From positions 6,032,908 to 6,096,907 of the forward strand of contig AP018180.1 in NCBI GenBank assembly GCA_002368155.1: DNA of 64,000 nt, given 5' to 3'. Both the position numbers and the translations under genes were made by a program. Of this stretch, positions 1-64,000 are shown piece by piece. The notes beneath the pieces are model-generated. The model was not told the origin of the DNA. It did not search any database and saw only the letters and a program-made list of their open reading frames with translations. The stretch comes from Nostoc carneum NIES-2107 (GTDB taxonomy: Bacteria; Cyanobacteriota; Cyanobacteriia; Cyanobacteriales; Nostocaceae). Position 1 is the stretch's first letter, and every line of letters starts with the position of its first letter.

Positions 1-1787
1 CATTCTTAGTACCATTAATTGCTGGTATTGCTGCCGGGCGTTTATTTAATTTTAGCTGGAATGCTTCTGTTCTAATTGGTTCTTTACTAGCCTCACATAC
101 TCTTTTGGCTTACCCCATTGTCAGCCGTTTAGGAGTGGTTACTAATGAAGCCGTTACAGTAACAATCGGTGCTACTATTTTTACCGATACAGGTGCTTTA
201 TTAGTACTAGCAATTTGTGTAGGAATTCATGGTGGGGAATTCTCAGCTATTAGCTTGGCAACTTTATTAGGTGGTTTAGCTATTTACTCTGTTATAGTGC
301 TATTTGGCTTTGATTGGGCTGGAAAACAGTTTTTTCGCCGCACTGGAGATGAACAAAGTAACCAATTTTTGTTTATTTTACTCGCATTATTCTTGGCCTC
401 TGTAGGGGCGCAGATAATTGGAGTTGAAAAAATTGTAGGTGCATTTTTAGCAGGTTTAGCAGTTAATGATGTTCTTGGACGCAGCCCAGTCAAAGAAAAA
501 GTAGAGTTTATTGGGAGTGTTTTGTTTATCCCTTGTTTTTTTGTAGACATGGGATTATTAATTGATATTCCAGCTTTTCTCAAAACTCTCAGTTCTATTT
601 GGTTAACTTTAGTAATTGTAATAGCTTTAATTGGTAGTAAGTTTATAGCGGCATTTTTAGCTAAACTGCTTTACCGCTACAACACAGCAGAAATGCTAAC
701 TATGTGGTCATTATCATTACCACAGGTAGCAGCTACTCTAGCAGCTACATTAGTTGCTTATCAAACTGTCAATCCTGCGGGTGAACGGCTAATTAATGAA
801 GGTGTATTAAACAGTGTGATTGTGCTGATGCTAGTTACCGCAATTCTTGGCCCAGTAATCACAGCCAGGGTTGCAACTGCATTACAAGTTTCTGAATCAG
901 ATTTTGCCACAGATAAGCTGACAAATTGGTGGGATAATTCACAGGAAAAACTAGTAGAAGATAAACACGATCCCTTTACAATCATCGTACCGATATACAA
1001 CCCCCAAACCCAACGTTATCTCATAGAAATGGCAGCCCTAATTGGTCGTCATGAATCTGGGAGAATTGTGCCATTAGCTATTACTAAAGCTCATATCCAA
1101 ATGGATGATCCGCAATTAGTCACCGCACTGGAGGAAAGTAAGCAAAGATTAAATTTAACTCGAGAAATCAGTCAAGAATTTGATGTAGAAGTTTCACCAG
1201 CAATTCGGATTGATGATGATGCAGCTTTAGGTATTAGCCGTACTAGTCGAGAACAAAACGCTAGTCTGGTGGTTATGGGTTGGTCGCGGACGACAGGTTT
1301 GCGGGCTAGGTTATTTGGTAGTGTAATTGATAGTGTCTTCTGGTCTTCTCACTGTCCAGTGGCTGTAACACGCCTTTTAAGTAGCCCTACAACTATTCAA
1401 AGAATTCTTGTACCAGTGGGAGATTTAACACGCCAAACCATAGGCGCTATCAGATTTGCTCAGATTTTAGCTGATGTCAATCAAGCAGAAGTGGTATTGT
1501 TACACGTGAGCGATCGCAAAACTCCCCCGCATTTAGTAGACAGATTTGCTGCTCAATTATCTGATATCGCTGCTAAAAGTCAGTTACAGGTAAATACCAA
1601 CATTCAAACCATTAAGGGTGATGATGTCGCTAGAGTCATCATCCGCGAAGCCGAGAAATTTGATTTAGCAGTCTTACGTTCCGTCCGTTATCGCACCGCC
1701 GGCGGATTAGCTGTCAGCCACGTCACAACCCAAGTACTTAGAGCATTAAAATGCTCAATTGTATTGTTGGGAGAACCTGGGTATTAG
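1..1787 (+). CDS. CPA2-type cation/proton antiporter with C-terminal universal stress domains (5' partial)
   Basis: The reading frame is open to the left edge, so the true start lies outside the window; codons run from base 3. Roughly the first 280 visible residues form many hydrophobic helices typical of the monovalent cation:proton antiporter-2 family (Na+/H+ or K+/H+ exchange in the inner or thylakoid membrane). After about residue 310 two soluble universal stress protein (UspA-like) domains follow. One begins near 'FTIIVPIYNP' and the second near 'IQRILVPVGD', the usual beta-strand starts of USP domains. This antiporter-USP fusion is common in cyanobacteria. The transported ion cannot be read from the sequence. 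The gene ends before a tract of short repeats. Confidence 0.85.
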   Translation, partial: FLVPLIAGIAAGRLFNFSWNASVLIGSLLASHTLLAYPIVSRLGVVTNEAVTVTIGATIFTDTGALLVLAICVGIHGGEFSAISLATLLGGLAIYSVIVLFGFDWAGKQFFRRTGDEQSNQFLFILLALFLASVGAQIIGVEKIVGAFLAGLAVNDVLGRSPVKEKVEFIGSVLFIPCFFVDMGLLIDIPAFLKTLSSIWLTLVIVIALIGSKFIAAFLAKLLYRYNTAEMLTMWSLSLPQVAATLAATLVAYQTVNPAGERLINEGVLNSVIVLMLVTAILGPVITARVATALQVSESDFATDKLTNWWDNSQEKLVEDKHDPFTIIVPIYNPQTQRYLIEMAALIGRHESGRIVPLAITKAHIQMDDPQLVTALEESKQRLNLTREISQEFDVEVSPAIRIDDDAALGISRTSREQNASLVVMGWSRTTGLRARLFGSVIDSVFWSSHCPVAVTRLLSSPTTIQRILVPVGDLTRQTIGAIRFAQILADVNQAEVVLLHVSDRKTPPHLVDRFAAQLSDIAAKSQLQVNTNIQTIKGDDVARVIIREAEKFDLAVLRSVRYRTAGGLAVSHVTTQVLRALKCSIVLLGEPGY

Positions 1788-1910
1788 TTGGGGAATGGGG
1801 AATGGGTAATGGGGAATGGGTAATGGGTAATGGGAAGAGACAAAGCGAATAACTTTATAACTCAGCACTCAGCACTCTCCATGCCCAATGCCCCATGCCC
1901 CATGCCCAAT
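1788..1910. repeat. Heptamer-type short tandem repeats (STRR)
   Basis: Iterations of a GGGGAATGGGTAAT-type motif, followed by ACTCAGC heptamers and CCCATGCCC-type repeats. These degenerate low-complexity tracts recur between many genes in this window and match the STRR sequences known from heterocystous cyanobacteria. The ACTCAGC heptamer reappears inside ldpA. Confidence 0.8.
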
Positions 1911-1916
1911 TACAAT

Positions 1917-1944
1917 AAAAAACCCCAGCACTGTGAAGCTGAGG
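1917..1944 (-). terminator. Rho-independent terminator for the small gene at 2051-2281
   Basis: On the minus strand CCTCAGC (1938-1944) pairs with GCTGGGG (1923-1929) across an 8-nt loop, with one G-U pair, and is followed directly by a run of six T. It sits about 105 bp past the stop codon of the minus-strand gene. Confidence 0.7.
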
Positions 1945-2050
1945 TAACTGGGAGAATCTAAAATGACGATGGGAGTTTTCAATACTGAAGTTAAAAATAT
2001 AAACTTCACTTAAACATAAGCAAAACTAACACGGTAATATTTAATACGTT

Positions 2051-2281
2051 TTATGCCGACCGTGCAAAAGCTAAATCTCGTATGAGTTGAGTTCTAGAGA
2101 ATATGTAATCACTTAACGAATTCATTTCTTCACGGCTGAGTGCTGTTTTGCTATCAACCTGTCCCAACAACTGCTTGGCTAAGTCTGTATCACTCAATCC
2201 CACCAGGGTGCTGGTTTGTGTTTGTTCAATCACAGACCACAGTTGGCGTAAGATTTTTGAGTTAACTAGGCATACGTTCAT
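2051..2281 (-). CDS. Small conserved hypothetical protein (76 aa)
   Basis: A 76-residue soluble, helix-rich protein without membrane segments or a signal peptide. It contains a repeated Leu/Asp/Ser pattern ('GLSDTDLAKQLLGQ', 'LSREEMNSLSDYI') that suggests two short helical hairpins. I recognise it only as a type of small protein seen in Nostoc-like cyanobacteria; no function is assigned. Support for it being real comes from protein-like composition, an ATG start, and a good minus-strand terminator downstream. It is transcribed away from nagA's end, with about 140 bp of AT-rich sequence upstream. Confidence 0.65.
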   Translation of the reverse strand: MNVCLVNSKILRQLWSVIEQTQTSTLVGLSDTDLAKQLLGQVDSKTALSREEMNSLSDYIFSRTQLIRDLAFARSA

Positions 2282-2423
2282 AACAACCTTCCGATTCCTG
2301 CAATGCCATAAAAGTGCTGCGAAGAATCTAAATAAAATATTAAATTATTAATTCTAAAGAAAACCTTAAATTTTACAAAAGTTAAATAATTAGATGCTAA
2401 TCGAAATTTAAGCTTACAGAAAT

Positions 2424-3599
2424 TTACGTTAACAACCGCTGCCAAGTCAACTCTTGTGTAGCTTCCTGCCAATGCCAGCGCAATAAATTGGCGGGTTGGC
2501 TGGGAGAAATGCCCGGGAGTGCGATCGCGCGTCTAGGCGCATCAGTAGCAAGTATAATGGCTGTCTCTATGTCACAAATGCCCCACTTCACTAAATTTTG
2601 CACACCAACTAATAAGGGTAAAGTTGTTCCAGATAGTGTCCCATCTGGTAGTCGTGCTGTACCGTGCTTCACCTCTATTTGCCGACTATCCCAAGGATAC
2701 AAGCCGTCGGGTAAACCCAAAGGTGCTAGGGCATCACTGACAAGGAATAATCCACAAGCCGCACGAATGAGAATTTGTAACATCGTGGGTACAACGTGCT
2801 GTCCATCGGCAATAAAACCAGACATCACATGAGGATGGGTAATTGCTGCCCCTAATAATCCTGGTTCGCGGTGATGTAATGGTGGCATAGCGTTGAAAGC
2901 ATGGGTGACCATTGTTGCGCCCAGTTCAAAGGCTTGTTGCGCTTGGGCGGCTGTTGCCTGAGAATGCCCTAAACTGACGGTAATACCCAAAGAACGCAAA
3001 TATGGAATGACTTCCCCAGTTGCATCTAACTCTGGTGCGAGGGTGATAACTTTCACAACATGGGCATAGTCACCTAAAACCCGCTTCACTTCATGCAGTG
3101 TCAAAGGCAAGAGATATTTAGCCGGATGCGCGCCACGCTTTTGAGAGTTTAAAAATGGCCCTTCTAAATGTACACCCAGAATTTGAGCACCGGTGGTTTG
3201 AGTTTGCATAAAATCAGCGATAATTGCTAGCGATCGCTGAATATTTTCCACAGAAGTTGTTACTAATGTAGGTAAGAAACCATCAACACCCACATCCCAT
3301 AAAAATTGTGATATTTTTGGCAATAAATCAGCATTATTTGGTTTTAACTCCGGAAATGCTAAACCTAAAGCCCCATTAATCTGTAAATCAACACCACTTA
3401 AAGAAATCCAATCACCTGCAACATCTAAAACTTGCAAATCTGGCGCAGCAACTCGCTTAAATACAGTATTCATCGGCAGAATTTGCTCGATAATTCCAGC
3501 CTCGTTAATTAAGAGCATCTGCAAGTTTTTATACCCTGGGACTCTGGCATTAATGATATCTACATTCTTGGCGATCGCTCTTGGTGTTGCTTTAGTCAT
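2424..3599 (-). CDS. nagA: N-acetylglucosamine-6-phosphate deacetylase
   Basis: Amidohydrolase-superfamily enzyme that removes acetate from GlcNAc-6-phosphate in amino-sugar and cell-wall recycling; cytosolic. Visible signatures are 'GVDLQINGALG' after the first beta strands, 'GVHLEGPFLN' (metal-ligand Glu region), 'HAFNAMPPLHHREPG' and 'LVSDALAP' with the catalytic Asp, in NagA order and at NagA length. I prefer the ATG at 3599 (protein starting MTKATPRAIA). An in-frame start at 3629 adds ten residues that look non-conserved and reaches closer to the divergent purE. nagA and purE are divergent with a short shared control region (about 85 bp). Confidence 0.9.
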   Translation of the reverse strand: MTKATPRAIAKNVDIINARVPGYKNLQMLLINEAGIIEQILPMNTVFKRVAAPDLQVLDVAGDWISLSGVDLQINGALGLAFPELKPNNADLLPKISQFLWDVGVDGFLPTLVTTSVENIQRSLAIIADFMQTQTTGAQILGVHLEGPFLNSQKRGAHPAKYLLPLTLHEVKRVLGDYAHVVKVITLAPELDATGEVIPYLRSLGITVSLGHSQATAAQAQQAFELGATMVTHAFNAMPPLHHREPGLLGAAITHPHVMSGFIADGQHVVPTMLQILIRAACGLFLVSDALAPLGLPDGLYPWDSRQIEVKHGTARLPDGTLSGTTLPLLVGVQNLVKWGICDIETAIILATDAPRRAIALPGISPSQPANLLRWHWQEATQELTWQRLLT

Positions 3600-3683
3600 C
3601 ACATTGACGGGAAAATAACTAAACCTCAACCGATTTTAGATGTAATAGTCGGCAATAATCCAAAATCCCAAATCTAAAATTCT

Positions 3684-4205
3684 ATGTCTCCCCTTGTCGG
3701 TATTATCATGGGCAGCGATTCTGACTTGCCCACCATGAAAGATGCGATCGCAATTTGTGAAGAGTTTGGTGTAGAAGCTGAAGTGGCGATCGTTTCTGCT
3801 CATCGTACCCCAGAACGTATGGTGCAATATGCACAAACAGCACACCAACGCGGTATTAAAGTGATTATTGCTGGTGCTGGTGGTGCGGCTCATCTTCCCG
3901 GAATGGTGGCTGCTTTAACTCCTCTCCCGGTAATTGGTGTTCCTGTTGCTACTCGTAATTTACAAGGTGTCGATTCTTTGTATTCAATTGTACAGATGCC
4001 AGGTGGCATTCCTGTAGCCACAGTAGCAATTGGTAATGCCAAAAATGCCGGACTTTTGGCAGTGCAAATTCTCGCTAGCCATCAACCAGAATTATTAGCA
4101 AAAGTCCAAAAATATCGGCAAAATCTATCAGAATCCGTGATAGCGAAGCAAGCCAAACTAGAAAATCTGGGCTATCAAGAATATTTAAAAACGGAATTGC
4201 CATAG
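3684..4205 (+). CDS. purE: N5-carboxyaminoimidazole ribonucleotide mutase
   Basis: Class I PurE converts N5-CAIR to CAIR in de novo purine synthesis, working after PurK. The 173-residue protein has the N-terminal '[12 protein letters not shown]' nucleotide-phosphate loop, 'SAHRTPERM' with the catalytic His, and the '[12 protein letters not shown]' motif, all in the expected order. Its partner purK lies about 31 kb away at 35034-36194 rather than adjacent. It is transcribed divergently from nagA. The stop codon is followed by an AT-rich gap. Confidence 0.95.
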
Positions 4206-4952
4206 ATCTACATTAGAACATGAGGGTTAATTGTAATTCTGAAGTGTTATTTTATTAACCCTTTACCTAGAAATAATACTGCTTATCTATTGTATTGAAT
4301 AATGCAAAGCAAACATTAAATACCTTTTACTCACAGTAAATTTATTTATTTTTGTTATAAAAATTTAATATTTTTCGTAGTATTTTGATGAGATGTCGGA
4401 AAATCCTGACAATATAGAATTTCAGTTTGTTTTGCTCTTTAATTCAGATGCTAAAGCAAGCGGTCTCATAGATAATTCGTATCTCCTGATACAGATTTAT
4501 CATTTTGGTAACATGGACAATCAATCAAATTTCTTAATGCTTGCATAAAAGTTATCTACGGGAATCACTCGTATGCTTTCTGTAAAGCAGTTTAGATAGC
4601 ATCAAAAATTTTGTAATGGAGGTGAATTTTCACTTTCCGAAATGTTGTGATTGGTTCTCATTGAAGATGAAGAAGCACATCCCCTATCTGCATAATTAAA
4701 AATTAAAGATTTAGTGAATCAGACTTGACTTTTTCACAATTAATAATTCCTACTTGAGTAAACTTGCAATCTTGAAAAAAATATTTACAAAAGTAGCAAT
4801 CTTTCTTTAAACTCCTATTAGGATATTTGAGTTTCTGATTTGCAATCTAAATTACTTGAACGACTAAATATCAACAAATTGTTGATGAGATTCAAGTGCT
4901 AGTGCTGTTTGCTTAACTACATTGATTTCCTGTAAAAATTGTTGGGAGTAAA
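4206..4952. other. Intergenic region upstream of the first amt gene
   Basis: This 747-bp AT-rich region has no convincing gene. It holds a 9-bp inverted repeat (AGGGTTAAT 4223-4231 and ATTAACCCT 4254-4262) that may end purE transcription, and an NtcA-type site at 4479-4492. If that site drives amt, the transcript would have a leader of more than 400 nt. Confidence 0.5.
4479..4492 (+). promoter_or_regulatory. Consensus NtcA-binding site (GTA-N8-TAC)
   Basis: GTATCTCCTGATAC matches the NtcA consensus GTAN8TAC exactly. NtcA is the cyanobacterial nitrogen-control regulator that activates ammonium transport genes. The -10 element at the usual distance is weak (GACAAT near 4516), and the site lies about 460 bp before the start codon, so the functional link to the amt gene is inferred. 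Confidence 0.5.
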
Positions 4953-6551
4953 ATGTTCAAACTGAAGCATAAACAGAAATTAAAAGCCAAAAATAGGCAG
5001 AGAACAGCAAAAAATCACTTTAAAATTTCAAAATCTCAATCAAATATAGAGCGGTTAGCTCGTGCAATTAAGCGATTATCTCCTAATTGGCAAGCCAGCC
5101 TAGCTTTAGCTTGTTTAATTGTCTTGGGATGGGGCTATGCTGCAGTTGCTCAAGCACCCGCTGCAGGGCCAACCACAGCAGAACTAAAAGTTGCTATTGA
5201 CACTTTATGGGTAGCGATCGCAGCATTTTTGGTGTTTTTTATGAACGCTGGTTTTTGTATGTTAGAAACCGGCTTCTGTCGCCAAAAAAATGCTGTTAAC
5301 GTTCTAGCTAAAAACTTAATTGTTTTTGCCCTCTCTACACTAGCTTTTTGGGCAATCGGTTTTGGTTTAATGTTTGGCGATGGCAATGATTTTATTGGTC
5401 TGAGTGGGTTTTTCCTAGGAGGCGCAGATAACAGTCCTGCTACTGGAGACGCTTACAAAGGGGTTTTTAGCGCCTTGAGTTGGACTGGTGTGCCTTTAGC
5501 TGCCAAATTCTTATTCCAATTAGTATTTGCAGGAACCGCAGCCACAATTGTTTCTGGCGCAGTTGCAGAACGGATTAAGTTTGTAGACTTCCTGATTTTC
5601 AGCCTCTTACTTGTAGGTATTGCCTACCCCATTACTGGACACTGGATTTGGGGTGCTGGTTGGTTGGCTGATATGGGCTTCTGGGACTTTGCTGGTTCTA
5701 CAGTCGTTCACTCAGTTGGTGGTTGGGCGGCTTTAATGGGGGCTGCATTCCTCGGCCCGCGCATTGGTAAATATCAAGATAAGAAAGTTGTGGCGCTTCC
5801 AGGTCACAACATGAGTATTGCCACTTTAGGATGTTTAATTCTTTGGTTGGGCTGGTTCGGCTTTAACCCCGGTTCCGTTATGGCTGCCGATCCTGGCGCA
5901 ATTACTCACATTGCTGTAACAACTAACATGGCAGGTGCAGTAGGGGGAATTGCGGCAACAATTGCAGCTTGGTTGTACTTGGGTAAACCAGACCTATCGA
6001 TGATTATCAACGGTATTTTGGCTGGCTTGGTTGCTGTGACAGCATCTTGTGCTTACATCAATGTTGGCAGTTCTGTAATTATTGGTTTAGTTGCTGGCGT
6101 ATTAGTCGTCTTTTCTGTCCCTTTCTTCGATCGCATCGGTATAGACGACCCAGTAGGTGCGACCTCAGTTCACCTAGTTTGTGGTATTTGGGGAACTTTA
6201 GCAGTTGGGTTATTTGCTGTCGGCCCTGGTGGTTATCCTTGGATGGTTGACGTAGTAGGTAAGCCAGTCGGCCCACATGGTCTATTCTTTGGTGGTGGCT
6301 TTGGTACCCTAATTCCCCAAATAGTGGGCATTCTTGCCGTAGGCGGTATTACTGTACTGTTAAGTAGCATATTCTGGCTAGCGCTTAAAGCAACTTTAGG
6401 TATTAGAGTATCTCAACAAGAGGAATTAGAAGGACTAGATATTGGCGAACATGGTATGGAAGCATACAGTGGGTTTCTTACAGAAGGATCTGCAGATGGA
6501 TTTTCTGATGATTTAATTTCACCAGGTCGTGACTTACCAAATCCTCTGTAA
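4953..6551 (+). CDS. Ammonium transporter (Amt family), longer paralogue
   Basis: Amt/MEP/Rh-family channel for ammonium uptake in the cytoplasmic membrane. The 532-residue product has an unusual basic N-terminal extension of about 45 residues before a signal-like hydrophobic segment ending in 'AAVAQA', then about 11 membrane helices. The family signature '[14 protein letters not shown]' carries the first pore His, and '[14 protein letters not shown]' carries the second. The acidic C-terminal tail ('[12 protein letters not shown]') is where PII proteins commonly regulate Amt channels. It lies upstream of a second Amt gene, as in the amt cluster known from Anabaena. I did not assign a specific amt number. 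Confidence 0.92.
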
Positions 6552-6585
6552 ATTTTGAGTTTTTTGGTTCAATTGAGTGATAAAA

Positions 6586-6632
6586 CCCATCCCTGTAATT
6601 CTCATGCTGATGCAGGTGATGGGATTTTTATT
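6586..6632 (+). terminator. Rho-independent terminator after the first amt gene
   Basis: CCCATC-CCTG (6586-6595) pairs with CAGG-T-GATGGG (6613-6623), one bulged base, followed by ATTTTTATTT. It lies 35 bp past the amt stop and before the YnfA-like gene. Confidence 0.7.
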
Positions 6633-6661
6633 TCACAGTTAAAAGCTCATAAATTTGTCAA

Positions 6662-6985
6662 ATGATTAAGTCTCTGCTGTATTTTTTTTGGGCTGGTTTA
6701 TTTGAAATAGGGGGTGGTTATTTGATATGGTTATGGTTACGTGAAGGTAAGCCTATTTGGTTGGGAACATTAGGTGGAATTTTTTTAGCTATTTATGGGG
6801 TAATAGCTACTCAACAACCTGCAAATTTTGGCAGAGTTTATGCTGCTTATGGCGGGATTTTTATTGCAATGGCAATGCTTTGGGGTTGGCAAGTAGATGG
6901 TGTAAATCCAGATCGGTACGATTTAATAGGCGCTGGTTTAGCTTTGTTGAGCGTTTTTGTAATCATGTACGCACCGAGAATATAG
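6662..6985 (+). CDS. YnfA/UPF0060 family small membrane protein
   Basis: A 107-residue protein with four predicted membrane helices and short loops, the layout of the UPF0060 (YnfA) family, which resembles small multidrug resistance (SMR) transporters. Characteristic pieces are 'AGLFEIGGGYLIWLWLREGK' near the N terminus, with the membrane Glu, and 'RVYAAYGGIFI' in the third helix. The substrate is unknown; SMR-like efflux is inferred from family resemblance only. It sits alone between two ammonium transporter genes and is preceded by a terminator, so it is probably separately transcribed. Confidence 0.85.
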   Translation: MIKSLLYFFWAGLFEIGGGYLIWLWLREGKPIWLGTLGGIFLAIYGVIATQQPANFGRVYAAYGGIFIAMAMLWGWQVDGVNPDRYDLIGAGLALLSVFVIMYAPRI

Positions 6986-7020
6986 CTTTAAATTCTGTTA
7001 CTGACTTAGGCAATAACTGA

Positions 7021-7391
7021 TTACTGAAATTTGCTCATCAAATAAAAATAATAATTATTACATCAATATGTAAAACTACAGTTTTATTTTGTATGAATTT
7101 TTGTCATACTAACTAACTACTCCTAGGAAGTTGTTTGTAATAGTTATATTTGAAAAAAGTGTTGTTTTGGTAAAAATGTCAACAAAATACCATTACAAAA
7201 AAATAAAAATGTAATTATTGTAACTTCATACTAATTATTTAAAATTTGGCATCTGCAATTAGTATGATGTTTTTATAAACCTTTCTAAACAACTAAACTG
7301 GAGTAACTAAATTTTGACAAAATCCAGTATAAAAAGATACTAATTTTGTCAAAAGTGAAACAACAATGTTGGTGTTCGGGGACAAAAACAA
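7021..7391. other. Promoter region of the second amt gene
   Basis: A 371-bp AT-rich region without a gene. It contains the NtcA-type site described at 7327-7340 and several near matches to half sites. Confidence 0.5.
7327..7340 (+). promoter_or_regulatory. Consensus NtcA-binding site upstream of the second amt gene
   Basis: GTATAAAAAGATAC matches GTAN8TAC exactly. A weak -10-like hexamer CAATGT starts 23 nt downstream (7364-7369), the spacing typical of NtcA-activated promoters. The start codon follows at 7392, so the leader would be short. No clear Shine-Dalgarno sequence is seen. Confidence 0.65.
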
Positions 7392-8813
7392 GTGTTGAAG
7401 AAAGTTGTAATTGTTGGGGTTATGACCCTATTGCTGTTGGGAGGGCCGTTAATGGGCAATGCTCTTGCCCAAGCTGCTGCGGCTGCTCCTCCGACTGCTG
7501 ATACTGGAGATACAGCATTTATGCTGATTTCAGCAGCATTAGTGCTACTAATGACACCAGGGTTAGCATTCTTCTATGGTGGATTTGTGCGATCGCGGAA
7601 CGTCCTAAACACATTGATGATGAGTTTTGTGTTGATGGCGATCGTGGGTGTCACCTGGATTCTGTGGGGCTACAGCCTTTCCTTTGCTCCCGGTTTACCG
7701 TTCATTGGGGGATTGCAATGGCTTGGTTTGAATGGTGTGGGCTTAGAAGTCACTGATTATCTCAAAGGTTCCAACCCACCAGAGGTGGTTTCCTACGCTG
7801 GAACAATTCCCCACCAGGCATTCATGATTTATCAAGCCATGTTTGCCATTATTACCCCAGCTTTGATTTCCGGTGCGATCGCAGAACGGATGAGCTTCCG
7901 TGCCTATGCTCTATTTGTGCTGCTGTGGTCAACCTTTGTCTACACACCTCTTGCTCACATGGTATGGGCGAAAGGTGGATTTTTGGGATTGTATGGTGGT
8001 TTAGGTGCCCTAGACTTTGCTGGTGGGACAGTAGTTCACATCAGTTCTGGTGTTTCTGCCCTCGTTGCGGCAATCGTCCTTGGCCCTCGTAAACAACATC
8101 CTGATCGCCTCAGCCCACCGCATAACGTTCCATTTATTTTGTTGGGTGCTGGCTTACTGTGGTTTGGCTGGTTCGGGTTCAATGCAGGAAGCGCTTTGTC
8201 TGCGGCTGGTGGAACTTCGGGTAACGTAGTCACCAATATTGCAACCACAGCCTTTGTTGCTACTAATACAGCAGCCGCCGCTGCTGCCCTCATGTGGCTG
8301 ATTTTAGAAGCAGTTTTACGCGGTAAACCCACCGCAGTAGGTGCTGCTACAGGAGCCGTTGCAGGTTTAGTAGGCATTACACCAGCTGCTGGGTTTGTAA
8401 CTCCCCTATCAGCAATTTTAATTGGCTTCATCACGGCTTTTGTCTGCTTCTACGCTGTTAGTTTCAAGCACAAAGTACAAATTGACGATGCTTTAGATAC
8501 CTACCCAGTACATGGCGTTGGTGGTACAGTTGGAGCAATTTTAACCGCAATCTTTGCTACTACCCAAGTGAACGGTGGCGGTAAAGATGGCGTGCTGCGT
8601 GGTAACTTTGGCGAATTAGGAGTTGAGCTAGCAGCCATTGTGATTGCTTATGTCATCGCTGCTGTTGGTACTTGGGTGATTCTGAAAATTATTGAGGCGA
8701 CCGTTGGTCTACGCGTCAAGGAAGAAGCAGAATACCAAGGTCTAGATATTAACGAACATGGAGAAGAAGGTTACAACTCCGAGTTTAGCGATCGCATGAA
8801 TGTTTCTCAATAA
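7392..8813 (+). CDS. Ammonium transporter (Amt1-like)
   Basis: Amt-family ammonium channel, 473 residues, starting at GTG. A cleavable signal-like N terminus ends near 'ALAQA', then about 11 membrane helices follow. The signature 'LDFAGGTVVHISSG' and the motif 'DDALDTYPVHGVGG' carry the two conserved pore His residues. The PII-facing tail ('GLDINEHGEEGY') is nearly the same as in the neighbouring Amt. A consensus NtcA site is placed for activation just upstream, which implies induction under nitrogen limitation. Confidence 0.93.
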   Translation: MLKKVVIVGVMTLLLLGGPLMGNALAQAAAAAPPTADTGDTAFMLISAALVLLMTPGLAFFYGGFVRSRNVLNTLMMSFVLMAIVGVTWILWGYSLSFAPGLPFIGGLQWLGLNGVGLEVTDYLKGSNPPEVVSYAGTIPHQAFMIYQAMFAIITPALISGAIAERMSFRAYALFVLLWSTFVYTPLAHMVWAKGGFLGLYGGLGALDFAGGTVVHISSGVSALVAAIVLGPRKQHPDRLSPPHNVPFILLGAGLLWFGWFGFNAGSALSAAGGTSGNVVTNIATTAFVATNTAAAAAALMWLILEAVLRGKPTAVGAATGAVAGLVGITPAAGFVTPLSAILIGFITAFVCFYAVSFKHKVQIDDALDTYPVHGVGGTVGAILTAIFATTQVNGGGKDGVLRGNFGELGVELAAIVIAYVIAAVGTWVILKIIEATVGLRVKEEAEYQGLDINEHGEEGYNSEFSDRMNVSQ

Positions 8814-8925
8814 TTCGAGAATTATCTCTACGCGTTATAGCTTCAAAAGTTTGTTTGAACAATAGACATCTGGCTATTGAGCAACGAAACCACTAAATTT
8901 AAATACCTGTTAGCGAATTACTTTA

Positions 8926-8980
8926 CGCCCTTTGATGATTTGCCCTATATATCAGGCAAAATTCAGAGGGCGGTTGCTTT
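8926..8980 (+). terminator. Hairpin terminator after the second amt gene
   Basis: Nested stems CGCCCT (8926-8931)/AGGGCG (8967-8972) and TTGCC (8940-8944)/GGCAA (8955-8959), followed by GTTGCTTTT. It lies about 110 bp after the stop codon. The T-run is short, so confidence is moderate. Confidence 0.5.
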
Positions 8981-8983
8981 TGG

Positions 8984-9096
8984 ATTGGGGACTGGGGATT
9001 GGGGATTAGGGACTGGGGATTAGGGATTAGGGACTGGCGACTGGGGACAGAGAAAAAATACCAATTACCAATTACCAATTACCCATTACCCAAAAC
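8984..9096. repeat. STRR tract (GGGGATT/GGGGACT and ACCAATT heptamers)
   Basis: Tandem heptamers of GGGGATT, GGGGACT and GGGATTA, then ACCAATT units. It occupies part of the 482-bp gap 8814-9295, which otherwise shows no gene. Confidence 0.8.
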
Positions 9097-9313
9097 CAAT
9101 TCTTTTAAAACTATACGCACTTTGATTTCTCTGAGTTATGATACCAAGCACTACAGAGAAATCACTAACTAAAATCAGGGTAAAAATATTACTTGAATGA
9201 AGGGTGTAAGCCTCTGTAAGTATTATTACGCAAACAGTAAAATTCTCATTTACTAAATAGTTGATGGGCGTGGTTTGCAGTTTAATGCAAAATAATTGGT
9301 AAATTCCCTAGCC

Positions 9314-10123
9314 GTGACCATTTCTGCAAAAAACTTTCCTCTTTGGGCATTTTTCTCGTTAGTAACCAACGGTCTGTTGATGTTGGCGATCGTGCTGCTC
9401 ATTTTGCAACAGCAGAGATTAACCAATATTGTTGGGGCGACTAATGCGGCTACAGTCAGCGAACCTCCGGTTGTGAAATCGGATTTAGGCCCGCGTCACC
9501 AACTTAATTATCAACAATGGTTAGACATCTTAAAAAAAGAAGCCCAAGTTTCTGCACAAAAAACTCCTCAGCATCTCACCATCTTGGCGGGAGATTCTTT
9601 GAGTTTATGGTTTCCCTCAGATTTGTTACCTGAAAACCGAGGTTGGCTCAATCAGGCAATTTCTGGAGAAACTAGTGAAGGACTATTAAAAAGATTAGAT
9701 TTATTTGATCGCACTCAGCCAAAAGAGATTTTCGTAATGATTGGTATTAATGACTTAATTCGAGGAGCTAGCGATGAGACAATTTTAGAAAATCAACAGC
9801 AAATTATTAATTATTTGCGCCGCGTGCATCCAAAAGCGCGAATTTTTGTACAGTCAATTTTGCCGCATGGGGGTGAAGAATCTACTTGGGAAAGACGAGA
9901 GAAACTTTTAGCCATTGCTAACGATCGCATTTATCATCTCAACAAACAACTGCAAATCATAGCCAAAAAGCAAGGCGTTAAATATATTGACTTATATTCA
10001 TTGTTTAGCGACCAGCAAGGCAATATGCGTCGCGAATTTACTACTGATGGTTTACACTTGAGTCCCCAAGGCTATATGATTTGGCGAACTGCATTACAGA
10101 TTTATAGTCAATCGCCATCTTAA
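9314..10123 (+). CDS. SGNH/GDSL-family hydrolase, membrane anchored
   Basis: Esterase/lipase-type serine hydrolase. An N-terminal hydrophobic segment (about residues 5-30) probably anchors it in the membrane with the catalytic domain outside. The SGNH blocks are visible in order: 'AGDSLSLWFP' with the nucleophile Ser, 'NQAISGETSEG' (block II Gly), 'MIGINDLIRG' (block III Asn), and 'DGLHLSPQGY' with the catalytic Asp/His pair near the C terminus. The start is uncertain: GTG at 9314 or TTG at 9296, both in frame; neither has a strong ribosome site. Substrate unknown. It is a single gene facing the Crp-type regulator. Confidence 0.85.
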   Translation: MTISAKNFPLWAFFSLVTNGLLMLAIVLLILQQQRLTNIVGATNAATVSEPPVVKSDLGPRHQLNYQQWLDILKKEAQVSAQKTPQHLTILAGDSLSLWFPSDLLPENRGWLNQAISGETSEGLLKRLDLFDRTQPKEIFVMIGINDLIRGASDETILENQQQIINYLRRVHPKARIFVQSILPHGGEESTWERREKLLAIANDRIYHLNKQLQIIAKKQGVKYIDLYSLFSDQQGNMRREFTTDGLHLSPQGYMIWRTALQIYSQSPS

Positions 10124-10233
10124 TTATTATCTGTAAACCAAGTTCTGAAACTGTCGCCAATTTGGAGGCGATCGCATCCTTAAATACTATTAGGTTAAGT
10201 AGGCGGGATTCTACTAAACTAATACTAATCCAG

Positions 10234-10275
10234 AAAGAATGTGACAGATAAGCAAAGGCACGGCCTTGCCGTGCC
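10234..10275. repeat. Dispersed repeat with palindromic hairpin
   Basis: AAAGAATGTGACAGATAA (10234-10251) is shared with a hairpin at 20955. It is followed by a perfect hairpin GGCACGGC-CTT-GCCGTGCC (10257-10275). It lies between the convergent ends of the hydrolase and the Crp-type gene. There is no T-run, so it looks like a repeat rather than a standard terminator. Confidence 0.65.
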
Positions 10276-10348
10276 CCTTACCAATGACAAATGACCAACG
10301 ACAAATGACAGCCTCAACCAGTTATCTTTAATTTTACCGACCTACCTA

Positions 10349-11032
10349 TTAAGCTTTGTTTGCTAAATTAATTAACTGTTTGAAGTTGACTAAATCAATA
10401 ACGTTATTTGTAGAGTCAATTTCAATCCAGGCTTTTTCATTCAGCTTTTCCATAATTTTGCTAGCTTCGTCAACACTGATTTCTGTTACCTCAGCTAAAT
10501 CTTTGATAGGAATATTAAAGATTTCTCTTCCCTGATCCGATTTTTGCCCATAGCTTTCACCCAAACTAACTAAAGTCTGAGCTAATTTGACAGCTGGTGG
10601 GGAAGAGCGCATTTGTAGGCGCAGGTTGATTTGTCGCACTCGCCTTACCATCAATTGCAGCATTCGGTGATGCAAATGTGGGTCTTTAAACAAAATTTGA
10701 ATAAAGCGTTCTCGAGAAACACTCAGCAATTTTACAGGCGACAGCGCAATCACATCAGTTGACCTAGGAGATTCATCTAAAACTGCCATTTCCCCAAAAA
10801 AATCGCCTCTTCCTAATATTGCTAGCGCTACAAAATCTTCTCCAGAAGTTCGCCGCACTTTGACCCAGCCAGAAACCACAAAATAAACTGCATTACCCCA
10901 AGCATCTTCCATTAATACAGCTCGTTCGGCTGGATACTCATGTTCAATTGCAACATTCAGCAGCCACTCCAGGGTCTGAGGATTGGCTGTACTCAGTAAT
11001 GGAAAAAGTTCGCTAAAAACCTCAGTCTGCAT
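10349..11032 (-). CDS. Crp/Fnr-family transcriptional regulator (cyanobacterial cAMP-receptor type)
   Basis: A 227-residue regulator with an N-terminal cyclic-nucleotide-binding beta roll and a C-terminal winged helix. The phosphate-binding cassette reads 'FFGEMAVLDESPRSTDV'. It keeps the Glu and the Arg-Ser pair that contact cAMP in true cAMP receptors, so cAMP binding is plausible. The DNA-binding helix region is 'IPIKDLAEVTEISVDEASKIME'. It resembles the cyanobacterial cAMP-receptor group (SYCRP1 or Anabaena CrpA) rather than NtcA. Upstream on the same strand is a PilB-like protein, 200 bp away, which is interesting because SYCRP1 is linked to pili and motility. Confidence 0.85.
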   Translation of the reverse strand: MQTEVFSELFPLLSTANPQTLEWLLNVAIEHEYPAERAVLMEDAWGNAVYFVVSGWVKVRRTSGEDFVALAILGRGDFFGEMAVLDESPRSTDVIALSPVKLLSVSRERFIQILFKDPHLHHRMLQLMVRRVRQINLRLQMRSSPPAVKLAQTLVSLGESYGQKSDQGREIFNIPIKDLAEVTEISVDEASKIMEKLNEKAWIEIDSTNNVIDLVNFKQLINLANKA

Positions 11033-11233
11033 GAAATATCTGTAAATAATTAATTCAAGAGTAAAAAATCAGTCGGTTATTATTAATTGTTAAAACCGTA
11101 ATTATTGGCAGTAATACGGTAGCAAAATCTTTACAAAATTAATGGTGAATTTTCAGAGTTTTAGCTCTGAGATTCTAGTACAACATAACAATTATGAATG
11201 CGATCGCAATCAGCAGTTTTACTGACAGACTGA

Positions 11234-12508
11234 TTACTTCACATTTTTAGGTGGTTGGTTATCACTATTAATGATGTTGAGATGTTTATCTAAATTTTCT
11301 ACCAGGTGACTCAAAGCCACAACAGCTTGTAATTGCTCAGATTGGAGGTTAGTGTTCAGGAGTAGCCTTTGTTCTAGCTCACGCAACTTTAACTTTAATT
11401 GTTGGGTCATTACCAAGGTGTCATGGCTCAGATGATTTAACTGTTGTTGTTGATAGAACTTTAATGCGGCTCCTCTAAGTACTTGTAGTGTTGCTTCTTC
11501 ACCATAAAGTCCTGGCATAATTCGCAAGCGTAACAACAAACTATTACGTTGATATAGCAATTCTTTCTCTACCTGTTTGGGTTCTGCAAGTGTGGTTACA
11601 GGTAAATCAGCAAATAGCTTTAATTCATTGATCACTTCTTGGAAAACAGAGATAGGTAGATTTTCGATTACAGATTGCAATACTCCATTATCACTCCAGA
11701 GTATTCTGCCTTGATCGTGCTGTCTTTCCAAATACAAGCGACCAATACCTCCCACCAAGACTCTTGCTAATAATTCTTCTAATAATTTCCTTGGTGTTAA
11801 TGTTGCCAATACATCCAGGGGAGTTAATATATCTGGAATTTCCATTGACGCAGTATTTAAATTGCTTGGAAGTCTTCCCTGGGGAGTATCCCTGAATTTG
11901 CTCTGTACAGTAGAGATAGCATTATTGTTTCCAGATATATTGTTAGTATTGGGGATGGTTAACAAATCTGTTTGTGAATCAATAGGTAATAAAACATCTG
12001 TTTGCTCCTCAACAAATGTTACCTCCTGGTCAAATTCACTTGAGGTTTTGGCTGAAGATTTCTCATCATCCACAATATTAACTTCCTGTTTTTCTGATGT
12101 AGAGTCTACTTTTGGCTGCAGCTTTTCTTCGCTATTTGATTGGGATGTATTCTTTTCGCGGAGGTAAGCTGAAAGAATAGTCCGGTGAATACTGCTAGCA
12201 ATTGGCTTAGGCACCATTGTGCAATTAATATAAGCCAAAATACGACTGACGTAATTTAAGGCTTCTTTATCATGGGGATTCACAATCCCCACTAACAGCT
12301 TTTTGTCCTTTAACCCTAACGGTACAATTTGGTGGTGAAGGCAAGCTTCTAACGACAAAAAACGATCAATTAGCGAGAAGATTTGCTCGCGAGAGGTAGG
12401 TGGTTCCCTTGAGGTATCCGATTCTGGCTCCCCTGAAAGTGGAATTGCAACTGGCCTATGCAACTCAATTTCATCGTTATCAGTTAGTTTGCCTTCTGAA
12501 GACAACAT
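11234..12508 (-). CDS. PilB/GspE N-domain-like protein lacking the ATPase domain
   Basis: A 424-residue soluble protein. Residues about 40-115 resemble the N-terminal domain of type II secretion/type IV pilus assembly ATPases ('LEACLHHQIVPLGLKDKKLLVGIVNP'). A Ser/Thr/Asp-rich linker (about 120-225) follows. A second region (about 230-350) is like the N2 part of PilB ('GGIGRLYLERQ...GRILWSDNGVLQSV'). No Walker A or B motif is present, so it is not an assembly ATPase. The C-terminal 60 residues look coiled-coil. A regulatory or adaptor role with pilus proteins is inferred from homology only. Confidence 0.6.
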   Translation of the reverse strand: MLSSEGKLTDNDEIELHRPVAIPLSGEPESDTSREPPTSREQIFSLIDRFLSLEACLHHQIVPLGLKDKKLLVGIVNPHDKEALNYVSRILAYINCTMVPKPIASSIHRTILSAYLREKNTSQSNSEEKLQPKVDSTSEKQEVNIVDDEKSSAKTSSEFDQEVTFVEEQTDVLLPIDSQTDLLTIPNTNNISGNNNAISTVQSKFRDTPQGRLPSNLNTASMEIPDILTPLDVLATLTPRKLLEELLARVLVGGIGRLYLERQHDQGRILWSDNGVLQSVIENLPISVFQEVINELKLFADLPVTTLAEPKQVEKELLYQRNSLLLRLRIMPGLYGEEATLQVLRGAALKFYQQQQLNHLSHDTLVMTQQLKLKLRELEQRLLLNTNLQSEQLQAVVALSHLVENLDKHLNIINSDNQPPKNVK

Positions 12509-13400
12509 ATGTTTACTTACTCATGTATTACTTCGTATTTGCTCTTAGTATTCCACCAAAGCAACTGTGACACTCACAGAGAATCTTATTTATAGCTAAA
12601 AACTGATCGTTAAGCCTATAAAGGAGCAAAAGCGAGGGTTTTCAATTTTCTGCTCACACAGCAAAATCAAATAGCAATCCAGTTTAATTGGGAAAAATAC
12701 TGGCGTAAGAAGAGACAGGAAATAGGCGAAGCTGTGCAGGATTTTTTGCAAGATACTGCCTTGGAGTTAGCCTCTGGTAGATATGGGGGTTTCTACACCA
12801 GTGGCGACAACGGGAAAACCCCCTGCAACGCAGTAGCTCCTCATGAGTGATTGCTGCTCACCTAGCGTCACCTGAGGACTTACCCGTTCAAGGTACTGCA
12901 AAGCAAAACCCTTACCTCTACGGCGAAGCAAGCTCCATATCACATTTCTAGAAGGAGCCGGTAAACATTCCTGCAGGGTAAGGGAACAGGGAAGAAGGAA
13001 TAAAGCCATATCAAGTTTTCTTTCAAAAATCAAATACGATACCCGTATTGCAATATAGGAATTTAGTAGAACTACTTACTGCTGGAGGGAGAACTTAAAA
13101 AATTATGACAAACTTTTAAACTGGGATTGGTGGATTACTAGTATTATTGTGCCTCTAATTTAGTAGTAACTAACAATACTTGGTTAGTTTATGACAACAT
13201 AAATTAAATACTAATCTTTTTAAAGAAATATCTAGGATTCTGGATTGGGGATAAATCCCAAATCCAATATTGTAAACTCCAAAAGCTCAATGTGATAATA
13301 CTGAATATTAGGGCATTTAGTTCGTATAAATATAGCTACATTCTCTAAGTAATCAATTTTAGTACATAAAGCTATATACCAAGCTTATGTCTAAAATTTG
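12509..13400. other. Gene-poor region with dispersed repeats
   Basis: This 892-bp gap holds no convincing gene. Positions about 12780-12990 carry a dispersed element of the type '..ACAACGGGAAAACCCCCTGCAACGCAGTAGCTCC', related to the one at 38588-38635. An open frame at 12767-13033 is formed by this repeat and is not accepted as a gene. Confidence 0.55.
12785..12842. repeat. Dispersed GCAACGCAGT(A/G)GCTCC hairpin repeat, copy 1
   Basis: Related over about 45 bp to 38590-38632: both read CCA(C/G)T(T/G)GC(T/G)ACAACGG, an A/G-rich part, then CCCC/TCCGCAACGCAGT(A/G)GCTCC. The ends can pair to form an imperfect hairpin. Confidence 0.55.
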
Positions 13401-14327
13401 TTACTCTTGAGTTCTTAAAGTCTGGGCTACAAGATAGACTTTGCCCCATTCACCCATCACTTGATGGGTTTTGAGTTTTAATTGTGTAGCTATGGCTTCA
13501 ATGGAGTTACCCGCTTTGCGTAAATCTAAAATTTGCCTCCCTAGTTCGGTCAATTGTTCATAGAGTTGTTGCCATTGGTTTTGCGTCAAACCCAAGTTGT
13601 TCTCCTGCAAGGAAATTCCTAACCAATTATCCACTAATTCTGGTTTTCCTTTGAGAGCAAAAACCCGTACAGCGTGATAGCTGATTTTTTCTCGCAGTCG
13701 GTAAACCTCCTTAATCTGCTTACCCAGTTTCTTGGCGATTTCTTCTTGAGGCTTACCTTGCAAATACAGCCGCAGCCACTCTACCGCTTCTTCTCCCAGA
13801 TTTTCTTGTAGATAGGCTTCAAATTCTTGCTGTACTGTCTGCCTCAGAACAAGTTGTTCTTCTTGTTCCTGTGCCTCTTGATATTCTGCGATCGCTTGGC
13901 TATCAACCAAGTTGACCCGGTTATCATTGTCATCGGTGAGAATTTCTTCCGAAACTAGCCTAATCAAGTCACTGCTGGGTACTTGAGTTAAGCCACCACG
14001 TTGAGTCCGTCGTAGATAGTTGACAAAACGGTAAACCAGAAGCGGTTGATTGCGTACTGGTCGCAAGCAATATTCTTCGATGCTGGCAAATAGTAATGTA
14101 TCTCGCAGTCGGCGATCGCTAGTAATTTCTGCAATCGTTGCCATTTGGTCTTGGATGTAAGTATCGCTTTGTAGCAATTCCTGAAGTACTTCTTGTAGTA
14201 CATCGATGACGCTACGTTGGCGATCGCGGCTTAAAGACACCCAAGTCTGAATTTTATTCCGCAATGTCATTAAACTCGCCAACCGCGCTGTCAGGTGGCG
14301 ATAAGCACGTTCTCTTCCTACTCCCAA
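13401..14327 (-). CDS. HetZ-related protein, C-terminal part (gene split by in-frame TAG)
   Basis: The 308 residues downstream of an in-frame TAG at 14328-14330. The C-terminal part ('ENNLGLTQNQWQQL...ILDLRKAGNSIEAIATQLKL') closely resembles the C terminus of HetZ, a heterocyst-development DNA-binding protein ('NLGLTPQQWQ..., LHLKQQGKADEEIAQTLG'). A sigma-factor-like helix-turn-helix ('GKPQEEIAKKLGKQIKEVYRLREKI') lies near residues 190-220. The frame continues directly upstream of the TAG into 14328-14597, so both parts are one gene interrupted by a single nonsense codon. A separate start here would need TTG at 14325-14327 directly after the stop. HetZ-like identity is fairly sure; the role is inferred. 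Confidence 0.75.
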   Translation of the reverse strand: MGVGRERAYRHLTARLASLMTLRNKIQTWVSLSRDRQRSVIDVLQEVLQELLQSDTYIQDQMATIAEITSDRRLRDTLLFASIEEYCLRPVRNQPLLVYRFVNYLRRTQRGGLTQVPSSDLIRLVSEEILTDDNDNRVNLVDSQAIAEYQEAQEQEEQLVLRQTVQQEFEAYLQENLGEEAVEWLRLYLQGKPQEEIAKKLGKQIKEVYRLREKISYHAVRVFALKGKPELVDNWLGISLQENNLGLTQNQWQQLYEQLTELGRQILDLRKAGNSIEAIATQLKLKTHQVMGEWGKVYLVAQTLRTQE

Positions 14328-14597
14328 CTAACGTTGCTGCAAAATCCGATATCGATATTCCATTGCTTGCTTTGCAATCTCTAGTTCCTTCGGGTTCAAC
14401 AGATCTAAGCGTTGGGAATCACGTCCTAAGAGCCACAGAACAATACTTTCTCTGGTGGCTGCGCTTTGTTCTGGACAATCCGCCAATAGACGAGTTCGCC
14501 AATATTGCGCTAGTTTTTCTGCTTCCGTTACCATAGCGAGATTGCGCTCCTCAAAACCCTGCTTTAAAGTTTGCATCACAACCCCCATTTGTCGCAC
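14328..14597 (-). CDS. HetZ-related protein, N-terminal part (ends at in-frame TAG)
   Basis: Eighty-nine residues in the same frame as the HetZ-related fragment downstream, ending 'YRYRILQQR' at TAG 14328-14330. The next codons continue as 'LGVGRERAYRHL', so the protein context reads smoothly across the stop. Helical, soluble, no known motif alone. Likely starts are ATG 14576, ATG 14588 or GTG 14597. Either the gene is a recent pseudogene, the TAG is a sequence error, or the codon is read through; the sequence alone cannot decide. Confidence 0.7.
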   Translation of the reverse strand: MRQMGVVMQTLKQGFEERNLAMVTEAEKLAQYWRTRLLADCPEQSAATRESIVLWLLGRDSQRLDLLNPKELEIAKQAMEYRYRILQQR

Positions 14598-15997
14598 TTA
14601 ACTTAATGTATTGGCAGCTGCCCCTCATTTCATCCTTATGATGAAAAATTTTAGTGATCCATTGTTATTTACGTCTGGAAGGACTCAAGTTATGCAAAAT
14701 TATCTGGTGCTAGTTTAAACCTTTAAGCTGCAAGTCTTATAAACTCGACTATTTAAGGCATTTATCTCAAATTTGGAAATTTTAAATTTTTGTAAACCTT
14801 ATGTCTTAGCGACTCAAAGAAAGCAACCTGCACAGCTAATGTCAAATCGGATACACTCTTGCTGTGTAAGATTTGAAAAAGGCTGACATTTTGTACCTGA
14901 TTCAGAGGAGCGAAGATAATTCACCTCCATCCAGACGTAGTTTTATGGCTATAAGTTTCGCCGTTTAGGAGTTGCTTTGTGGGAATATAAGCATTTTTTA
15001 ATTCCCATCAACATTGGTGCCACCTTTTTTTGGCTAAAGACAAGATGTACGACATCATTTTGAAAATTCCACTGCAAATTTCATAGTACCCATCAGGGTA
15101 CTATCTTGATCTATTATCTTCAACGCTGGCATGAAATGGAAATTTTATCTAGGCTCAAGAAAAACACGGCATTATGCAAGCAGAGATTACGTTTTATGTC
15201 AATGAGGTTATGAAAATCTCTGCCTCCCAGTTTTCAGACCTATTGTTAAGGGATTTCACCCACTATTAAAGGACTTTAGCTTAGAAACTATAAAATTCTG
15301 GCTTTTTAAGCTTGGTGATGAGCTTCAGAACGGTTATCTATTTATAATTATTATGATCAATTGATAATTTATCTATCTTTAGATAGTTACCAAACTCAAT
15401 ATGCCTACAAGCAACAGATTTGTGGATGATGCTATGCCCCTAGTCACGCCATTAATTGAGTTTACATTCCTTGGCTAACGTTTAATTTGCTGGACTTGGT
15501 TGCGAAGGGATTGAACTTATTTCTCAAAAACAAGGTAAAACAGACAAAATAAGCAGGAGGAAAGGGAAAAATAAGAGAATTGAACTTTTTGATTCTATTC
15601 ATAGCCAGTATTGCATCACCTATGCAGTTGCTCCTAAAAAACTGCTGCTAACTACCGAAGTTTAGTATTTACTATTTTCAGCTTTGATTGTTAACCTAGT
15701 CATTCATACATAGATATAGGCACTAATCTAGTCTTGCTCTAGTAAAGCCTACTATAAATTTACTCTTCAGGACTTTTAACTAAAAAATATCCGCTGTCTA
15801 GGCAGGTGAACAAGAGGAGGAATCTGAATCATCGTTTTTGCACTCAAAATTGAATAATTCAATTTCTGGAATTTACTGAAGTAAGGCAAAACGAACGTAC
15901 CAGAAGGCATTGTCCAAAGCTAAAGCATGAAAGTCTCTCTTAGCTAGCCCCTAGCTCTTAGTTACTAGCCCCTATTTTTCAGACAGAGTTTAGTTAA
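14598..15997. other. Long region without a protein gene (1.4 kb)
   Basis: No convincing gene is seen on either strand. It contains a perfect inverted repeat (15083-15104), AT-rich stretches, and a 31-codon open frame at about 15175-15270 starting MQAEITFYV, with no support beyond the frame. It probably holds the upstream regions of the HetZ-related gene and the hybrid kinase, and might encode small RNAs. Confidence 0.4.
15083..15104. repeat. Perfect inverted repeat ATAGTACCC-ATCA-GGGTACTAT
   Basis: Nine-base arms with a 4-base loop inside the long gene-free region. There is no T-run on either side, so an operator or an RNA hairpin is more likely than a terminator. Confidence 0.6.
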
Positions 15998-17338
15998 ATG
16001 AATTTAAATAACAAAAACGATTATAAAGGTAATATTTTGGTGGTAGATGATACCCCAAATAACTTGCGGCTTTTATCAGCAATGTTAACATCTCAAGGTT
16101 ATGAAGTCCGCAAAGCTTTAAATGGCAAAATGGCACTGACTGCTTGTCGAGTCGTTTTGCCAGATGTCATTCTCCTTGATATTAATATGCCAGAAATGGA
16201 TGGATATCAAGTTTGTCAAGAACTGAAAAGCGATCGCGTGACTGCTGAGGTGCCAGTAATTTTTATTAGTGCCCTTGATGATGTGTTAGATAAAGTCAAA
16301 GCTTTTGAGGTCGGAGGCGTTGATTACATTACCAAACCGTTTCATGGCGCAGAAGTGATATCCCGAATTGAAAATCAAATTAATTTGAGATTGTTTCAAA
16401 TTCAAATTCAAGAAAAAAATAATTTATTGCAAGATGCGCTTGATAGTCTGAAAGCAGTCCAAGTCCAACAAATTCAAAATGAAAAGATGGTAGCACTTGG
16501 ACAATTAGTAGCTGGGATTGCCCATGAAGTTAATAATCCCATTAGTTTTATCTATGGTAATCTCCAATACGCTGGAGAATATATACAAGATTTAGTAAAC
16601 ATCATTGCCGCATATCAACAAGAATATCCCCAGCCCACAACCAAAATAGAAAAAATAGTTAAAGAAGTAGATTTAAATTTTGTCACTAAGGATCTGCAAA
16701 CTTTGATGGGTGCTATGTACAGAGGTGCAGATCGTATCCGAGAAATAGTGATCGCACTACAAAACTTCTCCAGGCATGACGAAGCGCTGATGAAGCAGGT
16801 CAATATTCATGAAGGCATTGATAGCGCTTTAGTCATGCTACAGCATCGACTCCGGGAAACAACACATCGTCCAGCGATTGCTATACTAAAAGAGTATGGA
16901 AGCTTACCATTAGTTACCTGCTATGCCAGTGAGCTAAATCAAGTCTTTATGCATTTGCTGAATAATGCCATCGATGCATTAGATCAGTCAGCCATTAATA
17001 GTCAAACAAGAGATAGTCAACAAAATGAGCATTGTCCTAACGCCTCCTTGTTAATTCAAAATCCCCAAATTCACATTCGTACAGAGTTAACAGAGGCCAA
17101 TACAGTCAAGATTGCGATCGCGGATAATGGTTTAGGAATAGAAGATTCGTTGCAATCGAGTCTATTTAATCCATTTTTTACCACCAAACCCGTAGGCCAA
17201 GGCAGTGGATTAGGGTTATCAATTAGCTATCAGATTGTCGTGCAAAAGCATCGAGGCAAGATAGCTTGTTTCTCCTCGCCAAGAGAAGGAGCAGAATTTG
17301 TGATTGAAATTCCTTTAGAACAACCAGAATATTCGTAA
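15998..17338 (+). CDS. Response-regulator/histidine kinase hybrid
   Basis: A cytosolic two-component protein of 446 residues. It has an N-terminal receiver domain (residues 12-130; phosphoacceptor Asp61 in 'VILLDINMPEMDG', Lys113 in 'ITKPF'), a coiled coil (130-165), then a HisKA domain with His176 in 'VAGIAHEVNNP' and an HATPase domain with 'DNGLGIEDS' and 'GQGSGLGLSIS'. The receiver-first layout means another kinase may phosphorylate it and tune its own kinase activity. No membrane segment is seen. It stands alone after 1.4 kb of gene-free DNA. Input signal unknown. Confidence 0.92.
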   Translation: MNLNNKNDYKGNILVVDDTPNNLRLLSAMLTSQGYEVRKALNGKMALTACRVVLPDVILLDINMPEMDGYQVCQELKSDRVTAEVPVIFISALDDVLDKVKAFEVGGVDYITKPFHGAEVISRIENQINLRLFQIQIQEKNNLLQDALDSLKAVQVQQIQNEKMVALGQLVAGIAHEVNNPISFIYGNLQYAGEYIQDLVNIIAAYQQEYPQPTTKIEKIVKEVDLNFVTKDLQTLMGAMYRGADRIREIVIALQNFSRHDEALMKQVNIHEGIDSALVMLQHRLRETTHRPAIAILKEYGSLPLVTCYASELNQVFMHLLNNAIDALDQSAINSQTRDSQQNEHCPNASLLIQNPQIHIRTELTEANTVKIAIADNGLGIEDSLQSSLFNPFFTTKPVGQGSGLGLSISYQIVVQKHRGKIACFSSPREGAEFVIEIPLEQPEYS

Positions 17339-17341
17339 GGG

Positions 17342-17470
17342 TGTTTGTCATTTGTCATTTGTCATTTGTCATTTGTCATTGGGTATCTGGTAATGGGTAA
17401 TCAGATTTTCTTCCCCAATCCCTAGTCCCTAATCCCCAATCCCCAATCCCTAGTCCCTAATCCCCATTAC
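17342..17470. repeat. STRR tracts (TCATTTG and CCCCTAAT/CCCCAAT units)
   Basis: TCATTTG heptamers (about 17349-17380) followed by CCCTAGT/CCCTAAT/CCCCAAT heptamers. Together with the MITE-like element they fill the gap between the hybrid kinase and ldpA. Confidence 0.8.
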
Positions 17471-17499
17471 CCCTTATCCCCAGAGGGGGCCCCGAGTTC

Positions 17500-17739
17500 C
17501 TGACAGGTGTAGGTTTTTTGCATGGGCATGAGTCCATACTTGAAAATCAACGTTTTGAACTCTCTCAAAACTTCACTTTTCAATTGTCCAATGATTGGAA
17601 CACTTGAATCATCGTTCGAGAAGTCGGTCAAAAATTATGGATTCATACACAACACACCTTTTTAAGATTCATCATCCTACATATTGACCACGCAATCATC
17701 AGGGTTTTACCCTTCGTGTAAAATACCTACACCTGTCAG
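17500..17739. mobile_element. MITE-like non-autonomous element, 240 bp
   Basis: Terminal inverted repeats CTGACAGGTGTAGGT at 17500-17514 and its exact reverse complement at 17725-17739, extendable to 20 bp with one mismatch. The element is flanked by perfect 11-bp direct repeats GCCCCGAGTTC (17489-17499 and 17740-17750), a clear target-site duplication. The 210-bp interior has no credible reading frame. This is the layout of a miniature inverted-repeat element moved by a transposase encoded elsewhere; the parent family is not identified. It lies about 100 bp upstream of ldpA. Confidence 0.88.
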
Positions 17740-17839
17740 GCCCCGAGTTCCCCAGTCCCCAAATAAAAATATAAGGAAATCGCGACTTTTTACCTATAAG
17801 GGACTACATTTTTTAGTCCCGTAAAAGCATAATAGAAGT

Positions 17840-18997
17840 GTGACTGATCTGTTTGCCCCTTTACAATCTCTCAAAGAAGGTCGCTGGTTCAAGCTCATCT
17901 GTGGAGCGAGTTTCCAGCATCTACCTGCGGTCAGAAGTTTAACATTAGCCTACACTTTGGCGGGCGCTGACTGTATAGATGTGGCAGCTGATCCAGCGGT
18001 GATTGCCGCAGCGCAAGAAGCGCTGCAAGTAGCCAAGACCCTATCTGGTGAAGCTGAAAAGCGAGGTTTTAAATCCCAAGGAAACTTACCATTTTTGATG
18101 GTCAGCCTAAATGATGGTGAAGACCCACATTTTCGCAAGGCAGAATTTAATCCTCTGAAGTGTCCTCAAGATTGCCATAGACCTTGTGAAAGAATTTGTC
18201 CAGCACAAGCAATTGTTTTTAATAGTATAAAAGATAACTACTCAGGTGTCGTATCCCAAAAGTGCTACGGCTGTGGTCGTTGCATCCCTATTTGTCCTTA
18301 TGATATAATTTATACAAGCTCATATATGACAACGCCGGGGGCGATCGCACCATTAGTAATGTCAACAGGAGTAGATGCCGTAGAAATTCATACACAGGTA
18401 GGGCGGTTAGCCGAATTTCAACGACTATGGCAAGCAATTTCACCTTGGGTAGAGCAATTAAAGTTAATAGCGATCAGCTGTCCCGACGGCGAAGGCATGA
18501 TTGATTACCTAAAAGCGATATATGACCTAATGCACCCGCGTCCTCATGCCTTAATTTGGCAAACTGATGGTCGGCCGATGAGTGGAGATATAGGAGATGG
18601 TACGACTTTAGCGGCAGTGAAATTAGGACAAAAAGTTTTGACAGCTCAGTTACCAGGATATGTGCAGTTAGCAGGTGGCACTAATAGCTACACTGTTGCC
18701 AAGTTAAAGGCAATGGAACTGCTAAACAGTCCTGAGTTACCAGTGCTGAGTTCTGAGTTGGACTCTACCACTCAGCACTCAGCACTCAGCACTCAGCACT
18801 ACATTTCTGGGGTGGCCTATGGTAGCTACGCCCGTGTACTGCTGTCACCAATTTTGGAACAGTTAGAAAATAAGGAGGTGAGTCAAACTAATGTTAAGGC
18901 GACTGTCCGCCTGGAAGAGGACAATGTACTACTCTGGCAGGCTGTAGAGCTTGCCCATTCTCTCGTTTCCCAGCTCAAGTCACAACAGGAGCGCTAA
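17840..18997 (+). CDS. ldpA: LdpA, iron-sulfur protein linking light/redox state to the circadian clock
   Basis: LdpA (light-dependent period) is a cyanobacterial Fe-S protein that modulates circadian period. The 385-residue product starts at GTG 17840. Two Cys clusters are visible: 'CPQDCHRPCERICPAQAI' (residues 108-125) and 'KCYGCGRCIPICPYD' (140-155), the second a bacterial-ferredoxin 4Fe-4S motif. Residues about 300-320 ('SSELDSTTQHSALSTQHY') are encoded by an ACTCAGC short tandem repeat also found between genes, so the protein is expanded there. The next gene, a Ycf45-like ATPase, follows after 41 bp, probably in one operon. Confidence 0.88.
   Translation: MTDLFAPLQSLKEGRWFKLICGASFQHLPAVRSLTLAYTLAGADCIDVAADPAVIAAAQEALQVAKTLSGEAEKRGFKSQGNLPFLMVSLNDGEDPHFRKAEFNPLKCPQDCHRPCERICPAQAIVFNSIKDNYSGVVSQKCYGCGRCIPICPYDIIYTSSYMTTPGAIAPLVMSTGVDAVEIHTQVGRLAEFQRLWQAISPWVEQLKLIAISCPDGEGMIDYLKAIYDLMHPRPHALIWQTDGRPMSGDIGDGTTLAAVKLGQKVLTAQLPGYVQLAGGTNSYTVAKLKAMELLNSPELPVLSSELDSTTQHSALSTQHYISGVAYGSYARVLLSPILEQLENKEVSQTNVKATVRLEEDNVLLWQAVELAHSLVSQLKSQQER
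18741..18800. repeat. STRR element inside the ldpA coding sequence
   Basis: AGTGCTGAGTTCTGAGT on the left and repeated ACTCAGC heptamers on the right can pair as an imperfect hairpin. The same heptamer occurs between genes at 1861-1880. It lies in frame in ldpA and encodes a low-complexity Ser/Thr/Gln/His stretch. Confidence 0.75.
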
Positions 18998-19038
18998 TCG
19001 CTCGTTCGTTATCTCTAAAAACGTCACCATAGTAAAGC

Positions 19039-20772
19039 ATGACGATTACAGACGATCTCCAAAAGTTGTTAGACATTTTGCCCCAAGACCTACGACAAGT
19101 ACTAGATAATCATCCCAAGCGAGACTTTTTAGTAGAAGTGGTCTTGGATCTGGGCCGTCGCCCAGAGGCTCGCTTTCCTAATCAAGCTGAGTATCTGAGC
19201 GAGAAGCCTGTCACTCAAGAACAAATAGATGATTGCATTCAGCGAGTTGGAACCTTTGGCGGAGATAATCGGGCAGGAATCGAGCAAACTTTGCACCGGA
19301 TCAGCGCCATTCGCAATCGTACTGGCAAGATTATTGGCTTGACCTGTCGCGTGGGTCGAGCAGTATTCGGCACCATTGGTATGATTCGCGATTTGGTAGA
19401 AACTGGTAAATCGATTCTGATGCTGGGGCGACCAGGGGTTGGTAAAACCACTGCCTTACGGGAAATTGCCCGTGTTTTGGCAGATGAACTCAATAAACGA
19501 GTAGTAATTATCGACACCTCCAACGAAATCGCTGGGGATGGTGATGTTGCCCACCCTGCTATTGGTCGCGCCAGAAGGATGCAGGTAGCTCATCCAGAGC
19601 TGCAGCATCAAGTCATGATTGAAGCAGTAGAAAACCATATGCCAGAAGTCATCGTCATCGATGAAATTGGCACAGAACTAGAAGCTTTGGCAGCTCGTAC
19701 CATTGCGGAACGAGGTGTACAACTGGTAGGTACTGCTCATGGGAACCAAATAGAAAACCTGATTAAAAACCCCACCCTTTCTGATTTAGTGGGGGGTATT
19801 CAAGCGGTGACATTGGGAGATGACGAAGCTAGACGCAGGGGCAGTCAAAAGACTGTTTTGGAACGCAAAGCCCCTCCTACCTTTGAGATTGCTGTGGAAA
19901 TGTTAGAACGGCAACGCTGGGTAGTACACGAAAGTGTTGCTGATACAGTAGATACTCTTCTGCGGGGTCGCCAGCCTAGTCCACAAACCAGAACAGTTGA
20001 TGACAATGGCAAGGTATCAATTACCCGCCAGTTGTCAGTAGTCAATGGTCGTGGCGGACAGCAAGCAACTGCAGAAGACTCCTTTGCTAGCTCACGCACA
20101 TCTAACGGCTGGCGTTCGTCAGGACAGATGGTAGCCTTACCACCCATATCTGTAGAACGGGAGAGAGTTACAGGACGCGGTGAGTTTGACCGCTTGCTGG
20201 ATGAATCGTTTAATTACTCTGAGGCTATTGATCTTAGCAGCAGACAACCAGGGCCAAACGGCGAAGATTTGCCACTGCACGTTTATCCCTATGGTGTGAG
20301 CCGTCATCAACTAGAGCAGGTAATTAGCGTACTCACTTTGCCAGTGGTATTGACAAAAGATATCGATAGTGCCGATGCAATTTTGGCACTGCGATCGCAC
20401 GTCAAAAACCACGCCAAATTAAGGCAAATGGCTAAAGCGCGTCATGTGCCTATCCACATGATTAAGTCCAGTACTATCCCTCAAATTACCCGTGCGTTAC
20501 GGCGGTTGCTGAACATTGACGATCCAGAAATTGCTGATGATCGAGAATTGCAACTTTTATTGCACAGTGGTAGCGATGACGAAATGGATGCTTTGGAAGA
20601 AGCTAGACTCGCTGTTGAGCAGATAGTAATTCCTAAAGGACAACCAGTTGAGTTATTACCGCGTTCTCCCCAAGTCCGCAAAATGCAGCATGAGTTGGTA
20701 GAACATTATCGGCTCAAGTCTCATAGTTTTGGTGAGGAACCAAATCGCCGCTTAAGGATTTATCCGGCATAA
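19039..20772 (+). CDS. Ycf45-like AAA ATPase with R3H domain
   Basis: A 577-residue P-loop ATPase related to the SpoIIIAA/Ycf45 group, which is conserved in cyanobacteria and some plastids. Walker A is 'GRPGVGKTT' (about residue 129) and Walker B is 'EVIVIDEIG' (about 201). The R-finger-like region 'GSQKTVLERKAPPTFEIAVEM' follows. The central part (310-380) is low in conservation. The C terminus ('RKMQHELVEHYRLKSHSFG', last 60 residues) is an R3H single-strand nucleic-acid-binding domain. The partner nucleic acid is unknown. It is coupled to ldpA, only 41 bp upstream, and followed by a strong terminator. Confidence 0.88.
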   Translation: MTITDDLQKLLDILPQDLRQVLDNHPKRDFLVEVVLDLGRRPEARFPNQAEYLSEKPVTQEQIDDCIQRVGTFGGDNRAGIEQTLHRISAIRNRTGKIIGLTCRVGRAVFGTIGMIRDLVETGKSILMLGRPGVGKTTALREIARVLADELNKRVVIIDTSNEIAGDGDVAHPAIGRARRMQVAHPELQHQVMIEAVENHMPEVIVIDEIGTELEALAARTIAERGVQLVGTAHGNQIENLIKNPTLSDLVGGIQAVTLGDDEARRRGSQKTVLERKAPPTFEIAVEMLERQRWVVHESVADTVDTLLRGRQPSPQTRTVDDNGKVSITRQLSVVNGRGGQQATAEDSFASSRTSNGWRSSGQMVALPPISVERERVTGRGEFDRLLDESFNYSEAIDLSSRQPGPNGEDLPLHVYPYGVSRHQLEQVISVLTLPVVLTKDIDSADAILALRSHVKNHAKLRQMAKARHVPIHMIKSSTIPQITRALRRLLNIDDPEIADDRELQLLLHSGSDDEMDALEEARLAVEQIVIPKGQPVELLPRSPQVRKMQHELVEHYRLKSHSFGEEPNRRLRIYPA

Positions 20773-20784
20773 TCTCACCTTTAT

Positions 20785-20820
20785 CCCCTCTTCTAAAACT
20801 AGAAGAGGGGATTTAATTTT
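20785..20820 (+). terminator. Rho-independent terminator of the ldpA operon
   Basis: CCCCTCTTCT (20785-20794) pairs perfectly with AGAAGAGGGG (20801-20810) across a 6-nt loop, followed by ATTTAATTTT. It begins 12 bp after the stop codon. Confidence 0.88.
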
Positions 20821-20829
20821 GGATTTTGC

Positions 20830-20872
20830 GGAAAGTTGCGTGCGGGGGTTCCCCCCGTTGAGCAAACTTTCC
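20830..20872. repeat. Imperfect palindrome
   Basis: GGAAAGTT-GC ... GCAAACTTTCC, with GGGGG/CCCCC pairing at the centre. It resembles dispersed hairpin repeats of filamentous cyanobacteria. Confidence 0.6.
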
Positions 20873-20954
20873 AAGACAGATTTTAGATTTTGAATTTACA
20901 ATCTTAGCCTTCTGACAGTTGCAAAAATCTCAAAAAGTACTAAATATACCGCTT

Positions 20955-20997
20955 AAAAGAATGTGACAGATAAATTATCCATCTGTCACATTCTTTT
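20955..20997. terminator. Long perfect hairpin, candidate bidirectional terminator
   Basis: Seventeen-base arms AAAAGAATGTGACAGAT (20955-20971) and ATCTGTCACATTCTTTT (20981-20997), 9-nt loop, ending in a T-run on the plus strand and preceded by A on the left. Its left arm is shared with the repeat at 10234-10251, so it is also a copy of a dispersed repeat. It lies in the gap 20773-21209, which contains no gene. Confidence 0.65.
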
Positions 20998-21209
20998 TTC
21001 AAATAGAGATAATTTCTAATTTTTTTTAATCCCTCCTTTCGATAGAGTGAACCTCACAAAATCTAAGTTGAATAGGAAGTATTACATATTTCTTAGCAGC
21101 TAAATTGAGAGAAGCACTAGTAATCTTTTCAATAAGCTGGCTGAGTAGTACTTGCAGTTAACAGACAGGATTTTGTGAAGAATTTCAGGAATTGGAGGTA
21201 AAAGAGAAT

Positions 21210-21689
21210 ATGGAAAACATCAACGCGGCAAAAATGGCAGAGCGTTACTGTGCTTTGGGTATTGGAATTATCTATTTACTGTTAGGTTTAGCTGGATTTA
21301 TCCCAGCGTTAGTTTCAATACCAGGAACTCACATGTCTTATATCCCACTTAATGAATCTACTAACGCGTATTCTGCCGGATTTGGCTATATATTTGGACT
21401 ATTTCCTACTAATTTCTTGCATAACATAGTTAGATGTGGCGTAGGTTTATGGGGGATTGCTTCTTTTATCAGTGCTAGCAGTTCCCGGATTTTCAATCGT
21501 GGTTTTGCAATAGCTTATATTGTCTTGGCAATCATGGGATTATTGCCATTTGCTAAAACCTCATTCGGTTTCATGCCACTTTTTGGTAATAATGTTTGGG
21601 TCAATGCTCTAGCTGCGATCGCAGCCATTTACTATGGCATTATTATACCTGCTAAGGTTGAGGGTGTAAGTGTAGCACAAAGGTCTTAA
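21210..21689 (+). CDS. DUF4383 family membrane protein
   Basis: About 159 residues with four membrane helices, typical of the DUF4383 family of unknown function. The first helix starts at 'ALGIGIIYLLLGLAGFIPAL', and the other helices contain Gly/Ser-rich packing faces. I chose ATG 21210 because GGAGGT at 21194-21199 sits 10 bp before it; the in-frame TTG at 21192 overlaps this ribosome site and is unlikely. It has its own upstream region of over 200 bp after a hairpin and is followed by a convergent minus-strand gene. Confidence 0.82.
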   Translation: MENINAAKMAERYCALGIGIIYLLLGLAGFIPALVSIPGTHMSYIPLNESTNAYSAGFGYIFGLFPTNFLHNIVRCGVGLWGIASFISASSSRIFNRGFAIAYIVLAIMGLLPFAKTSFGFMPLFGNNVWVNALAAIAAIYYGIIIPAKVEGVSVAQRS

Positions 21690-21737
21690 TACCTTTTTAA
21701 TGTTAGCTTTTGGGTGTAAGATATCTATCACAATACT

Positions 21738-22376
21738 CTACGCCCTATCTTCAGTAGGTGTAACAATAATTCCTACAATAACGCGTAATAATTCCTCTAA
21801 TTCTTCAGGAACGCGATAAAGTTTTAAGTCTTGAGAAATTAATTTTTGTTGACGGTGAAATATACCAAACCGCCAATCTTCTCCTGTAGTAACAGCACCA
21901 TAAAGCAAGGGTGTTTCTGATTGTATCCACTGGTCAAGGGCTATTAATTCTACTGCTAATTGCGTAAATCCCCGACCTAAATCTGATTGTTTAGCTTCAA
22001 CTACTAGCATTCCTGTATGACTATTACTATTTATGTAATAATCAAAGCTACCTTTTAGCTGTTCATTAATATTTATTGGATATTCAATATTTAATTGGGT
22101 TTGAGTTTCGGCACAAATTTCTAATAATGTAGGGGCAATTAATACCTCTCTTCTTGCCATTTCGCTGATGGGGTTAACATAGGCTAAATTTCTGGGCAAA
22201 TAGCGGCTCAAAAAATCTAAACACTTAAGTTCACCTGCATATTTTGGTAATTCCAGCCGCTTGCGTTCATAAGTACAATTAAATTCTGCAAGGATGTCAG
22301 CTGGAGCATAGGGCAATTCAAAATATTTACTAAATGTATAGCTTGTACCTGGTTGCAGAATGCGAGGGCGGGTCAT
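21738..22376 (-). CDS. Conserved hypothetical protein with PD-(D/E)XK nuclease-like core
   Basis: A 212-residue soluble protein. The segment 'LKGSFDYYINSNSHTGMLVVEAKQSDLGRGFTQL' (about residues 108-140) has Asp, then Glu-x-Lys on a following beta strand and a helix with Gln, the core pattern of the PD-(D/E)XK fold. The N-terminal half is helical. Whether it cleaves DNA is not known; many members of this cyanobacterial type are uncharacterised. It lies 12 bp downstream of a GAF-LuxR regulator gene on the same strand, so co-transcription is likely. Confidence 0.65.
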   Translation of the reverse strand: MTRPRILQPGTSYTFSKYFELPYAPADILAEFNCTYERKRLELPKYAGELKCLDFLSRYLPRNLAYVNPISEMARREVLIAPTLLEICAETQTQLNIEYPININEQLKGSFDYYINSNSHTGMLVVEAKQSDLGRGFTQLAVELIALDQWIQSETPLLYGAVTTGEDWRFGIFHRQQKLISQDLKLYRVPEELEELLRVIVGIIVTPTEDRA

Positions 22377-22388
22377 AAAAGCAATCCT

Positions 22389-23102
22389 CTATGCAGTTAA
22401 AACATTTTGTAATCGCGCTACCATTTCGGCACGGTTAACAACCTCTAATTTGCGAAATATTCTTTTGAGGGCTTGCTTAACTGAATTTTCTGTAATCCAA
22501 AGTTTTGCGCCAATTTCAGCGTTAGTTAAGCCTTGTGCTACTAATTCAACTATTTGCCGTTCGCGGGGGGTAAGGCGATGCGCTAGCGGTGAATTGAATT
22601 GCTGTGGCGATCGCTTTACCATTGCCAAACAAGCTGATAGATGAAGGCATAAGGCACTTAAATCAGCAAGATGATCGCTGCTAAAAGCAGGTGTATGACC
22701 AACACGGGCAAAGTGAACTGTACCAATTATTTGACCACCACCAACAATGGGGCCTGTCATAATGTGTTCGTGGTCGTAGTAGGCGCAACAATTTTGATAC
22801 AAGTCGCATTGCTTCCAACCCCCAGGGGGTAAGACTAATTCTTCATGGGCTGGTGCGTGACGTTCAACAACATAGCGCATGACTGGATCTACGGCTCTAC
22901 CTACTTGCTCATAGCGCTCTAATAATGATTCAGGAACACCAGAAACATCAACACTAGCTAGCCGAGATTGCTCATCTGTAAGGTAAATACCCCAACGCTG
23001 CACGCCAAAATGCTCTCCAACATTATCCATAAAAGCTAGTCGCAATTTACGTTCATCACTGGCGGATGCGATCGCATGAAATAAACTTTGCAAATTAGCC
23101 AT
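22389..23102 (-). CDS. GAF-LuxR transcriptional regulator, paralogue 1
   Basis: A 237-residue regulator with an N-terminal GAF-like sensor (about 15-165) and a C-terminal LuxR-type helix-turn-helix ('LTPRERQIVELVAQGLTNAEIGAKL', about 178-202). The sensor contains clustered Cys/His residues ('CDLYQNCCAYYDHEHIM'), possibly a metal or redox site, but this is inference. It is clearly paralogous to the gene at 23940-24617. The DJ-1/PfpI gene lies between the two, divergent from this one. A 22-bp sequence shared by both paralogues sits just upstream (23115-23136). Confidence 0.85.
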   Translation of the reverse strand: MANLQSLFHAIASASDERKLRLAFMDNVGEHFGVQRWGIYLTDEQSRLASVDVSGVPESLLERYEQVGRAVDPVMRYVVERHAPAHEELVLPPGGWKQCDLYQNCCAYYDHEHIMTGPIVGGGQIIGTVHFARVGHTPAFSSDHLADLSALCLHLSACLAMVKRSPQQFNSPLAHRLTPRERQIVELVAQGLTNAEIGAKLWITENSVKQALKRIFRKLEVVNRAEMVARLQNVLTA

Positions 23103-23114
23103 TTTCTCTCAACA

Positions 23115-23136
23115 AAGTGTACTCGATCGAGGACTA
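23115..23136 (-). promoter_or_regulatory. Candidate operator upstream of GAF-LuxR paralogue 1
   Basis: A 22-bp sequence beginning AAGTGTAC and ending GGACTA, with CTCGATCGAG in the middle, identical at 17 of 22 positions to 24618-24639 upstream of the paralogue. It is 12 bp before the start codon and lies in the region shared with the divergent DJ-1/PfpI gene. Function inferred. Confidence 0.5.
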
Positions 23137-23205
23137 GGCACAGCTAAGTAATCAATCTTACTCTAGCAGTGAATCCCAACACGAAAGTATAGAGAAATTA
23201 GAATT

Positions 23206-23904
23206 ATGAATAATGCAGCAGAGTACAACATTGGTCTAGTGATTTATCCTGGCATGACGCAATTAGATATCACTGGGCCGCAACAAGTCTTTAGTTTTTT
23301 GCCAAATAGTAAAGTTTATTGCATATGGAAAAATCTAGAGCCAGTTACTAGTAGCGATAATCTGACGATTTTGCCAAATACTACTTTTGCTGACTCTCCA
23401 CAGTTGGATGTTATATGTGTACCAGGCGGGCCTGGACAGGTGGAAATGATGAGAGATGCAGAAGTGTTGGAATTTCTGCAAAGTCAAGGCAAGACAGCAA
23501 AATATATCACATCAGTTTGTACTGGCTCCTTAATTTTGGCTGCGGCTGGATTGCTGCAAGGCTATCGTGCTACTTCGCATTGGGCATTTCGCGATCAATT
23601 AGCGCTTTTGGGGGTTGAGGTAGTTAATGAAAGAGTAGTGATTGACCGCAACCGGATTACAGGCGGTGGTGTAACTGCTGGGATTGATTTTGGATTGGTA
23701 ATTGCTGCTCATCTGTGCGGTGAGGACACAGCTAAACTCATTCAACTATTGCTTGAGTATAATCCCGCACCACCGTTTAATGTTGGCTCACCAGAGAATG
23801 CTGGTGAGGCGTTAGTTCAGCAAGTACAAAAAGTAGGCGAACAGCTAATTGCAGCATCCCTGGAACAAACAAAAGAAACCGCCAAGTTGCTGGGTTTAGT
23901 TTAA
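23206..23904 (+). CDS. DJ-1/PfpI superfamily protein, isonitrile hydratase-like
   Basis: A 232-residue cytosolic protein of the class I glutamine amidotransferase-like fold. The nucleophile elbow is 'TSVCTGSLILAAAGLLQG' with the reactive Cys at about residue 106, followed by 'ATSHWAF' and 'RITGGGVTAGIDFGL'. These motifs and the C-terminal region match isonitrile hydratase (InhA) and its relatives better than chaperone-like DJ-1. The actual substrate is unknown. It is placed between two GAF-LuxR genes on the opposite strand, and each could control it. Confidence 0.82.
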   Translation: MNNAAEYNIGLVIYPGMTQLDITGPQQVFSFLPNSKVYCIWKNLEPVTSSDNLTILPNTTFADSPQLDVICVPGGPGQVEMMRDAEVLEFLQSQGKTAKYITSVCTGSLILAAAGLLQGYRATSHWAFRDQLALLGVEVVNERVVIDRNRITGGGVTAGIDFGLVIAAHLCGEDTAKLIQLLLEYNPAPPFNVGSPENAGEALVQQVQKVGEQLIAASLEQTKETAKLLGLV

Positions 23905-23947
23905 TTACGAATTACGAATTACGAATTACGAATTACGAATTACGAAT
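23903..23947. repeat. STRR: six tandem AATTACG heptamers
   Basis: Uninterrupted AATTACG repeats between the convergent ends of the DJ-1/PfpI gene and the second GAF-LuxR gene, overlapping the stop codon region of the latter. Confidence 0.85.
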
Positions 23948-24617
23948 TAGAAACTATTGTTGAATGCAGCTTTGCTACCATCTCGCTACGCGCTGATACA
24001 CCTAGCTTACGGAACATCCTTTTTAAAGCTTGCTTGACAGAATTTTGAGTAATCCAAAGCCTAGCAGCGATTTCTGAATTGGTTAAGCCTTGAGCAACTA
24101 ACTCGGCAATTTCTAACTCACGGGGCGTTAGGGGGCTAGGTGAGGCAGATTTTAAAGTTGTTGGTTTTGCCCGCAAGGTAGCGAGTTTGGCTGAGATGTG
24201 AATACATAAGGCACTCAAATCGGCTAAATCGTTACCGTCAAAGGCTGGGCTACCCTTAGCACGAGCTAAGTTGAGAGTGCCTACAAGACGACCATCGCAG
24301 ACAATTGGGCCAGTCATCACGTGTTCGTGATCGTGGCGCGGGCAAATATCTTTCCAATCTTCTGGAGATAGAATTAACTGCTCATGAGCAGGTGCATGAC
24401 GCTCAACTACATAGCGTCCGATAGGATTGCCTTGTAAACAAACTGCTGGAATACCGGGAACATCAATCTCAGTCTTTGACTGGTCATCTATGAGATAGAT
24501 ACCCCAATGTTGCACGCCAAAATGTTCGCCAATTTTATCCATAAGCGCGAGTTTTAGCTCTTGCTCATTACGGACATTGGCGATCGCAGCAAATGCAGCA
24601 TGAAGAGAATTAGCCAT
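23940..24617 (-). CDS. GAF-LuxR transcriptional regulator, paralogue 2
   Basis: A 225-residue paralogue of 22389-23102 with the same order: GAF-like sensor, then LuxR helix-turn-helix ('LTPRELEIAELVAQGLTNSEIAARL'). Compared with paralogue 1 it lacks about ten residues before 'RYVVERHAPAHE' and has fewer Cys ('ICPRHDHEHVM'), so signal sensing may differ. The last codons run into an AATTACG repeat. It is convergent with the DJ-1/PfpI gene and divergent from the DUF3386 gene. The shared 22-bp sequence at 24618-24639 directly abuts its ATG. Confidence 0.85.
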   Translation of the reverse strand: MANSLHAAFAAIANVRNEQELKLALMDKIGEHFGVQHWGIYLIDDQSKTEIDVPGIPAVCLQGNPIGRYVVERHAPAHEQLILSPEDWKDICPRHDHEHVMTGPIVCDGRLVGTLNLARAKGSPAFDGNDLADLSALCIHISAKLATLRAKPTTLKSASPSPLTPRELEIAELVAQGLTNSEIAARLWITQNSVKQALKRMFRKLGVSARSEMVAKLHSTIVSNS

Positions 24618-24639
24618 AAGTGTACCCAGTTGGGGACTA
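24618..24639 (-). promoter_or_regulatory. Candidate operator upstream of GAF-LuxR paralogue 2
   Basis: Second copy of the shared 22-bp sequence (AAGTGTAC...GGACTA, with CCCAGTTGGG in the middle), touching the start codon and facing the divergent DUF3386 gene. Confidence 0.5.
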
Positions 24640-24719
24640 TGCGGGGCTTAACAATTAACTCTATGCTAATACCAAGCAAAGATAAAACGCTAATATCACT
24701 ACTGTTTATAGGTGAACCC

Positions 24720-25379
24720 ATGACTGTTACACAAATTTCTGCTCAGGAACTGTTCCGGGCTGCTTATGAAAATCGTTACACTTGGGACAAGGATTTTCCT
24801 GGGTACACTGCTGACATCACCTTTAAACATGATGGGCAAGTTACTACAGCTAAAGTCATTGTCAACGCCAATCTAAAGGCGGAAGTATCAGATGTAGAAA
24901 ATGAAGAAGCCAAGCAAGCGATTCACCATCAAGCTTGGGAAATAGCAATTCACCGTGTCCGTCGTTCCTTTGAAGATACCCACGGTGCAAATAGCTTTAG
25001 CTATGGCGCTACAGAAGAAAATGGCGCGGTTGAGATTTTAGTTGGTGGTAAAGCTGAGGGCGATAAATACAAAGTCCGCAACAATGAAGTGAGCCACGTT
25101 CATCGTCTCATCCACGGTACTTTTGTGACTATTGACACCTTTAGCAGTCACCAAACTGGGGAAGGTTACTTGTCTCACACCTACGATTCTGTCTATCATG
25201 ACCCTGCAACTGGGCAACAAAAGGGTGGCAGAAGTGAATTTACTGATGAGTACGAAAAAGTAGGTAAATATTTTATCCTCAACCGTCGGGAGATTAAAAC
25301 CGAGATAGCAGGAGAAATCACAACTCAAGAATTTATCTTCTCTAATATCAAATTGTTAGAACCTGGTGCGGCTGAATAA
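24720..25379 (+). CDS. DUF3386 family protein
   Basis: About 219 residues, soluble, rich in beta strands, belonging to the DUF3386 family found mainly in cyanobacteria and plants; function unknown. I start it at ATG 24720 ('MTVTQISAQELFRAAYENRYTW'), because the longer frame from 24561 runs through the divergent regulator gene and has unrelated residues. No signal peptide. It follows a candidate operator and the second GAF-LuxR gene, so it might be one of that regulator's targets. Confidence 0.8.
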   Translation: MTVTQISAQELFRAAYENRYTWDKDFPGYTADITFKHDGQVTTAKVIVNANLKAEVSDVENEEAKQAIHHQAWEIAIHRVRRSFEDTHGANSFSYGATEENGAVEILVGGKAEGDKYKVRNNEVSHVHRLIHGTFVTIDTFSSHQTGEGYLSHTYDSVYHDPATGQQKGGRSEFTDEYEKVGKYFILNRREIKTEIAGEITTQEFIFSNIKLLEPGAAE

Positions 25380-25416
25380 GCTTGACTTCCAAGATTGTCA
25401 GCATGATGAACTGATT

Positions 25417-25508
25417 ATTTGGTTTGGGGAAAAGGTTAAAGGGTAAGGGTTAAAGGAATTTTTTTACGCTTTTCCCCTTTACCTTTTCCATTAACTGACA
25501 AGTATTTT
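25417..25508. repeat. Direct repeat copy A with inverted-repeat core
   Basis: ATTTGGTTTGGGGAAAAGG..., a purine-rich left arm and a pyrimidine-rich right arm that can pair, ending GACAAGTATT. Similar in order and sequence to copy B at 25634-25725. Confidence 0.65.
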
Positions 25509-25633
25509 GTTTCACTCCTTGATTTAAAATTAGCGATCGCATTTTTACTGGGTGCGATCGCTTTTATTTTTGGGGTTGTGTAGGAAATCCCATTGCATCC
25601 CAATACTGCTCGGTTAAGGATTTTCAACTCGGA

Positions 25634-25725
25634 ATTTGGTTTGGGGAAAAGGCGAAAGGGTAAAGGTTAAAGGTTTTTTCTTGCCCCTTTTCCCCTTCCC
25701 CTTTTGCCCTTAACCGACAAGTATT
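25634..25725. repeat. Direct repeat copy B with inverted-repeat core
   Basis: Second copy of the element at 25417-25508, with the same start (ATTTGGTTTGGGGAAAAGG) and end (GACAAGTATT). Confidence 0.65.
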
Positions 25726-25821
25726 GCATTGCATCCTACCCAAATTGAGAAACGATAGACTTTATACAAGCTGACTATTCTTAATTTGTACAAAAAATCT
25801 TATCCAGGTAGGTGTTAGATC

Positions 25822-27744
25822 ATGGTGCGTTTAAAACTGTGGCAATGGGTAGTACTAGCAGCGCCAATCGCTTTGATTGTGACTTTCTTACTAGTAGCGG
25901 CTGGTTCCCAAATTCATGCATGGGGGCTGAGTTGGATTTGGGCTGTGTTTACACTGATATTTGTGGGGTGGCGTTGGTTGCTAGTCAAATGGACTCGACC
26001 GGAGGTGGAACAATTAGAGGCGGTATTGGCAGAAGTTAACGAGGAATTAGCCGCAACAATAGATTCTAATCAATTGCCAGCCGGAAATGATGCTACTGCT
26101 CAAGCCCAAGCAGTTTTAAATGAAATTTTACAAGCCGCACAAAGCGATCGCCCGATTTGGGAAGATTGGTCAACTTTCTGGACAAGATGCCAAAATCTAG
26201 TTGTGGCGATCGCTCATATCTACCATCCTGAAGTTAAATATCCGCTATTAAATATTTACGTTACCCAGGCTTATGGATTAATTCGGGGAACGGTTGATGA
26301 TTTGGATCAATGGATACAAAGGCTATCACCAGCCTTAAATCAGGTGACAGTTGGGCAAGCTTATCAAGCTTATGAAGTCTACCGCAAATTAGAACCATCT
26401 GCGCGTAAACTCTGGCAAGCTTGGAATTGGGCGCAATGGCTATTAAATCCTGCGGCGGCTTTTGCTAAAAAAGCTAGTCAGCGTTCTACCAGCCAAGCAA
26501 ATCAGCAATTGCTAGTGAATTTAAGCCAAATGTTGCGGGAAGCGGCTTTACGGAATTTGTGCAGACAAGCGATCGCACTTTATAGTGGTAGTACTTTACC
26601 AACTGCGGAATTTTCCGCTTCAACTGCAACCCCCGCATTACCCAAGGCGAAAACTCAAACTCTTCGGGAAATCCTTACCCAAGCAGAACCCGCCGAGACT
26701 GTTGCGGTAAAACCTGTGAATATTCTGCTAGTAGGGCGCACAGGTTCGGGAAAAAGCAGCTTGATTAACACCTTGTTTCAATCGGAACTAGCTGCTGTTG
26801 ATGTGTTACCTAGTACCGATCAAATTCAGAATTATCAATGGCAGACTGACCATAAAGAAACCCTCACACTTTGGGATACTCCAGGGTATGAACAATCCAA
26901 CCGCAGCGATTTTCGTGACTTAGTTTTAGACTATGCCACAAAAGCAGATTTACTACTATTAGTTACACCTGCGTTAGATCCAGCCCTGCAAATGGATGTG
27001 GATTTTCTTAAGGATATGCAAGCGGAAGTTGCAGATTTGCCTGTAATTACTATAGTTACCCAAGTAGATCGTTTGCGTCCCATCCGTGAGTGGGAACCGC
27101 CTTATGATTGGGAATGGGGCGATCGCGCCAAGGAAATCTCGATTCGGGAAGCTACACAATATCGGGCGCAATTGCTGGGGGATTTTTCCAAGTTAGTTTT
27201 ACCTGTGGTGACTAGCGATCGCAAAACCAATCGTGCAGCTTGGGGAATTGAAGCCTTATCTTTAGGATTAGTAGAAGCGATCGCACCTGCGAAACAACTG
27301 CGTCTAGCCCGCTTTTTACGTAATTTAGAAGCCCGTACCGTCGCTGCTGCCAAAATTATTGATAATTACACCTTCCAGATGGCGACAACTCAAGGACTGA
27401 CATCACTACTAAAAAGTCCTGTCCTGCAGTTTATTTCCACCCTATCAACTGGATCGCCCACTCTGGCATACTTGCTAGCAGAAAAAATTCCTGTGGAACA
27501 GTTACCAGTTGTCATTGGTAAGCTGCAAATGGCTTATGATTTGTTTTCACTGTTGAATACAGATAACTCCGGCAAGCCCAACTTTGATTTGCTAGCCCTT
27601 TGGCCCTTGCTGCTAGAAAATACAAATACCAGCGATGTCTGGGCTTTTGGTCATGCTTTAGTAGAGTATTGGACTCAAAATCTCACAATTGACCAACTCC
27701 GAGACAGGTTTAATTATTATCTCAATGTCTCGGTTGCTAAATAA
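25822..27744 (+). CDS. Membrane-associated GTPase (Era/MMR-HSR1-like G domain)
   Basis: A 640-residue protein. Two hydrophobic segments at residues 6-28 and 33-55 anchor it to a membrane. A helical region (60-270) precedes a G domain with G1 'GRTGSGKSS' (about 306), G3 'WDTPG' (about 350) and G4 'TQVD' (about 412). The C-terminal 130 residues are helical. It resembles ribosome-binding or stress-type GTPases of the Era/YeeP branch common in cyanobacteria. The cellular role is unknown. ATG 25822 is used. The downstream gene is convergent, with a tandem repeat array between. Confidence 0.8.
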   Translation: MVRLKLWQWVVLAAPIALIVTFLLVAAGSQIHAWGLSWIWAVFTLIFVGWRWLLVKWTRPEVEQLEAVLAEVNEELAATIDSNQLPAGNDATAQAQAVLNEILQAAQSDRPIWEDWSTFWTRCQNLVVAIAHIYHPEVKYPLLNIYVTQAYGLIRGTVDDLDQWIQRLSPALNQVTVGQAYQAYEVYRKLEPSARKLWQAWNWAQWLLNPAAAFAKKASQRSTSQANQQLLVNLSQMLREAALRNLCRQAIALYSGSTLPTAEFSASTATPALPKAKTQTLREILTQAEPAETVAVKPVNILLVGRTGSGKSSLINTLFQSELAAVDVLPSTDQIQNYQWQTDHKETLTLWDTPGYEQSNRSDFRDLVLDYATKADLLLLVTPALDPALQMDVDFLKDMQAEVADLPVITIVTQVDRLRPIREWEPPYDWEWGDRAKEISIREATQYRAQLLGDFSKLVLPVVTSDRKTNRAAWGIEALSLGLVEAIAPAKQLRLARFLRNLEARTVAAAKIIDNYTFQMATTQGLTSLLKSPVLQFISTLSTGSPTLAYLLAEKIPVEQLPVVIGKLQMAYDLFSLLNTDNSGKPNFDLLALWPLLLENTNTSDVWAFGHALVEYWTQNLTIDQLRDRFNYYLNVSVAK

Positions 27745-27790
27745 TGCGATCGCATAAGTAGCTGGTTGGAATTAAATATAAGATGAACGT

Positions 27791-27905
27791 AAGTTGGGTT
27801 GAGGCACGTAGACGCGCAGCGGCTTCCCGCAGGGTAACCCAACACCCGCATGGGTTACGCTATCGCTAACCCATCCTACAAATAATTAAATAATTATGCC
27901 TCCCT
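27791..27905. repeat. Dispersed repeat with GTTACGCTATCGCTAAC core, long copy
   Basis: Reads AGTTGGGTTGAGG, an inserted module, AACCCAACACCCGCATGGG, the hairpin core TTACGCTATCGCTAA, then CCATCCTACA and TATGCCTCCCTA. The reverse complement, without the inserted module, is at 50582-50669. Shorter copies of the core are at 40049, 59281 and 59842. Confidence 0.8.
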
Positions 27906-27957
27906 ACTTACCAACCTAAATAAAGTGTATTTGAGGTAAATAAGGTACGCAGGTAGG

Positions 27958-27981
27958 GGCAAGGGCACTGCCTTGCCCTCT
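27958..27981. repeat. Palindromic repeat GGGCAAGG...CCTTGCCC
   Basis: Eight-base arms around a 6-nt loop in the intergenic region; similar in type to the hairpin at 10257-10275. Confidence 0.5.
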
Positions 27982-28038
27982 AGAATACATTGATGTGTCG
28001 CAAACATTATGAGATTTGGTCTCATTTTTTAACCCTTA

Positions 28039-28220
28039 CGACTCACAAACTAACTCTTGCGACTCACAAACTAACTCTTGCAACTTGAAAACTAACTCTT
28101 GCGACTAGCAAACTAACTTTTGCGACTAGCAAACTAACTTTTGCAACTCACAAACTAACTTTTGCAACTCGCAAACTAACTTTTCTACTCGTATATCAAC
28201 TTCACAACTCTTATATCAGA
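28039..28220. repeat. Tandem 21-bp repeat array, about 8.5 units
   Basis: Units begin at 28039, 28060, 28081, 28102, 28123, 28144, 28165 and 28186, each 21 bp and reading CGACTCACAAACTAACTCTTG or close variants; the last ones are degenerate. All frames contain stops, so it is not coding. It lies between the convergent GTPase and PhoD-type genes. Its reverse complement is related (15 of 21 positions in the best unit) to the array at 58257-58447. Confidence 0.9.
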
Positions 28221-28354
28221 TTATTAACGCAAAAAATCAAGATTATAATTATTCAATCGTTTAATTTGCCTATTTTCGCGATTAAAAATCAGATTATTGC
28301 CTTTTTTGTATTTCCAACTAAAACGGTTAACTCCTACAGGGAATTTAAAATTAG

Positions 28355-28387
28355 CAATTAAATAACCCCACGGATCAATCCGGGGGC
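28355..28387 (-). terminator. Terminator of the PhoD-type phosphatase gene
   Basis: On the minus strand CCCC-C-GGAT pairs with ATCC-G-TGGGG (28367-28387), followed by TTATTTAATT. It lies about 30 bp after the stop codon. Confidence 0.7.
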
Positions 28388-28418
28388 TTTCTTCCCAGTC
28401 AACCGTCAACCGTCAACA

Positions 28419-30014
28419 TCAGCCAGGTTGTACTCCCGGGCGACCATTTTCAACTACAAATGAAGCGCGTTTACTCAGAGTACCAGATGGGGTTGTTACT
28501 TCTGACATTGATAGATAGTCCGCTTTCCAGAGGTTTGGCGTTAGCGTACAGCGAACATACCCACGCCGATTGTTATAGAATTTGATGTGTGGATTATCAC
28601 TACTATTTACGTAGGCGGGGATAGTGTCGTTTCCATCTCCACCAGAACTAATTGACGAACAGACAAATTCACTGCCAACGATCGCAGATTGTGGGTTATT
28701 AAAGTCAGCCTTGAGATCCATTGCCCAATGGTTATGCACATCCCCTGCCAAAGATACTGGATTAGAGGGCTTTTGTTGAGCGAGAAAATCCATGAGGCCA
28801 TTGCGATCGGCTAAATAAGCATCCCATTTATCCATGCTGAAGGTTTGACCTTCTCCTGGTGTTATATCCCTTTGAGCAATGGGAACCTGTTGAGCAAGGA
28901 TGTTCCATTTCCCTTCGGACTTACTTAAACCTTTGTATAACCAATCTTCTTGTGCTTGTCCGAGAATTGTTGCTTGTGGATCGAAGACTTCTGGACAACG
29001 TTCTTTAGTACCATCACCACAAGGTTGATCGGTGCGATACTGGCGGGTATCTAAAACATGGAAGGTTGCCAAATTTCCAAAGGAAAGCCGACGGAAAAGT
29101 TGCATATCGGGGCCTTTGGGTCGCGAGAAGGGACGCAATGGCATATGTTCGTAATATACCTGATAAGCAATTGCACGTCGTTGTAAAAAGATTGCCCTAT
29201 CTTGGTCTGGTTCTGTATCGATTTCTGAGATGTCGTTAGCATAGTTATTTTCTACTTCGTGGTCATCCCAGGTAACAATCCAAGGAAACATTGCATGAGC
29301 TTCTTGGAGATTAGCATCTAATTTATAGAGGGCGTGACGGTTGCGGTAATCGTCTAAGGTCAGAATTTCTGCACTGTTATGTTGTCTGGGAATAGTAGGA
29401 CTAATAGGACTGATTCCACCCTCATATATATAGTCACCAACATGGACTACCAAGTCGAGGTCATCCTGAGCCATGTATTTGTAAGCAGTATAGTATCCCT
29501 GCTGATAGTTCTGGCAAGAAGCGAGTGCAAAGTTAAATTTGCTCAGATTGCTACCTGGTACAGGAGCAGTACGAGTCCGACCGATGCGGCTAGCTTGGTT
29601 ACCTGCATAAAATCGATACCAATACCAAGTACTGGGCCGGAGTCCCTCAACAATCGCCCGCACTGAATGCCCTAGTTCTGGGGTGGCAAACTCTCTACCC
29701 TTAGCCACAATTCGCCGCATACTGGGATCGGTTGATACTTCCCAACGAACTGGCACATTTACAGGTAGCATTCCACCGCCATTTAAAGGTTCAGGTGCTA
29801 GGCGAGTCCAAATCACTACGCTGTTTGCGTAAGGTTCGCCTGATGCTACACCCAGTTTAAAAGGATTATCAGAAAATCGGGTGTTAGCGATCGCGCGTTG
29901 ATGAGAAAATTGGCTAGCGATCGCCAAGCCAGTAAATGCTCCCGCCCCAATAATAAGGTTGCGTCGTTTCATAGGATGGTGCAGCAACCGCTCAAAATTC
30001 TCGTACTTGAACAT
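28419..30014 (-). CDS. PhoD-type alkaline phosphatase, Tat-exported
   Basis: Secreted phosphoesterase for scavenging organic phosphate. A twin-arginine signal is visible at the start: 'MKRRNLIIGAGAFTGLAIA', followed by a likely cleavage near 'AIA'. Metal-binding motifs of the PhoD family appear in order: 'DLVVHVGDYIYEG' (Asp), 'TWDDHEVENNY' (Asp-Asp-His), and 'SLAGDVHNHWA' (His-x-His). Length 531 residues matches the family. ATG 30014 and ATG 29972 are both possible; the second starts directly at the Tat motif. Regulation by phosphate (PhoB) is likely, but no clear Pho box was identified. Confidence 0.9.
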   Translation of the reverse strand: MFKYENFERLLHHPMKRRNLIIGAGAFTGLAIASQFSHQRAIANTRFSDNPFKLGVASGEPYANSVVIWTRLAPEPLNGGGMLPVNVPVRWEVSTDPSMRRIVAKGREFATPELGHSVRAIVEGLRPSTWYWYRFYAGNQASRIGRTRTAPVPGSNLSKFNFALASCQNYQQGYYTAYKYMAQDDLDLVVHVGDYIYEGGISPISPTIPRQHNSAEILTLDDYRNRHALYKLDANLQEAHAMFPWIVTWDDHEVENNYANDISEIDTEPDQDRAIFLQRRAIAYQVYYEHMPLRPFSRPKGPDMQLFRRLSFGNLATFHVLDTRQYRTDQPCGDGTKERCPEVFDPQATILGQAQEDWLYKGLSKSEGKWNILAQQVPIAQRDITPGEGQTFSMDKWDAYLADRNGLMDFLAQQKPSNPVSLAGDVHNHWAMDLKADFNNPQSAIVGSEFVCSSISSGGDGNDTIPAYVNSSDNPHIKFYNNRRGYVRCTLTPNLWKADYLSMSEVTTPSGTLSKRASFVVENGRPGVQPG

Positions 30015-30461
30015 CCTTGTTTTATCCCTATCTATATGGGTGAATCAAAGTAGAGATATATCAGACACATTAAAAAGCATAATTACAGGTAAATCCTCTC
30101 AAGGCTTACCTCTTACATGAATATTTTTGCGACCAAATTATCTTTATTAAATGTGTCAGTTATTACTTTGATTTCCCCAAAATAGGAAGAATATATTAAT
30201 TCTGTACAAAGGAAGAGTTAATATCAACTTAATTTTCGGATATTAAAAGATTATGCTGTCCTACAAAGACTAGTACCGCAATATTCTGTTAACAGTCAAC
30301 AGTCAACGAATCTTAATGCAATATTTCACAAATCATTGAGGATTGTTATATAGCTATTTAACTTGCTAAAGAACAAATTAAAAACTGCTCTTGCTGAAGG
30401 GATAGTCAAGAGCAGTCTTAAATTATTAAACCTAATTTTTAGTGAGACCCAAACTAAAAAT
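30015..30461. other. Intergenic region upstream of the phosphatase gene
   Basis: A 447-bp gap. The right part carries the terminator of the small gene at 30462-30785; the rest is AT-rich and probably holds the phosphatase promoter. No gene seen. Confidence 0.5.
30376..30416 (-). terminator. Strong terminator of the small membrane protein gene
   Basis: On the minus strand ACTGCTCTTG and CAAGAGCAGT form perfect 10-bp arms (30384-30393 and 30407-30416) followed by TTTTTAATTT. Confidence 0.88.
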
Positions 30462-30785
30462 TTAGGCATCTTCAAGTTCTAATTGAGCCACAGTAACGGC
30501 GTTAAAAGCAAAAGCTAATACCAAAGGCATAGGACACTTCAAGAAAACAGTAGACAAGACAGCTACGACTGTGCCAAGAATTGCTGATATTGACCACAGC
30601 TTTTCTTCTTTAGTCTGTCCCTTTTCGGCCTTAATCAGTCTCAGCACGTGAGTAGGGATTGGTTCTGGCATTACGCAGCCAGGAGGAAAAGCCCAAAAGT
30701 TATTACGACGCTCAACAAATAAATCTGTCCAGCCATTTTCTAGGCACCATGCCTCAATCCATTCAATCGCGTAATGATTCATCAT
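30462..30785 (-). CDS. Conserved cyanobacterial hypothetical protein with membrane segment
   Basis: A 107-residue protein, starting at ATG 30785 or 30782. The N-terminal half is soluble with many aromatic residues ('EWIEAWCLENGWTDLFVERRNNFWAFPPG'-type composition, given here only by its parts), and one or two membrane helices lie at about 63-98. I do not recognise a function. It has a strong terminator downstream and a long upstream region, so it is likely an independent gene. Confidence 0.65.
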   Translation of the reverse strand: MMNHYAIEWIEAWCLENGWTDLFVERRNNFWAFPPGCVMPEPIPTHVLRLIKAEKGQTKEEKLWSISAILGTVVAVLSTVFLKCPMPLVLAFAFNAVTVAQLELEDA

Positions 30786-31453
30786 CGGGTTTGCTAGTAG
30801 ACTTGTGAAATATGTGTAGTTTGGTGAATAAAAACTCTTAGTTATAGTTGAGAGCAGCTATTTGAAGGTTATAAGCTTAAGGTATTTCTCCACTAAAAAT
30901 AAAGCTTTATCAAGCATTTCAGAACTATATATAAATAAACTCAAACAATGCTTAACTTGATTACAAGACTAACAGCCTAATGAGGCTGGTTAAATCAAAA
31001 GTCAATAAACTTAACTTACAAACCAAGAAGTAAACTATTGTAAACAAGAACCTGAGCATTTACTCAAATCTAAAATAGTCATAAAACAAATATATATACT
31101 AAAGCGAAATAAAAACTAAATATTAAAAATGAAGAATTGTAAACAATAAATATCGGGGTTGAATAACTTCAATCTTCCTTAGTGATAGGTTATCTTTTCT
31201 GTTTCTACATTCCATAATGCTGGCGTTATTGACTTCTAGCATCCCCTCATAGTCTGACTTACAGGAATATTCAGAAAAATATAACTAATGGATAATTGGC
31301 AGGTATAAGAGCAATGTGTAATGAGAAAAGAACAAATACAGCAGATTGCAATTTAGTAAACTACTGATGAATTTTAGGGCGCACATCTGTGCGCCCTAAC
31401 TGTGTACTTCATTAAGCTGGAAGAAGCTAAAGAAATGATTTTGCCTGACATTC
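30786..31453. other. Gene-free region (668 bp)
   Basis: AT-rich, with no convincing gene. A perfect hairpin TAGGGCGCACA-TC-TGTGCGCCCTA lies at 31375-31398, downstream of the glutathione reductase gene; the flanking bases are only weakly T-rich, so it may be a dispersed palindrome or a weak terminator. Confidence 0.5.
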
Positions 31454-32806
31454 TTATCTCATAGTGACGAATTCTTCCGCCGAACTGGGGTGAATTCCCA
31501 CTGTTGCATCGAAATCGGCTTTTTTCGCACCCATTTTCACAGCGATCGCAACGCCTTGGATAATCTCCGCCGCATAATCGCCTACCATGTGTGCGCCTAA
31601 AACGCGATCGCTTTCTTTATCTACAATTAGCTTCATCAAAGTTTTTTCTTCTTTACCTGCTAAGGTGTAATACATAGGACGGAAACGACTGCGATAAACT
31701 TGAATGCGATCGCTACCATATTTCTCAATGGCTTCTGCTTCCGTTAAACCTACTGTCGCCGCTTCAGGATTTGTAAAAACTGCTGTAGGAATGTTTTCAT
31801 AACTCATCACCCGAGATTTCCCACCAAAAACAGTATCAGCGAAGGCTCGTCCTTCATTAATTGCTACAGGAGTGAGTTGCAATTTATTAGTACAATCACC
31901 GACAGCATAAATATTATCTTCCGCTGTGCGGCTGTAGCTATCAACTAAAATCATTCCTGTTTCATCGACTTTGACACTAGTATTTTCTAAACCAATATTA
32001 TTGGTATTAGGTTTCCGTCCCAAAGCTGCCAAACTAATCGCGTCTGCTAAGATATTCTCTTCTTTGTCTGTTTTCAGTTTGATATTGACACCACCGTCAG
32101 TCTTTGTGATTTCCAAAATCTCAGCATTATTGATAATCTTAATGCCGTGACGAATCATCCCCTCTTGAATTTCTGTCCGTAAATCTTCATCGAAGCCACG
32201 CAAAATTTTATCGTGGCGAATCACCTGAATAACTTCTGCACCTAAACCATTCAAGATACAAGCAAATTCAGAGCCAATATACCCACCTCCTAGTAAAACT
32301 ACTCGTTGAGGTTGGGGATTCATCGTAAATAAATCATCAGAAATTAATGCGTGTTCAATCCCAGGAATATCGGGACGAATTGGCGTACCACCCACAGCAA
32401 TTAAGATTTTATCAGCAGTAACTTTAGTATCACCAATTTCCACAGTATGATTATCAACAAATTTTGCGCGACCTTTATATACCTGGACTTTAGAATTATC
32501 TAACATCCGTTGGTAGATACCATTCAGTCGTGTTACTTCATTATTCACACGATTAATCATATCTTCCCAATTCAGAGAACTTTGTACAGGACTCCAACCA
32601 TACCCCTGTGCTTCTTCAAAAAGGCTAGGGAAGCGAGAAGCATAAACCATTAATTTTTTCGGTACGCAACCACGGGTAACGCAAGTACCACCAAGTCTGT
32701 CAAACTCTGCAATCCCTACTTTCGCACCATATTCGGCTGCACGACGCGCAGTAGCAATCCCACCGGAACCTGCACCAATCACAAATAAATCAAAATCGTA
32801 ATTCAT
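31454..32806 (-). CDS. gor: Glutathione reductase
   Basis: NADPH-dependent flavoenzyme that reduces glutathione disulfide in the cytosol. The FAD-binding 'GAGSGGIATARRAAEYG' starts the protein. The redox Cys pair is in 'GGTCVTRGCVPKK' (Cys42, Cys47). The second nucleotide-binding motif is 'GGGYIGSEFACILNGLG', and the C-terminal active-site His is in 'GIHPSSAEEFVTMR'. Length 450 matches the family. The gene lies 385 bp from the peroxiredoxin gene on the same strand, within a local oxidative-stress block. Confidence 0.93.
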   Translation of the reverse strand: MNYDFDLFVIGAGSGGIATARRAAEYGAKVGIAEFDRLGGTCVTRGCVPKKLMVYASRFPSLFEEAQGYGWSPVQSSLNWEDMINRVNNEVTRLNGIYQRMLDNSKVQVYKGRAKFVDNHTVEIGDTKVTADKILIAVGGTPIRPDIPGIEHALISDDLFTMNPQPQRVVLLGGGYIGSEFACILNGLGAEVIQVIRHDKILRGFDEDLRTEIQEGMIRHGIKIINNAEILEITKTDGGVNIKLKTDKEENILADAISLAALGRKPNTNNIGLENTSVKVDETGMILVDSYSRTAEDNIYAVGDCTNKLQLTPVAINEGRAFADTVFGGKSRVMSYENIPTAVFTNPEAATVGLTEAEAIEKYGSDRIQVYRSRFRPMYYTLAGKEEKTLMKLIVDKESDRVLGAHMVGDYAAEIIQGVAIAVKMGAKKADFDATVGIHPSSAEEFVTMR

Positions 32807-33191
32807 ATCACTGCGCTCCTAATTCAAACTTAATTAGCTGGCAAATTTCTCTGTATAATTTGATTAATATTGTTTCAATTTGAACAAACATACGTAAATT
32901 TAAATAAATCTATTTTAAATGTTAAATTTTTATCAATTTCTTTGTTGATGAGTATTTTTTTGCCCTATTGAGGCAAATTATTTTCTTATTAACTTATAAC
33001 TTAATTTTAATTACGAATGAAACAGGCAAAGGAAGTATTTTTGATTTAACTTCCCTTGCCTAAAAACCAACAATTGCAGAATTAATGAACGATAAAAAGT
33101 TGAATGTTGACTGATGACTGTTGATTGACTTAATTGGGCGATTCAATTTTAGTTTTGGACTCTGGTTTCAACTCAAAATCCAAAATTATAC
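32807..33191. other. Intergenic region between gor and the peroxiredoxin gene
   Basis: A 385-bp AT-rich gap, with no gene. It contains the peroxiredoxin terminator at 33015-33061. Confidence 0.5.
33015..33061 (-). terminator. Terminator of the peroxiredoxin gene
   Basis: AGGCAA-A-GGAAGT (33024-33036) pairs with ACTTCC-C-TTGCCT (33049-33061), one mismatch, followed on the minus strand by TGTTTCATTC. Located about 130 bp after the stop codon. Confidence 0.55.
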
Positions 33192-33764
33192 CTAGCCTAC
33201 AAATGCTAATCGAGGTGCAACTTCTTTAACTCTTTCTACACCTTTGAGGTAAGCCAAAACTGTATCTGCATCAGATACTTCAAAAGGATCGGTGGCGCAG
33301 TTGTCTTCAAAACCTGGCTCAATGAACATCTTCTCAATTTGTCCATTGTTGACAACCATTGCATACCGCCAAGACCGCATCCCGAAGCCGATGTTAGATT
33401 TATCTACTAACATTCCCATCTTGCGAGTAAATTCACCACTACCATCGGGTAACAAGAAGACGTTTTTTGCTCCTTGTTGTTTACCCCATTGGAACATTAC
33501 AAACGCATCATTTACGGAAAGACAAATAATTTGATCAACACCTAAAGCTGTGAATTGATCGTACAGTTCTTCATAACGGGGTAGGTGAGTAGAAGAACAA
33601 GTAGGTGTGAACGCCCCAGGTAAAGCAAATAAGACTACTTTTTTCCCGCCAAAAATTTCTTCAGTTGTCCGGTCTTGCCAACGGTAAGGATTAGGGCCAG
33701 GTACGGACTCATCCCGAACACGAGTTTTGAATACAACATCGGGAACGCGAGAGATAGCAGTCAT
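33192..33764 (-). CDS. Type II (Prx5-like) peroxiredoxin
   Basis: A 190-residue thiol peroxidase that reduces peroxides in the cytosol with glutathione, thioredoxin or glutaredoxin. The peroxidatic Cys56 is in '[16 protein letters not shown]', and a second Cys (156) is in '[10 protein letters not shown]'. The Prx5 context '[20 protein letters not shown]' is present. Divergent from perR with a 219-bp shared control region. In Synechocystis the homologous pair (sll1621 and slr1738) has the same arrangement and PerR control, so the same is likely here. Confidence 0.92.
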
Positions 33765-33843
33765 AAATACCTCGTTTTTAGATGGAATAATTAAACTTCT
33801 GTGTGAGCTTGAATATTTTGCTGTGGTCGCTTGCCACCTGTAA

Positions 33844-33860
33844 ATCAGAATAATTCTGAT
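33844..33860. promoter_or_regulatory. Candidate PerR/Fur-type box (7-1-7 palindrome)
   Basis: ATCAGAATAATTCTGAT: perfect 8-base arms around a single A, containing the 7-1-7 layout of Fur/PerR boxes. It is 84 bp from the peroxiredoxin start and in the region shared with perR, so it could control both. Confidence 0.65.
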
Positions 33861-33939
33861 ATAAGAATTAGTAAATAGTTAGAAATACTTATTTTTTTTA
33901 AGGCTTTTTTTCCTTTATGAATTATTAGAGTGGAAAAGT

Positions 33940-33945
33940 TATAAT
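33940..33945 (+). promoter_or_regulatory. perR -10 element (TATAAT)
   Basis: Perfect -10 hexamer, 38 bp before the perR ATG. No good -35 hexamer is seen at the usual distance. Confidence 0.5.
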
Positions 33946-33983
33946 ATTGTCATAGGCGTATTTACTGTATTCAAGTACCTGCT

Positions 33984-34400
33984 ATGCAGCAACAAGCTGA
34001 TGAGATTATCAAGATACTGAAGAGTAAAGGATTGCGAGTCACGCCTCAGAGGTTCGCAGTCTATGCAAACCTGCTGGAAAGACGAGACCACCCCACCGTT
34101 GAGCAAATTTTGACGGATTTAAATAAAGACGTACCCACCTCATCACAAGCGACGGTGTATGCAGCGCTGCAAGCATTGCGTGAGGTAGGTTTAGCGCGAG
34201 AAGTCTTATTAGAAGAGGGTGTTTCTCGCTACGATGCGAATGTTGCTCAGCATCATCATTTTCGCTGTACCAACTGCCGCACCATAGAAGATATTGAATG
34301 GGATACCTTCGGCAAGATTGATTTGAGCCACTTGCGTCCTGGGTTAAAAGCCGAAAAATTAGAGGTGATAGTTCAGGGAATTTGCGATCGCTGTCAATAA
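33984..34400 (+). CDS. perR: PerR-type Fur-family peroxide-stress repressor
   Basis: A 138-residue metal-dependent regulator. An N-terminal winged helix ('LRVTPQRFAVYANLLE', 'SSQATVYAALQALREVG') is followed by a dimerisation domain. Regulatory-metal ligands match PerR: His36, Asp84, His90 and His92 in 'RYDANVAQHHHFRC' with Asp at 84, the PerR-type choice. Structural zinc Cys pairs are C95/C98 ('CTNC') and C134/C137 ('CDRC'). It is divergent from the peroxiredoxin gene. Anabaena FurC is the probable orthologue. Peroxide would oxidise the regulator and release target genes. Confidence 0.9.
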   Translation: MQQQADEIIKILKSKGLRVTPQRFAVYANLLERRDHPTVEQILTDLNKDVPTSSQATVYAALQALREVGLAREVLLEEGVSRYDANVAQHHHFRCTNCRTIEDIEWDTFGKIDLSHLRPGLKAEKLEVIVQGICDRCQ

Positions 34401-34429
34401 ATATAGAGCAGAGGAAGCAAAGGAGAAAT

Positions 34430-34490
34430 TCCCATTACCAATTACCAATTACCAATTACCGATTACCAATTACCAATTACCCAACCTCCC
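34430..34490. repeat. STRR: ACCAATT heptamers
   Basis: About seven tandem (A)CCAATTA units between perR and the pentapeptide gene. Confidence 0.8.
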
Positions 34491-34548
34491 ATACCCCAAA
34501 CTCTAAATGCGATAAGCTAAAATACACCGACTAGATGAGCTAGTAAAT

Positions 34549-35037
34549 ATGTTTTGGCGGCAAAGCTTGGCATTTATTTTGGGGATGATGGTATTATTCA
34601 TTGCTCCTCCTGCATTGGCAGACTGGACTCATCCGCTGTCATTTAGTAATGCACAGTTAACAAGGCATGATTTTTCCGGAGAGAGTTTGCAAGCAGCAGA
34701 GTTTTCTAATGCCAATTTAGAATTGGCTAACTTTGCAGGTGCTGATTTGCGCGGAGCAGTTTTGAGTGCTTCGGTAATGACAAAAGCCAACCTGCACGGG
34801 GCTGATTTAACAAATGCAATGGTGGATCAGGTAAACTTAACTGGATCTGATTTAAGCGATACAGTTCTGAAAGAAGCCCTATTATTACGTGCAATTTTTA
34901 CTGATGTGAACATTAGTAATGCAGATTTCACGGATGCAGTTTTAGATAAGGCCCAAATTAAAGAACTTTGCGCCAAAGCCAGTGGTGTTAATTCTAAAAC
35001 AGGTGTGCAAACCCGAGATTCTTTAGGATGTCAATGA
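34549..35037 (+). CDS. Lumenal or periplasmic pentapeptide-repeat protein
   Basis: A 162-residue exported protein with a signal peptide ('FILGMMVLFIAPPALADW', cleavage after ALA) and about 15 pentapeptide repeats of A(D/N)LXX type (residues 35-130), such as 'ANLELANFAGADLRGA'. These fold as a right-handed quadrilateral helix. A C-terminal piece with two Cys ('ELCAKASGVN...SLGCQ') can form a disulfide. It resembles lumenal pentapeptide proteins of thylakoids; function unknown. Its stop overlaps the purK start (ATGA), so the two are translationally coupled. Confidence 0.85.
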   Translation: MFWRQSLAFILGMMVLFIAPPALADWTHPLSFSNAQLTRHDFSGESLQAAEFSNANLELANFAGADLRGAVLSASVMTKANLHGADLTNAMVDQVNLTGSDLSDTVLKEALLLRAIFTDVNISNADFTDAVLDKAQIKELCAKASGVNSKTGVQTRDSLGCQ

Positions 35038-36194
35038 AGCTTGTTGGTATAATCGGTGGCGGGCAACTCGCCTGGATGATGGGAGATGCAGCAAAAAAGT
35101 TAGGTGTAGATTTGCTGGTGCAAACTCCAAGTAAAAGCGATCCCGCTGTAAGTATTGCTCAGGAAGCAGTGTTTGCCCCAGTTGATGACGCTGCTAGTAC
35201 AGTAGTGTTGGCGAAAAAGAGCGATGTCATCACCTTTGAAAACGAGTTTGTCAACCTGGATGCTTTATCTATCCTAGAAAACCAAGGTGTTTGTTTCCGT
35301 CCCCGATTAGCGGCTTTAGCTCCACTTTTAGATAAATATCATCAGCGCTGCTATTTACAAGAATTAGGCTTACCTGTTCCCAAGTTTTTCGCCCTTGATG
35401 AGAATTTGAACACCGTCGAGCTAGAAAATCTCCAATCTAAAATCGAACATCTGGGGTTTCCTGTAGTTGTCAAATCTCGTCGTCACGGGTATGACGGTCA
35501 GGGGACTTTTATAATTAAGGATTGGGCTAGTTTGCAGGAAAAGCTCACTACCAATCCATCACTATTTTTAGTAGAAGAATTTGTACCATTTGAGCGAGAG
35601 TTGGCAATTATCGCAGCTCGTTCTGTAGATGGTGAAGTCGTGACATACCCAGTTGTGGAAACCCAACAAGAACAACAGGTTTGTCGCCGAGTGATTGCAC
35701 CAGCCGAGATTACTTCCAATCAAGCAGCAGAAATAGAAGCGATCGCCCATACTTTATTAAATAGCCTAGAAGCAGTGGGAGTTTTTGGGATAGAACTATT
35801 TCTCACCCCAGATGGTAAAGTCTTAGTCAACGAAATTGCTCCTCGTACCCACAATTCTGGGCACTTTTCCCTAGATGCTTGTGAAACATCCCAATTTGAA
35901 CAACATCTGAGAGCAGTTTGTGGTTTGGCTTTGGGGAATACCGCCATCAAAACCCCTAGCGCTGTGATGGTAAACCTGCTAGGTTACGAAACTTCTCACA
36001 GCGACTACCAAAGCCAACGCCAGAAAATCGCAGAAATTCCCCAATCATACATTCATTGGTACGGCAAGACAGAATCCCGTCCTGGGCGTAAGCTAGGACA
36101 CGTCACCGTTTTGCTAGATAGTCAAAACCGCGACGATGCGATCGCGATCGCCCACACCATAGAGTCTATCTGGTATCCCAGTGAATTTTTCTAG
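35034..36194 (+). CDS. purK: N5-carboxyaminoimidazole ribonucleotide synthase
   Basis: ATP-grasp enzyme that makes N5-CAIR from AIR, bicarbonate and ATP, the step before PurE (3684-4205). The N-terminal nucleotide fold ('GIIGGGQLAWMMGDAAKKLG'), the ATP-grasp part ('FPVVVKSRRHGYDGQG', 'EEFVPFERELAI') and 'NEIAPRTHNSGHFS' with metal and AIR ligands are visible in order. Two starts, ATG 35028 and ATG 35034, are close; 35034 overlaps the upstream stop as ATGA and is preferred. A 6Sa RNA follows, a conserved cyanobacterial arrangement. Confidence 0.95.
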   Translation: MKLVGIIGGGQLAWMMGDAAKKLGVDLLVQTPSKSDPAVSIAQEAVFAPVDDAASTVVLAKKSDVITFENEFVNLDALSILENQGVCFRPRLAALAPLLDKYHQRCYLQELGLPVPKFFALDENLNTVELENLQSKIEHLGFPVVVKSRRHGYDGQGTFIIKDWASLQEKLTTNPSLFLVEEFVPFERELAIIAARSVDGEVVTYPVVETQQEQQVCRRVIAPAEITSNQAAEIEAIAHTLLNSLEAVGVFGIELFLTPDGKVLVNEIAPRTHNSGHFSLDACETSQFEQHLRAVCGLALGNTAIKTPSAVMVNLLGYETSHSDYQSQRQKIAEIPQSYIHWYGKTESRPGRKLGHVTVLLDSQNRDDAIAIAHTIESIWYPSEFF

Positions 36195-36233
36195 AAAATT
36201 TCTTTATTGAACACACAACAACTTTTTGAAAGC

Positions 36234-36239
36234 TATAAT
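36234..36239 (+). promoter_or_regulatory. -10 element of the 6Sa RNA gene
   Basis: TATAAT, 7 bp before the predicted 5' end of the RNA at about 36246. The -35 region is unclear (TTGAAC at 36207, 21-bp spacer). Confidence 0.55.
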
Positions 36240-36245
36240 GAGTTA

Positions 36246-36428
36246 GTTGCACTACGACGTTGGTGACTGCCATCAAGTTTTTTGATCTATGTCTTTAAAG
36301 AAAAGGGAATCAAAGAGTTCTCGTGGCAGTAGACCGGGCAAGTACCCGGAAACTTTAAACGAGCAATTTAGATACCCACCTGGTTTAACCAGGTCATAAA
36401 CTTAGGTAAAACGGCGTCGCGGTGAACT
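36246..36428 (+). ncRNA. ssaA: 6S RNA (cyanobacterial 6Sa RNA)
   Basis: 6S RNA mimics an open promoter and binds RNA polymerase holoenzyme. Support: position directly downstream of purK, as known in cyanobacteria; length about 183 nt, close to the 185 nt of Synechococcus 6Sa; a -10 box just upstream; and 5' (GTTGCACTACGACG) and 3' (CGTCGCGGTGAAC) ends that pair as a closing stem with a few bulges. A strong terminator lies just after. The central bubble is not verified here. The exact ends are inferred. Confidence 0.78.
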
Positions 36429-36437
36429 CAAAATTTT

Positions 36438-36473
36438 AAGCTCCCAAGTTGGTAAAACTTTGGGAGCTTTAAT
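36438..36473 (+). terminator. Terminator after 6Sa RNA
   Basis: AAGCTCCCAAGTT (36438-36450) pairs with AACTTTGGGAGCTT (36456-36469), one bulge, followed by TTAATT. Confidence 0.8.
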
Positions 36474-36474
36474 T

Positions 36475-36650
36475 ATGTTTGTCATTTGTCATTTGTCATT
36501 TGTCATTTGTCATTTGGTAATGGGTAATTGGTAATTGGTAATTGGTAATTGGTAATTGGTGTTTGTTATTTTTCCCCCTGCTCCCTGCTCCTTGCCCCCC
36601 TGCTTTTTCCCAATGCCCAATGCCCAATGCCCCATGCCCTATGCCCAAAT
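36475..36650. repeat. STRR tracts (TCATTTG, TAATTGG, CCCAATG units)
   Basis: Several heptamer repeats in a row between 6Sa RNA and the first M16 gene. The rest of this gap up to 36755 shows nothing else. Confidence 0.8.
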
Positions 36651-36755
36651 TTTATTTTGATTTAAACCAATTTTGTATAAATTGATTCGGAATTAAGTAG
36701 GCTTGAGAGTTAATATGGCTTGATTGCGTTAAATTGTGGTTAAAGCTACAAAAAA

Positions 36756-38024
36756 TTGTCACAACAACAATTAATCAATACCGTGTTCCCAGCCTCGGTT
36801 TTCCATCTAGACAATGGTTTAACGTTTATTCATCAAGAAATACCGACTACCCCTGTAGTTGTAGCTGATGTGTGGGTGCGTGCTGGAGCAACCTTAGAAC
36901 CAGAACCCTGGTTTGGCATGGCTCACTTTTTGGAACACATGATTTTTAAAGGTACAGCGAGTCTACCGCCTGGGGTCTTTGATTATAACATCGAAAATAA
37001 AGGTGGAGTGAGTAATGCAGCTACAAGCTACGATTATGCTCATTATTCCTTAACAACAGCTGCCCCTTACTTGCACGAAACTCTACCGCATTTGAGTGAG
37101 TTATTGCTGAATGCAGCAATTCCAGATCATGAATTTATCCGCGAACGGGATGTAGTTTTAGAGGAAATTCGCTCTTATCACGATGATCCAGATTGGTTGG
37201 GATTTCAAGCCCTAATTCAGACTGTTTACCACAAGCACCCTTACGGACGTTCAGTGCTAGGTACAGAAAAACAACTGATGCAGCAGTCACCAGAAGCAAT
37301 GCGCTGTTTTCACCGTGCTCATTACCAACCAGAAAATATGACGGTGGTAATTGTAGGTGGGATGAATCAACAATCAGCTTTAGATTTAGTTAATTGCTCT
37401 TTTGGTAATTTTGCTCAACGTTCTGATTGTCCTCTAGTAGAAAAAAGTCAAAACCCAATCATTGAGGGAATTAAGCGTCAAGAATTGACTTTACCCAGGC
37501 TAGAACAGGCGCGGTTGATGATGGCGTGGCTGGCTCCTGGGGTGGAACAACTCCGCACAGCTTATGGTTTAGATTTGCTGTCCGTTTTGCTCGCAGAAGG
37601 AAGAACTTCACGATTAGTCCGTGATTTGCGAGAAGAACTACAATTAGTACAAGGGATCTGTAGTAATTTTTCCCTGCAACGGGAATCCAGTTTATTTACA
37701 ATTACTGCTTGGTTAGAACCAGAGCATTTGGAGAAAGTTGAGTTTTTGATTCGCGCGCACTTGGAAGATTTGCAAAATCAGCCCATCAGCCAGCATGAGT
37801 TAGACCGCACACGCAGGCTGCTGTGTAATGAGTATGCGTTTTCCACAGAAACGCCTAATCAACTGACTGGCCTTTACGGATACTACAATACGATCGCCCG
37901 AGCTGAATTAGCAGTTACCTATCCTCAACAAGTTTTGTCTTTTGATGCCCAAGAACTGCAACAATTAGCTAAACAGTATCTTTCACCGCACAATTACGCT
38001 GTTACTATTCTTAAACCCTGTTAG
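36756..38024 (+). CDS. M16-family zinc peptidase (active subunit)
   Basis: A 422-residue insulinase/processing-peptidase relative with the inverted zinc motif HxxEH in 'MAHFLEHMIFKG' and the downstream Glu ('EEIRSYHDDPDW' region). It is probably cytosolic, acting on peptides. The start is TTG 36756; no upstream ATG fits the frame. The next gene in the same direction, 38672-39970, is a related M16 protein that has lost the motif, so the two likely form a two-subunit peptidase as for other bacterial M16B pairs. Confidence 0.88.
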   Translation: MSQQQLINTVFPASVFHLDNGLTFIHQEIPTTPVVVADVWVRAGATLEPEPWFGMAHFLEHMIFKGTASLPPGVFDYNIENKGGVSNAATSYDYAHYSLTTAAPYLHETLPHLSELLLNAAIPDHEFIRERDVVLEEIRSYHDDPDWLGFQALIQTVYHKHPYGRSVLGTEKQLMQQSPEAMRCFHRAHYQPENMTVVIVGGMNQQSALDLVNCSFGNFAQRSDCPLVEKSQNPIIEGIKRQELTLPRLEQARLMMAWLAPGVEQLRTAYGLDLLSVLLAEGRTSRLVRDLREELQLVQGICSNFSLQRESSLFTITAWLEPEHLEKVEFLIRAHLEDLQNQPISQHELDRTRRLLCNEYAFSTETPNQLTGLYGYYNTIARAELAVTYPQQVLSFDAQELQQLAKQYLSPHNYAVTILKPC

Positions 38025-38671
38025 TCATTTAGTCATTCACTAAGGACTGTTGACCGTGGCAATTTTAGATTTTGGATTTTCGATTTTAAATTTAAAATTA
38101 TTTCGGTTAACACTAGTACCACAAGGCGCAAGTCAACAGTCAAAATTGATGCAGCGTAAGCGTTTCGTTGATTTGAGATGTTTGTTTCTCTTACAAAGTT
38201 TGGCGGGACGGAAACCGACACCGCCAACGCCAGTTGCTTTAAGCCGGGAAAGCCCTTCGGGTTTCGGCAGTCCACTCGGCGGCATAGCCGCACGTGTGGC
38301 TGCACTCACCGCCCAACACACTGGCTCAACTTTGCGCTATTTCCGCCGTATTGTACTAGGCATTTCGTGCAACTGTGAGAGGGACTTGCAAATAAAACAA
38401 TATCCTATAGCTGTGTAAGCAGAAAAAGAATAGAATCGTTACCTTAACTTTTAAAACTAGATAATTTCATTTCTGGAAGTCCCCGCAGGACAATAAAACA
38501 AATCCAAAATCTTATATTTAAAATCCTTGAGCCACATAATCTTGTGGTTGGGGTCAATTCCAAGTTTGAAATCCCCAATTCTAAATCACGCCACTTGCTA
38601 CAACGGAGGGAACCTCCGCAACGCAGTGGCTCCCAAATCCAAAATCGATTGATTGCTTCTTTCCCTGACTA
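38025..38671. other. Repeat-rich gap between the two M16 genes
   Basis: A 647-bp stretch with a GC-richer repeat at about 38200-38330 (reading ...CCAGTTGCTTTAAGCCGGG... and GGGTTTCGGCAGTCC) and a dispersed hairpin repeat at 38588-38635. Open frames here are formed by the repeats and are not accepted as genes. Confidence 0.55.
38588..38635. repeat. Dispersed GCAACGCAGT(A/G)GCTCC hairpin repeat, copy 2
   Basis: Reads CCACTTGCTACAACGGAGGG, then AACCTCCGCAACGCAGTGGCTCC; related to 12785-12842. GGAGG/CCTCC and CCACT/AGTGG arms give a hairpin. Confidence 0.65.
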
Positions 38672-39970
38672 ATGACTCAAACTGTGAACTCATCCTTATC
38701 TCATTCTCCGATCCACCGTACTGTATTAAGCAATGGCATTGTCGTATTAGTGGCAGAAAATCCCGCAGCAGATATTATTGCGGCGCGAATTTTTGTCCGT
38801 GCGGGAAGTTGTGCTGAAGACCGGGAGCAAGCAGGTCTGGCGCATTTACTCTCAGCAGTGATGACCAAAGGATGCGATGGACTGTCTAGCTTGCAGATTG
38901 CGGAAAAAGTCGAATCAGTAGGTGCAAGTTTAAGTACAGATACCGCCACTGATTATTTTTTGCTGTCCCTAAAGACTGTGACATCAGATTTTAGGGAGAT
39001 ATTAACATTGGCAGGGCTGATTTTGCGATCGCCTACCTTTCCCGAAACGCAAGTGGAACTCGAACGGCGTTTAGCACTGCAAGATATTCGCTCCCAAAAA
39101 GAGCAGCCGTTTACCATCGCCTTTGACCAACTACGTCAAACAATGTATCAAAATCATCCCTATGCTATGTCAGTATTAGGCGATGAAACAACTATGAGTC
39201 GCTTAACTCGCGATGATTTAGCTAATTATCACAAGACTTATTTTCGTCCAGATCGGGTAGTAATTAGTATTGCTGGCAGAATCACACCAGAGGAAGCTGT
39301 CAATCTAGTAGAAGAAGTTTTTAGTGATTGGCAACCTCCAGCAGAAACTCAGCCAGTATTAAATTTACCCGAAATTCAGGTGCAACCCCAGCGCCAACTT
39401 CACCCCCTCCAAACCCAGCAATCAATTGTCATGCTGGGTTATTTAGGGCCAGCCGTGAGTTCTGCTGACTACGCCGCCTTGAAGTTACTATCTACCTATT
39501 TAGGAAATGGACTTTCTAGCCGCTTATTTGTGGAATTGCGCGAAAAGCAGGGTTTAGCTTACGAAGTCTCAGCATTTTATCCTACAAGGCTGTTTCCCGC
39601 TTCCTTTGTGGTTTATATGGGTACAGCACCAGACAATACTACTGTTGCACTGCAAGGGTTAAAGAAAGAAGTAGATTTGCTTTGTACTACTGAAGTAGCT
39701 GCTGATGCACTCCAAGCTGCTAAAAACAAGATATTGGGACAATACGCCCTTGGTAAACAAACTAATGGGCAAATTGCTCAGATATATGGCTGGTATGAAG
39801 TTTTAGGCTTAGGAATTGAATTTGACCGTAAATTTCAGGAGTTAATTGCATCGGTAAATGTTGCAGATAGCATGGCTGCAGCTTGTCGATATTTACAGGA
39901 ACCTTACTTGTCTTTAGTTGGGCCAGAGGAAGCAATTAATAATGCTTTTAGCTCAGGAACTTCTAAATAG
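38672..39970 (+). CDS. M16-family peptidase-like protein without zinc motif
   Basis: A 432-residue M16 homologue in which the HxxEH site is degenerate: at the expected place it reads 'LAHLLSAVMTKG'. It therefore cannot bind the catalytic zinc in the usual way and is probably the non-catalytic subunit of the peptidase at 36756-38024. The C-terminal half keeps 'GNGLSSRLFVELREKQGLAYEVSAFY', the substrate-binding R/Y motif of the family. ATG start at 38672. Confidence 0.88.
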   Translation: MTQTVNSSLSHSPIHRTVLSNGIVVLVAENPAADIIAARIFVRAGSCAEDREQAGLAHLLSAVMTKGCDGLSSLQIAEKVESVGASLSTDTATDYFLLSLKTVTSDFREILTLAGLILRSPTFPETQVELERRLALQDIRSQKEQPFTIAFDQLRQTMYQNHPYAMSVLGDETTMSRLTRDDLANYHKTYFRPDRVVISIAGRITPEEAVNLVEEVFSDWQPPAETQPVLNLPEIQVQPQRQLHPLQTQQSIVMLGYLGPAVSSADYAALKLLSTYLGNGLSSRLFVELREKQGLAYEVSAFYPTRLFPASFVVYMGTAPDNTTVALQGLKKEVDLLCTTEVAADALQAAKNKILGQYALGKQTNGQIAQIYGWYEVLGLGIEFDRKFQELIASVNVADSMAAACRYLQEPYLSLVGPEEAINNAFSSGTSK

Positions 39971-40048
39971 AAAATATCCTATTGTTGTGCAAGCAGAGGA
40001 AACAGTCTCAAGGAGAAAATTTCACCGCCATCCATGAAAGTTGGTACG

Positions 40049-40085
40049 AATGCGTTACGCTATCGCTAACGCATCCTACGTGAAT
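40049..40085. repeat. Dispersed repeat with GCGTTACGCTATCGCTAACGC core
   Basis: Core plus CATCCTACGTGAA; the same string occurs at 59281-59315, and the core also at 27849, 50601 and 59842 (reverse). Confidence 0.8.
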
Positions 40086-40265
40086 TACGTGAACTAATCT
40101 TCTAAGGTACAAATTACTAATTCCACAATTTGGCTGCTGACTGTTCAAATCGACGTAGTACGATTGTTCAAGTGAAGGGTAAGCCTTGCGTGACGAGAAG
40201 CGATCGCTCGCCAATAGGCACCCTAAAATGAGAGCAAAAGAAGATTATTCAAACAAGCACACTCC

Positions 40266-42701
40266 ATGCGTATCTCTTTAAGCTGGCTGCGGGAACTAGT
40301 AGAAATAAAACTTAGCCCGGAAGAATTAGCCGAAACCCTCACAATGGCTGGGTTTGAAGTAGAAGATATTGAAGACCGCCGCACTTGGGCCAATGGCGTT
40401 GTTGTGGGGAGAGTGCTTGAGCGTCAACCCCACCCCAACGCTGATAAATTAAGTGTTTGTCAAGTAGATATTGGCGCAGCTGAGACTTTAAATATTGTCT
40501 GTGGTGCTGCAAATGTCCGGGCAGGTATTTATGTGCCAGTTGCTACTATAGGTACTTATTTACCAAATATCGATTTAAAAATTAAGCCTGCAAAACTGCG
40601 TGGTGTTCCTTCTCAAGGAATGATCTGTTCTTTAAAAGAACTAGGCTTACCCACCGATGTTGATGGTATTCATATTTTTCCCCAAGAAAATCTCTCCTTG
40701 GGTAGCGATGTGCGTCCTTTGCTGGGTTTAGAAGATGTCATTTTAGATGTCACCGCCACAGCCAACCGCGCTGATGCCTTGAGTATGGTAGGTATAGCTA
40801 GGGAAGTTGCGGCTTTAACAGGTGGTAAACTCAGCATTCCGCAACCAGGGGAAGTTTCCATTAGCCAAAGCGGGGGAAATTTAGCTGTCAGTGTTTCCGA
40901 AACTCAAGCTTGTCCCGCTTATATTGGCACAGTTATTGAACAGGTAAAAATAGCGCCTTCTCCTGGGTGGTTGCAACAACGCCTACAGGCTGCTGGCGTG
41001 CGACCAATCAATAATGTTGTGGATATTACCAACTATGTGTTGTTGGAATGGGGACAACCGTTACACGCATTTGACAGAGAACGCCTGAAATCTGTAGCCG
41101 GAAGCGATAATGTGACGATTGGCGTGCGCTTCGCCAGTGCAGGAGAATCCTTCAAAACCTTAGATGGACAAACCCGTACCCTCTCAGCCCAGAACTTATT
41201 AATCACCGCCAACAACAAACCAGTGGCGATCGCAGGGGTTATGGGTGGAGAAGAAACGGAAGTCCATGAAGGTACGCAAAGCCTGGTATTAGAAGCCGCA
41301 TTATTTGATTCCGTAGCTATTCGCCGTTCTTCTCGTGGTGTTGGTTTAAGAAGTGAATCTTCTGGCAGATATGAACGGGGCGTGAACCGCGCTGAATTAG
41401 AAGTAGCCTGTCGTCGTGCTTTGTCGCTGCTAACAGAATTAGCTGATGGCGTAATTACCCAACAAGAAATCGCCGATACTCGCCCCGACCCCTCAACCTG
41501 GACGCGTTCCATTGCGTTGCGCTTAGACAGAGTTAATCAAGTACTAGGGCCAATTGACTTAGGCGAAGAAACAGGAGAACTGGAAGAAAAGGACGTTGAG
41601 CGGATTTTAACTGCACTTGGTTGTGAACTTACCCCTGCAGGCGATCGCTCGTGGAAAGTATCTGTACCACCCTACCGTTACCGCGACTTAGAACGGGAAA
41701 TTGACTTAATTGAAGAAATCGCCCGGCTTTACGGCTATGACAACTTTTGTGATACCTTACCCCACAAAGCAGAAGCTGGTTATTTGCCTTTAGATCAAGA
41801 ACTCATCCGCAAATTACGCGCTTTGTTCCGCGCTGCGGGACTGACAGAATTAATTCAATATTCTCTAGTCAAACCAGGGGAAAACCGACAAATAGTCCTG
41901 TCCAACCCCTTATTTGTGGAATATTCCGCACTGCGAACCGATTTAATCTCTGGCTTGATTGACGCTTTCCAATACAACCTCGAACAAGGAAACGGTTCAC
42001 TGAACGGCTTTGAAATTGGGCGAATTTTCTCACGCGAAGAAGACGGATTACAAGAAAACGAAGCGCTCGCTGGGATTATGGGAGGCGATCGCACTCTCAG
42101 CCAATGGACAAACAGCGGTCGCGAACAACCCATGACTTGGTATGAAGCCAAAGGCATTCTCGACAGCGTATTTGGCCAGCTGGGTTTACAAGTAGAATAT
42201 CAGCCCGATTGCCGCGATCCACGCCTACACCCAGGACGCACAGCTTCTCTCTGGATTAGAGGTAACAGCCTGGGCATTTTTGGTCAACTCCATCCCCAAC
42301 TGCGGCGAGAAAAAGGTTTACCAGATTCCGTCTACGCATTTCAACTAGATACAGATGTGCTGTTGGATGCCCTGGATCAAGATGAAATTCTCACCCCAGT
42401 ATTCAAATCCTATTCCACCTACCCAGCCAGCGATCGCGATATCGCCTTCTTCGCCCCTGTGAAAGTCACAGTCGCCGAAATCGAAAAAGCGATTAACAAA
42501 GCAGGTAAAGAACTACTAGAGTCCGTGGAATTATTCGATGAATATCGCGGTGAAAACGTCCCCACCGGACAGCGTAGTTTAGCCTTCCGCCTAATTTACC
42601 GTGCCAGCGATCGCACCCTCACCGATGCCGAAGTCGAACCAGTACACAACAAAGTGCGTGAAGCTTTGGTAGAGAAATTTGGCGTGAATTTGAGGAGTTA
42701 G
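40266..42701 (+). CDS. pheT: Phenylalanine-tRNA ligase beta subunit
   Basis: Non-catalytic and editing subunit of PheRS, 811 residues, the usual bacterial length. Domains in order: tRNA-binding OB fold ('[24 protein letters not shown]', about 48-70, extending to about 150), B3/B4 editing domain (about 215-390, '[14 protein letters not shown]'), B5 domain (about 405-500), tRNA-synthetase-like core (about 500-700), and the C-terminal ferredoxin-fold anticodon-binding domain ('[13 protein letters not shown]', last 95 residues). pheS is not in the window. It works with PheS in translation. Confidence 0.97.
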
Positions 42702-42780
42702 GGATTGGGGATTGGGGATTGGGGACTGGGGACTGGGGACTGGGGACTGGGGACTGGGGACTGGGAAAAAGCAGGGGAGC
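42702..42780. repeat. STRR: GGGGATT/GGGGACT heptamers
   Basis: Eight or more tandem heptamers immediately after the pheT stop, followed by ACCCATT units. Confidence 0.85.
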
Positions 42781-42867
42781 AGGGAGCAGGGGGGAAACTA
42801 ACAAACACCTATTACCAATTACCCATTACCCATTACCAAATAACAAATAACAAAGGACAAATACCAA

Positions 42868-43137
42868 ATGCCCAAATATGTATTGTGGGGAAGCTACTGC
42901 GAGGATGTTTTAGAAAAACGCGCCCCTTATCGTCAAGCCCATTTAGATGGGTTAGCTAAACAAAAAGAATCTGGTGTGCTGATTACAATCGGCCCTACCA
43001 AAGATGTCACCAAAGTTTTTGGTATTTATGAAGCTGACGACGAAGCCACCGTACGCCAGTTGATTGAAAATGACCCCTACTGGCAAAACGGTATTTGGAC
43101 AGAATACTCAGTCCAAGAGTGGATACAGGCGATTTGA
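42868..43137 (+). CDS. YciI-like protein
   Basis: An 89-residue member of the YciI family (ferredoxin-like dimeric alpha-beta barrel). It has 'YCEDVLEKRAPYRQAHLDGL', with the conserved His-Asp near the possible active site, and 'GPTKDVTKVFGIYEADDEATVRQLIENDPY'-type features (family pattern D-x-P). The enzymatic role of such single-domain YciI proteins is unclear. ATG start. It is bordered by STRR tracts on both sides. Confidence 0.85.
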   Translation: MPKYVLWGSYCEDVLEKRAPYRQAHLDGLAKQKESGVLITIGPTKDVTKVFGIYEADDEATVRQLIENDPYWQNGIWTEYSVQEWIQAI

Positions 43138-43320
43138 TTGGGGATTAGGGATTGGGGATTGGGGACTGGGGATTGGGGACTGGGGATTAGGGATTGGGGA
43201 CTAGGAAAAAGCAGGGGGCAGGGAGCAGGGGGAAAAATAACAAACACCAATTACCGATTACCCATTACCGATTACCCATTACCAAACACCCAATGCCCAA
43301 TGCCCCATGCCCCATGCCCA
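43137..43320. repeat. STRR tracts after the YciI-like gene
   Basis: GGGGATT/GGGGACT heptamers (about 43139-43200), then CCGATTA/CCCATTA units and CCCAATG/CCCCATG units. The rest of the gap to 43480 shows no gene. Confidence 0.8.
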
Positions 43321-43480
43321 ATTTCTAGCTTTTTACAGATGCGATCGCCTGCTTGTATATGGGATGATCGGTATTCACGCCATAACGAATCGTGGTTGTT
43401 GTCTAGAATAAAAATAAAGTCAGTAAATACAACAACTTCGGTTGTGTGAGCATTTTTGGACTTTTTGAGAAAATACCACT

Positions 43481-43891
43481 ATGAATCTCAACTTAAAACG
43501 CACATTTCTACCCGGCTTGATGGCTGCAACTTTAGCCGGCGGTACCTTAATCCCTGCTAAACCGGCTTCTGCTGATATGTTACGCGATATCGGTATTGGT
43601 GCAGGTGCAGGTGTAGTCACTGGTGCTGTCAGAGGAAATGGTGCCGTCATCAATAATGCCATCAAAGGTGCTGCGGCTGGTGCTGCGGTGAATGCTGTCC
43701 ACGGTACAAGAAGGCAACCACGTAACCGCAGAGTTGGTAACTTAGGTCAAGACGTGGGAGTTGGCGCAGCAGCTAGTACAGTTACAGGTATCATTCTGCA
43801 TGGCACCAAAAATCCTGGTGGTGATGCGATCGATGGTGCAGCTGCGGGTGCAGCAATCAACGTTCTCACCAATGGACGTAGAAATAGATAA
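43481..43891 (+). CDS. Secreted glycine-zipper protein
   Basis: A 136-residue exported protein with a signal peptide ('LMAATLAGGTLIPAKPASA', cleaved near residue 32). Two glycine-zipper segments follow: 'GIGAGAGVVTGAVRGNG...GAAAGAAVNAV' and 'GVGAAASTVTGIILHG...GAAAGAAINVL', separated by a basic linker 'RRQPRNRR'. Such GxxxG-rich segments insert into or associate with membranes (the 17-kDa surface antigen type). The function is unknown; an outer-membrane location is likely. Confidence 0.75.
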   Translation: MNLNLKRTFLPGLMAATLAGGTLIPAKPASADMLRDIGIGAGAGVVTGAVRGNGAVINNAIKGAAAGAAVNAVHGTRRQPRNRRVGNLGQDVGVGAAASTVTGIILHGTKNPGGDAIDGAAAGAAINVLTNGRRNR

Positions 43892-43907
43892 TCCACAATC
43901 CATAATT

Positions 43908-43946
43908 AATCCATAATTTGTAGTTAAACAATTACGAATTATGGAT
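43908..43946 (+). terminator. Possible hairpin terminator after the glycine-zipper gene
   Basis: AATCCATAATT (43908-43918) can pair with AATTATGGAT (43937-43946). No T-run follows, so termination is uncertain. Confidence 0.35.
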
Positions 43947-44078
43947 GATGGATTCAGGGAATTCCCAATCACAAATCTCTCAGATTTTCTTGTAGGATAA
44001 GGATTTTGAGTTTCCAGAATCCATACATTTTGCCCATTTCGCTCTCTAATAGGCATAACTTAACTTTTGATTATGCCT

Positions 44079-44113
44079 GAAAAAAATATTCCCTAGCCAA
44101 GCTAGGGAATATT
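44079..44113 (-). terminator. Terminator of the small minus-strand gene at 44167-44361
   Basis: AATATTCCCTAGC and GCTAGGGAATATT form perfect 13-bp arms with a 3-nt loop (44085-44113), followed on the minus strand by a run of T. Confidence 0.88.
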
Positions 44114-44166
44114 AATAAAAAACATTAAAAGCCTAAAACAATTATTCCGAGTTTGAAATTCGCTGA

Positions 44167-44361
44167 TTATTGGCCTTTTAAAGCTTTTCTAAAGTTGCGG
44201 CGATAAGATGAATTTGTCGCAAATAAAGCAGGCCACAACAAAGATAAACCCACACGATTGGTCAAACTAGGTCTAAAGTTAGTGCGCTCAAACCCCTTCC
44301 AGAATTTCCAAGCGCCATATACATAACCTGCAATTAGCCCAAAAATAATTAACTTAACCAT
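44167..44361 (-). CDS. Small conserved membrane protein (about 64 aa)
   Basis: A small protein with one N-terminal hydrophobic segment ('VKLIIFGLIAGYVYGAWKFW') and a basic C terminus ('SYRRNFRKALKGQ'). The preferred start is ATG 44361 (MVKLII); a longer frame from 44379 adds six residues. I know it only as a type of small cyanobacterial protein without function. A strong terminator supports it as a real gene. Confidence 0.65.
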   Translation of the reverse strand: MVKLIIFGLIAGYVYGAWKFWKGFERTNFRPSLTNRVGLSLLWPALFATNSSYRRNFRKALKGQ

Positions 44362-44379
44362 TATTATTACTCCCAGCAC

Positions 44380-44816
44380 ATCTGACAGAATTTGAGTTAA
44401 TGATTTCTACACTATTTAAATAAGTGTTAACGAAAATCGCCAAGGAAAAACTATAATCTTAAGTTTTTGCTAGCTGTTTGCTGAACGATACTTCCATTAT
44501 TCCAGTTTAGAGTAGCCTCTTGCAGAGTTGCTAGTACTGTGGCGTAAAATTCAAAATCCATAGGCTGTAGGCTTCTCATTGATTTTCAGGCAAAACCACA
44601 ACAGATAATTTATTTACTTGCCAGCTTAACTATAGGAATCATATTTGATTTGTGCGAAGCTATGTATACCTTGATTCTTGCTTCTCTGTTTTCTTCTTTC
44701 ACAGTTCTTGATAGGCATCAAGTCAGATAACAGTTAACAACCATCTTTGATGCTCAAATTAAAAAATTCTCTAAAATTAGATAAATCAGAAATGTTCATA
44801 ATTATTTATAAAGCCT
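44380..44816. other. Gene-free region upstream of the signalling operon
   Basis: A 437-bp AT-rich gap; no gene, repeat or clear promoter seen. Confidence 0.4.
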
Positions 44817-47756
44817 GTGCTACCTAATAGCGAAGCCGCAAGACTTGCAGCCCTCCGCCAGTACCAAATTCTCGATACAGAACCAGAAGCAGCCTATGAT
44901 AACTTGGCTAAGTTAGCAGCCTTTATTTGTGGTACTTCGATCGCTTTAGTCAATTTTATTGATGAAAACCGCCAATGGTTTAAAGCCAAACTAGGCTTAG
45001 ATGTACCACAAATGCCTCGGAATGTAGGTTTGTCCTATCTTTGCGTAGAGCGACGAGATTTTGTAGTTGTGCCGGATACATTAGCTGATGAAAAGTTAGC
45101 TAAAAATCCGGTAGTCATTGCCTATCCCTTTGTCAGGTTTTATGCAGGTGTGCCTTTGATTACTCCCGCGGGAGATGTACTAGGAACTCTCTGTGTGCTC
45201 GATCAAGAACCACGACAATTAAACCCACAACAAATAGAAGCACTGCAAGCTTTAGGTCGCCAGGTAATTGACCAATTAGAGTTAAGGCGTAATTTAGCAG
45301 AATTATCCCGTGTTTCTCTAGAACAACAGCGAGTTACAACTGCGCTAGAACGAAGTCAGCAAGAACTGAAAGACTTTGTAGAAAATGCCAATGTCGGGAT
45401 GCATTGGGTACAGGCTGATGGTACGATTCTCTGGGCAAATCAGGCAGAACTTGACCTTTTAGGCTACACCCGCGCAGAGTATATTGGACACTCGATCGCG
45501 GAGTTTCATGTTGACCCAGAAGCGATCGCTGATATTATGCAAAGGCTGAGTAATAATGAAAATTTACAAAATTACGAAGCCCGGATGCGCTGTAAGGATG
45601 GTTCGATTCGCTATGTTTTAATTCACTCTAATGTATTGTGGGAAAATGGTGAATTTATCCATACGCGCTGTTTTACCAGAGATATTACCAATCGCAAACA
45701 AGTAGAAGCTGCTTTAATCGAAAGCGATCGCCGTCTGAAGATAGCATTGCAAGCTGCTAAACTTGGCTCTTGGGAGCATAATTTACTCACAGGCGAGCTG
45801 TCAGTCTCTAACCAATGCAAGGCTAATTTTGGTCTGGATGAGTCAGCTGAGTTTACCTATGACACTTTACTACAAGCTATCCATCCCGATGATCGCGCTT
45901 ATATGCAAGAGTCTGTCAGACAAGCGATCGCAAATCACAATGATTATGAGGCAGAATATCGCAATATTTGGCCAGATGGCAGCATTCACTGGATACTAGC
46001 GCGAGGTGTGGGGATTTATGATGGTGATGGTCAGCCGCTGCGGATGATTGGTGTCACACTTGACCTGACTGCACGCAAGCAAGCTGAGGAAGCATTACAG
46101 GCGAGTGAACTACGTTGGCAATTAGCCTTAAATGGCAATAACGATGGTATTTGGGATTGGAATCTCAAGACCAATGAAGTATTCTTTTCCCCTCGCTGGA
46201 AAGAAATGCTGGGTTTTGCCGACCATGAAATTGCTCATAATTTAGATGAGTGGTCAAAACGAGTTCATCCGGAAGATTTAGATTGGGTATTAGCCGCAGT
46301 TCAGGAACATTTTGACAAGAAAACGCCATATTATGTAACTGAGCATCGGATTCAGTGCAAAGATGGCAACTATAAGTGGATTTTAGATCGGGGGCAAGCA
46401 GTTTGGGATAGCAACGGTGAAGTCGTGCGAATGGTCGGTTCCCATACTGATATTGATGATCGCAAACGGGCAGAAGAACACATTAAAAAGCAAAATCAGC
46501 GATCGCAATTATTTTCGCAAATCATTGTCAAAATTCGTGACTCTCTCAAAATCGAGGAAATTCTGCAAACCACAGTTACAGAGGTGCAAAAACTTCTACA
46601 ATCCGACCGAGTTTTAATTTTCCGGCTGTGGCCAGATGGTTCGGGAACAGTGGTGAAAGAAGCAGTGTTACCTGGTTGGCCTGTAGTACTAGGACAAAAA
46701 ATTATTGACCATTGTTTTCAGCAAAATTACGTGGAAAGATATCGCCAAGGCAGAGTCAGCACCATTGCAGATGTTGATCAAGCTAATATCCGAGACTGCC
46801 ATAAAGAAATGCTGCAAAAGTATGGTGTTAAATCTAACTTAGTAGTGCCGATTCTCAGCGGTGAAAATATTTGGGGCTTGTTGATTGCTCATCAGTGTAG
46901 TGGCCCCCGTGAATGGCACAGTCATGAACTGGATTTGTTGCAGCAACTCGCCAACCAAATTGGTATTGCTCTGTGGCAAGCCCAACTGTTAGAACAAGAA
47001 ACCCGCCAACGGCAAGAACTAACTCGTTCCAATACCGAATTAGAACAATTTGCTTATATTGCTTCCCATGACCTGCAAGAACCATTGCGGATGGTGACTA
47101 GTTACTTACAACTCCTAGAGCGCAGGTATAAAAGTCAGCTAGATACCCGTGCAGATGAGTTCATTAACTACGCTGTCGATGGAGCGCAGCGGATGCAAAC
47201 CTTAATTAATGATTTGTTGAACTATTCCCGCGTCAGCACTAGGGGACAACCCTTTAAATTAGTAGATTGTCATGCGGTTGTCGAAAAAGCGATCGCGAAT
47301 CTGGAAGTAGCAATCAAAGAAAGCAATGCCGTAATTACCTGCGATCCTCTGCCGCAAATTATGGCTGATACTACACAATTAGCACAAGTCTTTCAAAACC
47401 TGATTGCCAACGCCATCAAATTTCACCGGGAGGAACCGCCTCAAATTCACATCCAAGCCAACAGAAACACCATCGAAACAGCAACAGCAAATCCCCATCT
47501 CACCCCCACAGGAAACGAATGGTTATTCTCAGTCCGTGATAATGGAATTGGTGTAGAATCCCAGTATGCCGAACGAATTTTTGTAATTTTTCAGCGTTTG
47601 CATAGCAGAAGTAAGTATCCCGGTACTGGAATCGGGCTAGCTATTTGTAAGAAAATTATAGAACGCCACGGCGGTCAGATCTGGATGGAGTCAAAACCGG
47701 GTGAAGGCTCGATTTTTTACTTTACGATTCCAGATCAAACAGGTAAGCAATCGTGA
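44817..47756 (+). CDS. Multi-sensor histidine kinase with GAF-PAS-PAS-PAS-GAF input, bilin-GAF-like
   Basis: A 979-residue soluble kinase, GTG start. Order: GAF (20-160), PAS (185-300), PAS (303-425), PAS (432-555; each ends in a PAC-type segment), GAF (570-725), HisKA (742-810, phosphoacceptor His751 in '[11 protein letters not shown]', phytochrome-kinase type) and HATPase (850-975). The second GAF contains '[23 protein letters not shown]', with Cys661-His662 at the position where cyanobacteriochromes bind bilin, and '[14 protein letters not shown]'. So it may be a photoreceptor, but many similar GAF domains do not bind a chromophore. Its end overlaps the next gene by 4 bp. Confidence 0.88.
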
Positions 47757-48199
47757 ACAACTTATCAGCAGTTATGCCTATAGAGGTTTTGCTAGTAGAA
47801 GACAATCCTGGCGATGCGTTACTTACACGCATCGCTCTGGAGGATAGCAAAATCTCGGTGAACTTAAATGTTGTTGAAGATGGGGTAGAAGCAATGGCAT
47901 TCTTGCGAAAACAAGATAAATATGCTGATGTCCCTCATCCCGATATTGTCTTACTTGATTTAAACCTGCCAAAGAAAGACGGACGGGAGGTATTAGCAGA
48001 AATTAAAGGTGACGAACATCTTAGACGGATTCCTGTCGTTGTGCTGACAACCTCCCAAGCCGAAGAAGATATTGTTAAAGCTTATAACCTAGCTGCAAAC
48101 TGTTACATAACCAAGCCAGTGGACTTCGATCAATTTGTGAGAATTGTTCGTTCCATAGAGAACTTTTGGTTTGCGGTTGTCAAATTGCCACCGGAGTAA
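47753..48199 (+). CDS. Rcp1-like single-domain response regulator
   Basis: A 148-residue receiver domain without an output domain. The acidic pocket is '[12 protein letters not shown]', the phosphoacceptor Asp69 lies in '[12 protein letters not shown]', and Lys is in 'YITKPVDF'. The type is that of Rcp1, the partner of the phytochrome kinase Cph1. It starts at GTG 47753 overlapping the kinase stop, which suggests that the kinase phosphorylates it. ATG 47774 is an alternative start. Confidence 0.9.
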
Positions 48200-48204
48200 C
48201 GCTA

Positions 48205-50487
48205 ATGACAGGTGAAACGATTAAAGTCCTGTTAGTTGAAGATAACCCTGGTGATGTCCTCTTATTGCAAGAATTTTTACAGGATGTCACTGCAGCTGTA
48301 GTGGAATTGATGCCGGTTGAGCAACTTGATGAGGCATTAAGCCATTTAGCTCGCGCCAACTTTGACGTGATGCTTTTGGATCTCTCCCTACCAGATAGCC
48401 AGGGTTTAGAAACCTTTATTAAAGCGCACAATCAAGCAAAATCAACTCCGATTATTGTCCTCACAGGGATTGCAGATGAGACTTTAGCACTAAAAGCGAT
48501 GCAACAAGGAGCGCAGGATTATTTAGTTAAAGGGCAAGTCACAGGCGATTTGCTGGTACGCTCCATGCGTTATGCTATTGAGCGCCAAAGGATAGAAGAT
48601 GCACTCCGACAAAGTGAAGAGCGATTTCGAGTAGCGCTGAAAAACTCACCCATCTTTGTATTTAACCAAGACCTAGAATTACGTTATACCTGGGTTTATA
48701 ACCCCGCTTTTGGGTTTACAGCCGAAGAAATGTTGGGGAAACGTGACTCAGAATTAATTCCCCTAGAAAGCGCCCACCATCTGACAGCGATGAAGTTGGG
48801 TGTATTGGTGACGGGAGTGGGTACTAGAGATGAGGTATCAATTACAACTGCCCAAGGCATCAGATATTATGACTTGACGGTAGAACCATTAAGAAATGAA
48901 GCACAACAAATTATCGGTATTACTTGCGCCTGCATAGATATTAGCGAACGGCAAGCAGCTTTAGAAGAACGTAAGCACGCTGATGCCACTATTCGTGAAC
49001 AAGCAGCATTATTAGATATTTCTACAGATGGGATTTTAGTTAGAGATTTAGAAAACAAAATTCTCTTTTGGAACACAGGTGCAGAAATCCTTTATGGCTG
49101 GTCGGCGGCGGAAGCTAAAGGCAAAAATGCCAGCGAACTGCTAGATACCGATGAGCCGTCATCAGATATGGAAGCAGCACTTTTGGAAGTGATCAATAAA
49201 GGGAAATGGCAAGGTGAGTTAACGAAAGTTACCAAAACTGGCAAAGAAATTTTAGTTGCTAGCCGTTGGAGTTTGGTATGTGATGAACAAGGTAAACCGA
49301 AATCTATTTTGACTGTTGATACAGATATTACCGAAAAGAAACGCTTAGAAGCGCAATTATTTCGTGCCCAACGGCTCGAAAGCATAGGCACCTTAGCTAG
49401 CGGCATTGCCCATGACCTCAACAATATCCTCACACCAATTTTGGCAGGCGCGCAACTCCTTCCCATGAAATTTCCCGATGTGGATGAACGCACCCGTCAC
49501 CTATTAGAAATTTTGGAAGTTAATGCTAAACGCGGTGCAGATTTAGTCAAGCAAGTATTGTCATTTGCCCGAGGTGTAGAAGGTAAGCGCATTAATCTGC
49601 AAATCAGACATTTGATTGTGGAAGTTTCCAAAGTCCTGAAAGAAACATTTCCCAAATCAATTCAAGTCACAACTGATTTGTCAAAAGACTTGTGGGTAGT
49701 TTCTGGAGATGGAACGCAAATTCATCAGGTGTTAATGAATCTCTGCGTTAATGCACGCGATGCCATGCCCAACGGTGGTAGTTTATGCATCTGTGCTAAA
49801 AATTTGTATATTGATGAAAACTATGCCCGCATGAACCTGGAAGCCAAAGTTGGCCCTTATATAGTGATTACTGTTACTGATACAGGATTAGGGATTCCAG
49901 AAGAAAATTTAGATAGAATCTTCGAGCCATTCTTTACCACAAAAGAAGTAGGACAAGGCACAGGCTTGGGTTTGTCTACAGTTCTGGGAATTATTAAAAG
50001 CCACGGCGGTTTTATTAACGTGCATAGCGAAAAAGGTGTAGGTACAAGCTTTGAAGTATATTTACCAGCAGTTGAGGGCGTAGAAACACTGAAAGCAGAC
50101 AATGCCAAAGTTGCTACCGCAAATGGTGAAACGATTATGATTGTTGAGGATGAACCTGCTATTCAGGAAATTACCAAAACATCCCTCGAAACTCATAACT
50201 ATAAAACCATTGTCGCTAGTGATGGCATCGAAGCGATCGCAGTTTACGCCAAACACATGGATCAAATCAGTGTCGTACTCATGGATTTGATGCTACCTTC
50301 CCTCGACGGCTTAACCGCCATCCGCACTTTGAAAAAAATCAACCCCAAAGTCAAAATTATCGCCACCAGCGGCTTGATGTCTAGCAATAAACTAGAAGCT
50401 GTTGCTAACAGTGGCGTAACAACCTTCTTACCCAAACCATACACCATTAATGAATTATTGCTGACATTGCAGAGGGTGATTGCGTAG
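48205..50487 (+). CDS. Hybrid histidine kinase REC-PAS-PAS-HisKA-HATPase-REC
   Basis: A 760-residue soluble protein. Order: receiver domain (Asp59 in 'VMLLDLSLPDSQG'), PAS (about 140-255), PAS (about 270-385), HisKA with 'LASGIAHDLNNILTP', HATPase with 'DTGLGIPEENLDRI' and 'GQGTGLGLSTV', and a second receiver (Asp in 'VVLMDLMLPSLDG'). The ATG at 48205 is chosen since it starts directly before the receiver strand and lies just after the preceding stop; a longer frame from 48166 overlaps the previous gene. It closes a three-gene operon. Confidence 0.9.
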   Translation: MTGETIKVLLVEDNPGDVLLLQEFLQDVTAAVVELMPVEQLDEALSHLARANFDVMLLDLSLPDSQGLETFIKAHNQAKSTPIIVLTGIADETLALKAMQQGAQDYLVKGQVTGDLLVRSMRYAIERQRIEDALRQSEERFRVALKNSPIFVFNQDLELRYTWVYNPAFGFTAEEMLGKRDSELIPLESAHHLTAMKLGVLVTGVGTRDEVSITTAQGIRYYDLTVEPLRNEAQQIIGITCACIDISERQAALEERKHADATIREQAALLDISTDGILVRDLENKILFWNTGAEILYGWSAAEAKGKNASELLDTDEPSSDMEAALLEVINKGKWQGELTKVTKTGKEILVASRWSLVCDEQGKPKSILTVDTDITEKKRLEAQLFRAQRLESIGTLASGIAHDLNNILTPILAGAQLLPMKFPDVDERTRHLLEILEVNAKRGADLVKQVLSFARGVEGKRINLQIRHLIVEVSKVLKETFPKSIQVTTDLSKDLWVVSGDGTQIHQVLMNLCVNARDAMPNGGSLCICAKNLYIDENYARMNLEAKVGPYIVITVTDTGLGIPEENLDRIFEPFFTTKEVGQGTGLGLSTVLGIIKSHGGFINVHSEKGVGTSFEVYLPAVEGVETLKADNAKVATANGETIMIVEDEPAIQEITKTSLETHNYKTIVASDGIEAIAVYAKHMDQISVVLMDLMLPSLDGLTAIRTLKKINPKVKIIATSGLMSSNKLEAVANSGVTTFLPKPYTINELLLTLQRVIA

Positions 50488-50581
50488 GTGAGGGACTGGG
50501 GATTGGGGACTGGGGATGAGGGGGAAAAGGGAAAGGGGAAAAGGAAAAAAAGGGAAATTATTATTACCCATTACCCATTAA
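50488..50581. repeat. STRR tract after the hybrid kinase gene
   Basis: GGGGACT/GGGGATT heptamers, then AAAAGGG-rich and ACCCATT units. Confidence 0.7.
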
Positions 50582-50669
50582 GTAGGGAGGCATAATTATT
50601 TGTAGGATGGGTTAGCGATAGCGTAACCCATGCGGGTGTTGGGTTTCGTTCCTCAACCCAACCTACGTC
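50582..50669. repeat. Dispersed repeat, inverted copy of the 27791 element
   Basis: Reverse complement of 27791-27905 apart from an internal module: AGTAGGGAGGCATA...GTAGGATGGGTTAGCGATAGCG...AACCCAACCTACG. Confidence 0.85.
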
Positions 50670-50727
50670 CATCTAATTACCAATTACCAATTACCCAATG
50701 CCCAATGCCCAATGCCCCATGCCCTTT

Positions 50728-51258
50728 TCACCGCAAAATATAAAGAGAATCATCCGGTTGCCATTGGTCGCGGGGGAGGGTGTAGTAGACTACATCATGA
50801 CCGTAGTAGCTAGTATGCTTTTGATAATTCATCCCTAGCTTTTGAATGACACGCACGGAACCAATGTTTTCTGGATGTGCGATCGCAACTATCTTGTCTA
50901 ACTTTACTTCCCAAAAACCATATTTTAAAGTGGCTTGTGCTGCTTCTGTTGCTATACCCATATTCCAAAAAGACTTATCAAAAACGTAGCCTAGTTCCAC
51001 TTCCGGCGTATCTGCCAAATAACCCAATCCACAACGCCCAATCATTTTGCCAGTTTCTTTGTGTATTACTGCCCACATACCAAAGTTGTTTTCTTCCCAT
51101 TGTTTAATATGTCTGTATAAACTAGTCTGTGTTTGCTCTGCTGTTCTGGGTACCAGATATTTCATAATTTCCGCATCGCTGTAGATACGAAACAAGTCAT
51201 CAAAATCCGCCAACGTCAAGTGTCTTAATCGCAGACGCAAAGTTTCTATTTCAGGCAT
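50728..51258 (-). CDS. GNAT-family acetyltransferase (RimJ/RimL-like)
   Basis: A 176-residue N-acetyltransferase. It starts 'TLRLRLRHLTLADFDDLF', typical of RimJ/RimL-type GNATs. The acetyl-CoA loop is 'GRCGLGYL' and the later motif is 'NIGSVRVIQKLGMNYQ' with the conserved Asn and 'SxxVxxKLGF' pattern. The acceptor could be a ribosomal protein N terminus, an amino acid or a small molecule; not decidable here. ATG start at 51258. Confidence 0.88.
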   Translation of the reverse strand: MPEIETLRLRLRHLTLADFDDLFRIYSDAEIMKYLVPRTAEQTQTSLYRHIKQWEENNFGMWAVIHKETGKMIGRCGLGYLADTPEVELGYVFDKSFWNMGIATEAAQATLKYGFWEVKLDKIVAIAHPENIGSVRVIQKLGMNYQKHTSYYGHDVVYYTLPRDQWQPDDSLYILR

Positions 51259-51666
51259 AGTTTTTCAGAGAAAAATTAATTTGATGGCTGGCAGAATTAC
51301 TTATAGCTGTGTCATTGCGAATGAAACGACGCAATATCTGGGGCTTGGAGTTCCTTCCCTGATGAGAATGTTCGGTTAAGAACAGTTATTTATTGGCAAA
51401 AATGAGGTAGATGAGCAAGTAAAATCTTCTTTGCTCACCATATTTTATATCTTTTGAGCTAAATTTTATTGCCTTGAATCACACATAAAATAATTTCAAA
51501 GTAATTGCTGTTTACCATCAGGGAACTGCTCAAGCTCAAACACATCTAAGCACATTAAATTTCATCAGTCTCCTGTGATGCAGGCATATCGCTTCCCAAT
51601 GCTCCAAATTTGCCGATTACTCAACCCTCATCTAATTACGAATTACGAATTACGAATTATTACTTA
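51259..51666. other. Gene-free region with a short STRR
   Basis: A 408-bp gap; AATTACG heptamers lie at 51636-51662 directly before the stop of the next minus-strand gene. Nothing else seen. Confidence 0.5.
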
Positions 51667-51906
51667 TCACCACCAGCTATATTCCAATTCTCCTGTTTGA
51701 ATTTTGTCCCAGATATTTTCTCTACAAATAACTAGCTTTTCAAATGTAATTTGAATATTTCTCCGCATTGCGATTTTAATACACTCCATTTCCTGCTTCG
51801 AGAGCTTGCCATCTGCCACAGCACGCTCAACAATAATTCTTAGGTGGTTGATATCTTCGAGTTCGTCAGGTGATAAAGGCTGATAGTTAAATCGCTTGAA
51901 TTCCAT
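51667..51906 (-). CDS. Small conserved hypothetical protein (79 aa)
   Basis: A 79-residue soluble, helical protein with charged residues ('LSPDELEDINHLRIIVERAVADGKLSKQEME' composition, in parts) and no membrane segment. It resembles small cyanobacterial proteins of unknown function. ATG start; the stop lies next to an AATTACG repeat. Confidence 0.6.
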   Translation of the reverse strand: MEFKRFNYQPLSPDELEDINHLRIIVERAVADGKLSKQEMECIKIAMRRNIQITFEKLVICRENIWDKIQTGELEYSWW

Positions 51907-52117
51907 AGTTTGTCTGCGTCTACCGAATTTCCTGGAATTTGTTAAGCTTGTAAATTGGCTACGCGCTTAACGGTGTCATGCTATGGGAATTTTTTAGTGA
52001 ACTCATCACCAAACTTGATCAATACCCATAGCGAGAAAAACCCAAATTGCAATATAGCTTTTTTACCATAACTATACTGAGAATTTGACGAATTTCTTAA
52101 GGAGTAGTACAGACATA

Positions 52118-52837
52118 ATGTCTAAAAAGCCTTCCCAAAGCGATTTTTTTAGCTTACAAACCTCTTCAGATAAATGGCAGCAGATGGTGACGCAAGTTAC
52201 ATATCGTTTCAATCGCCAGTACGAGAATCAACCTTTTGAATTACCCGCCGAAGTTGAAGCCATGCCCATATATAGGGACTGGATTAGTGGTACATTACCA
52301 GGGAAAATTGCTTCTCACTTCTGGGAAATCGGGCAACCGCAAAAGAATCAACATTGTTTAGACATTGGTTGCGGTGTCAGCTTTCTCATCTATCCTTGGC
52401 GGGATTGGCAAGCATATTTTTATGGGCAAGAAGTTAGTGTCATAGCACGAGATACCCTTAATTCGCGGGGTTCGCAATTAAACTCAAAGTTATTTAAAGG
52501 CGTGGAATTAGGCCCGGCTCATCAATTAAAGTATTCTCAAGCTATTTTTGATCTTGCGATCGCAACAGGATTCAGCTGCTATTTTCCCTTAGATTATTGG
52601 ACTGCTGTATTATCAGAAGTCAAACGAGTCCTCAAACCTGGCGGACAGTTTGTATTTGACATCCTCAATCCCGAACAGCCTTTAGCAGAAGATTGGGCAG
52701 TTTTAGAAACTTATTTAGGTGCAGAAGTCTTTCTGGAGTCGATAGCCGACTGGGAAAAAACAATTAAAGCCGCTGGCGCTAAAATCGTCACCCGCAAATC
52801 TGGGGAATTATTTGATTTATACAAAGTGAGATTTTGA
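52118..52837 (+). CDS. SAM-dependent methyltransferase-like protein
   Basis: About 239 residues, class I Rossmann methyltransferase. Motif I is 'CLDIGCGVSF', motif II region 'FYGQEVSVIAR', and 'LKPGGQFVFDILN' is the post-motif. The start ATG 52118 has GGAG at 52101-52104; a TTG at 52085 is in frame but precedes the ribosome site. Substrate unknown. The C-terminal part ('YLGAEVFLESIADWEKTIKAAGAKIV') resembles the small-molecule methyltransferase group. Confidence 0.82.
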   Translation: MSKKPSQSDFFSLQTSSDKWQQMVTQVTYRFNRQYENQPFELPAEVEAMPIYRDWISGTLPGKIASHFWEIGQPQKNQHCLDIGCGVSFLIYPWRDWQAYFYGQEVSVIARDTLNSRGSQLNSKLFKGVELGPAHQLKYSQAIFDLAIATGFSCYFPLDYWTAVLSEVKRVLKPGGQFVFDILNPEQPLAEDWAVLETYLGAEVFLESIADWEKTIKAAGAKIVTRKSGELFDLYKVRF

Positions 52838-52839
52838 AG

Positions 52840-52970
52840 TGGTGATTGGTAATAGGTAATGGGTAATGGGTAATGGGTAATAATAATTTCCCTTTTTTCC
52901 CCTTTCCCCCTCATCCCCAGTCCCCAGTCCCCAGTCCCCAGTCCCCAACCCCCAATCCCTCCCCAGGCAT
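52840..52970. repeat. STRR tracts (GGGTAAT and CCCCAGT units)
   Basis: TAATGGG heptamers (about 52854-52884), C-rich spacers, then CCCCAGT heptamers (52913-52945), between the methyltransferase and ABC transporter genes. Confidence 0.85.
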
Positions 52971-53008
52971 AGCGTAATGCGTAGGTAGTTAACTATAATG
53001 CTCTTACT

Positions 53009-54889
53009 ATGAGCACCTACTTACCCCTTAAAAAATCCTACAGACAACACCGTCGGCGTGAAAATGACTGGCGGTTATTTTTGCGCTTAGTACCTTATGC
53101 TCGTCGTAGCAGTCGATTGCTAGCGCTGTCAATGTTATTGCTCGTACCTATCGCCTTAGCTAATGCTGTACAACCATTATTGATTGGACAGGCGATTTCC
53201 TTGATTCGCCAGGAACCCAGCGTTTATGAGTTTCTTAAAAATCGTCCTTTGTTGCAAGGGTTAAATATCCTGGAAGGGTTGTTGCTGGTTGCAATTGTTA
53301 TCAGGCTCTCACTTACAGGTTTTCAGGGTTATTTCGTACAGAAGTTAGGGCAACAAATTACAGCAGAAATTCGTGATGATTTATTTCATCATGTGACATC
53401 TTTATCTGTACGCTTTTTTGACCGCACACCTATTGGTAAATTAATTACCAGACTCACCAGCGATGTGGAAGCTTTAGGGGATGTATTCTCTACGGGAGCA
53501 GTAGGAATTGTCTCTGATTTATTTTCGATGCTGGTAGTTATCAGCTTGATGTTTTCTCTACAATGGGAATTGGCTTGTTTATTGCTGGTGATGCTGTTAC
53601 CAGTGAGCTTGATCATCATCTACTTTCAACAACAGTATCGCCAATCAAATTACAAAGCACGAGAAGAACTTTCGATGCTGAATTCCCAACTACAAGAAAA
53701 TATAGTTGGGATTAATGTGGTGCAGTTGTTCCGCCGCGAAAAATTCAATGCTGAATTATTCCGCACGACTAATCAACGTTATAAACAGCAAATAGATAGA
53801 ACCATTTTTTATGATTCGGCAGTTTCCGCCATTTTAGAATGGATTGGCTTAGTGGCGGTTGCAGGGGTGCTAGTAGTAGGTGCTTGGTTGCTACTAGGAA
53901 AAAGTATCACATTTGGGATTTTATCGGCATTTGTTTTGTATGCTCAACAATTATTTGAACCTTTGCGGAATTTTGCCGAAAAATTCACCGTTATTCAAGC
54001 AGGTTTTACGGCGATTGAGCGAGTTATTAACATTTTAGATGAACCGATAGAAATCCGCGATCGCTTTAATTCGCGAGTTTCCATTTATGATGCTAAATTC
54101 GGCTACATAGATGAGGTAGTAGCCAATCTTGAGTCAACAGCAGCTAAACCACAAACTGAATTAGGCGAAATCCGCTTTGAACACGTATGGTTTGCCTATA
54201 AAGACGATGATTATGTGATTAAAGACTTAGATTTCACTATTCATCCTGGGGAAAAAATAGCATTAGTTGGGCCTACTGGTGCAGGTAAAAGTTCCATCAT
54301 TCGGCTGCTATGTCGTCTTTACGAACCCACTCAAGGACGCATTCTTGTAGATGGAATTGATATTCGTGACTTACCACAAGCAGAATTGCGGCGTTATCTG
54401 GCGGTTATTTTACAGGAAGGCTTTTTATTTGCTGGGGATGTGAAAAGTAATATCACCCTGGGAGATAATTACAGCTTTGATCAAATCCAACAAGCTGCAC
54501 ACCGAACTAATATCGATCAGTTTATTCAACAATTACCTCAAGGCTATGATACCCAACTCAGAGAACGGGGTACAAATATTTCTAGCGGACAAAAACAACT
54601 GTTAGCTTTTGCTCGTGCGGCAATTCGCAATCCCCAAGTATTAGTATTAGATGAAGCCACAGCTAGCTTAGATGTAGGAACAGAAGCTTTAGTACAAGAA
54701 GCCTTAAATCAGCTTTTGATAGGGCGGACTGCAATTATTATTGCTCACCGCCTATCGACAATTCGCAATGTCAACCGCATTTTTGTGTTAAAGCGCGGTG
54801 AACTGATTGAGCAAGGAAGCCATGAAGAATTACTGCGAAAAGGCGGAATGTACGCCACTTTGCATAACTTACAAATGCTAGGAACCTAA
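53009..54889 (+). CDS. ABC-type multidrug/lipid exporter (fused permease-ATPase)
   Basis: A 626-residue half-transporter of the MsbA/McjD-like class. Six membrane helices (about 40-330) precede the ATP-binding domain (375-620) with Walker A 'GPTGAGKSS' (about 421), signature 'NISSGQKQL' (about 523; the usual LSGGQ is SSGQ here), Walker B 'VLVLDEATASLD' (about 543) and H-loop 'IIAHRLSTI'. It likely acts as a homodimer; the substrate is unknown. ATG start near the end of a repeat tract. Confidence 0.92.
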   Translation: MSTYLPLKKSYRQHRRRENDWRLFLRLVPYARRSSRLLALSMLLLVPIALANAVQPLLIGQAISLIRQEPSVYEFLKNRPLLQGLNILEGLLLVAIVIRLSLTGFQGYFVQKLGQQITAEIRDDLFHHVTSLSVRFFDRTPIGKLITRLTSDVEALGDVFSTGAVGIVSDLFSMLVVISLMFSLQWELACLLLVMLLPVSLIIIYFQQQYRQSNYKAREELSMLNSQLQENIVGINVVQLFRREKFNAELFRTTNQRYKQQIDRTIFYDSAVSAILEWIGLVAVAGVLVVGAWLLLGKSITFGILSAFVLYAQQLFEPLRNFAEKFTVIQAGFTAIERVINILDEPIEIRDRFNSRVSIYDAKFGYIDEVVANLESTAAKPQTELGEIRFEHVWFAYKDDDYVIKDLDFTIHPGEKIALVGPTGAGKSSIIRLLCRLYEPTQGRILVDGIDIRDLPQAELRRYLAVILQEGFLFAGDVKSNITLGDNYSFDQIQQAAHRTNIDQFIQQLPQGYDTQLRERGTNISSGQKQLLAFARAAIRNPQVLVLDEATASLDVGTEALVQEALNQLLIGRTAIIIAHRLSTIRNVNRIFVLKRGELIEQGSHEELLRKGGMYATLHNLQMLGT

Positions 54890-54914
54890 ACAACCTCAAA
54901 ATAAATTAAGATTT

Positions 54915-54947
54915 TGTAGGGTGTGTTGTCGCGCAGCGCAACGCACC
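54915..54947 (+). repeat. Inverted repeat, left copy
   Basis: TGTAGGGTGTGTTGTCGCGC, then AGCGCAACGCACC; reverse complement of 55262-55294 with no mismatch. Confidence 0.9.
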
Positions 54948-55261
54948 TTAATTTTTAATAGCTCTTTGAAGAAATCAAAATTCAATACGGTTAGGTTAAG
55001 CTCATTAGTGATTGATTTGTTAGTTATTAAAGAAGCCAGAAGAATTGGGGGATTCTCCCCCAAACCCCCGATTGGGTGACGGTTGCGTCCCCCAAACCCC
55101 CTCCAAAATTGTTGTTTTGTTTTTTTGTTGAGTAACTAGTTTTTTGGTTTGGTTATCAATTAATTTTCTTAACTGAACTGTATTTACGTAAAATTCAATT
55201 TCATCGGCGTTTATCTGCGGTTTATGCAATCAAATTTCGTACCTCATTTTGATTTTATATT

Positions 55262-55294
55262 GGTGCGTTGCGCTGCGCGACAACACACCCTACA
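55262..55294 (-). repeat. Inverted repeat, right copy
   Basis: GGTGCGTTGCGCTGCGCGAC, then AACACACCCTACA; reverse complement of 54915-54947. Confidence 0.9.
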
Positions 55295-55415
55295 TTTGCA
55301 ATTAATTATGGATTTAAAAAAATTTGCTACAAATTGATGATTTGAAATGTCTCTATTCTAAATCCGATTCTTGGTAGCTGTTCACTCCTTTGCTAATTGA
55401 AAGAATACTAATTTT

Positions 55416-56393
55416 TTAAGCGCTTAAACTCACGACTTTTCTAGAATCTAGGCAAAGTGCAGCTATAGAATACTTAAGAACTACAGAGGATTCTTTAGCA
55501 TTACAAGAACTCTTCACCTCAACAGTCCTTTTTTCATCCTTCACTAACTTAGCTTTGTAAGTATATAGTGAGCCTGAATTATCTTCAAAACTTAGTTCAG
55601 CTAATAAAGTCTGATTATCTAAACTTTGTTCGAGAATTTTACCTGCAACTGCGTAATTAAACCAATCCCAACCATGACGCAGAATTAATTCTTTTTCTAA
55701 AATTTGCAAGGAAACTGGCAAAATTCCCCAGCCGCGATAGACTTGATTAAATAACTGGATATCTCCAGTACGATTCAAAATCGATTTAAAAGCATCTTGA
55801 TCTAAACTACCGTAATAGCGTCCTTCTGGTAAATCAATCATGGTTGGTGCAAATCGATGTCCACCAAAATGGCTTGATTTCCAAATCCGCACATTTTCTA
55901 AGCCTGAATGAGCAATAGTTTCTTGAGCATAGAAATAAAAAGGATTACCATATCTTGCACAGCATTTATCATGGCTGCCGTGAGTACATACTAAAATATC
56001 TCTGGTAACTTTGGTTTCTCTTTCATAATCAGAAACATTACCCCATAAGAATTTTTTTACTAGCGCTGCTACTTGCTCAATGTTCGCTAGCTTAAATTCA
56101 TGCTTGCGGTATCCTTGACTTAATCCCTTTTGTTTTTGATAAATTAAAAGAGTTGTTTGTTCAACTTTATGTGATAAATCATTCGCAATTAACAGAAAGC
56201 GAATTGGTAATTTAGCACGTTTTACATCTTCCACTAAAGCTTTTAAATTACTGGGTACCCATTTAGAATTAAAAGCCTCTGAAGTCCAGGGTGGTGGACA
56301 TTCAACTAAAATATAAGTTTCGTAATTGGTAGCGCTACCAATTAAATCTTCTCCTATTTGTTTGGAATTATCTGAACAGAAAAAAGTATTCAT
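55416..56393 (-). CDS. Sucrase/ferredoxin-like family protein (Apd1-type thioredoxin-like Fe-S protein)
   Basis: A 325-residue soluble protein. 'LVCTHGSHDKCCARYG' (about 134-149) and 'HFGGHRFAPTMIDLP' (about 172-186) place Cys-x..-Cys and His-x3-His at the positions where Apd1/sucraseferredoxin-like proteins hold a 2Fe-2S cluster with two Cys and two His ligands. The cluster binding is inferred from this family. A redox or metal-related role is likely; no substrate is known. ATG start at 56393. Confidence 0.85.
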   Translation of the reverse strand: MNTFFCSDNSKQIGEDLIGSATNYETYILVECPPPWTSEAFNSKWVPSNLKALVEDVKRAKLPIRFLLIANDLSHKVEQTTLLIYQKQKGLSQGYRKHEFKLANIEQVAALVKKFLWGNVSDYERETKVTRDILVCTHGSHDKCCARYGNPFYFYAQETIAHSGLENVRIWKSSHFGGHRFAPTMIDLPEGRYYGSLDQDAFKSILNRTGDIQLFNQVYRGWGILPVSLQILEKELILRHGWDWFNYAVAGKILEQSLDNQTLLAELSFEDNSGSLYTYKAKLVKDEKRTVEVKSSCNAKESSVVLKYSIAALCLDSRKVVSLSA

Positions 56394-56468
56394 CTACCCG
56401 ATCTCATGCTGAAATTTTATTGACAATGTGAGGACAAAATAAAATTGTGATCCTGGCTACAATAGCTT

Positions 56469-57041
56469 TCAACTAACTTGATTAACTGAGTAAAACCAGG
56501 TAGCCACTTTATAACATTCATTTCTACTAAACCTATTTCCGGTTAATAAATTCTCCACAATAGGGGTAGAAAAGCTGCGGAAAATTTCTTCCGTACCGAC
56601 AAAGTTATTTTTGTATCCTTTGTCAGTTGACAGTTGAAAAATTCTCAATTGCTGATGACAGCCTTGTGTACTCTTGATGAAAGAGCCACAGTCAAAGTAT
56701 TGTAGTTTTAGCCTACTTAAGCGATTCAAGTAACTGATGACACAGTTATAAATCTGGCTAAAATTACAAGTATTATGGAAATTTTTTTTAATTAAATGAT
56801 ATATATAATCATTTGCAGTCCGTGTCTCTACACCTGTAGGTATAAATTTACCTTTGGTCTGCTTCACTAAGGAACTTAGCTGCTTTACCCACCATCTGAT
56901 AGATTGAATCGCATCTCGCCCATATATTCCTACTGCTGGATGTTGTCCGCCCTTAGATAGGGAAATTGTCTGGATTGATTCATGGGTTTTTAAGTATTTA
57001 TCTCTAATGGGTTTTAAAAACATATTGATAAATATTCTCAA
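56469..57041 (-). CDS. Hypothetical protein, not recognised
   Basis: An open frame of 190 residues, basic, aromatic-rich, with scattered Cys ('YFDCGSFIKSTQGC', 'NTCNFSQIYNC'). I do not recognise it and see no motif. It lies 75 bp upstream of the sucrase/ferredoxin-like gene on the same strand. Starts at ATG 57041 or 57023 are possible. It could be a real orphan gene, a decayed gene, or a chance frame; AT-rich base use fits the neighbours. Confidence 0.35.
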   Translation of the reverse strand: MRIFINMFLKPIRDKYLKTHESIQTISLSKGGQHPAVGIYGRDAIQSIRWWVKQLSSLVKQTKGKFIPTGVETRTANDYIYHLIKKNFHNTCNFSQIYNCVISYLNRLSRLKLQYFDCGSFIKSTQGCHQQLRIFQLSTDKGYKNNFVGTEEIFRSFSTPIVENLLTGNRFSRNECYKVATWFYSVNQVS

Positions 57042-57620
57042 TTAAGCTAGAAAAAAATAGAATTTTATAACTAAAAATTAGGTATTTTGTCTTATCACCT
57101 TTACTGACATTGTGTAAGGTTAAAAAAGCAAGATTAACTGTGAATAAATAAGTTGCTGAATTTTGGTGGTAGGGAACTATTTTCCAGCAAATATTGTTAA
57201 TTTTGCAGTTATATTCAGTTTTTAAAGAAATTGCTATCCCTTTTACTCGTTTCATCTACTGAAATTTTCATTGGGCTTTGATTTTATACCTATTTTGAAT
57301 GTAACTGAAGTTAAGAATAAATGCAAGTATTTGATAACTTTTATAGATTTCGCCGCAATTTACAAACTCATCAATCCAAGATAAATCAAGGCTAATAGCA
57401 TAATTAATAGTTGAGTTTGCTGCTGATAGTAACTATTGTGTTCTTCAATACAAATAATAGTTTTTCTCAATAGTGAATTAATATTGCAGTGAGAAAGGTG
57501 ACAAATCAATGTCAGAGAACACAGAGGGGATAATTTTTATACTGTGGTGTAAGCGCGATCGCATCTCAAAAAACTGCGTTACCGTACTGATAATGCATCA
57601 AGCCCAAATCTAGTTAGTAT
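57042..57620. other. Gene-free region (579 bp)
   Basis: AT-rich, one HIP1-like site near 57556; the open frame at 57004-57255 has poor composition and is not accepted. No clear regulatory site. Confidence 0.4.
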
Positions 57621-58151
57621 ATGCAGCGGATTTCTATTGTCGGAACCACAGGTTCAGGTAAGACAACTTTAGCGAAGCAAATTTCTCTAAGCCGCAACCT
57701 ACCTCATATAGAATTAGACTATTTGCACTGGGAACCTAACTGGGTAGAAGTACCAACCCAGATAATGCGCGAGAGGGTATCTCAAGCACTATCAGGTAAT
57801 AGCTGGGTAGTAGATGGTAATTACAGTATCGTGCGGGATATTGTTTGGGGAAAAGCTGACACGGTTGTGTGGTTAGATTATTCTTGGTGGGTAGTGATGA
57901 GTCGAATATTACAGCGCACAATGTCGCGGGTCATCACACAACAAGAAGTCTGCAATGGCAACCGCGAAACATGGCAAACTACCTTTAGTCGCGATTCCAT
58001 AATTTTGTGGGCGCTAAAGACTTACGATAAAAAGCGCAGGGAATACCCCCAGCTATTTACTCAACCAGAGTATGCCCATTTGAGAATTGTACATCTGCGA
58101 TCGCCTGGCGATACCGCAAATTGGCTGGACAAGAATTTTGCTGAAAAATGA
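57621..58151 (+). CDS. P-loop kinase-like protein (FlaR/adenylate kinase-type)
   Basis: A 176-residue NTPase with Walker A 'GTTGSGKTT' at residues 8-16 and 'IELDYLHWEPNW', 'WVVDGNYSIVRDIVWGKADTVVWLDYS', the pattern of the so-called topology-modulation (FlaR) proteins, which are nucleoside/nucleotide kinase relatives. Substrate unknown. ATG start at 57621. It is convergent with the methyltransferase at 58525, with a tandem repeat array between. Confidence 0.85.
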   Translation: MQRISIVGTTGSGKTTLAKQISLSRNLPHIELDYLHWEPNWVEVPTQIMRERVSQALSGNSWVVDGNYSIVRDIVWGKADTVVWLDYSWWVVMSRILQRTMSRVITQQEVCNGNRETWQTTFSRDSIILWALKTYDKKRREYPQLFTQPEYAHLRIVHLRSPGDTANWLDKNFAEK

Positions 58152-58256
58152 AAACAGAAGCTAGAATAAGCTTTATCCACGGATGGATAAGCAACAGCTT
58201 TTATGAATGAGGATTTATTGATATTTGGGCAAATTAGCTAGTTTATCGATTGTGAA

Positions 58257-58447
58257 CCTGATGCACGATTTGTAAACTTGATGCACGAGTTCGTGCACTT
58301 GATTCACAAGTTATAAACTTGATGCACGAGTTCGTGAACTTGATTCACGAGTTCGTGAACTTGATTCACAAGTCGTAAACTTGATGCACGAGTTCGTGAA
58401 CTTGATTCCCAAGTTGTAAACTTGATTCACGAGTTGTAAACTTGATA
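58257..58447. repeat. Tandem 20/21-bp repeat array, about 9.5 units
   Basis: Units begin at 58257, 58277, 58298, 58318, 58339, 58360, 58380, 58401 and 58421, alternating 21 bp (CTTGATGCACGAGTTCGTGAA) and 20 bp (CTTGATTCACGAGTTGTAAA). The inner CACGAGTTCGTG is palindromic. It lies between convergent genes and is related to the reverse complement of the array at 28039-28220. Confidence 0.92.
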
Positions 58448-58524
58448 ATTTAATTTCACCATAACGTCAGGGCGATCGCATATTGGTATTCCCTGGAAGC
58501 CGAGAAATTTCTTAGCTGTGGTTC

Positions 58525-59181
58525 CTATTTTGTGGCTACGCCCATAATATGAGGACTGACAATCGGGAATGGGGCCTCGAAATGCTCATAATTTAACTTA
58601 GAAAATCCTGCTTGTTCTAAAGCCACCCAAGTTTCCCTGTCTGGATGACAACCATCACCCAAAAATTGCCAAATTGGACGAACGGTACTTTGCACCCGTC
58701 GTAAAAAAGTACCGCTGGGTGCGGCGATATGTTCAATAAATAAGAAGCGTCCACCTGGTTTGAGAACCCTTAATATTTCTCGAAATGTAGCGGCTAGATT
58801 TGGGACTGAACACAGAACTAAGGTACTCACTACAGTATCTATGCTGTTATCTGATGCATCTATGCTTTCAGCTGTACCTGTACGGATATCAATATCTAAA
58901 CCTAATTGTTCTGCTGCTTCTCGCAGATAAGAATGCATAAACGGGTTTGGCTCCACTCCAATCCAGTTAATATCTTGCGGGTAGTAGGATAGGTTGGGGC
59001 CTGTTCCCGGGCCTATTTCTAAAATATTACCGTAGAGATTGGTAAACAGGGAAGTTTTGCGATCGCTTACGGCTTTCTCATATTCAGTGCTACCTTGAGC
59101 CATCATCCAAGCAAACAGGCGTTTACCACAATTACTGCAAATATGATTTGCTGATTGTCCACAAGTTTGCTTCTCAGTCAT
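58525..59181 (-). CDS. Class I SAM-dependent methyltransferase
   Basis: A 218-residue methyltransferase of the UbiE-like type. Motif I 'ILEIGPGTGPNLSYYP', 'IGVEPNPFMHSYL', 'TVVSTLVLCSVPNLAATF' and 'RVLKPGGRFLFIEHIAAP' are all present. The N terminus has an extra CxxC ('HICSNCGKRL'), possibly a metal-binding knuckle. The methyl acceptor is not decidable. ATG start at 59181. Confidence 0.85.
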   Translation of the reverse strand: MTEKQTCGQSANHICSNCGKRLFAWMMAQGSTEYEKAVSDRKTSLFTNLYGNILEIGPGTGPNLSYYPQDINWIGVEPNPFMHSYLREAAEQLGLDIDIRTGTAESIDASDNSIDTVVSTLVLCSVPNLAATFREILRVLKPGGRFLFIEHIAAPSGTFLRRVQSTVRPIWQFLGDGCHPDRETWVALEQAGFSKLNYEHFEAPFPIVSPHIMGVATK

Positions 59182-59280
59182 ATTCCACTTCGCCTAATAT
59201 TTCAGCCTCTATATTTATTCAGGATACAATTTGCTATAGGAATACAATTTGATTTCTGAAAAATTTCAGCTTTGGTGCTG

Positions 59281-59315
59281 ATGCGTTACGCTATCGCTAA
59301 CGCATCCTACGTGAA
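59281..59315. repeat. Dispersed GCGTTACGCTATCGCTAACGC repeat
   Basis: Same core and right flank (CATCCTACGTGAA) as 40049-40085. Confidence 0.8.
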
Positions 59316-59335
59316 CTGATAAAAATTAGGAATTT

Positions 59336-59713
59336 TTATGAGGTTTTCAGCTTTTTTCTTTCTGCTAACCAAGTAAAAAATACAATACCGCAAAGGTCAG
59401 CAGTTAAATCAACTAAGTCAAAAGAACGATAAGGTACAAAAAATTGAATTATTTCATCTATGACACAAATCAATATCACAATTATCGGAGCTAATGGCAA
59501 GGAAATATTTAAAATTTGAATTTTCCGTTTATTCCAAGCTAAATGGCTGATAAAAGCCGCAATACCTAATAGCAGAAAATGCAAAATTGTATCGTAATGA
59601 GGGAATTGCGCTAGTTCGGTTGGGATAACTTTTAGATATGCAGATAGCGATATAGACATCAAAATACCAAAGTAAACCCAAAATGCAAATACCCAAGGTC
59701 TATTAGCTTTCAT
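59336..59713 (-). CDS. VanZ-like membrane protein
   Basis: About 125 residues with four membrane helices. 'FPHYDTILHFLLLGIAAFISHLAW' and 'IDEIIQFFVPYRSFDLVDLTADLCGIVFFTWL' contain the conserved D/K-H and E-x-Q-x6-R-x-D-x2-D patterns of the VanZ family. The biochemical function is unknown. I prefer ATG 59713 (MKANRPWV); a longer frame starts at 59764. Confidence 0.85.
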   Translation of the reverse strand: MKANRPWVFAFWVYFGILMSISLSAYLKVIPTELAQFPHYDTILHFLLLGIAAFISHLAWNKRKIQILNISLPLAPIIVILICVIDEIIQFFVPYRSFDLVDLTADLCGIVFFTWLAERKKLKTS

Positions 59714-59841
59714 GTTCAGCGCAGAGAAAGTATTCTTTATAACTCCACAAATAACAAAGAGCATTCCGCAATCAGGAACGCTCTATTTAAAAAATATTTC
59801 AATGAGAAGTTAGAGATACTTTATAAAGTAAACCTTAAATT

Positions 59842-59872
59842 GTAGGATGCGTTAGCGATAGCGTAACGCATC
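59842..59872 (-). repeat. Dispersed GCGTTACGCTATCGCTAACGC repeat, reverse orientation
   Basis: GTAGGATGCGTTAGCGATAG, then CGTAACGCATC; reverse complement of the 59281 core. Confidence 0.8.
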
Positions 59873-59953
59873 AACAAAGATGGTGCGTTACTTTATAAAT
59901 AGCCTCTTAGCTTGAAGATTTCTAATATTCAAAATGCCTAAATTAGCAAAAAA

Positions 59954-60214
59954 TTAGGCATGAAGATTGGCTTGTTCTTGTAACCAGGGGTCTACAGGCT
60001 GTCCATCTTTGCGACGCAATTCAATTTCCACTACCATAACTTCTTTAGAACCAGGAGGAGCAGGTTTTTTATGGAAAATAATGTCATAGGCTAGTGGATC
60101 GTGATTGCGTTCTTTTAACCATTCTTGCACTTTGGTAGTAGCAAAGAATGATTGACCTTGCTCAAACATCCGAGTAATCTGCATTTGTAGGGTGTAGGGA
60201 TTTAGGCGACCCAT
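59954..60214 (-). CDS. Conserved cyanobacterial hypothetical protein (86 aa)
   Basis: A small soluble protein: an N-terminal helix ('NPYTLQMQITRMFEQGQSFF'), then 'VVEIELRRKDGQPVDPWLQEQA'. It looks well conserved in cyanobacteria of this group, but I have no function for it. ATG start with AAGG upstream (GAGAAAGGTGGTTAAAA in gene sense). Confidence 0.7.
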   Translation of the reverse strand: MGRLNPYTLQMQITRMFEQGQSFFATTKVQEWLKERNHDPLAYDIIFHKKPAPPGSKEVMVVEIELRRKDGQPVDPWLQEQANLHA

Positions 60215-60525
60215 TTTTAACCACCTTTCTCAAATAATTTGCAGGGTTAGGAATGCCTACCCTACTTGACACTTTCATGTTACTTGCATGACAAGTAAGT
60301 TTTCTACTGTACATTTAAATTGTTGACAGTTGACGGTTCACACTTAACTGTCAACAAGCAGGCGTAGTACGGTAAACCTCATAATTAATATCGATGAGTA
60401 TAAGTCAAAATTAATCTATCTCAAGGGAAAGCCGCAAAATAGCCGGAGTACGGTAAACTGCAATACTAAACTGCTGAAGCGAAGATTACAATAAAAACTA
60501 TAAAGCAAGTGGAGGAGCCACCAGG
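60215..60525. other. Intergenic region with small repeats
   Basis: A 311-bp gap holding a 10-bp inverted repeat (GTTGACAGTT 60322-60331 / AACTGTCAAC 60346-60355) and two direct copies of AGTACGGTAAAC (60366-60377 and 60447-60458), possibly binding sites for the DUF4870 gene promoter. No gene. Confidence 0.45.
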
Positions 60526-60900
60526 ATGCAAGTTACATACGACCCTGATAAGCGTAAATTGCTATCCTCTCTATGTCATGGGGCGATTTTCTTTAGTACA
60601 ACATTGTTTTCTATTGGTGTTCCCATCGTAATTAATATTATTTCTGATGACCCAGTTGTCAAAAATAACGCTAAAGAATCGATTAATTTTCACTTTAATG
60701 TTTGGTTCTGGGCTACTGTAATTGGAGTACCAATTGCGGTGCTATCTTTCCTGACTTTTGGTCTTGGCGGAATTTTATTCTTCCCTGTTGTAGCTTTGGG
60801 TTTTGCAATCCACTGGGGATTAACAATTTGGGCGCTATTTCACTGTCTCACCAACCCAGATGAACCATTCCGTTATCCGTTTATTTTTAGAGTTTTTTAA
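60526..60900 (+). CDS. DUF4870 family membrane protein
   Basis: A 124-residue protein with three or four membrane helices, typical of DUF4870 (Tic20-like fold suggested for the family). 'KRKLLSSLCHGAIFF' begins the first helix and 'VVKNNAKESINFHFN' is the conserved loop. A strong ribosome site (GGAGGAG) lies 12 bp upstream of ATG 60526. Followed by a good terminator. Confidence 0.88.
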   Translation: MQVTYDPDKRKLLSSLCHGAIFFSTTLFSIGVPIVINIISDDPVVKNNAKESINFHFNVWFWATVIGVPIAVLSFLTFGLGGILFFPVVALGFAIHWGLTIWALFHCLTNPDEPFRYPFIFRVF

Positions 60901-60934
60901 TCTTACAAACTACATATAGAAGAGGATGTTTGCC

Positions 60935-60966
60935 AAAGGGATTGAGAATATCATCCCTTTTTTTAT
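60935..60966 (+). terminator. Rho-independent terminator after the DUF4870 gene
   Basis: AAAGGGAT (60935-60942) pairs with ATCCCTTT (60953-60960), 10-nt loop, followed by TTTTAT. Confidence 0.8.
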
Positions 60967-60993
60967 AAGGATGCGATCGCAGTTTTCTTGAAA

Positions 60994-61371
60994 TTAAAAC
61001 TCTAATATTTCTTTAATAATGCTCTTCAAGTCTTTTTCCGCCGGACGTTTGGCAAACTGCTCATGATTATAAATCCATACTAGCTTGATGACATAATCAA
61101 TCGTATTCACCAAGTACATCAATCTAACTTGTCCAGAAGCACCTTTACCAGTTTTTAACTCTAGTTTGTGAAATGTCCATCCTTCAGGTAACTGAATTTT
61201 TGCAGGTAAGGGTTCATTGCGAGAATTTATCGGATATGGATCATCAATTAAACCTTCTAAAACTTCCCCTAACAGATCCACAAAATCGCTTCCTAGAGCT
61301 TTCGCGAGTTTTTTAAAAGAACGCCTAAAATTATCAGATTCCTCAATCGAGAAGGGATTTAAGCCAGTCAC
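60994..61371 (-). CDS. RelE/ParE-like toxin, partner of a Panacea-type antitoxin
   Basis: About 125 residues of a RelE/ParE-like fold: 'FRRSFKKLAKALG' (helix), 'WTFHKLELKTGK', 'GQVRLMYLVN', 'KLVWIYNHEQFAKRP'. These core strands and the basic residues are seen in RelE-type mRNA interferases or related toxins. I prefer GTG 61371 as start, because AAGGAG at 61378-61383 lies 6 bp upstream; a longer frame from 61392 precedes that site. The gene overlaps the end of the antitoxin gene by about 29 bp. The role as toxin is inferred from the neighbouring Panacea domain. Confidence 0.78.
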   Translation of the reverse strand: MTGLNPFSIEESDNFRRSFKKLAKALGSDFVDLLGEVLEGLIDDPYPINSRNEPLPAKIQLPEGWTFHKLELKTGKGASGQVRLMYLVNTIDYVIKLVWIYNHEQFAKRPAEKDLKSIIKEILEF

Positions 61372-61930
61372 GCACTTCTCCTTTAGAAACACGAGTTGAG
61401 GGTTCTGAATTAATAGCTTCCTCTAAAGTTTGAGACATTACCGATTCATAAGCAGGGTTTTCTCTCTCGATGATATCAAGCTTCTGATAACCCAAAGCTT
61501 TCATGTCTTCTAAGCGAATAGGCTCAGTTGAACTGGCTTGAGGTGCTAAACCCTTGCGAGCCTTTTTCCAGGGAAACTCCCCATGAGTCATATCACTCAA
61601 TCGATATGCATGGTAACCGCCAAAATGTTCCCATATCTCTTCTAAAAGCTTCTTCTGCTCCTCAGCAATCTCTAACAAAAAATCTTTACTAGGAACAGGT
61701 AACTGATTGGCTTCAAATTCACTATAAAATCTGTATGCAGGTGGACAAACCGGGCCATAGCGCCAAGCTTGAATCTCTTCATCAAATAATGGCTCATCAT
61801 ACAGTGCCAAATGCAAGCTTTGTGAATAATATAGTAGCTTTTGCACCTTCATATTGGTCATTTCAGCTTCTATACCATCTTCATAAGCTTTAACAATAAA
61901 GTAGCGAGCTACATTGAGGCAATCAATCAT
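61343..61930 (-). CDS. Panacea-domain (DUF4065, SocA-like) antitoxin
   Basis: A 195-residue protein. 'VARYFIVKAYEDGIEAEMTNMKVQKLLYYSQSLHLALYDEPLFDEEIQAWRYGPVCPP' (residues about 7-65, quoted in parts: 'MTNMKVQKLLYYSQ', 'EEIQAWRYGPVCP') is the Panacea/DUF4065 core that neutralises many unrelated toxins. The C-terminal half is helical and may contact the toxin. It lies upstream of a RelE-like gene on the same strand, with overlap, as usual for Panacea pairs. Confidence 0.85.
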   Translation of the reverse strand: MIDCLNVARYFIVKAYEDGIEAEMTNMKVQKLLYYSQSLHLALYDEPLFDEEIQAWRYGPVCPPAYRFYSEFEANQLPVPSKDFLLEIAEEQKKLLEEIWEHFGGYHAYRLSDMTHGEFPWKKARKGLAPQASSTEPIRLEDMKALGYQKLDIIERENPAYESVMSQTLEEAINSEPSTRVSKGEVRDWLKSLLD

Positions 61931-62142
61931 AACTCATATCTGCAATTAGAAAGTTTTTATGGGAACTTTTATATATTATTATAACTGAAGTTCAATCAAT
62001 TTAGTATAAAAGTACTATTTTGATAGCGATCTCACTTTGTAACCATCATAAAATAGCGAAAACTTAAGTAATTATTAAAAATAAAATATAGGTATCTATT
62101 TTATTTATGAAAAAATCTCAGTAACATATAGCAGTGCATTAA

Positions 62143-62526
62143 TTAAATGAAATCGATTGGATATTTGAGGATTTCTGGATCAACAGTTGCAATTTTTAAA
62201 CCATGATGTAACGCTTGACAGATAAGCATTCTATCAAAAGGGTCTTTATGCAATCCTGGTAACTTAGCAAGTTGAGTAACACTACCTTCATCTAGATCAA
62301 GATTTGCAATTTGATGGCGCTTGCGTTGTTTGGGAAGATATATTTCTGGTGACTCTGGGAATGGTAGCTTTCCTAATTGATATTTAATGATGCACTCCCA
62401 TATTGAAACAACACTCAGGTATACCTGGTTATCTAGATCGCAAATCGCATCTCTAACATCTGTTGATAGCTTAGGATCACCACTGATAAACCATAAAAAG
62501 ATATGAGTATCTAGAAGAATCTTCAT
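62143..62526 (-). CDS. PIN-domain toxin (VapC-like)
   Basis: A 127-residue PIN ribonuclease: 'LLDTHIFLWFISGD' with the first Asp, 'SVVSIWECIIK' with Glu, 'DPFDRMLICQALHHG' with Asp residues, and the last acidic residue in 'TVDPEI'. PIN toxins usually cut tRNA or mRNA. The gene overlaps the upstream antitoxin by 4 bp (ATGA), a typical toxin-antitoxin operon. Confidence 0.9.
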   Translation of the reverse strand: MKILLDTHIFLWFISGDPKLSTDVRDAICDLDNQVYLSVVSIWECIIKYQLGKLPFPESPEIYLPKQRKRHQIANLDLDEGSVTQLAKLPGLHKDPFDRMLICQALHHGLKIATVDPEILKYPIDFI

Positions 62527-62762
62527 CCGCCCTCAAATGCACTCAGAATTTCGTCAGGTAAAGGTGCATCAAAATCATCAGGTACTTGAAATTCTCCTGC
62601 ACACAAACCAAAAGGTCGCTTTGCCTTATTATCAATTTTAATAGGTTTTAGTTCAGCAATTGGTTTATCTGCTTGGACAATAACAAAGCTTTCACCAGCC
62701 TCAACTTGATTGAGGTACTTTAATGGATTTTGTTGAATTTCTTCAGATGTGACTTTTTGCAT
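62523..62762 (-). CDS. Phd/YefM-type antitoxin
   Basis: A 79-residue antitoxin with the Phd/YefM N-terminal fold ('KVTSEEIQQNPLKYLNQVEAGESFVIVQADKPIAELKPI' features: 'VEAGESFVIV', 'KPIAELKPI') and an acidic C terminus that would bind the PIN toxin. It overlaps the toxin start by 4 bp and is the first gene of the pair; autoregulation is likely but no operator was identified. Confidence 0.88.
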   Translation of the reverse strand: MQKVTSEEIQQNPLKYLNQVEAGESFVIVQADKPIAELKPIKIDNKAKRPFGLCAGEFQVPDDFDAPLPDEILSAFEGG

Positions 62763-62862
62763 CGAAGTATTGTGGTGTATTATTTATTATGGTTATACAG
62801 CCATAGTTTAATTTTAATGCTATTTCGCTCCAAAACTATCATAAAAATAAATATTAATTATA

Positions 62863-63465
62863 ATGGAAAGCTCAGAAATTACTTCACAAACAACTGATAT
62901 TTTAGCTGATTTCGGAGAAGTAGCATTAGATTCTGTATTAGAAGGCGTTATAAAAGATATTCCAATTTTAGGCTCTGCTGTCAAGCTGGCTAAATTATCA
63001 AAAACTATTACCGATAAGATTTTTCTGCTAAAAATTCAGAAATTTCTTTTAGGGCTAGGCAATATAAGTAATGAAGAAAAACAAGCTTTCCTTAGAAAAT
63101 TAGATAATAATCCTGAGAGCAAGTCAAAAATTGGTGAATGTTTAGTTCTGATTATCAATCGTTTAGATGATCTAGAGAAAGCTCAGATATTGGCTGAAAT
63201 ATTTTTAAACTTAATACAAGAGAAAATTGACCTAGAAACATTCAGACGATTATCTTCTGCTATAGATATTGCATTTATAGAAGACTTAAAAAAGTTGATT
63301 AAAGATAGTCGAGATAGTACTTGCCTAAATAATTTAATTCGCTCTGGACTTGCAGAAATATCGCCTACTGGAGTAATTCTAGAAGGATATGGTCTAGCTC
63401 ATATAAATGTGAATATTTCTGAATTAGGAGAATTATTTGTGAGTTTAATGAATGGAAATCATTAG
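62863..63465 (+). CDS. Unknown helical protein of a widespread uncharacterised type
   Basis: A 200-residue mostly helical protein. A hydrophobic stretch 'IPILGSAVKLAKLSKTITDKIF' (about 32-53) may touch membranes. The pattern 'KIQKFLLGL...EEKQAFLRKL...LIINRLDDLEKAQILAEIF...KIDLETFRRLSSAI' is one I have seen in many bacterial proteins of unknown function, often in accessory regions. It is divergent from the Phd/YefM antitoxin gene and next to two toxin-antitoxin pairs, which suggests a defence or accessory role, but this is inference. Confidence 0.7.
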   Translation: MESSEITSQTTDILADFGEVALDSVLEGVIKDIPILGSAVKLAKLSKTITDKIFLLKIQKFLLGLGNISNEEKQAFLRKLDNNPESKSKIGECLVLIINRLDDLEKAQILAEIFLNLIQEKIDLETFRRLSSAIDIAFIEDLKKLIKDSRDSTCLNNLIRSGLAEISPTGVILEGYGLAHINVNISELGELFVSLMNGNH

Positions 63466-63487
63466 GAATCTCGTACGGTTTCCTAAG

Positions 63488-63518
63488 TTTTAAGGCAGGC
63501 GTTTTGCCTGCCTTAAAA
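63488..63518. terminator. Bidirectional hairpin between the unknown gene and alaS
   Basis: Thirteen-base arms TTTTAAGGCAGGC (63488-63500) and GCCTGCCTTAAAA (63506-63518), 5-nt loop, between convergent gene ends. Confidence 0.75.
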
Positions 63519-63527
63519 TTAATAGAA

Positions 63528-64000
63528 TTAACTCAACCCAGCTTTTAAATCGCTCAGCGCTTGTGTCAAAGCCTCTGGTAACTTACTCGCATCACGTCCG
63601 CCAGCTTGGGCTAAATTTGGTCTTCCCCCACCGCCACCGCCGCAAATTTTGGCAATAGCACCGACAAATTTACCTGCTTGCAAACCTTTCTTGTTCACGT
63701 CTGCACTAAAGGCTGCAACTATACTCACTTTGCCAGCTTCGGGAACTGAACCCAATACTACCGCACCGTTACCGATTTTTTGTAATAAGCGTTCGGCTGC
63801 GGTTTTCAAGGATTCTGGATCGACATCATCTAGTTGGGCGACGATGATTTGATAATCGCCTACAGATTCAGCTGTTTGTAGCAAGCTATCAGATTTGGCG
63901 ATCGCTAATTGTCCTTTCAATACATCCAGTTGTTTTTGGCTGGTTCGCAGTTCGTTTTGCAGAGTTGTGATTCTCTCTGGTAATTCTTCGGGTTTGACTT
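63528..64000 (-). CDS. alaS: Alanine-tRNA ligase, C-terminal part (partial at window edge)
   Basis: The minus-strand frame is open to the right edge, so only about 157 C-terminal residues are present; the start lies beyond the window. The last part is the C-Ala/DHHA1 domain with the glycine-rich 'ICGGGGGGRPNLAQAGGRD', which binds the outer corner of tRNA-Ala, preceded by a coiled coil ('ELPERITTLQNELRTSQKQLDVLKGQ' region, quoted in parts). AlaRS charges tRNA-Ala; the catalytic and editing domains would lie upstream. Confidence 0.95.
   Translation of the reverse strand, partial: VKPEELPERITTLQNELRTSQKQLDVLKGQLAIAKSDSLLQTAESVGDYQIIVAQLDDVDPESLKTAAERLLQKIGNGAVVLGSVPEAGKVSIVAAFSADVNKKGLQAGKFVGAIAKICGGGGGGRPNLAQAGGRDASKLPEALTQALSDLKAGLS

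Follow-up and report, generated by a model that had tools for sequence, protein, structure and literature searches.

What is a tandem array of 20- and 21-bp units doing between two convergent genes of Nostoc carneum NIES-2107, and with what else in the genome does it belong? The array lies in the stretch of DNA analyzed here, a 64,000-nt window of contig AP018180.1 (positions 6,032,908 to 6,096,907 of the forward strand), in the following setting:

57621..58151, + strand: flanking gene for a 176-aa P-loop (kinase-like) protein, not array-specific
58233..58255, + strand: border ("leader") element ATTAGCTAGTTTATCGATTGTGA, with 3 mismatches to the pattern ATTAGCAGGTTTATCNNTCGTGA
58255..58438, + strand: tandem array of nine 20/21-bp units (direct reading, TRF)
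58439..58446, + strand: partial tenth unit AACTTGAT at the distal array edge (direct reading)
58525..59181, - strand: flanking gene for a 218-aa class I SAM methyltransferase, not array-specific

The P-loop and methyltransferase genes converge on the array, in which units of 20, 21, 20, 21, 21, 20, 21, 20, and 20 bp (58255-58438) stand head-to-tail with spacers absent. The first-pass annotation had described nine or more units, alternating between 21 and 20 bp, with a palindromic center. Nine complete units and a partial tenth were indeed recovered (58255-58446), and the center was found as CACGAGTTCGTG, palindromic about an AGTT loop; the alternation is real but not strict, with one 21-21 and one 20-20 succession. 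The consensus is AACTTGATKCACRAGTT(C)GTR, that is, AACTTGATKCACRAGTT followed by a 3- to 4-bp tail. TRF called the array at 58250/58252-58446 with a period of 41, 62, or 103 and a score of up to 311, and a two-unit pattern matched four times in the array compared with none in 100 shuffled windows. Across 16 core positions in the 27 units of this genome's three arrays of the same sequence type ("window-type" arrays), positions 5 (T), 6 (G), 14 (A), and 16 (T) were invariant, position 9 was T in 14 units and G in 13, and position 13 was G in 21 units and A in 6.

Identical repeats with unique spacers, as in a CRISPR, were not found in the array. A coding repeat was rejected because the mixture of 20- and 21-bp units disrupts the frame; open frames through arrays of strictly 21-bp units are to be expected from the period. 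A promoter in the border element was rejected as well, since the two sigma-70-like pairs between 58100 and 58560 were near the shuffled mean of 1.3. The same interval held no terminator-like site (shuffles, 0.4), and an Rfam search of positions 57900 to 58700 returned two matches (E values of 5.7 and 7.3), far under the gathering score and none relevant. Heptanucleotide tandem repeats (7-bp period) are abundant in the window, for example at 8982-9101 and 42701-43322, and are distinct from the 20/21-bp arrays.

The window holds one other array of this kind:

28030..28184, - strand: first window array, units TAACTYTTGCGACTCGCAAAC, a gene-less copy; the same type lies upstream of the paralogous gene G000:C1:1538163

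The relationship proposed between the two arrays held on direct comparison: the reverse-complemented first array matches the window array at 15 of 21 positions, five of the six differences are transitions, and both arrays lie between convergent genes. The suggestion of a repeat family was likewise borne out, with many members that include three window-type arrays and five first-type loci in this genome. The other window-type arrays, at C1:5715356 and C1:1937251, each have 89% identity to the one described here (search of the 9.36-Mb, four-contig genome), and the first type occurs at four further loci. In the recommended scan of related genomes, both types were matched in all eight genomes of the genus (E ≤ 0.001). 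The window-type match in one of them (G001) was loose (68%) and that in another (G006) comprised only two units; G001 also has a better window-type array, adjoining a border element. The exact two-unit pattern occurred in nine stretches of an 84,980-species collection, all from Nostoc linckia FACHB-104, Calothrix membranacea FACHB-236, Calothrix brevissima NIES-22, and Tolypothrix sp. FACHB-123, and matched no viral contig. Comparison of unit number, also proposed at first pass, gave mostly about 7 to 11 units for the two window types, although some arrays have 2, 4, or 6 units, so that the number is not fixed.

The AT-rich border element (roughly AAATTTGTNNNATTAGCAGGTTTATCNNTYGTGA) is found on one side of the array only and is common to both sequence types; some border elements adjoin arrays of just 2 units. 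A search with ATTAGCAGGTTTATCNNTCGTGA, allowing up to three mismatches, gave five matches in this genome, four at array borders and one in repeat-free sequence, compared with none for the reversed control. A border pattern ending in TYGTGA (up to two mismatches) was found in 17 of 145 genomes of the family, seven from the genus and ten others, compared with three of 145 for its reversed control; among the ten genomes outside the genus, an array was seen only in G080. A stretch similar to the border element (5 mismatches to a longer pattern) also edges a gene-linked array in G005. Two further observations concern neighboring sequence. In G001, a 21-bp array with units like AACCTGATTAATGAGTCTTTG (L017, G001:C1:7037492-7037649), loosely similar to the window array, lies between two divergent open reading frames (ORFs). 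At L028, L074, L076, L078, and L086, the first-type array directly follows the downstream end of an ORF that finishes with SWSFGAELCRSASRSWDESDGGLRSCGFR or a close variant and that we take to resemble a formylglycine-generating-enzyme-like protein.

The window array itself is gene-less, a copy of the type found upstream of a small gene at G000:C1:1937648-1938019. This home gene encodes a protein of ~123 aa, and its array is about 230 bp upstream. Examination of the flanks of 39 distinct arrays, belonging to the two window types and to types resembling them, showed ~122-aa proteins at one locus of each window type, with RNSxALTKAERRIEG near the protein start and the array roughly 180 to 270 bp upstream of the gene start. 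The window-type and first-type gene-linked copies are thus upstream of paralogous genes, with 63% protein identity. A protein search recovered 16 such genes in this genome (17 match rows, two of which are adjacent pieces of one gene), all on C1 and with products of ~110 to 145 aa; another of the 16 has an in-frame stop. Two near-identical paralogs (L101 and L112) are both interrupted; one keeps its upstream array, which recurs as another copy 3.7 kb away from the second paralog. A phage-integrase-like gene lies near the window-type home locus (L010:2505-3923), and an ORF with a very similar C terminus lies beside an array in Tolypothrix sp. FACHB-123 (L070). The ORFs neighboring 15 home loci differ between loci by eye and give no functional hint.

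The protein family resembles no named family closely. Nineteen members align with almost no gaps over ~105 residues, and M1, R17, I24, L82, G90, S93, Y96, and A99-G100-G101 are invariant. Pfam matched HBM in 3 of the 19 members (best E value, 6e-5) and four other families in one member each; PADLOC matched seven families in one or two members each (best, 1.3e-4), and these matches were scattered and weak. The first family member had no Pfam or PADLOC match at those thresholds, the best E value for a single member searched against NCBIfam and PHROGs was no lower than 0.07, and that for the family profile against the PDB was no lower than 0.096. No recognized DNA-binding fold was found in these family-library and PDB profile searches. 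A single-sequence AlphaFold model of weak quality (mean pLDDT, 74; pTM, 0.36) predicts a helix at residues 2 to 24, a long helix at residues 36 to 95, and a basic, low-confidence tail. The family is present in 23 of 60 genomes of the window's taxonomic family (E ≤ 1e-8) and, class-wide, in 65 of 291 genomes (E ≤ 1e-6), across seven families. Its copy number is patchy between genomes; class-wide copy numbers are lower bounds, the best 14 candidates per genome having been scored.

Arrays upstream of these genes are the rule well beyond the two types in the window. Of the 16 genes in this genome, 12 have a 20- to 21-bp array within 650 bp upstream, and a thirteenth (L104) has one at -800 to -574. 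The upstream arrays of these paralogs are mostly of quite different sequence. Including other cyanobacteria, an array was present between -650 and -50 of the start codon at 69 of 82 gene loci, which are the best matches of each search rather than a random sample (a duplicate, L193, was excluded). In the downstream windows, an array was present at 1 of 82 loci (Kovacikia), and among random ORFs of this genome, at 4 of 273, one of the four being beside the L104 array (Fisher's exact test, P = 3e-31 for upstream versus downstream and P = 6e-15 for this genome's genes [12/16] versus random ORFs). Arrays were present at all 8 extra loci of the genus, at 26 of 28 loci from additional genomes of the window's family (the same genus accounting for 4 of these 28), and at 23 of 30 class-wide loci, comprising 20 of 25 from other families, 2 of 4 from the window's own family, and one on Kovacikia minuta plasmid pA. 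The association between gene and array is strong. The 13 loci without an array in the tested range count against a reading in which the protein binds the array. Three of these are L195, with only 249 bp of upstream DNA; L104, with the more distant array noted above; and L154, whose array lies at -1057 to -820 with a second paralog between array and gene.

Period and position are narrowly distributed. The scan accepted 19.5 to 21.6 bp per unit and up to four units per period, and arrays mostly covered by a period of ≤15 bp were excluded from the counts. Among the 69 arrays, the unit period was 21.0 bp in 51, 20.5 in 8, 20.0 in 5, 20.75 in 3, and 20.67 and 21.33 in 1 each, and no other period above 15 bp was found in the scanned upstream, downstream, and random-ORF windows. 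The distance from array end to start codon had a median of 197 bp (interquartile range, 177 to 237; range, 117 to 359). Since periods of 20, 20.5, 20.67, and 20.75 bp occur, multiples of three are not required, and the linked arrays are therefore not coding. Two helical turns of DNA would explain a period of ~20 to 21 bp; because arrays of 20.0 and 21.0 bp both exist, helical phase would be inexact over a whole array.

Arrays of this period were also counted in random samples. Five were found in 400 kb of this genome, while samples of 200 kb gave 6 and 3 in two genomes that bear the family (G012 and G039) and 0 and 1 in two genomes without a family match (G026 and G037). Outside ORFs of ≥200 aa, the counts were 5, 4, 1, 0, and 0, respectively, which are small numbers. 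Further 20- to 21-bp arrays in random stretches of this genome, at L131:11535-11879, L122:83-260, and L127:8210-8325, may be satellites of unsearched family members.

Array sequence co-varies with the protein. Among 36 of 39 linked arrays (630 pairs; L101, L140, and L149 excluded), array similarity and protein identity were correlated (Mantel r = 0.70; none of 2,000 permutations reached this value). Similar arrays (score above 60) were absent from all 510 pairs below 60% protein identity but occurred in 24% of pairs at 60 to 70% identity, 66% at 70 to 80%, and 12 of 12 above 80%. Array sequence thus follows the protein subfamily, while period and position are kept across cyanobacteria. In between-genus comparisons at ≥60% identity (32 loci), median conservation was 0.36 for the array, 0.50 for the gap between array and gene, and 0.10, equal to background, for the DNA beyond the array. 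Conservation therefore takes in array, gap, and gene as one unit, with the array outermost. This co-variation is weaker as evidence of binding because common descent of the whole unit would also produce a correlation, and conservation of the gap at least as well as the array indicates that shared locus descent explains part of it. Two genomes depart from the pairing: G080 has a window-type array and no relative of the home protein at E ≤ 1e-30, and in G001 the single close relative of the home protein has a different upstream array, while a similar window-type array is present in the genome. These departures count against the binding reading, as do the variable unit number and the failure of the searches to show a recognized DNA-binding fold.

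Gene-less copies are equally general in this genome. Each of 13 linked arrays has 1 to 5 of them, at least 35 in all. Eleven linked arrays other than the two window types, used as queries, matched at least 29 further places (E ≤ 0.001; best 40 of 64 candidates), and six more gene-less arrays belong to the two window types. Gene-less and linked arrays share 74 to 98% identity, in most cases over most of the length and in some only partially (for example, 100 of 227 bp at C1:1429037); in several array families, some flank is also common to the gene-less copies. Six of the 35 are on the 0.55-Mb replicon C2 (binomial P = 0.016), and two have a near-identical second paralog nearby, at a distance of 3.7 kb (L112) and 5.4 kb (L103). 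The flanking ORFs were convergent at 13 gene-less arrays, co-directional at 19, and divergent at 3, compared with 15, 58, and 31, respectively, of 104 control gaps of ≥300 bp (P = 0.007 and 0.012), where orientations refer to mechanical ORFs of ≥80 aa rather than annotated genes, such an ORF also being present within 23 of the 35 arrays. The rarity of gene-less arrays in divergent promoter gaps (3 of 35 versus 31 of 104) makes them look unlike ordinary operators. The convergent setting emphasized at first pass therefore describes both window arrays and a tendency among gene-less arrays, although with 13 of 35 it is no rule. Convergent termination was rejected as a general function for the same reason and because the linked arrays are upstream of genes.

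We suggest that the small proteins recognize their own arrays as DNA, the linked array serving autoregulation and the gene-less arrays acting as further sites in trans, and we consider this reading, drawn from sequence comparison, slightly more probable than all others together. A period of ~21 bp that is not always a multiple of three is what is expected for proteins side by side on one face of DNA. Each protein would bind its own array as double-stranded DNA, with one protomer or dimer per ~21-bp unit, and units two helical turns apart would place the bound proteins on the same face of the helix. Through the long protein helix, neighbors might then be joined in a filament or cluster. At the linked array, the protein would regulate its own gene, and the gene-less copies would offer additional places for assembly in trans; each protein could in this way mark or gather its few sites, possibly as plasmid centromere-binding or StbA-type proteins gather theirs. 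Our confidence in such a mechanism is moderate, and a role in tethering, positioning, or segregation, suggested by analogy, is its least certain part. A bolder version, in which up to about a dozen small coiled proteins form an orthogonal address system, each gathering its private array and a few satellites, some of them on a large plasmid, into protein-specific foci for positioning or co-segregating the plasmid and the chromosome copies, is speculative and rather doubtful; the window array would then be one satellite address.

Alternatively, array and gene together could be a selfish or mobile repeat, in effect a parasite, with the gene-less copies as protein-aided, non-autonomous offspring resembling MITE or REP elements. 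The 74 to 98% identity of copies to linked arrays, the flank shared in several families, the patchy copy number per genome, and the placement of copies in tolerated positions, with convergent gaps over-represented, would all fit, yet we regard this account as unlikely. No transposase-like domain was found in the protein (Pfam, PADLOC, and other family libraries), no phage matches were obtained and none were confirmed in viral contigs, and plasmid matches were confined to two replicons above 1 Mb, Kovacikia minuta pA and, more weakly, a 1.0-Mb plasmid of Nostoc. Moreover, the copies are old. The window locus is common to four of the eight genomes of the genus. Among 14 window-type arrays, similarity was 0.76 at the same locus, 0.65 within the same genome, and 0.68 when both differed. 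Similarity thus tracked the locus more closely than the genome, giving no clear sign of recent gene conversion, and concerted evolution within genomes was not supported. No terminal inverted repeats or target duplications were noticed by eye in the flanks, and no clean empty site was found in which to look for target duplications; the G005 locus has no array and a different neighbor gene and is therefore not a clean empty site.

An RNA system, in which the array transcript binds or neutralizes the protein as in type III toxin-antitoxin loci or sponges and gene-less arrays supply extra sponge RNAs, appears quite improbable. The layout is suggestive: according to one report, the type III loci ToxIN, CptIN, and TenpIN have a tandem array upstream of a small gene (PMC5086642), as is the case here. 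Paired, covariation-like changes between unit types (TTTGC/GCAAA, TTTAC/GTAAA, and TTCACG/CGTGAA) had first pointed to a structured RNA. Folding was better for several arrays than for their column-shuffled controls, and the window array, folded as single-stranded DNA, had a z score of -4.0 against dinucleotide shuffles, which lose the repetition. However, when the 39 linked arrays were folded on both strands against column-shuffled controls, the mean z scores were -1.46 and -1.42, and the array-to-gene strand had the lower minimum free energy in 20 of 39 (pseudoknots being outside the folding model). This absence of a preferred strand gives no sign of a structured transcript and is an apparent difference from type III systems; together with the lack of a relevant Rfam match for the window array, it argues against a structured RNA. 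The hairpin check proposed at first pass showed a mild palindromic tendency, hairpin potential on both strands of some arrays, which a DNA-only model does not need, and z scores near 0 in many. At the single home locus scanned (L097:1050-1510), no Rho-independent terminator-like site was found between array and gene (shuffles mean, 0.2), nor any sigma-70-like pair. The 19 members gave no match to a ToxN-, TenpN-, or CptN-type endoribonuclease (Pfam, PADLOC) or to any other toxin family, and a strict ~21-bp period is not expected for RNA.

Least probable among the readings weighed is a cis element only, an upstream control region or bent-DNA enhancer whose gene-less copies are functionless duplication leftovers, which fits the constant position about 200 bp upstream and the conservation of the gap along with the array but not the presence of gene-less copies for all 13 linked arrays, the retention of those of the two window types at orthologous places in several genomes of the genus, or the different sequence per paralog, which a bend does not need.

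The proposed recognition of the arrays by their own proteins has parallels among known systems, and the anatomy is like that of a centromere-binding protein and its repeats, although membership in the StbA, ParR/parC, iteron, or type III systems is not supported by the features tested. Plasmid iterons, which span about two helical turns per repeat, adjoin an AT-rich stretch and precede the gene for a Rep initiator. The arrays described here share a period of about two turns, an adjacent AT-rich stretch, and a position upstream of the putative binder's gene, but the protein has ~120 aa, is predicted to be mostly one long helix, and has no Rep domain match (Pfam and other family libraries), and the arrays are scattered over one chromosome. 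Tandem repeats in the intergenic DNA of filamentous cyanobacteria are known as STRR (heptamers) and LTRR. Location and host are shared with these; arrays with a period of ≤15 bp are, however, outside our counts, and periods of 20 to 20.75 bp also occur here.

StbA of plasmid R388 is, according to one study, a small protein that binds direct-repeat clusters before its own operon, acts in trans, and stabilizes the plasmid, with stbB and stbC dispensable for stability; its stbDRs, of 9 bp each, form two sets of five repeats on a single plasmid (PMC3098194). The small gene here is likewise preceded by direct repeats (69 of 82 loci), but the units are 20 to 21 bp, the genes are chromosomal, up to 16 paralogs have different arrays, and gene-less satellites exist. 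No StbA/TraK match was obtained with the models that Pfam (19 members) and NCBIfam (one member) contain. About 10 ParMRC families in Clostridium perfringens have ParR proteins that each bind only their own parC, as stated in another report (PMC9426499). Protein families each with their own site are common to both cases; there, however, they are on different plasmids and accompanied by a ParM gene, whereas here they share one chromosome and the home-locus neighbors look unrelated by eye. No ribbon-helix-helix ParR match was found (Pfam, 19 members), and in contrast to the ParR fold, the model has two helices and no strand (low confidence). Searches of the open-licence literature gave nothing that looked like a description of such cyanobacterial repeats or of the gene-array pairing.

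The 13 array types, each paired with its own member of the protein family, suggest a set of previously unrecognized protein-and-site pairs, and the window array is likely a satellite site of a multi-member protein-array system that we could not match to any described kind. The proposal of a repeat family with a common function is supported, and beyond it, every array sequence is paired with a single member of the small-protein family. The result is a set of repeat arrays that differ by subfamily, have a fixed period and position, and are tied to a protein family unmatched to named ones. Such pairing would explain part of the intergenic "minisatellite" DNA in these genomes and predicts which gene to seek for each array. 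If the proteins do bind their arrays, they would supply orthogonal protein-operator pairs ready for use and a testable way into the marking and segregation of DNA in polyploid, many-replicon cyanobacteria.
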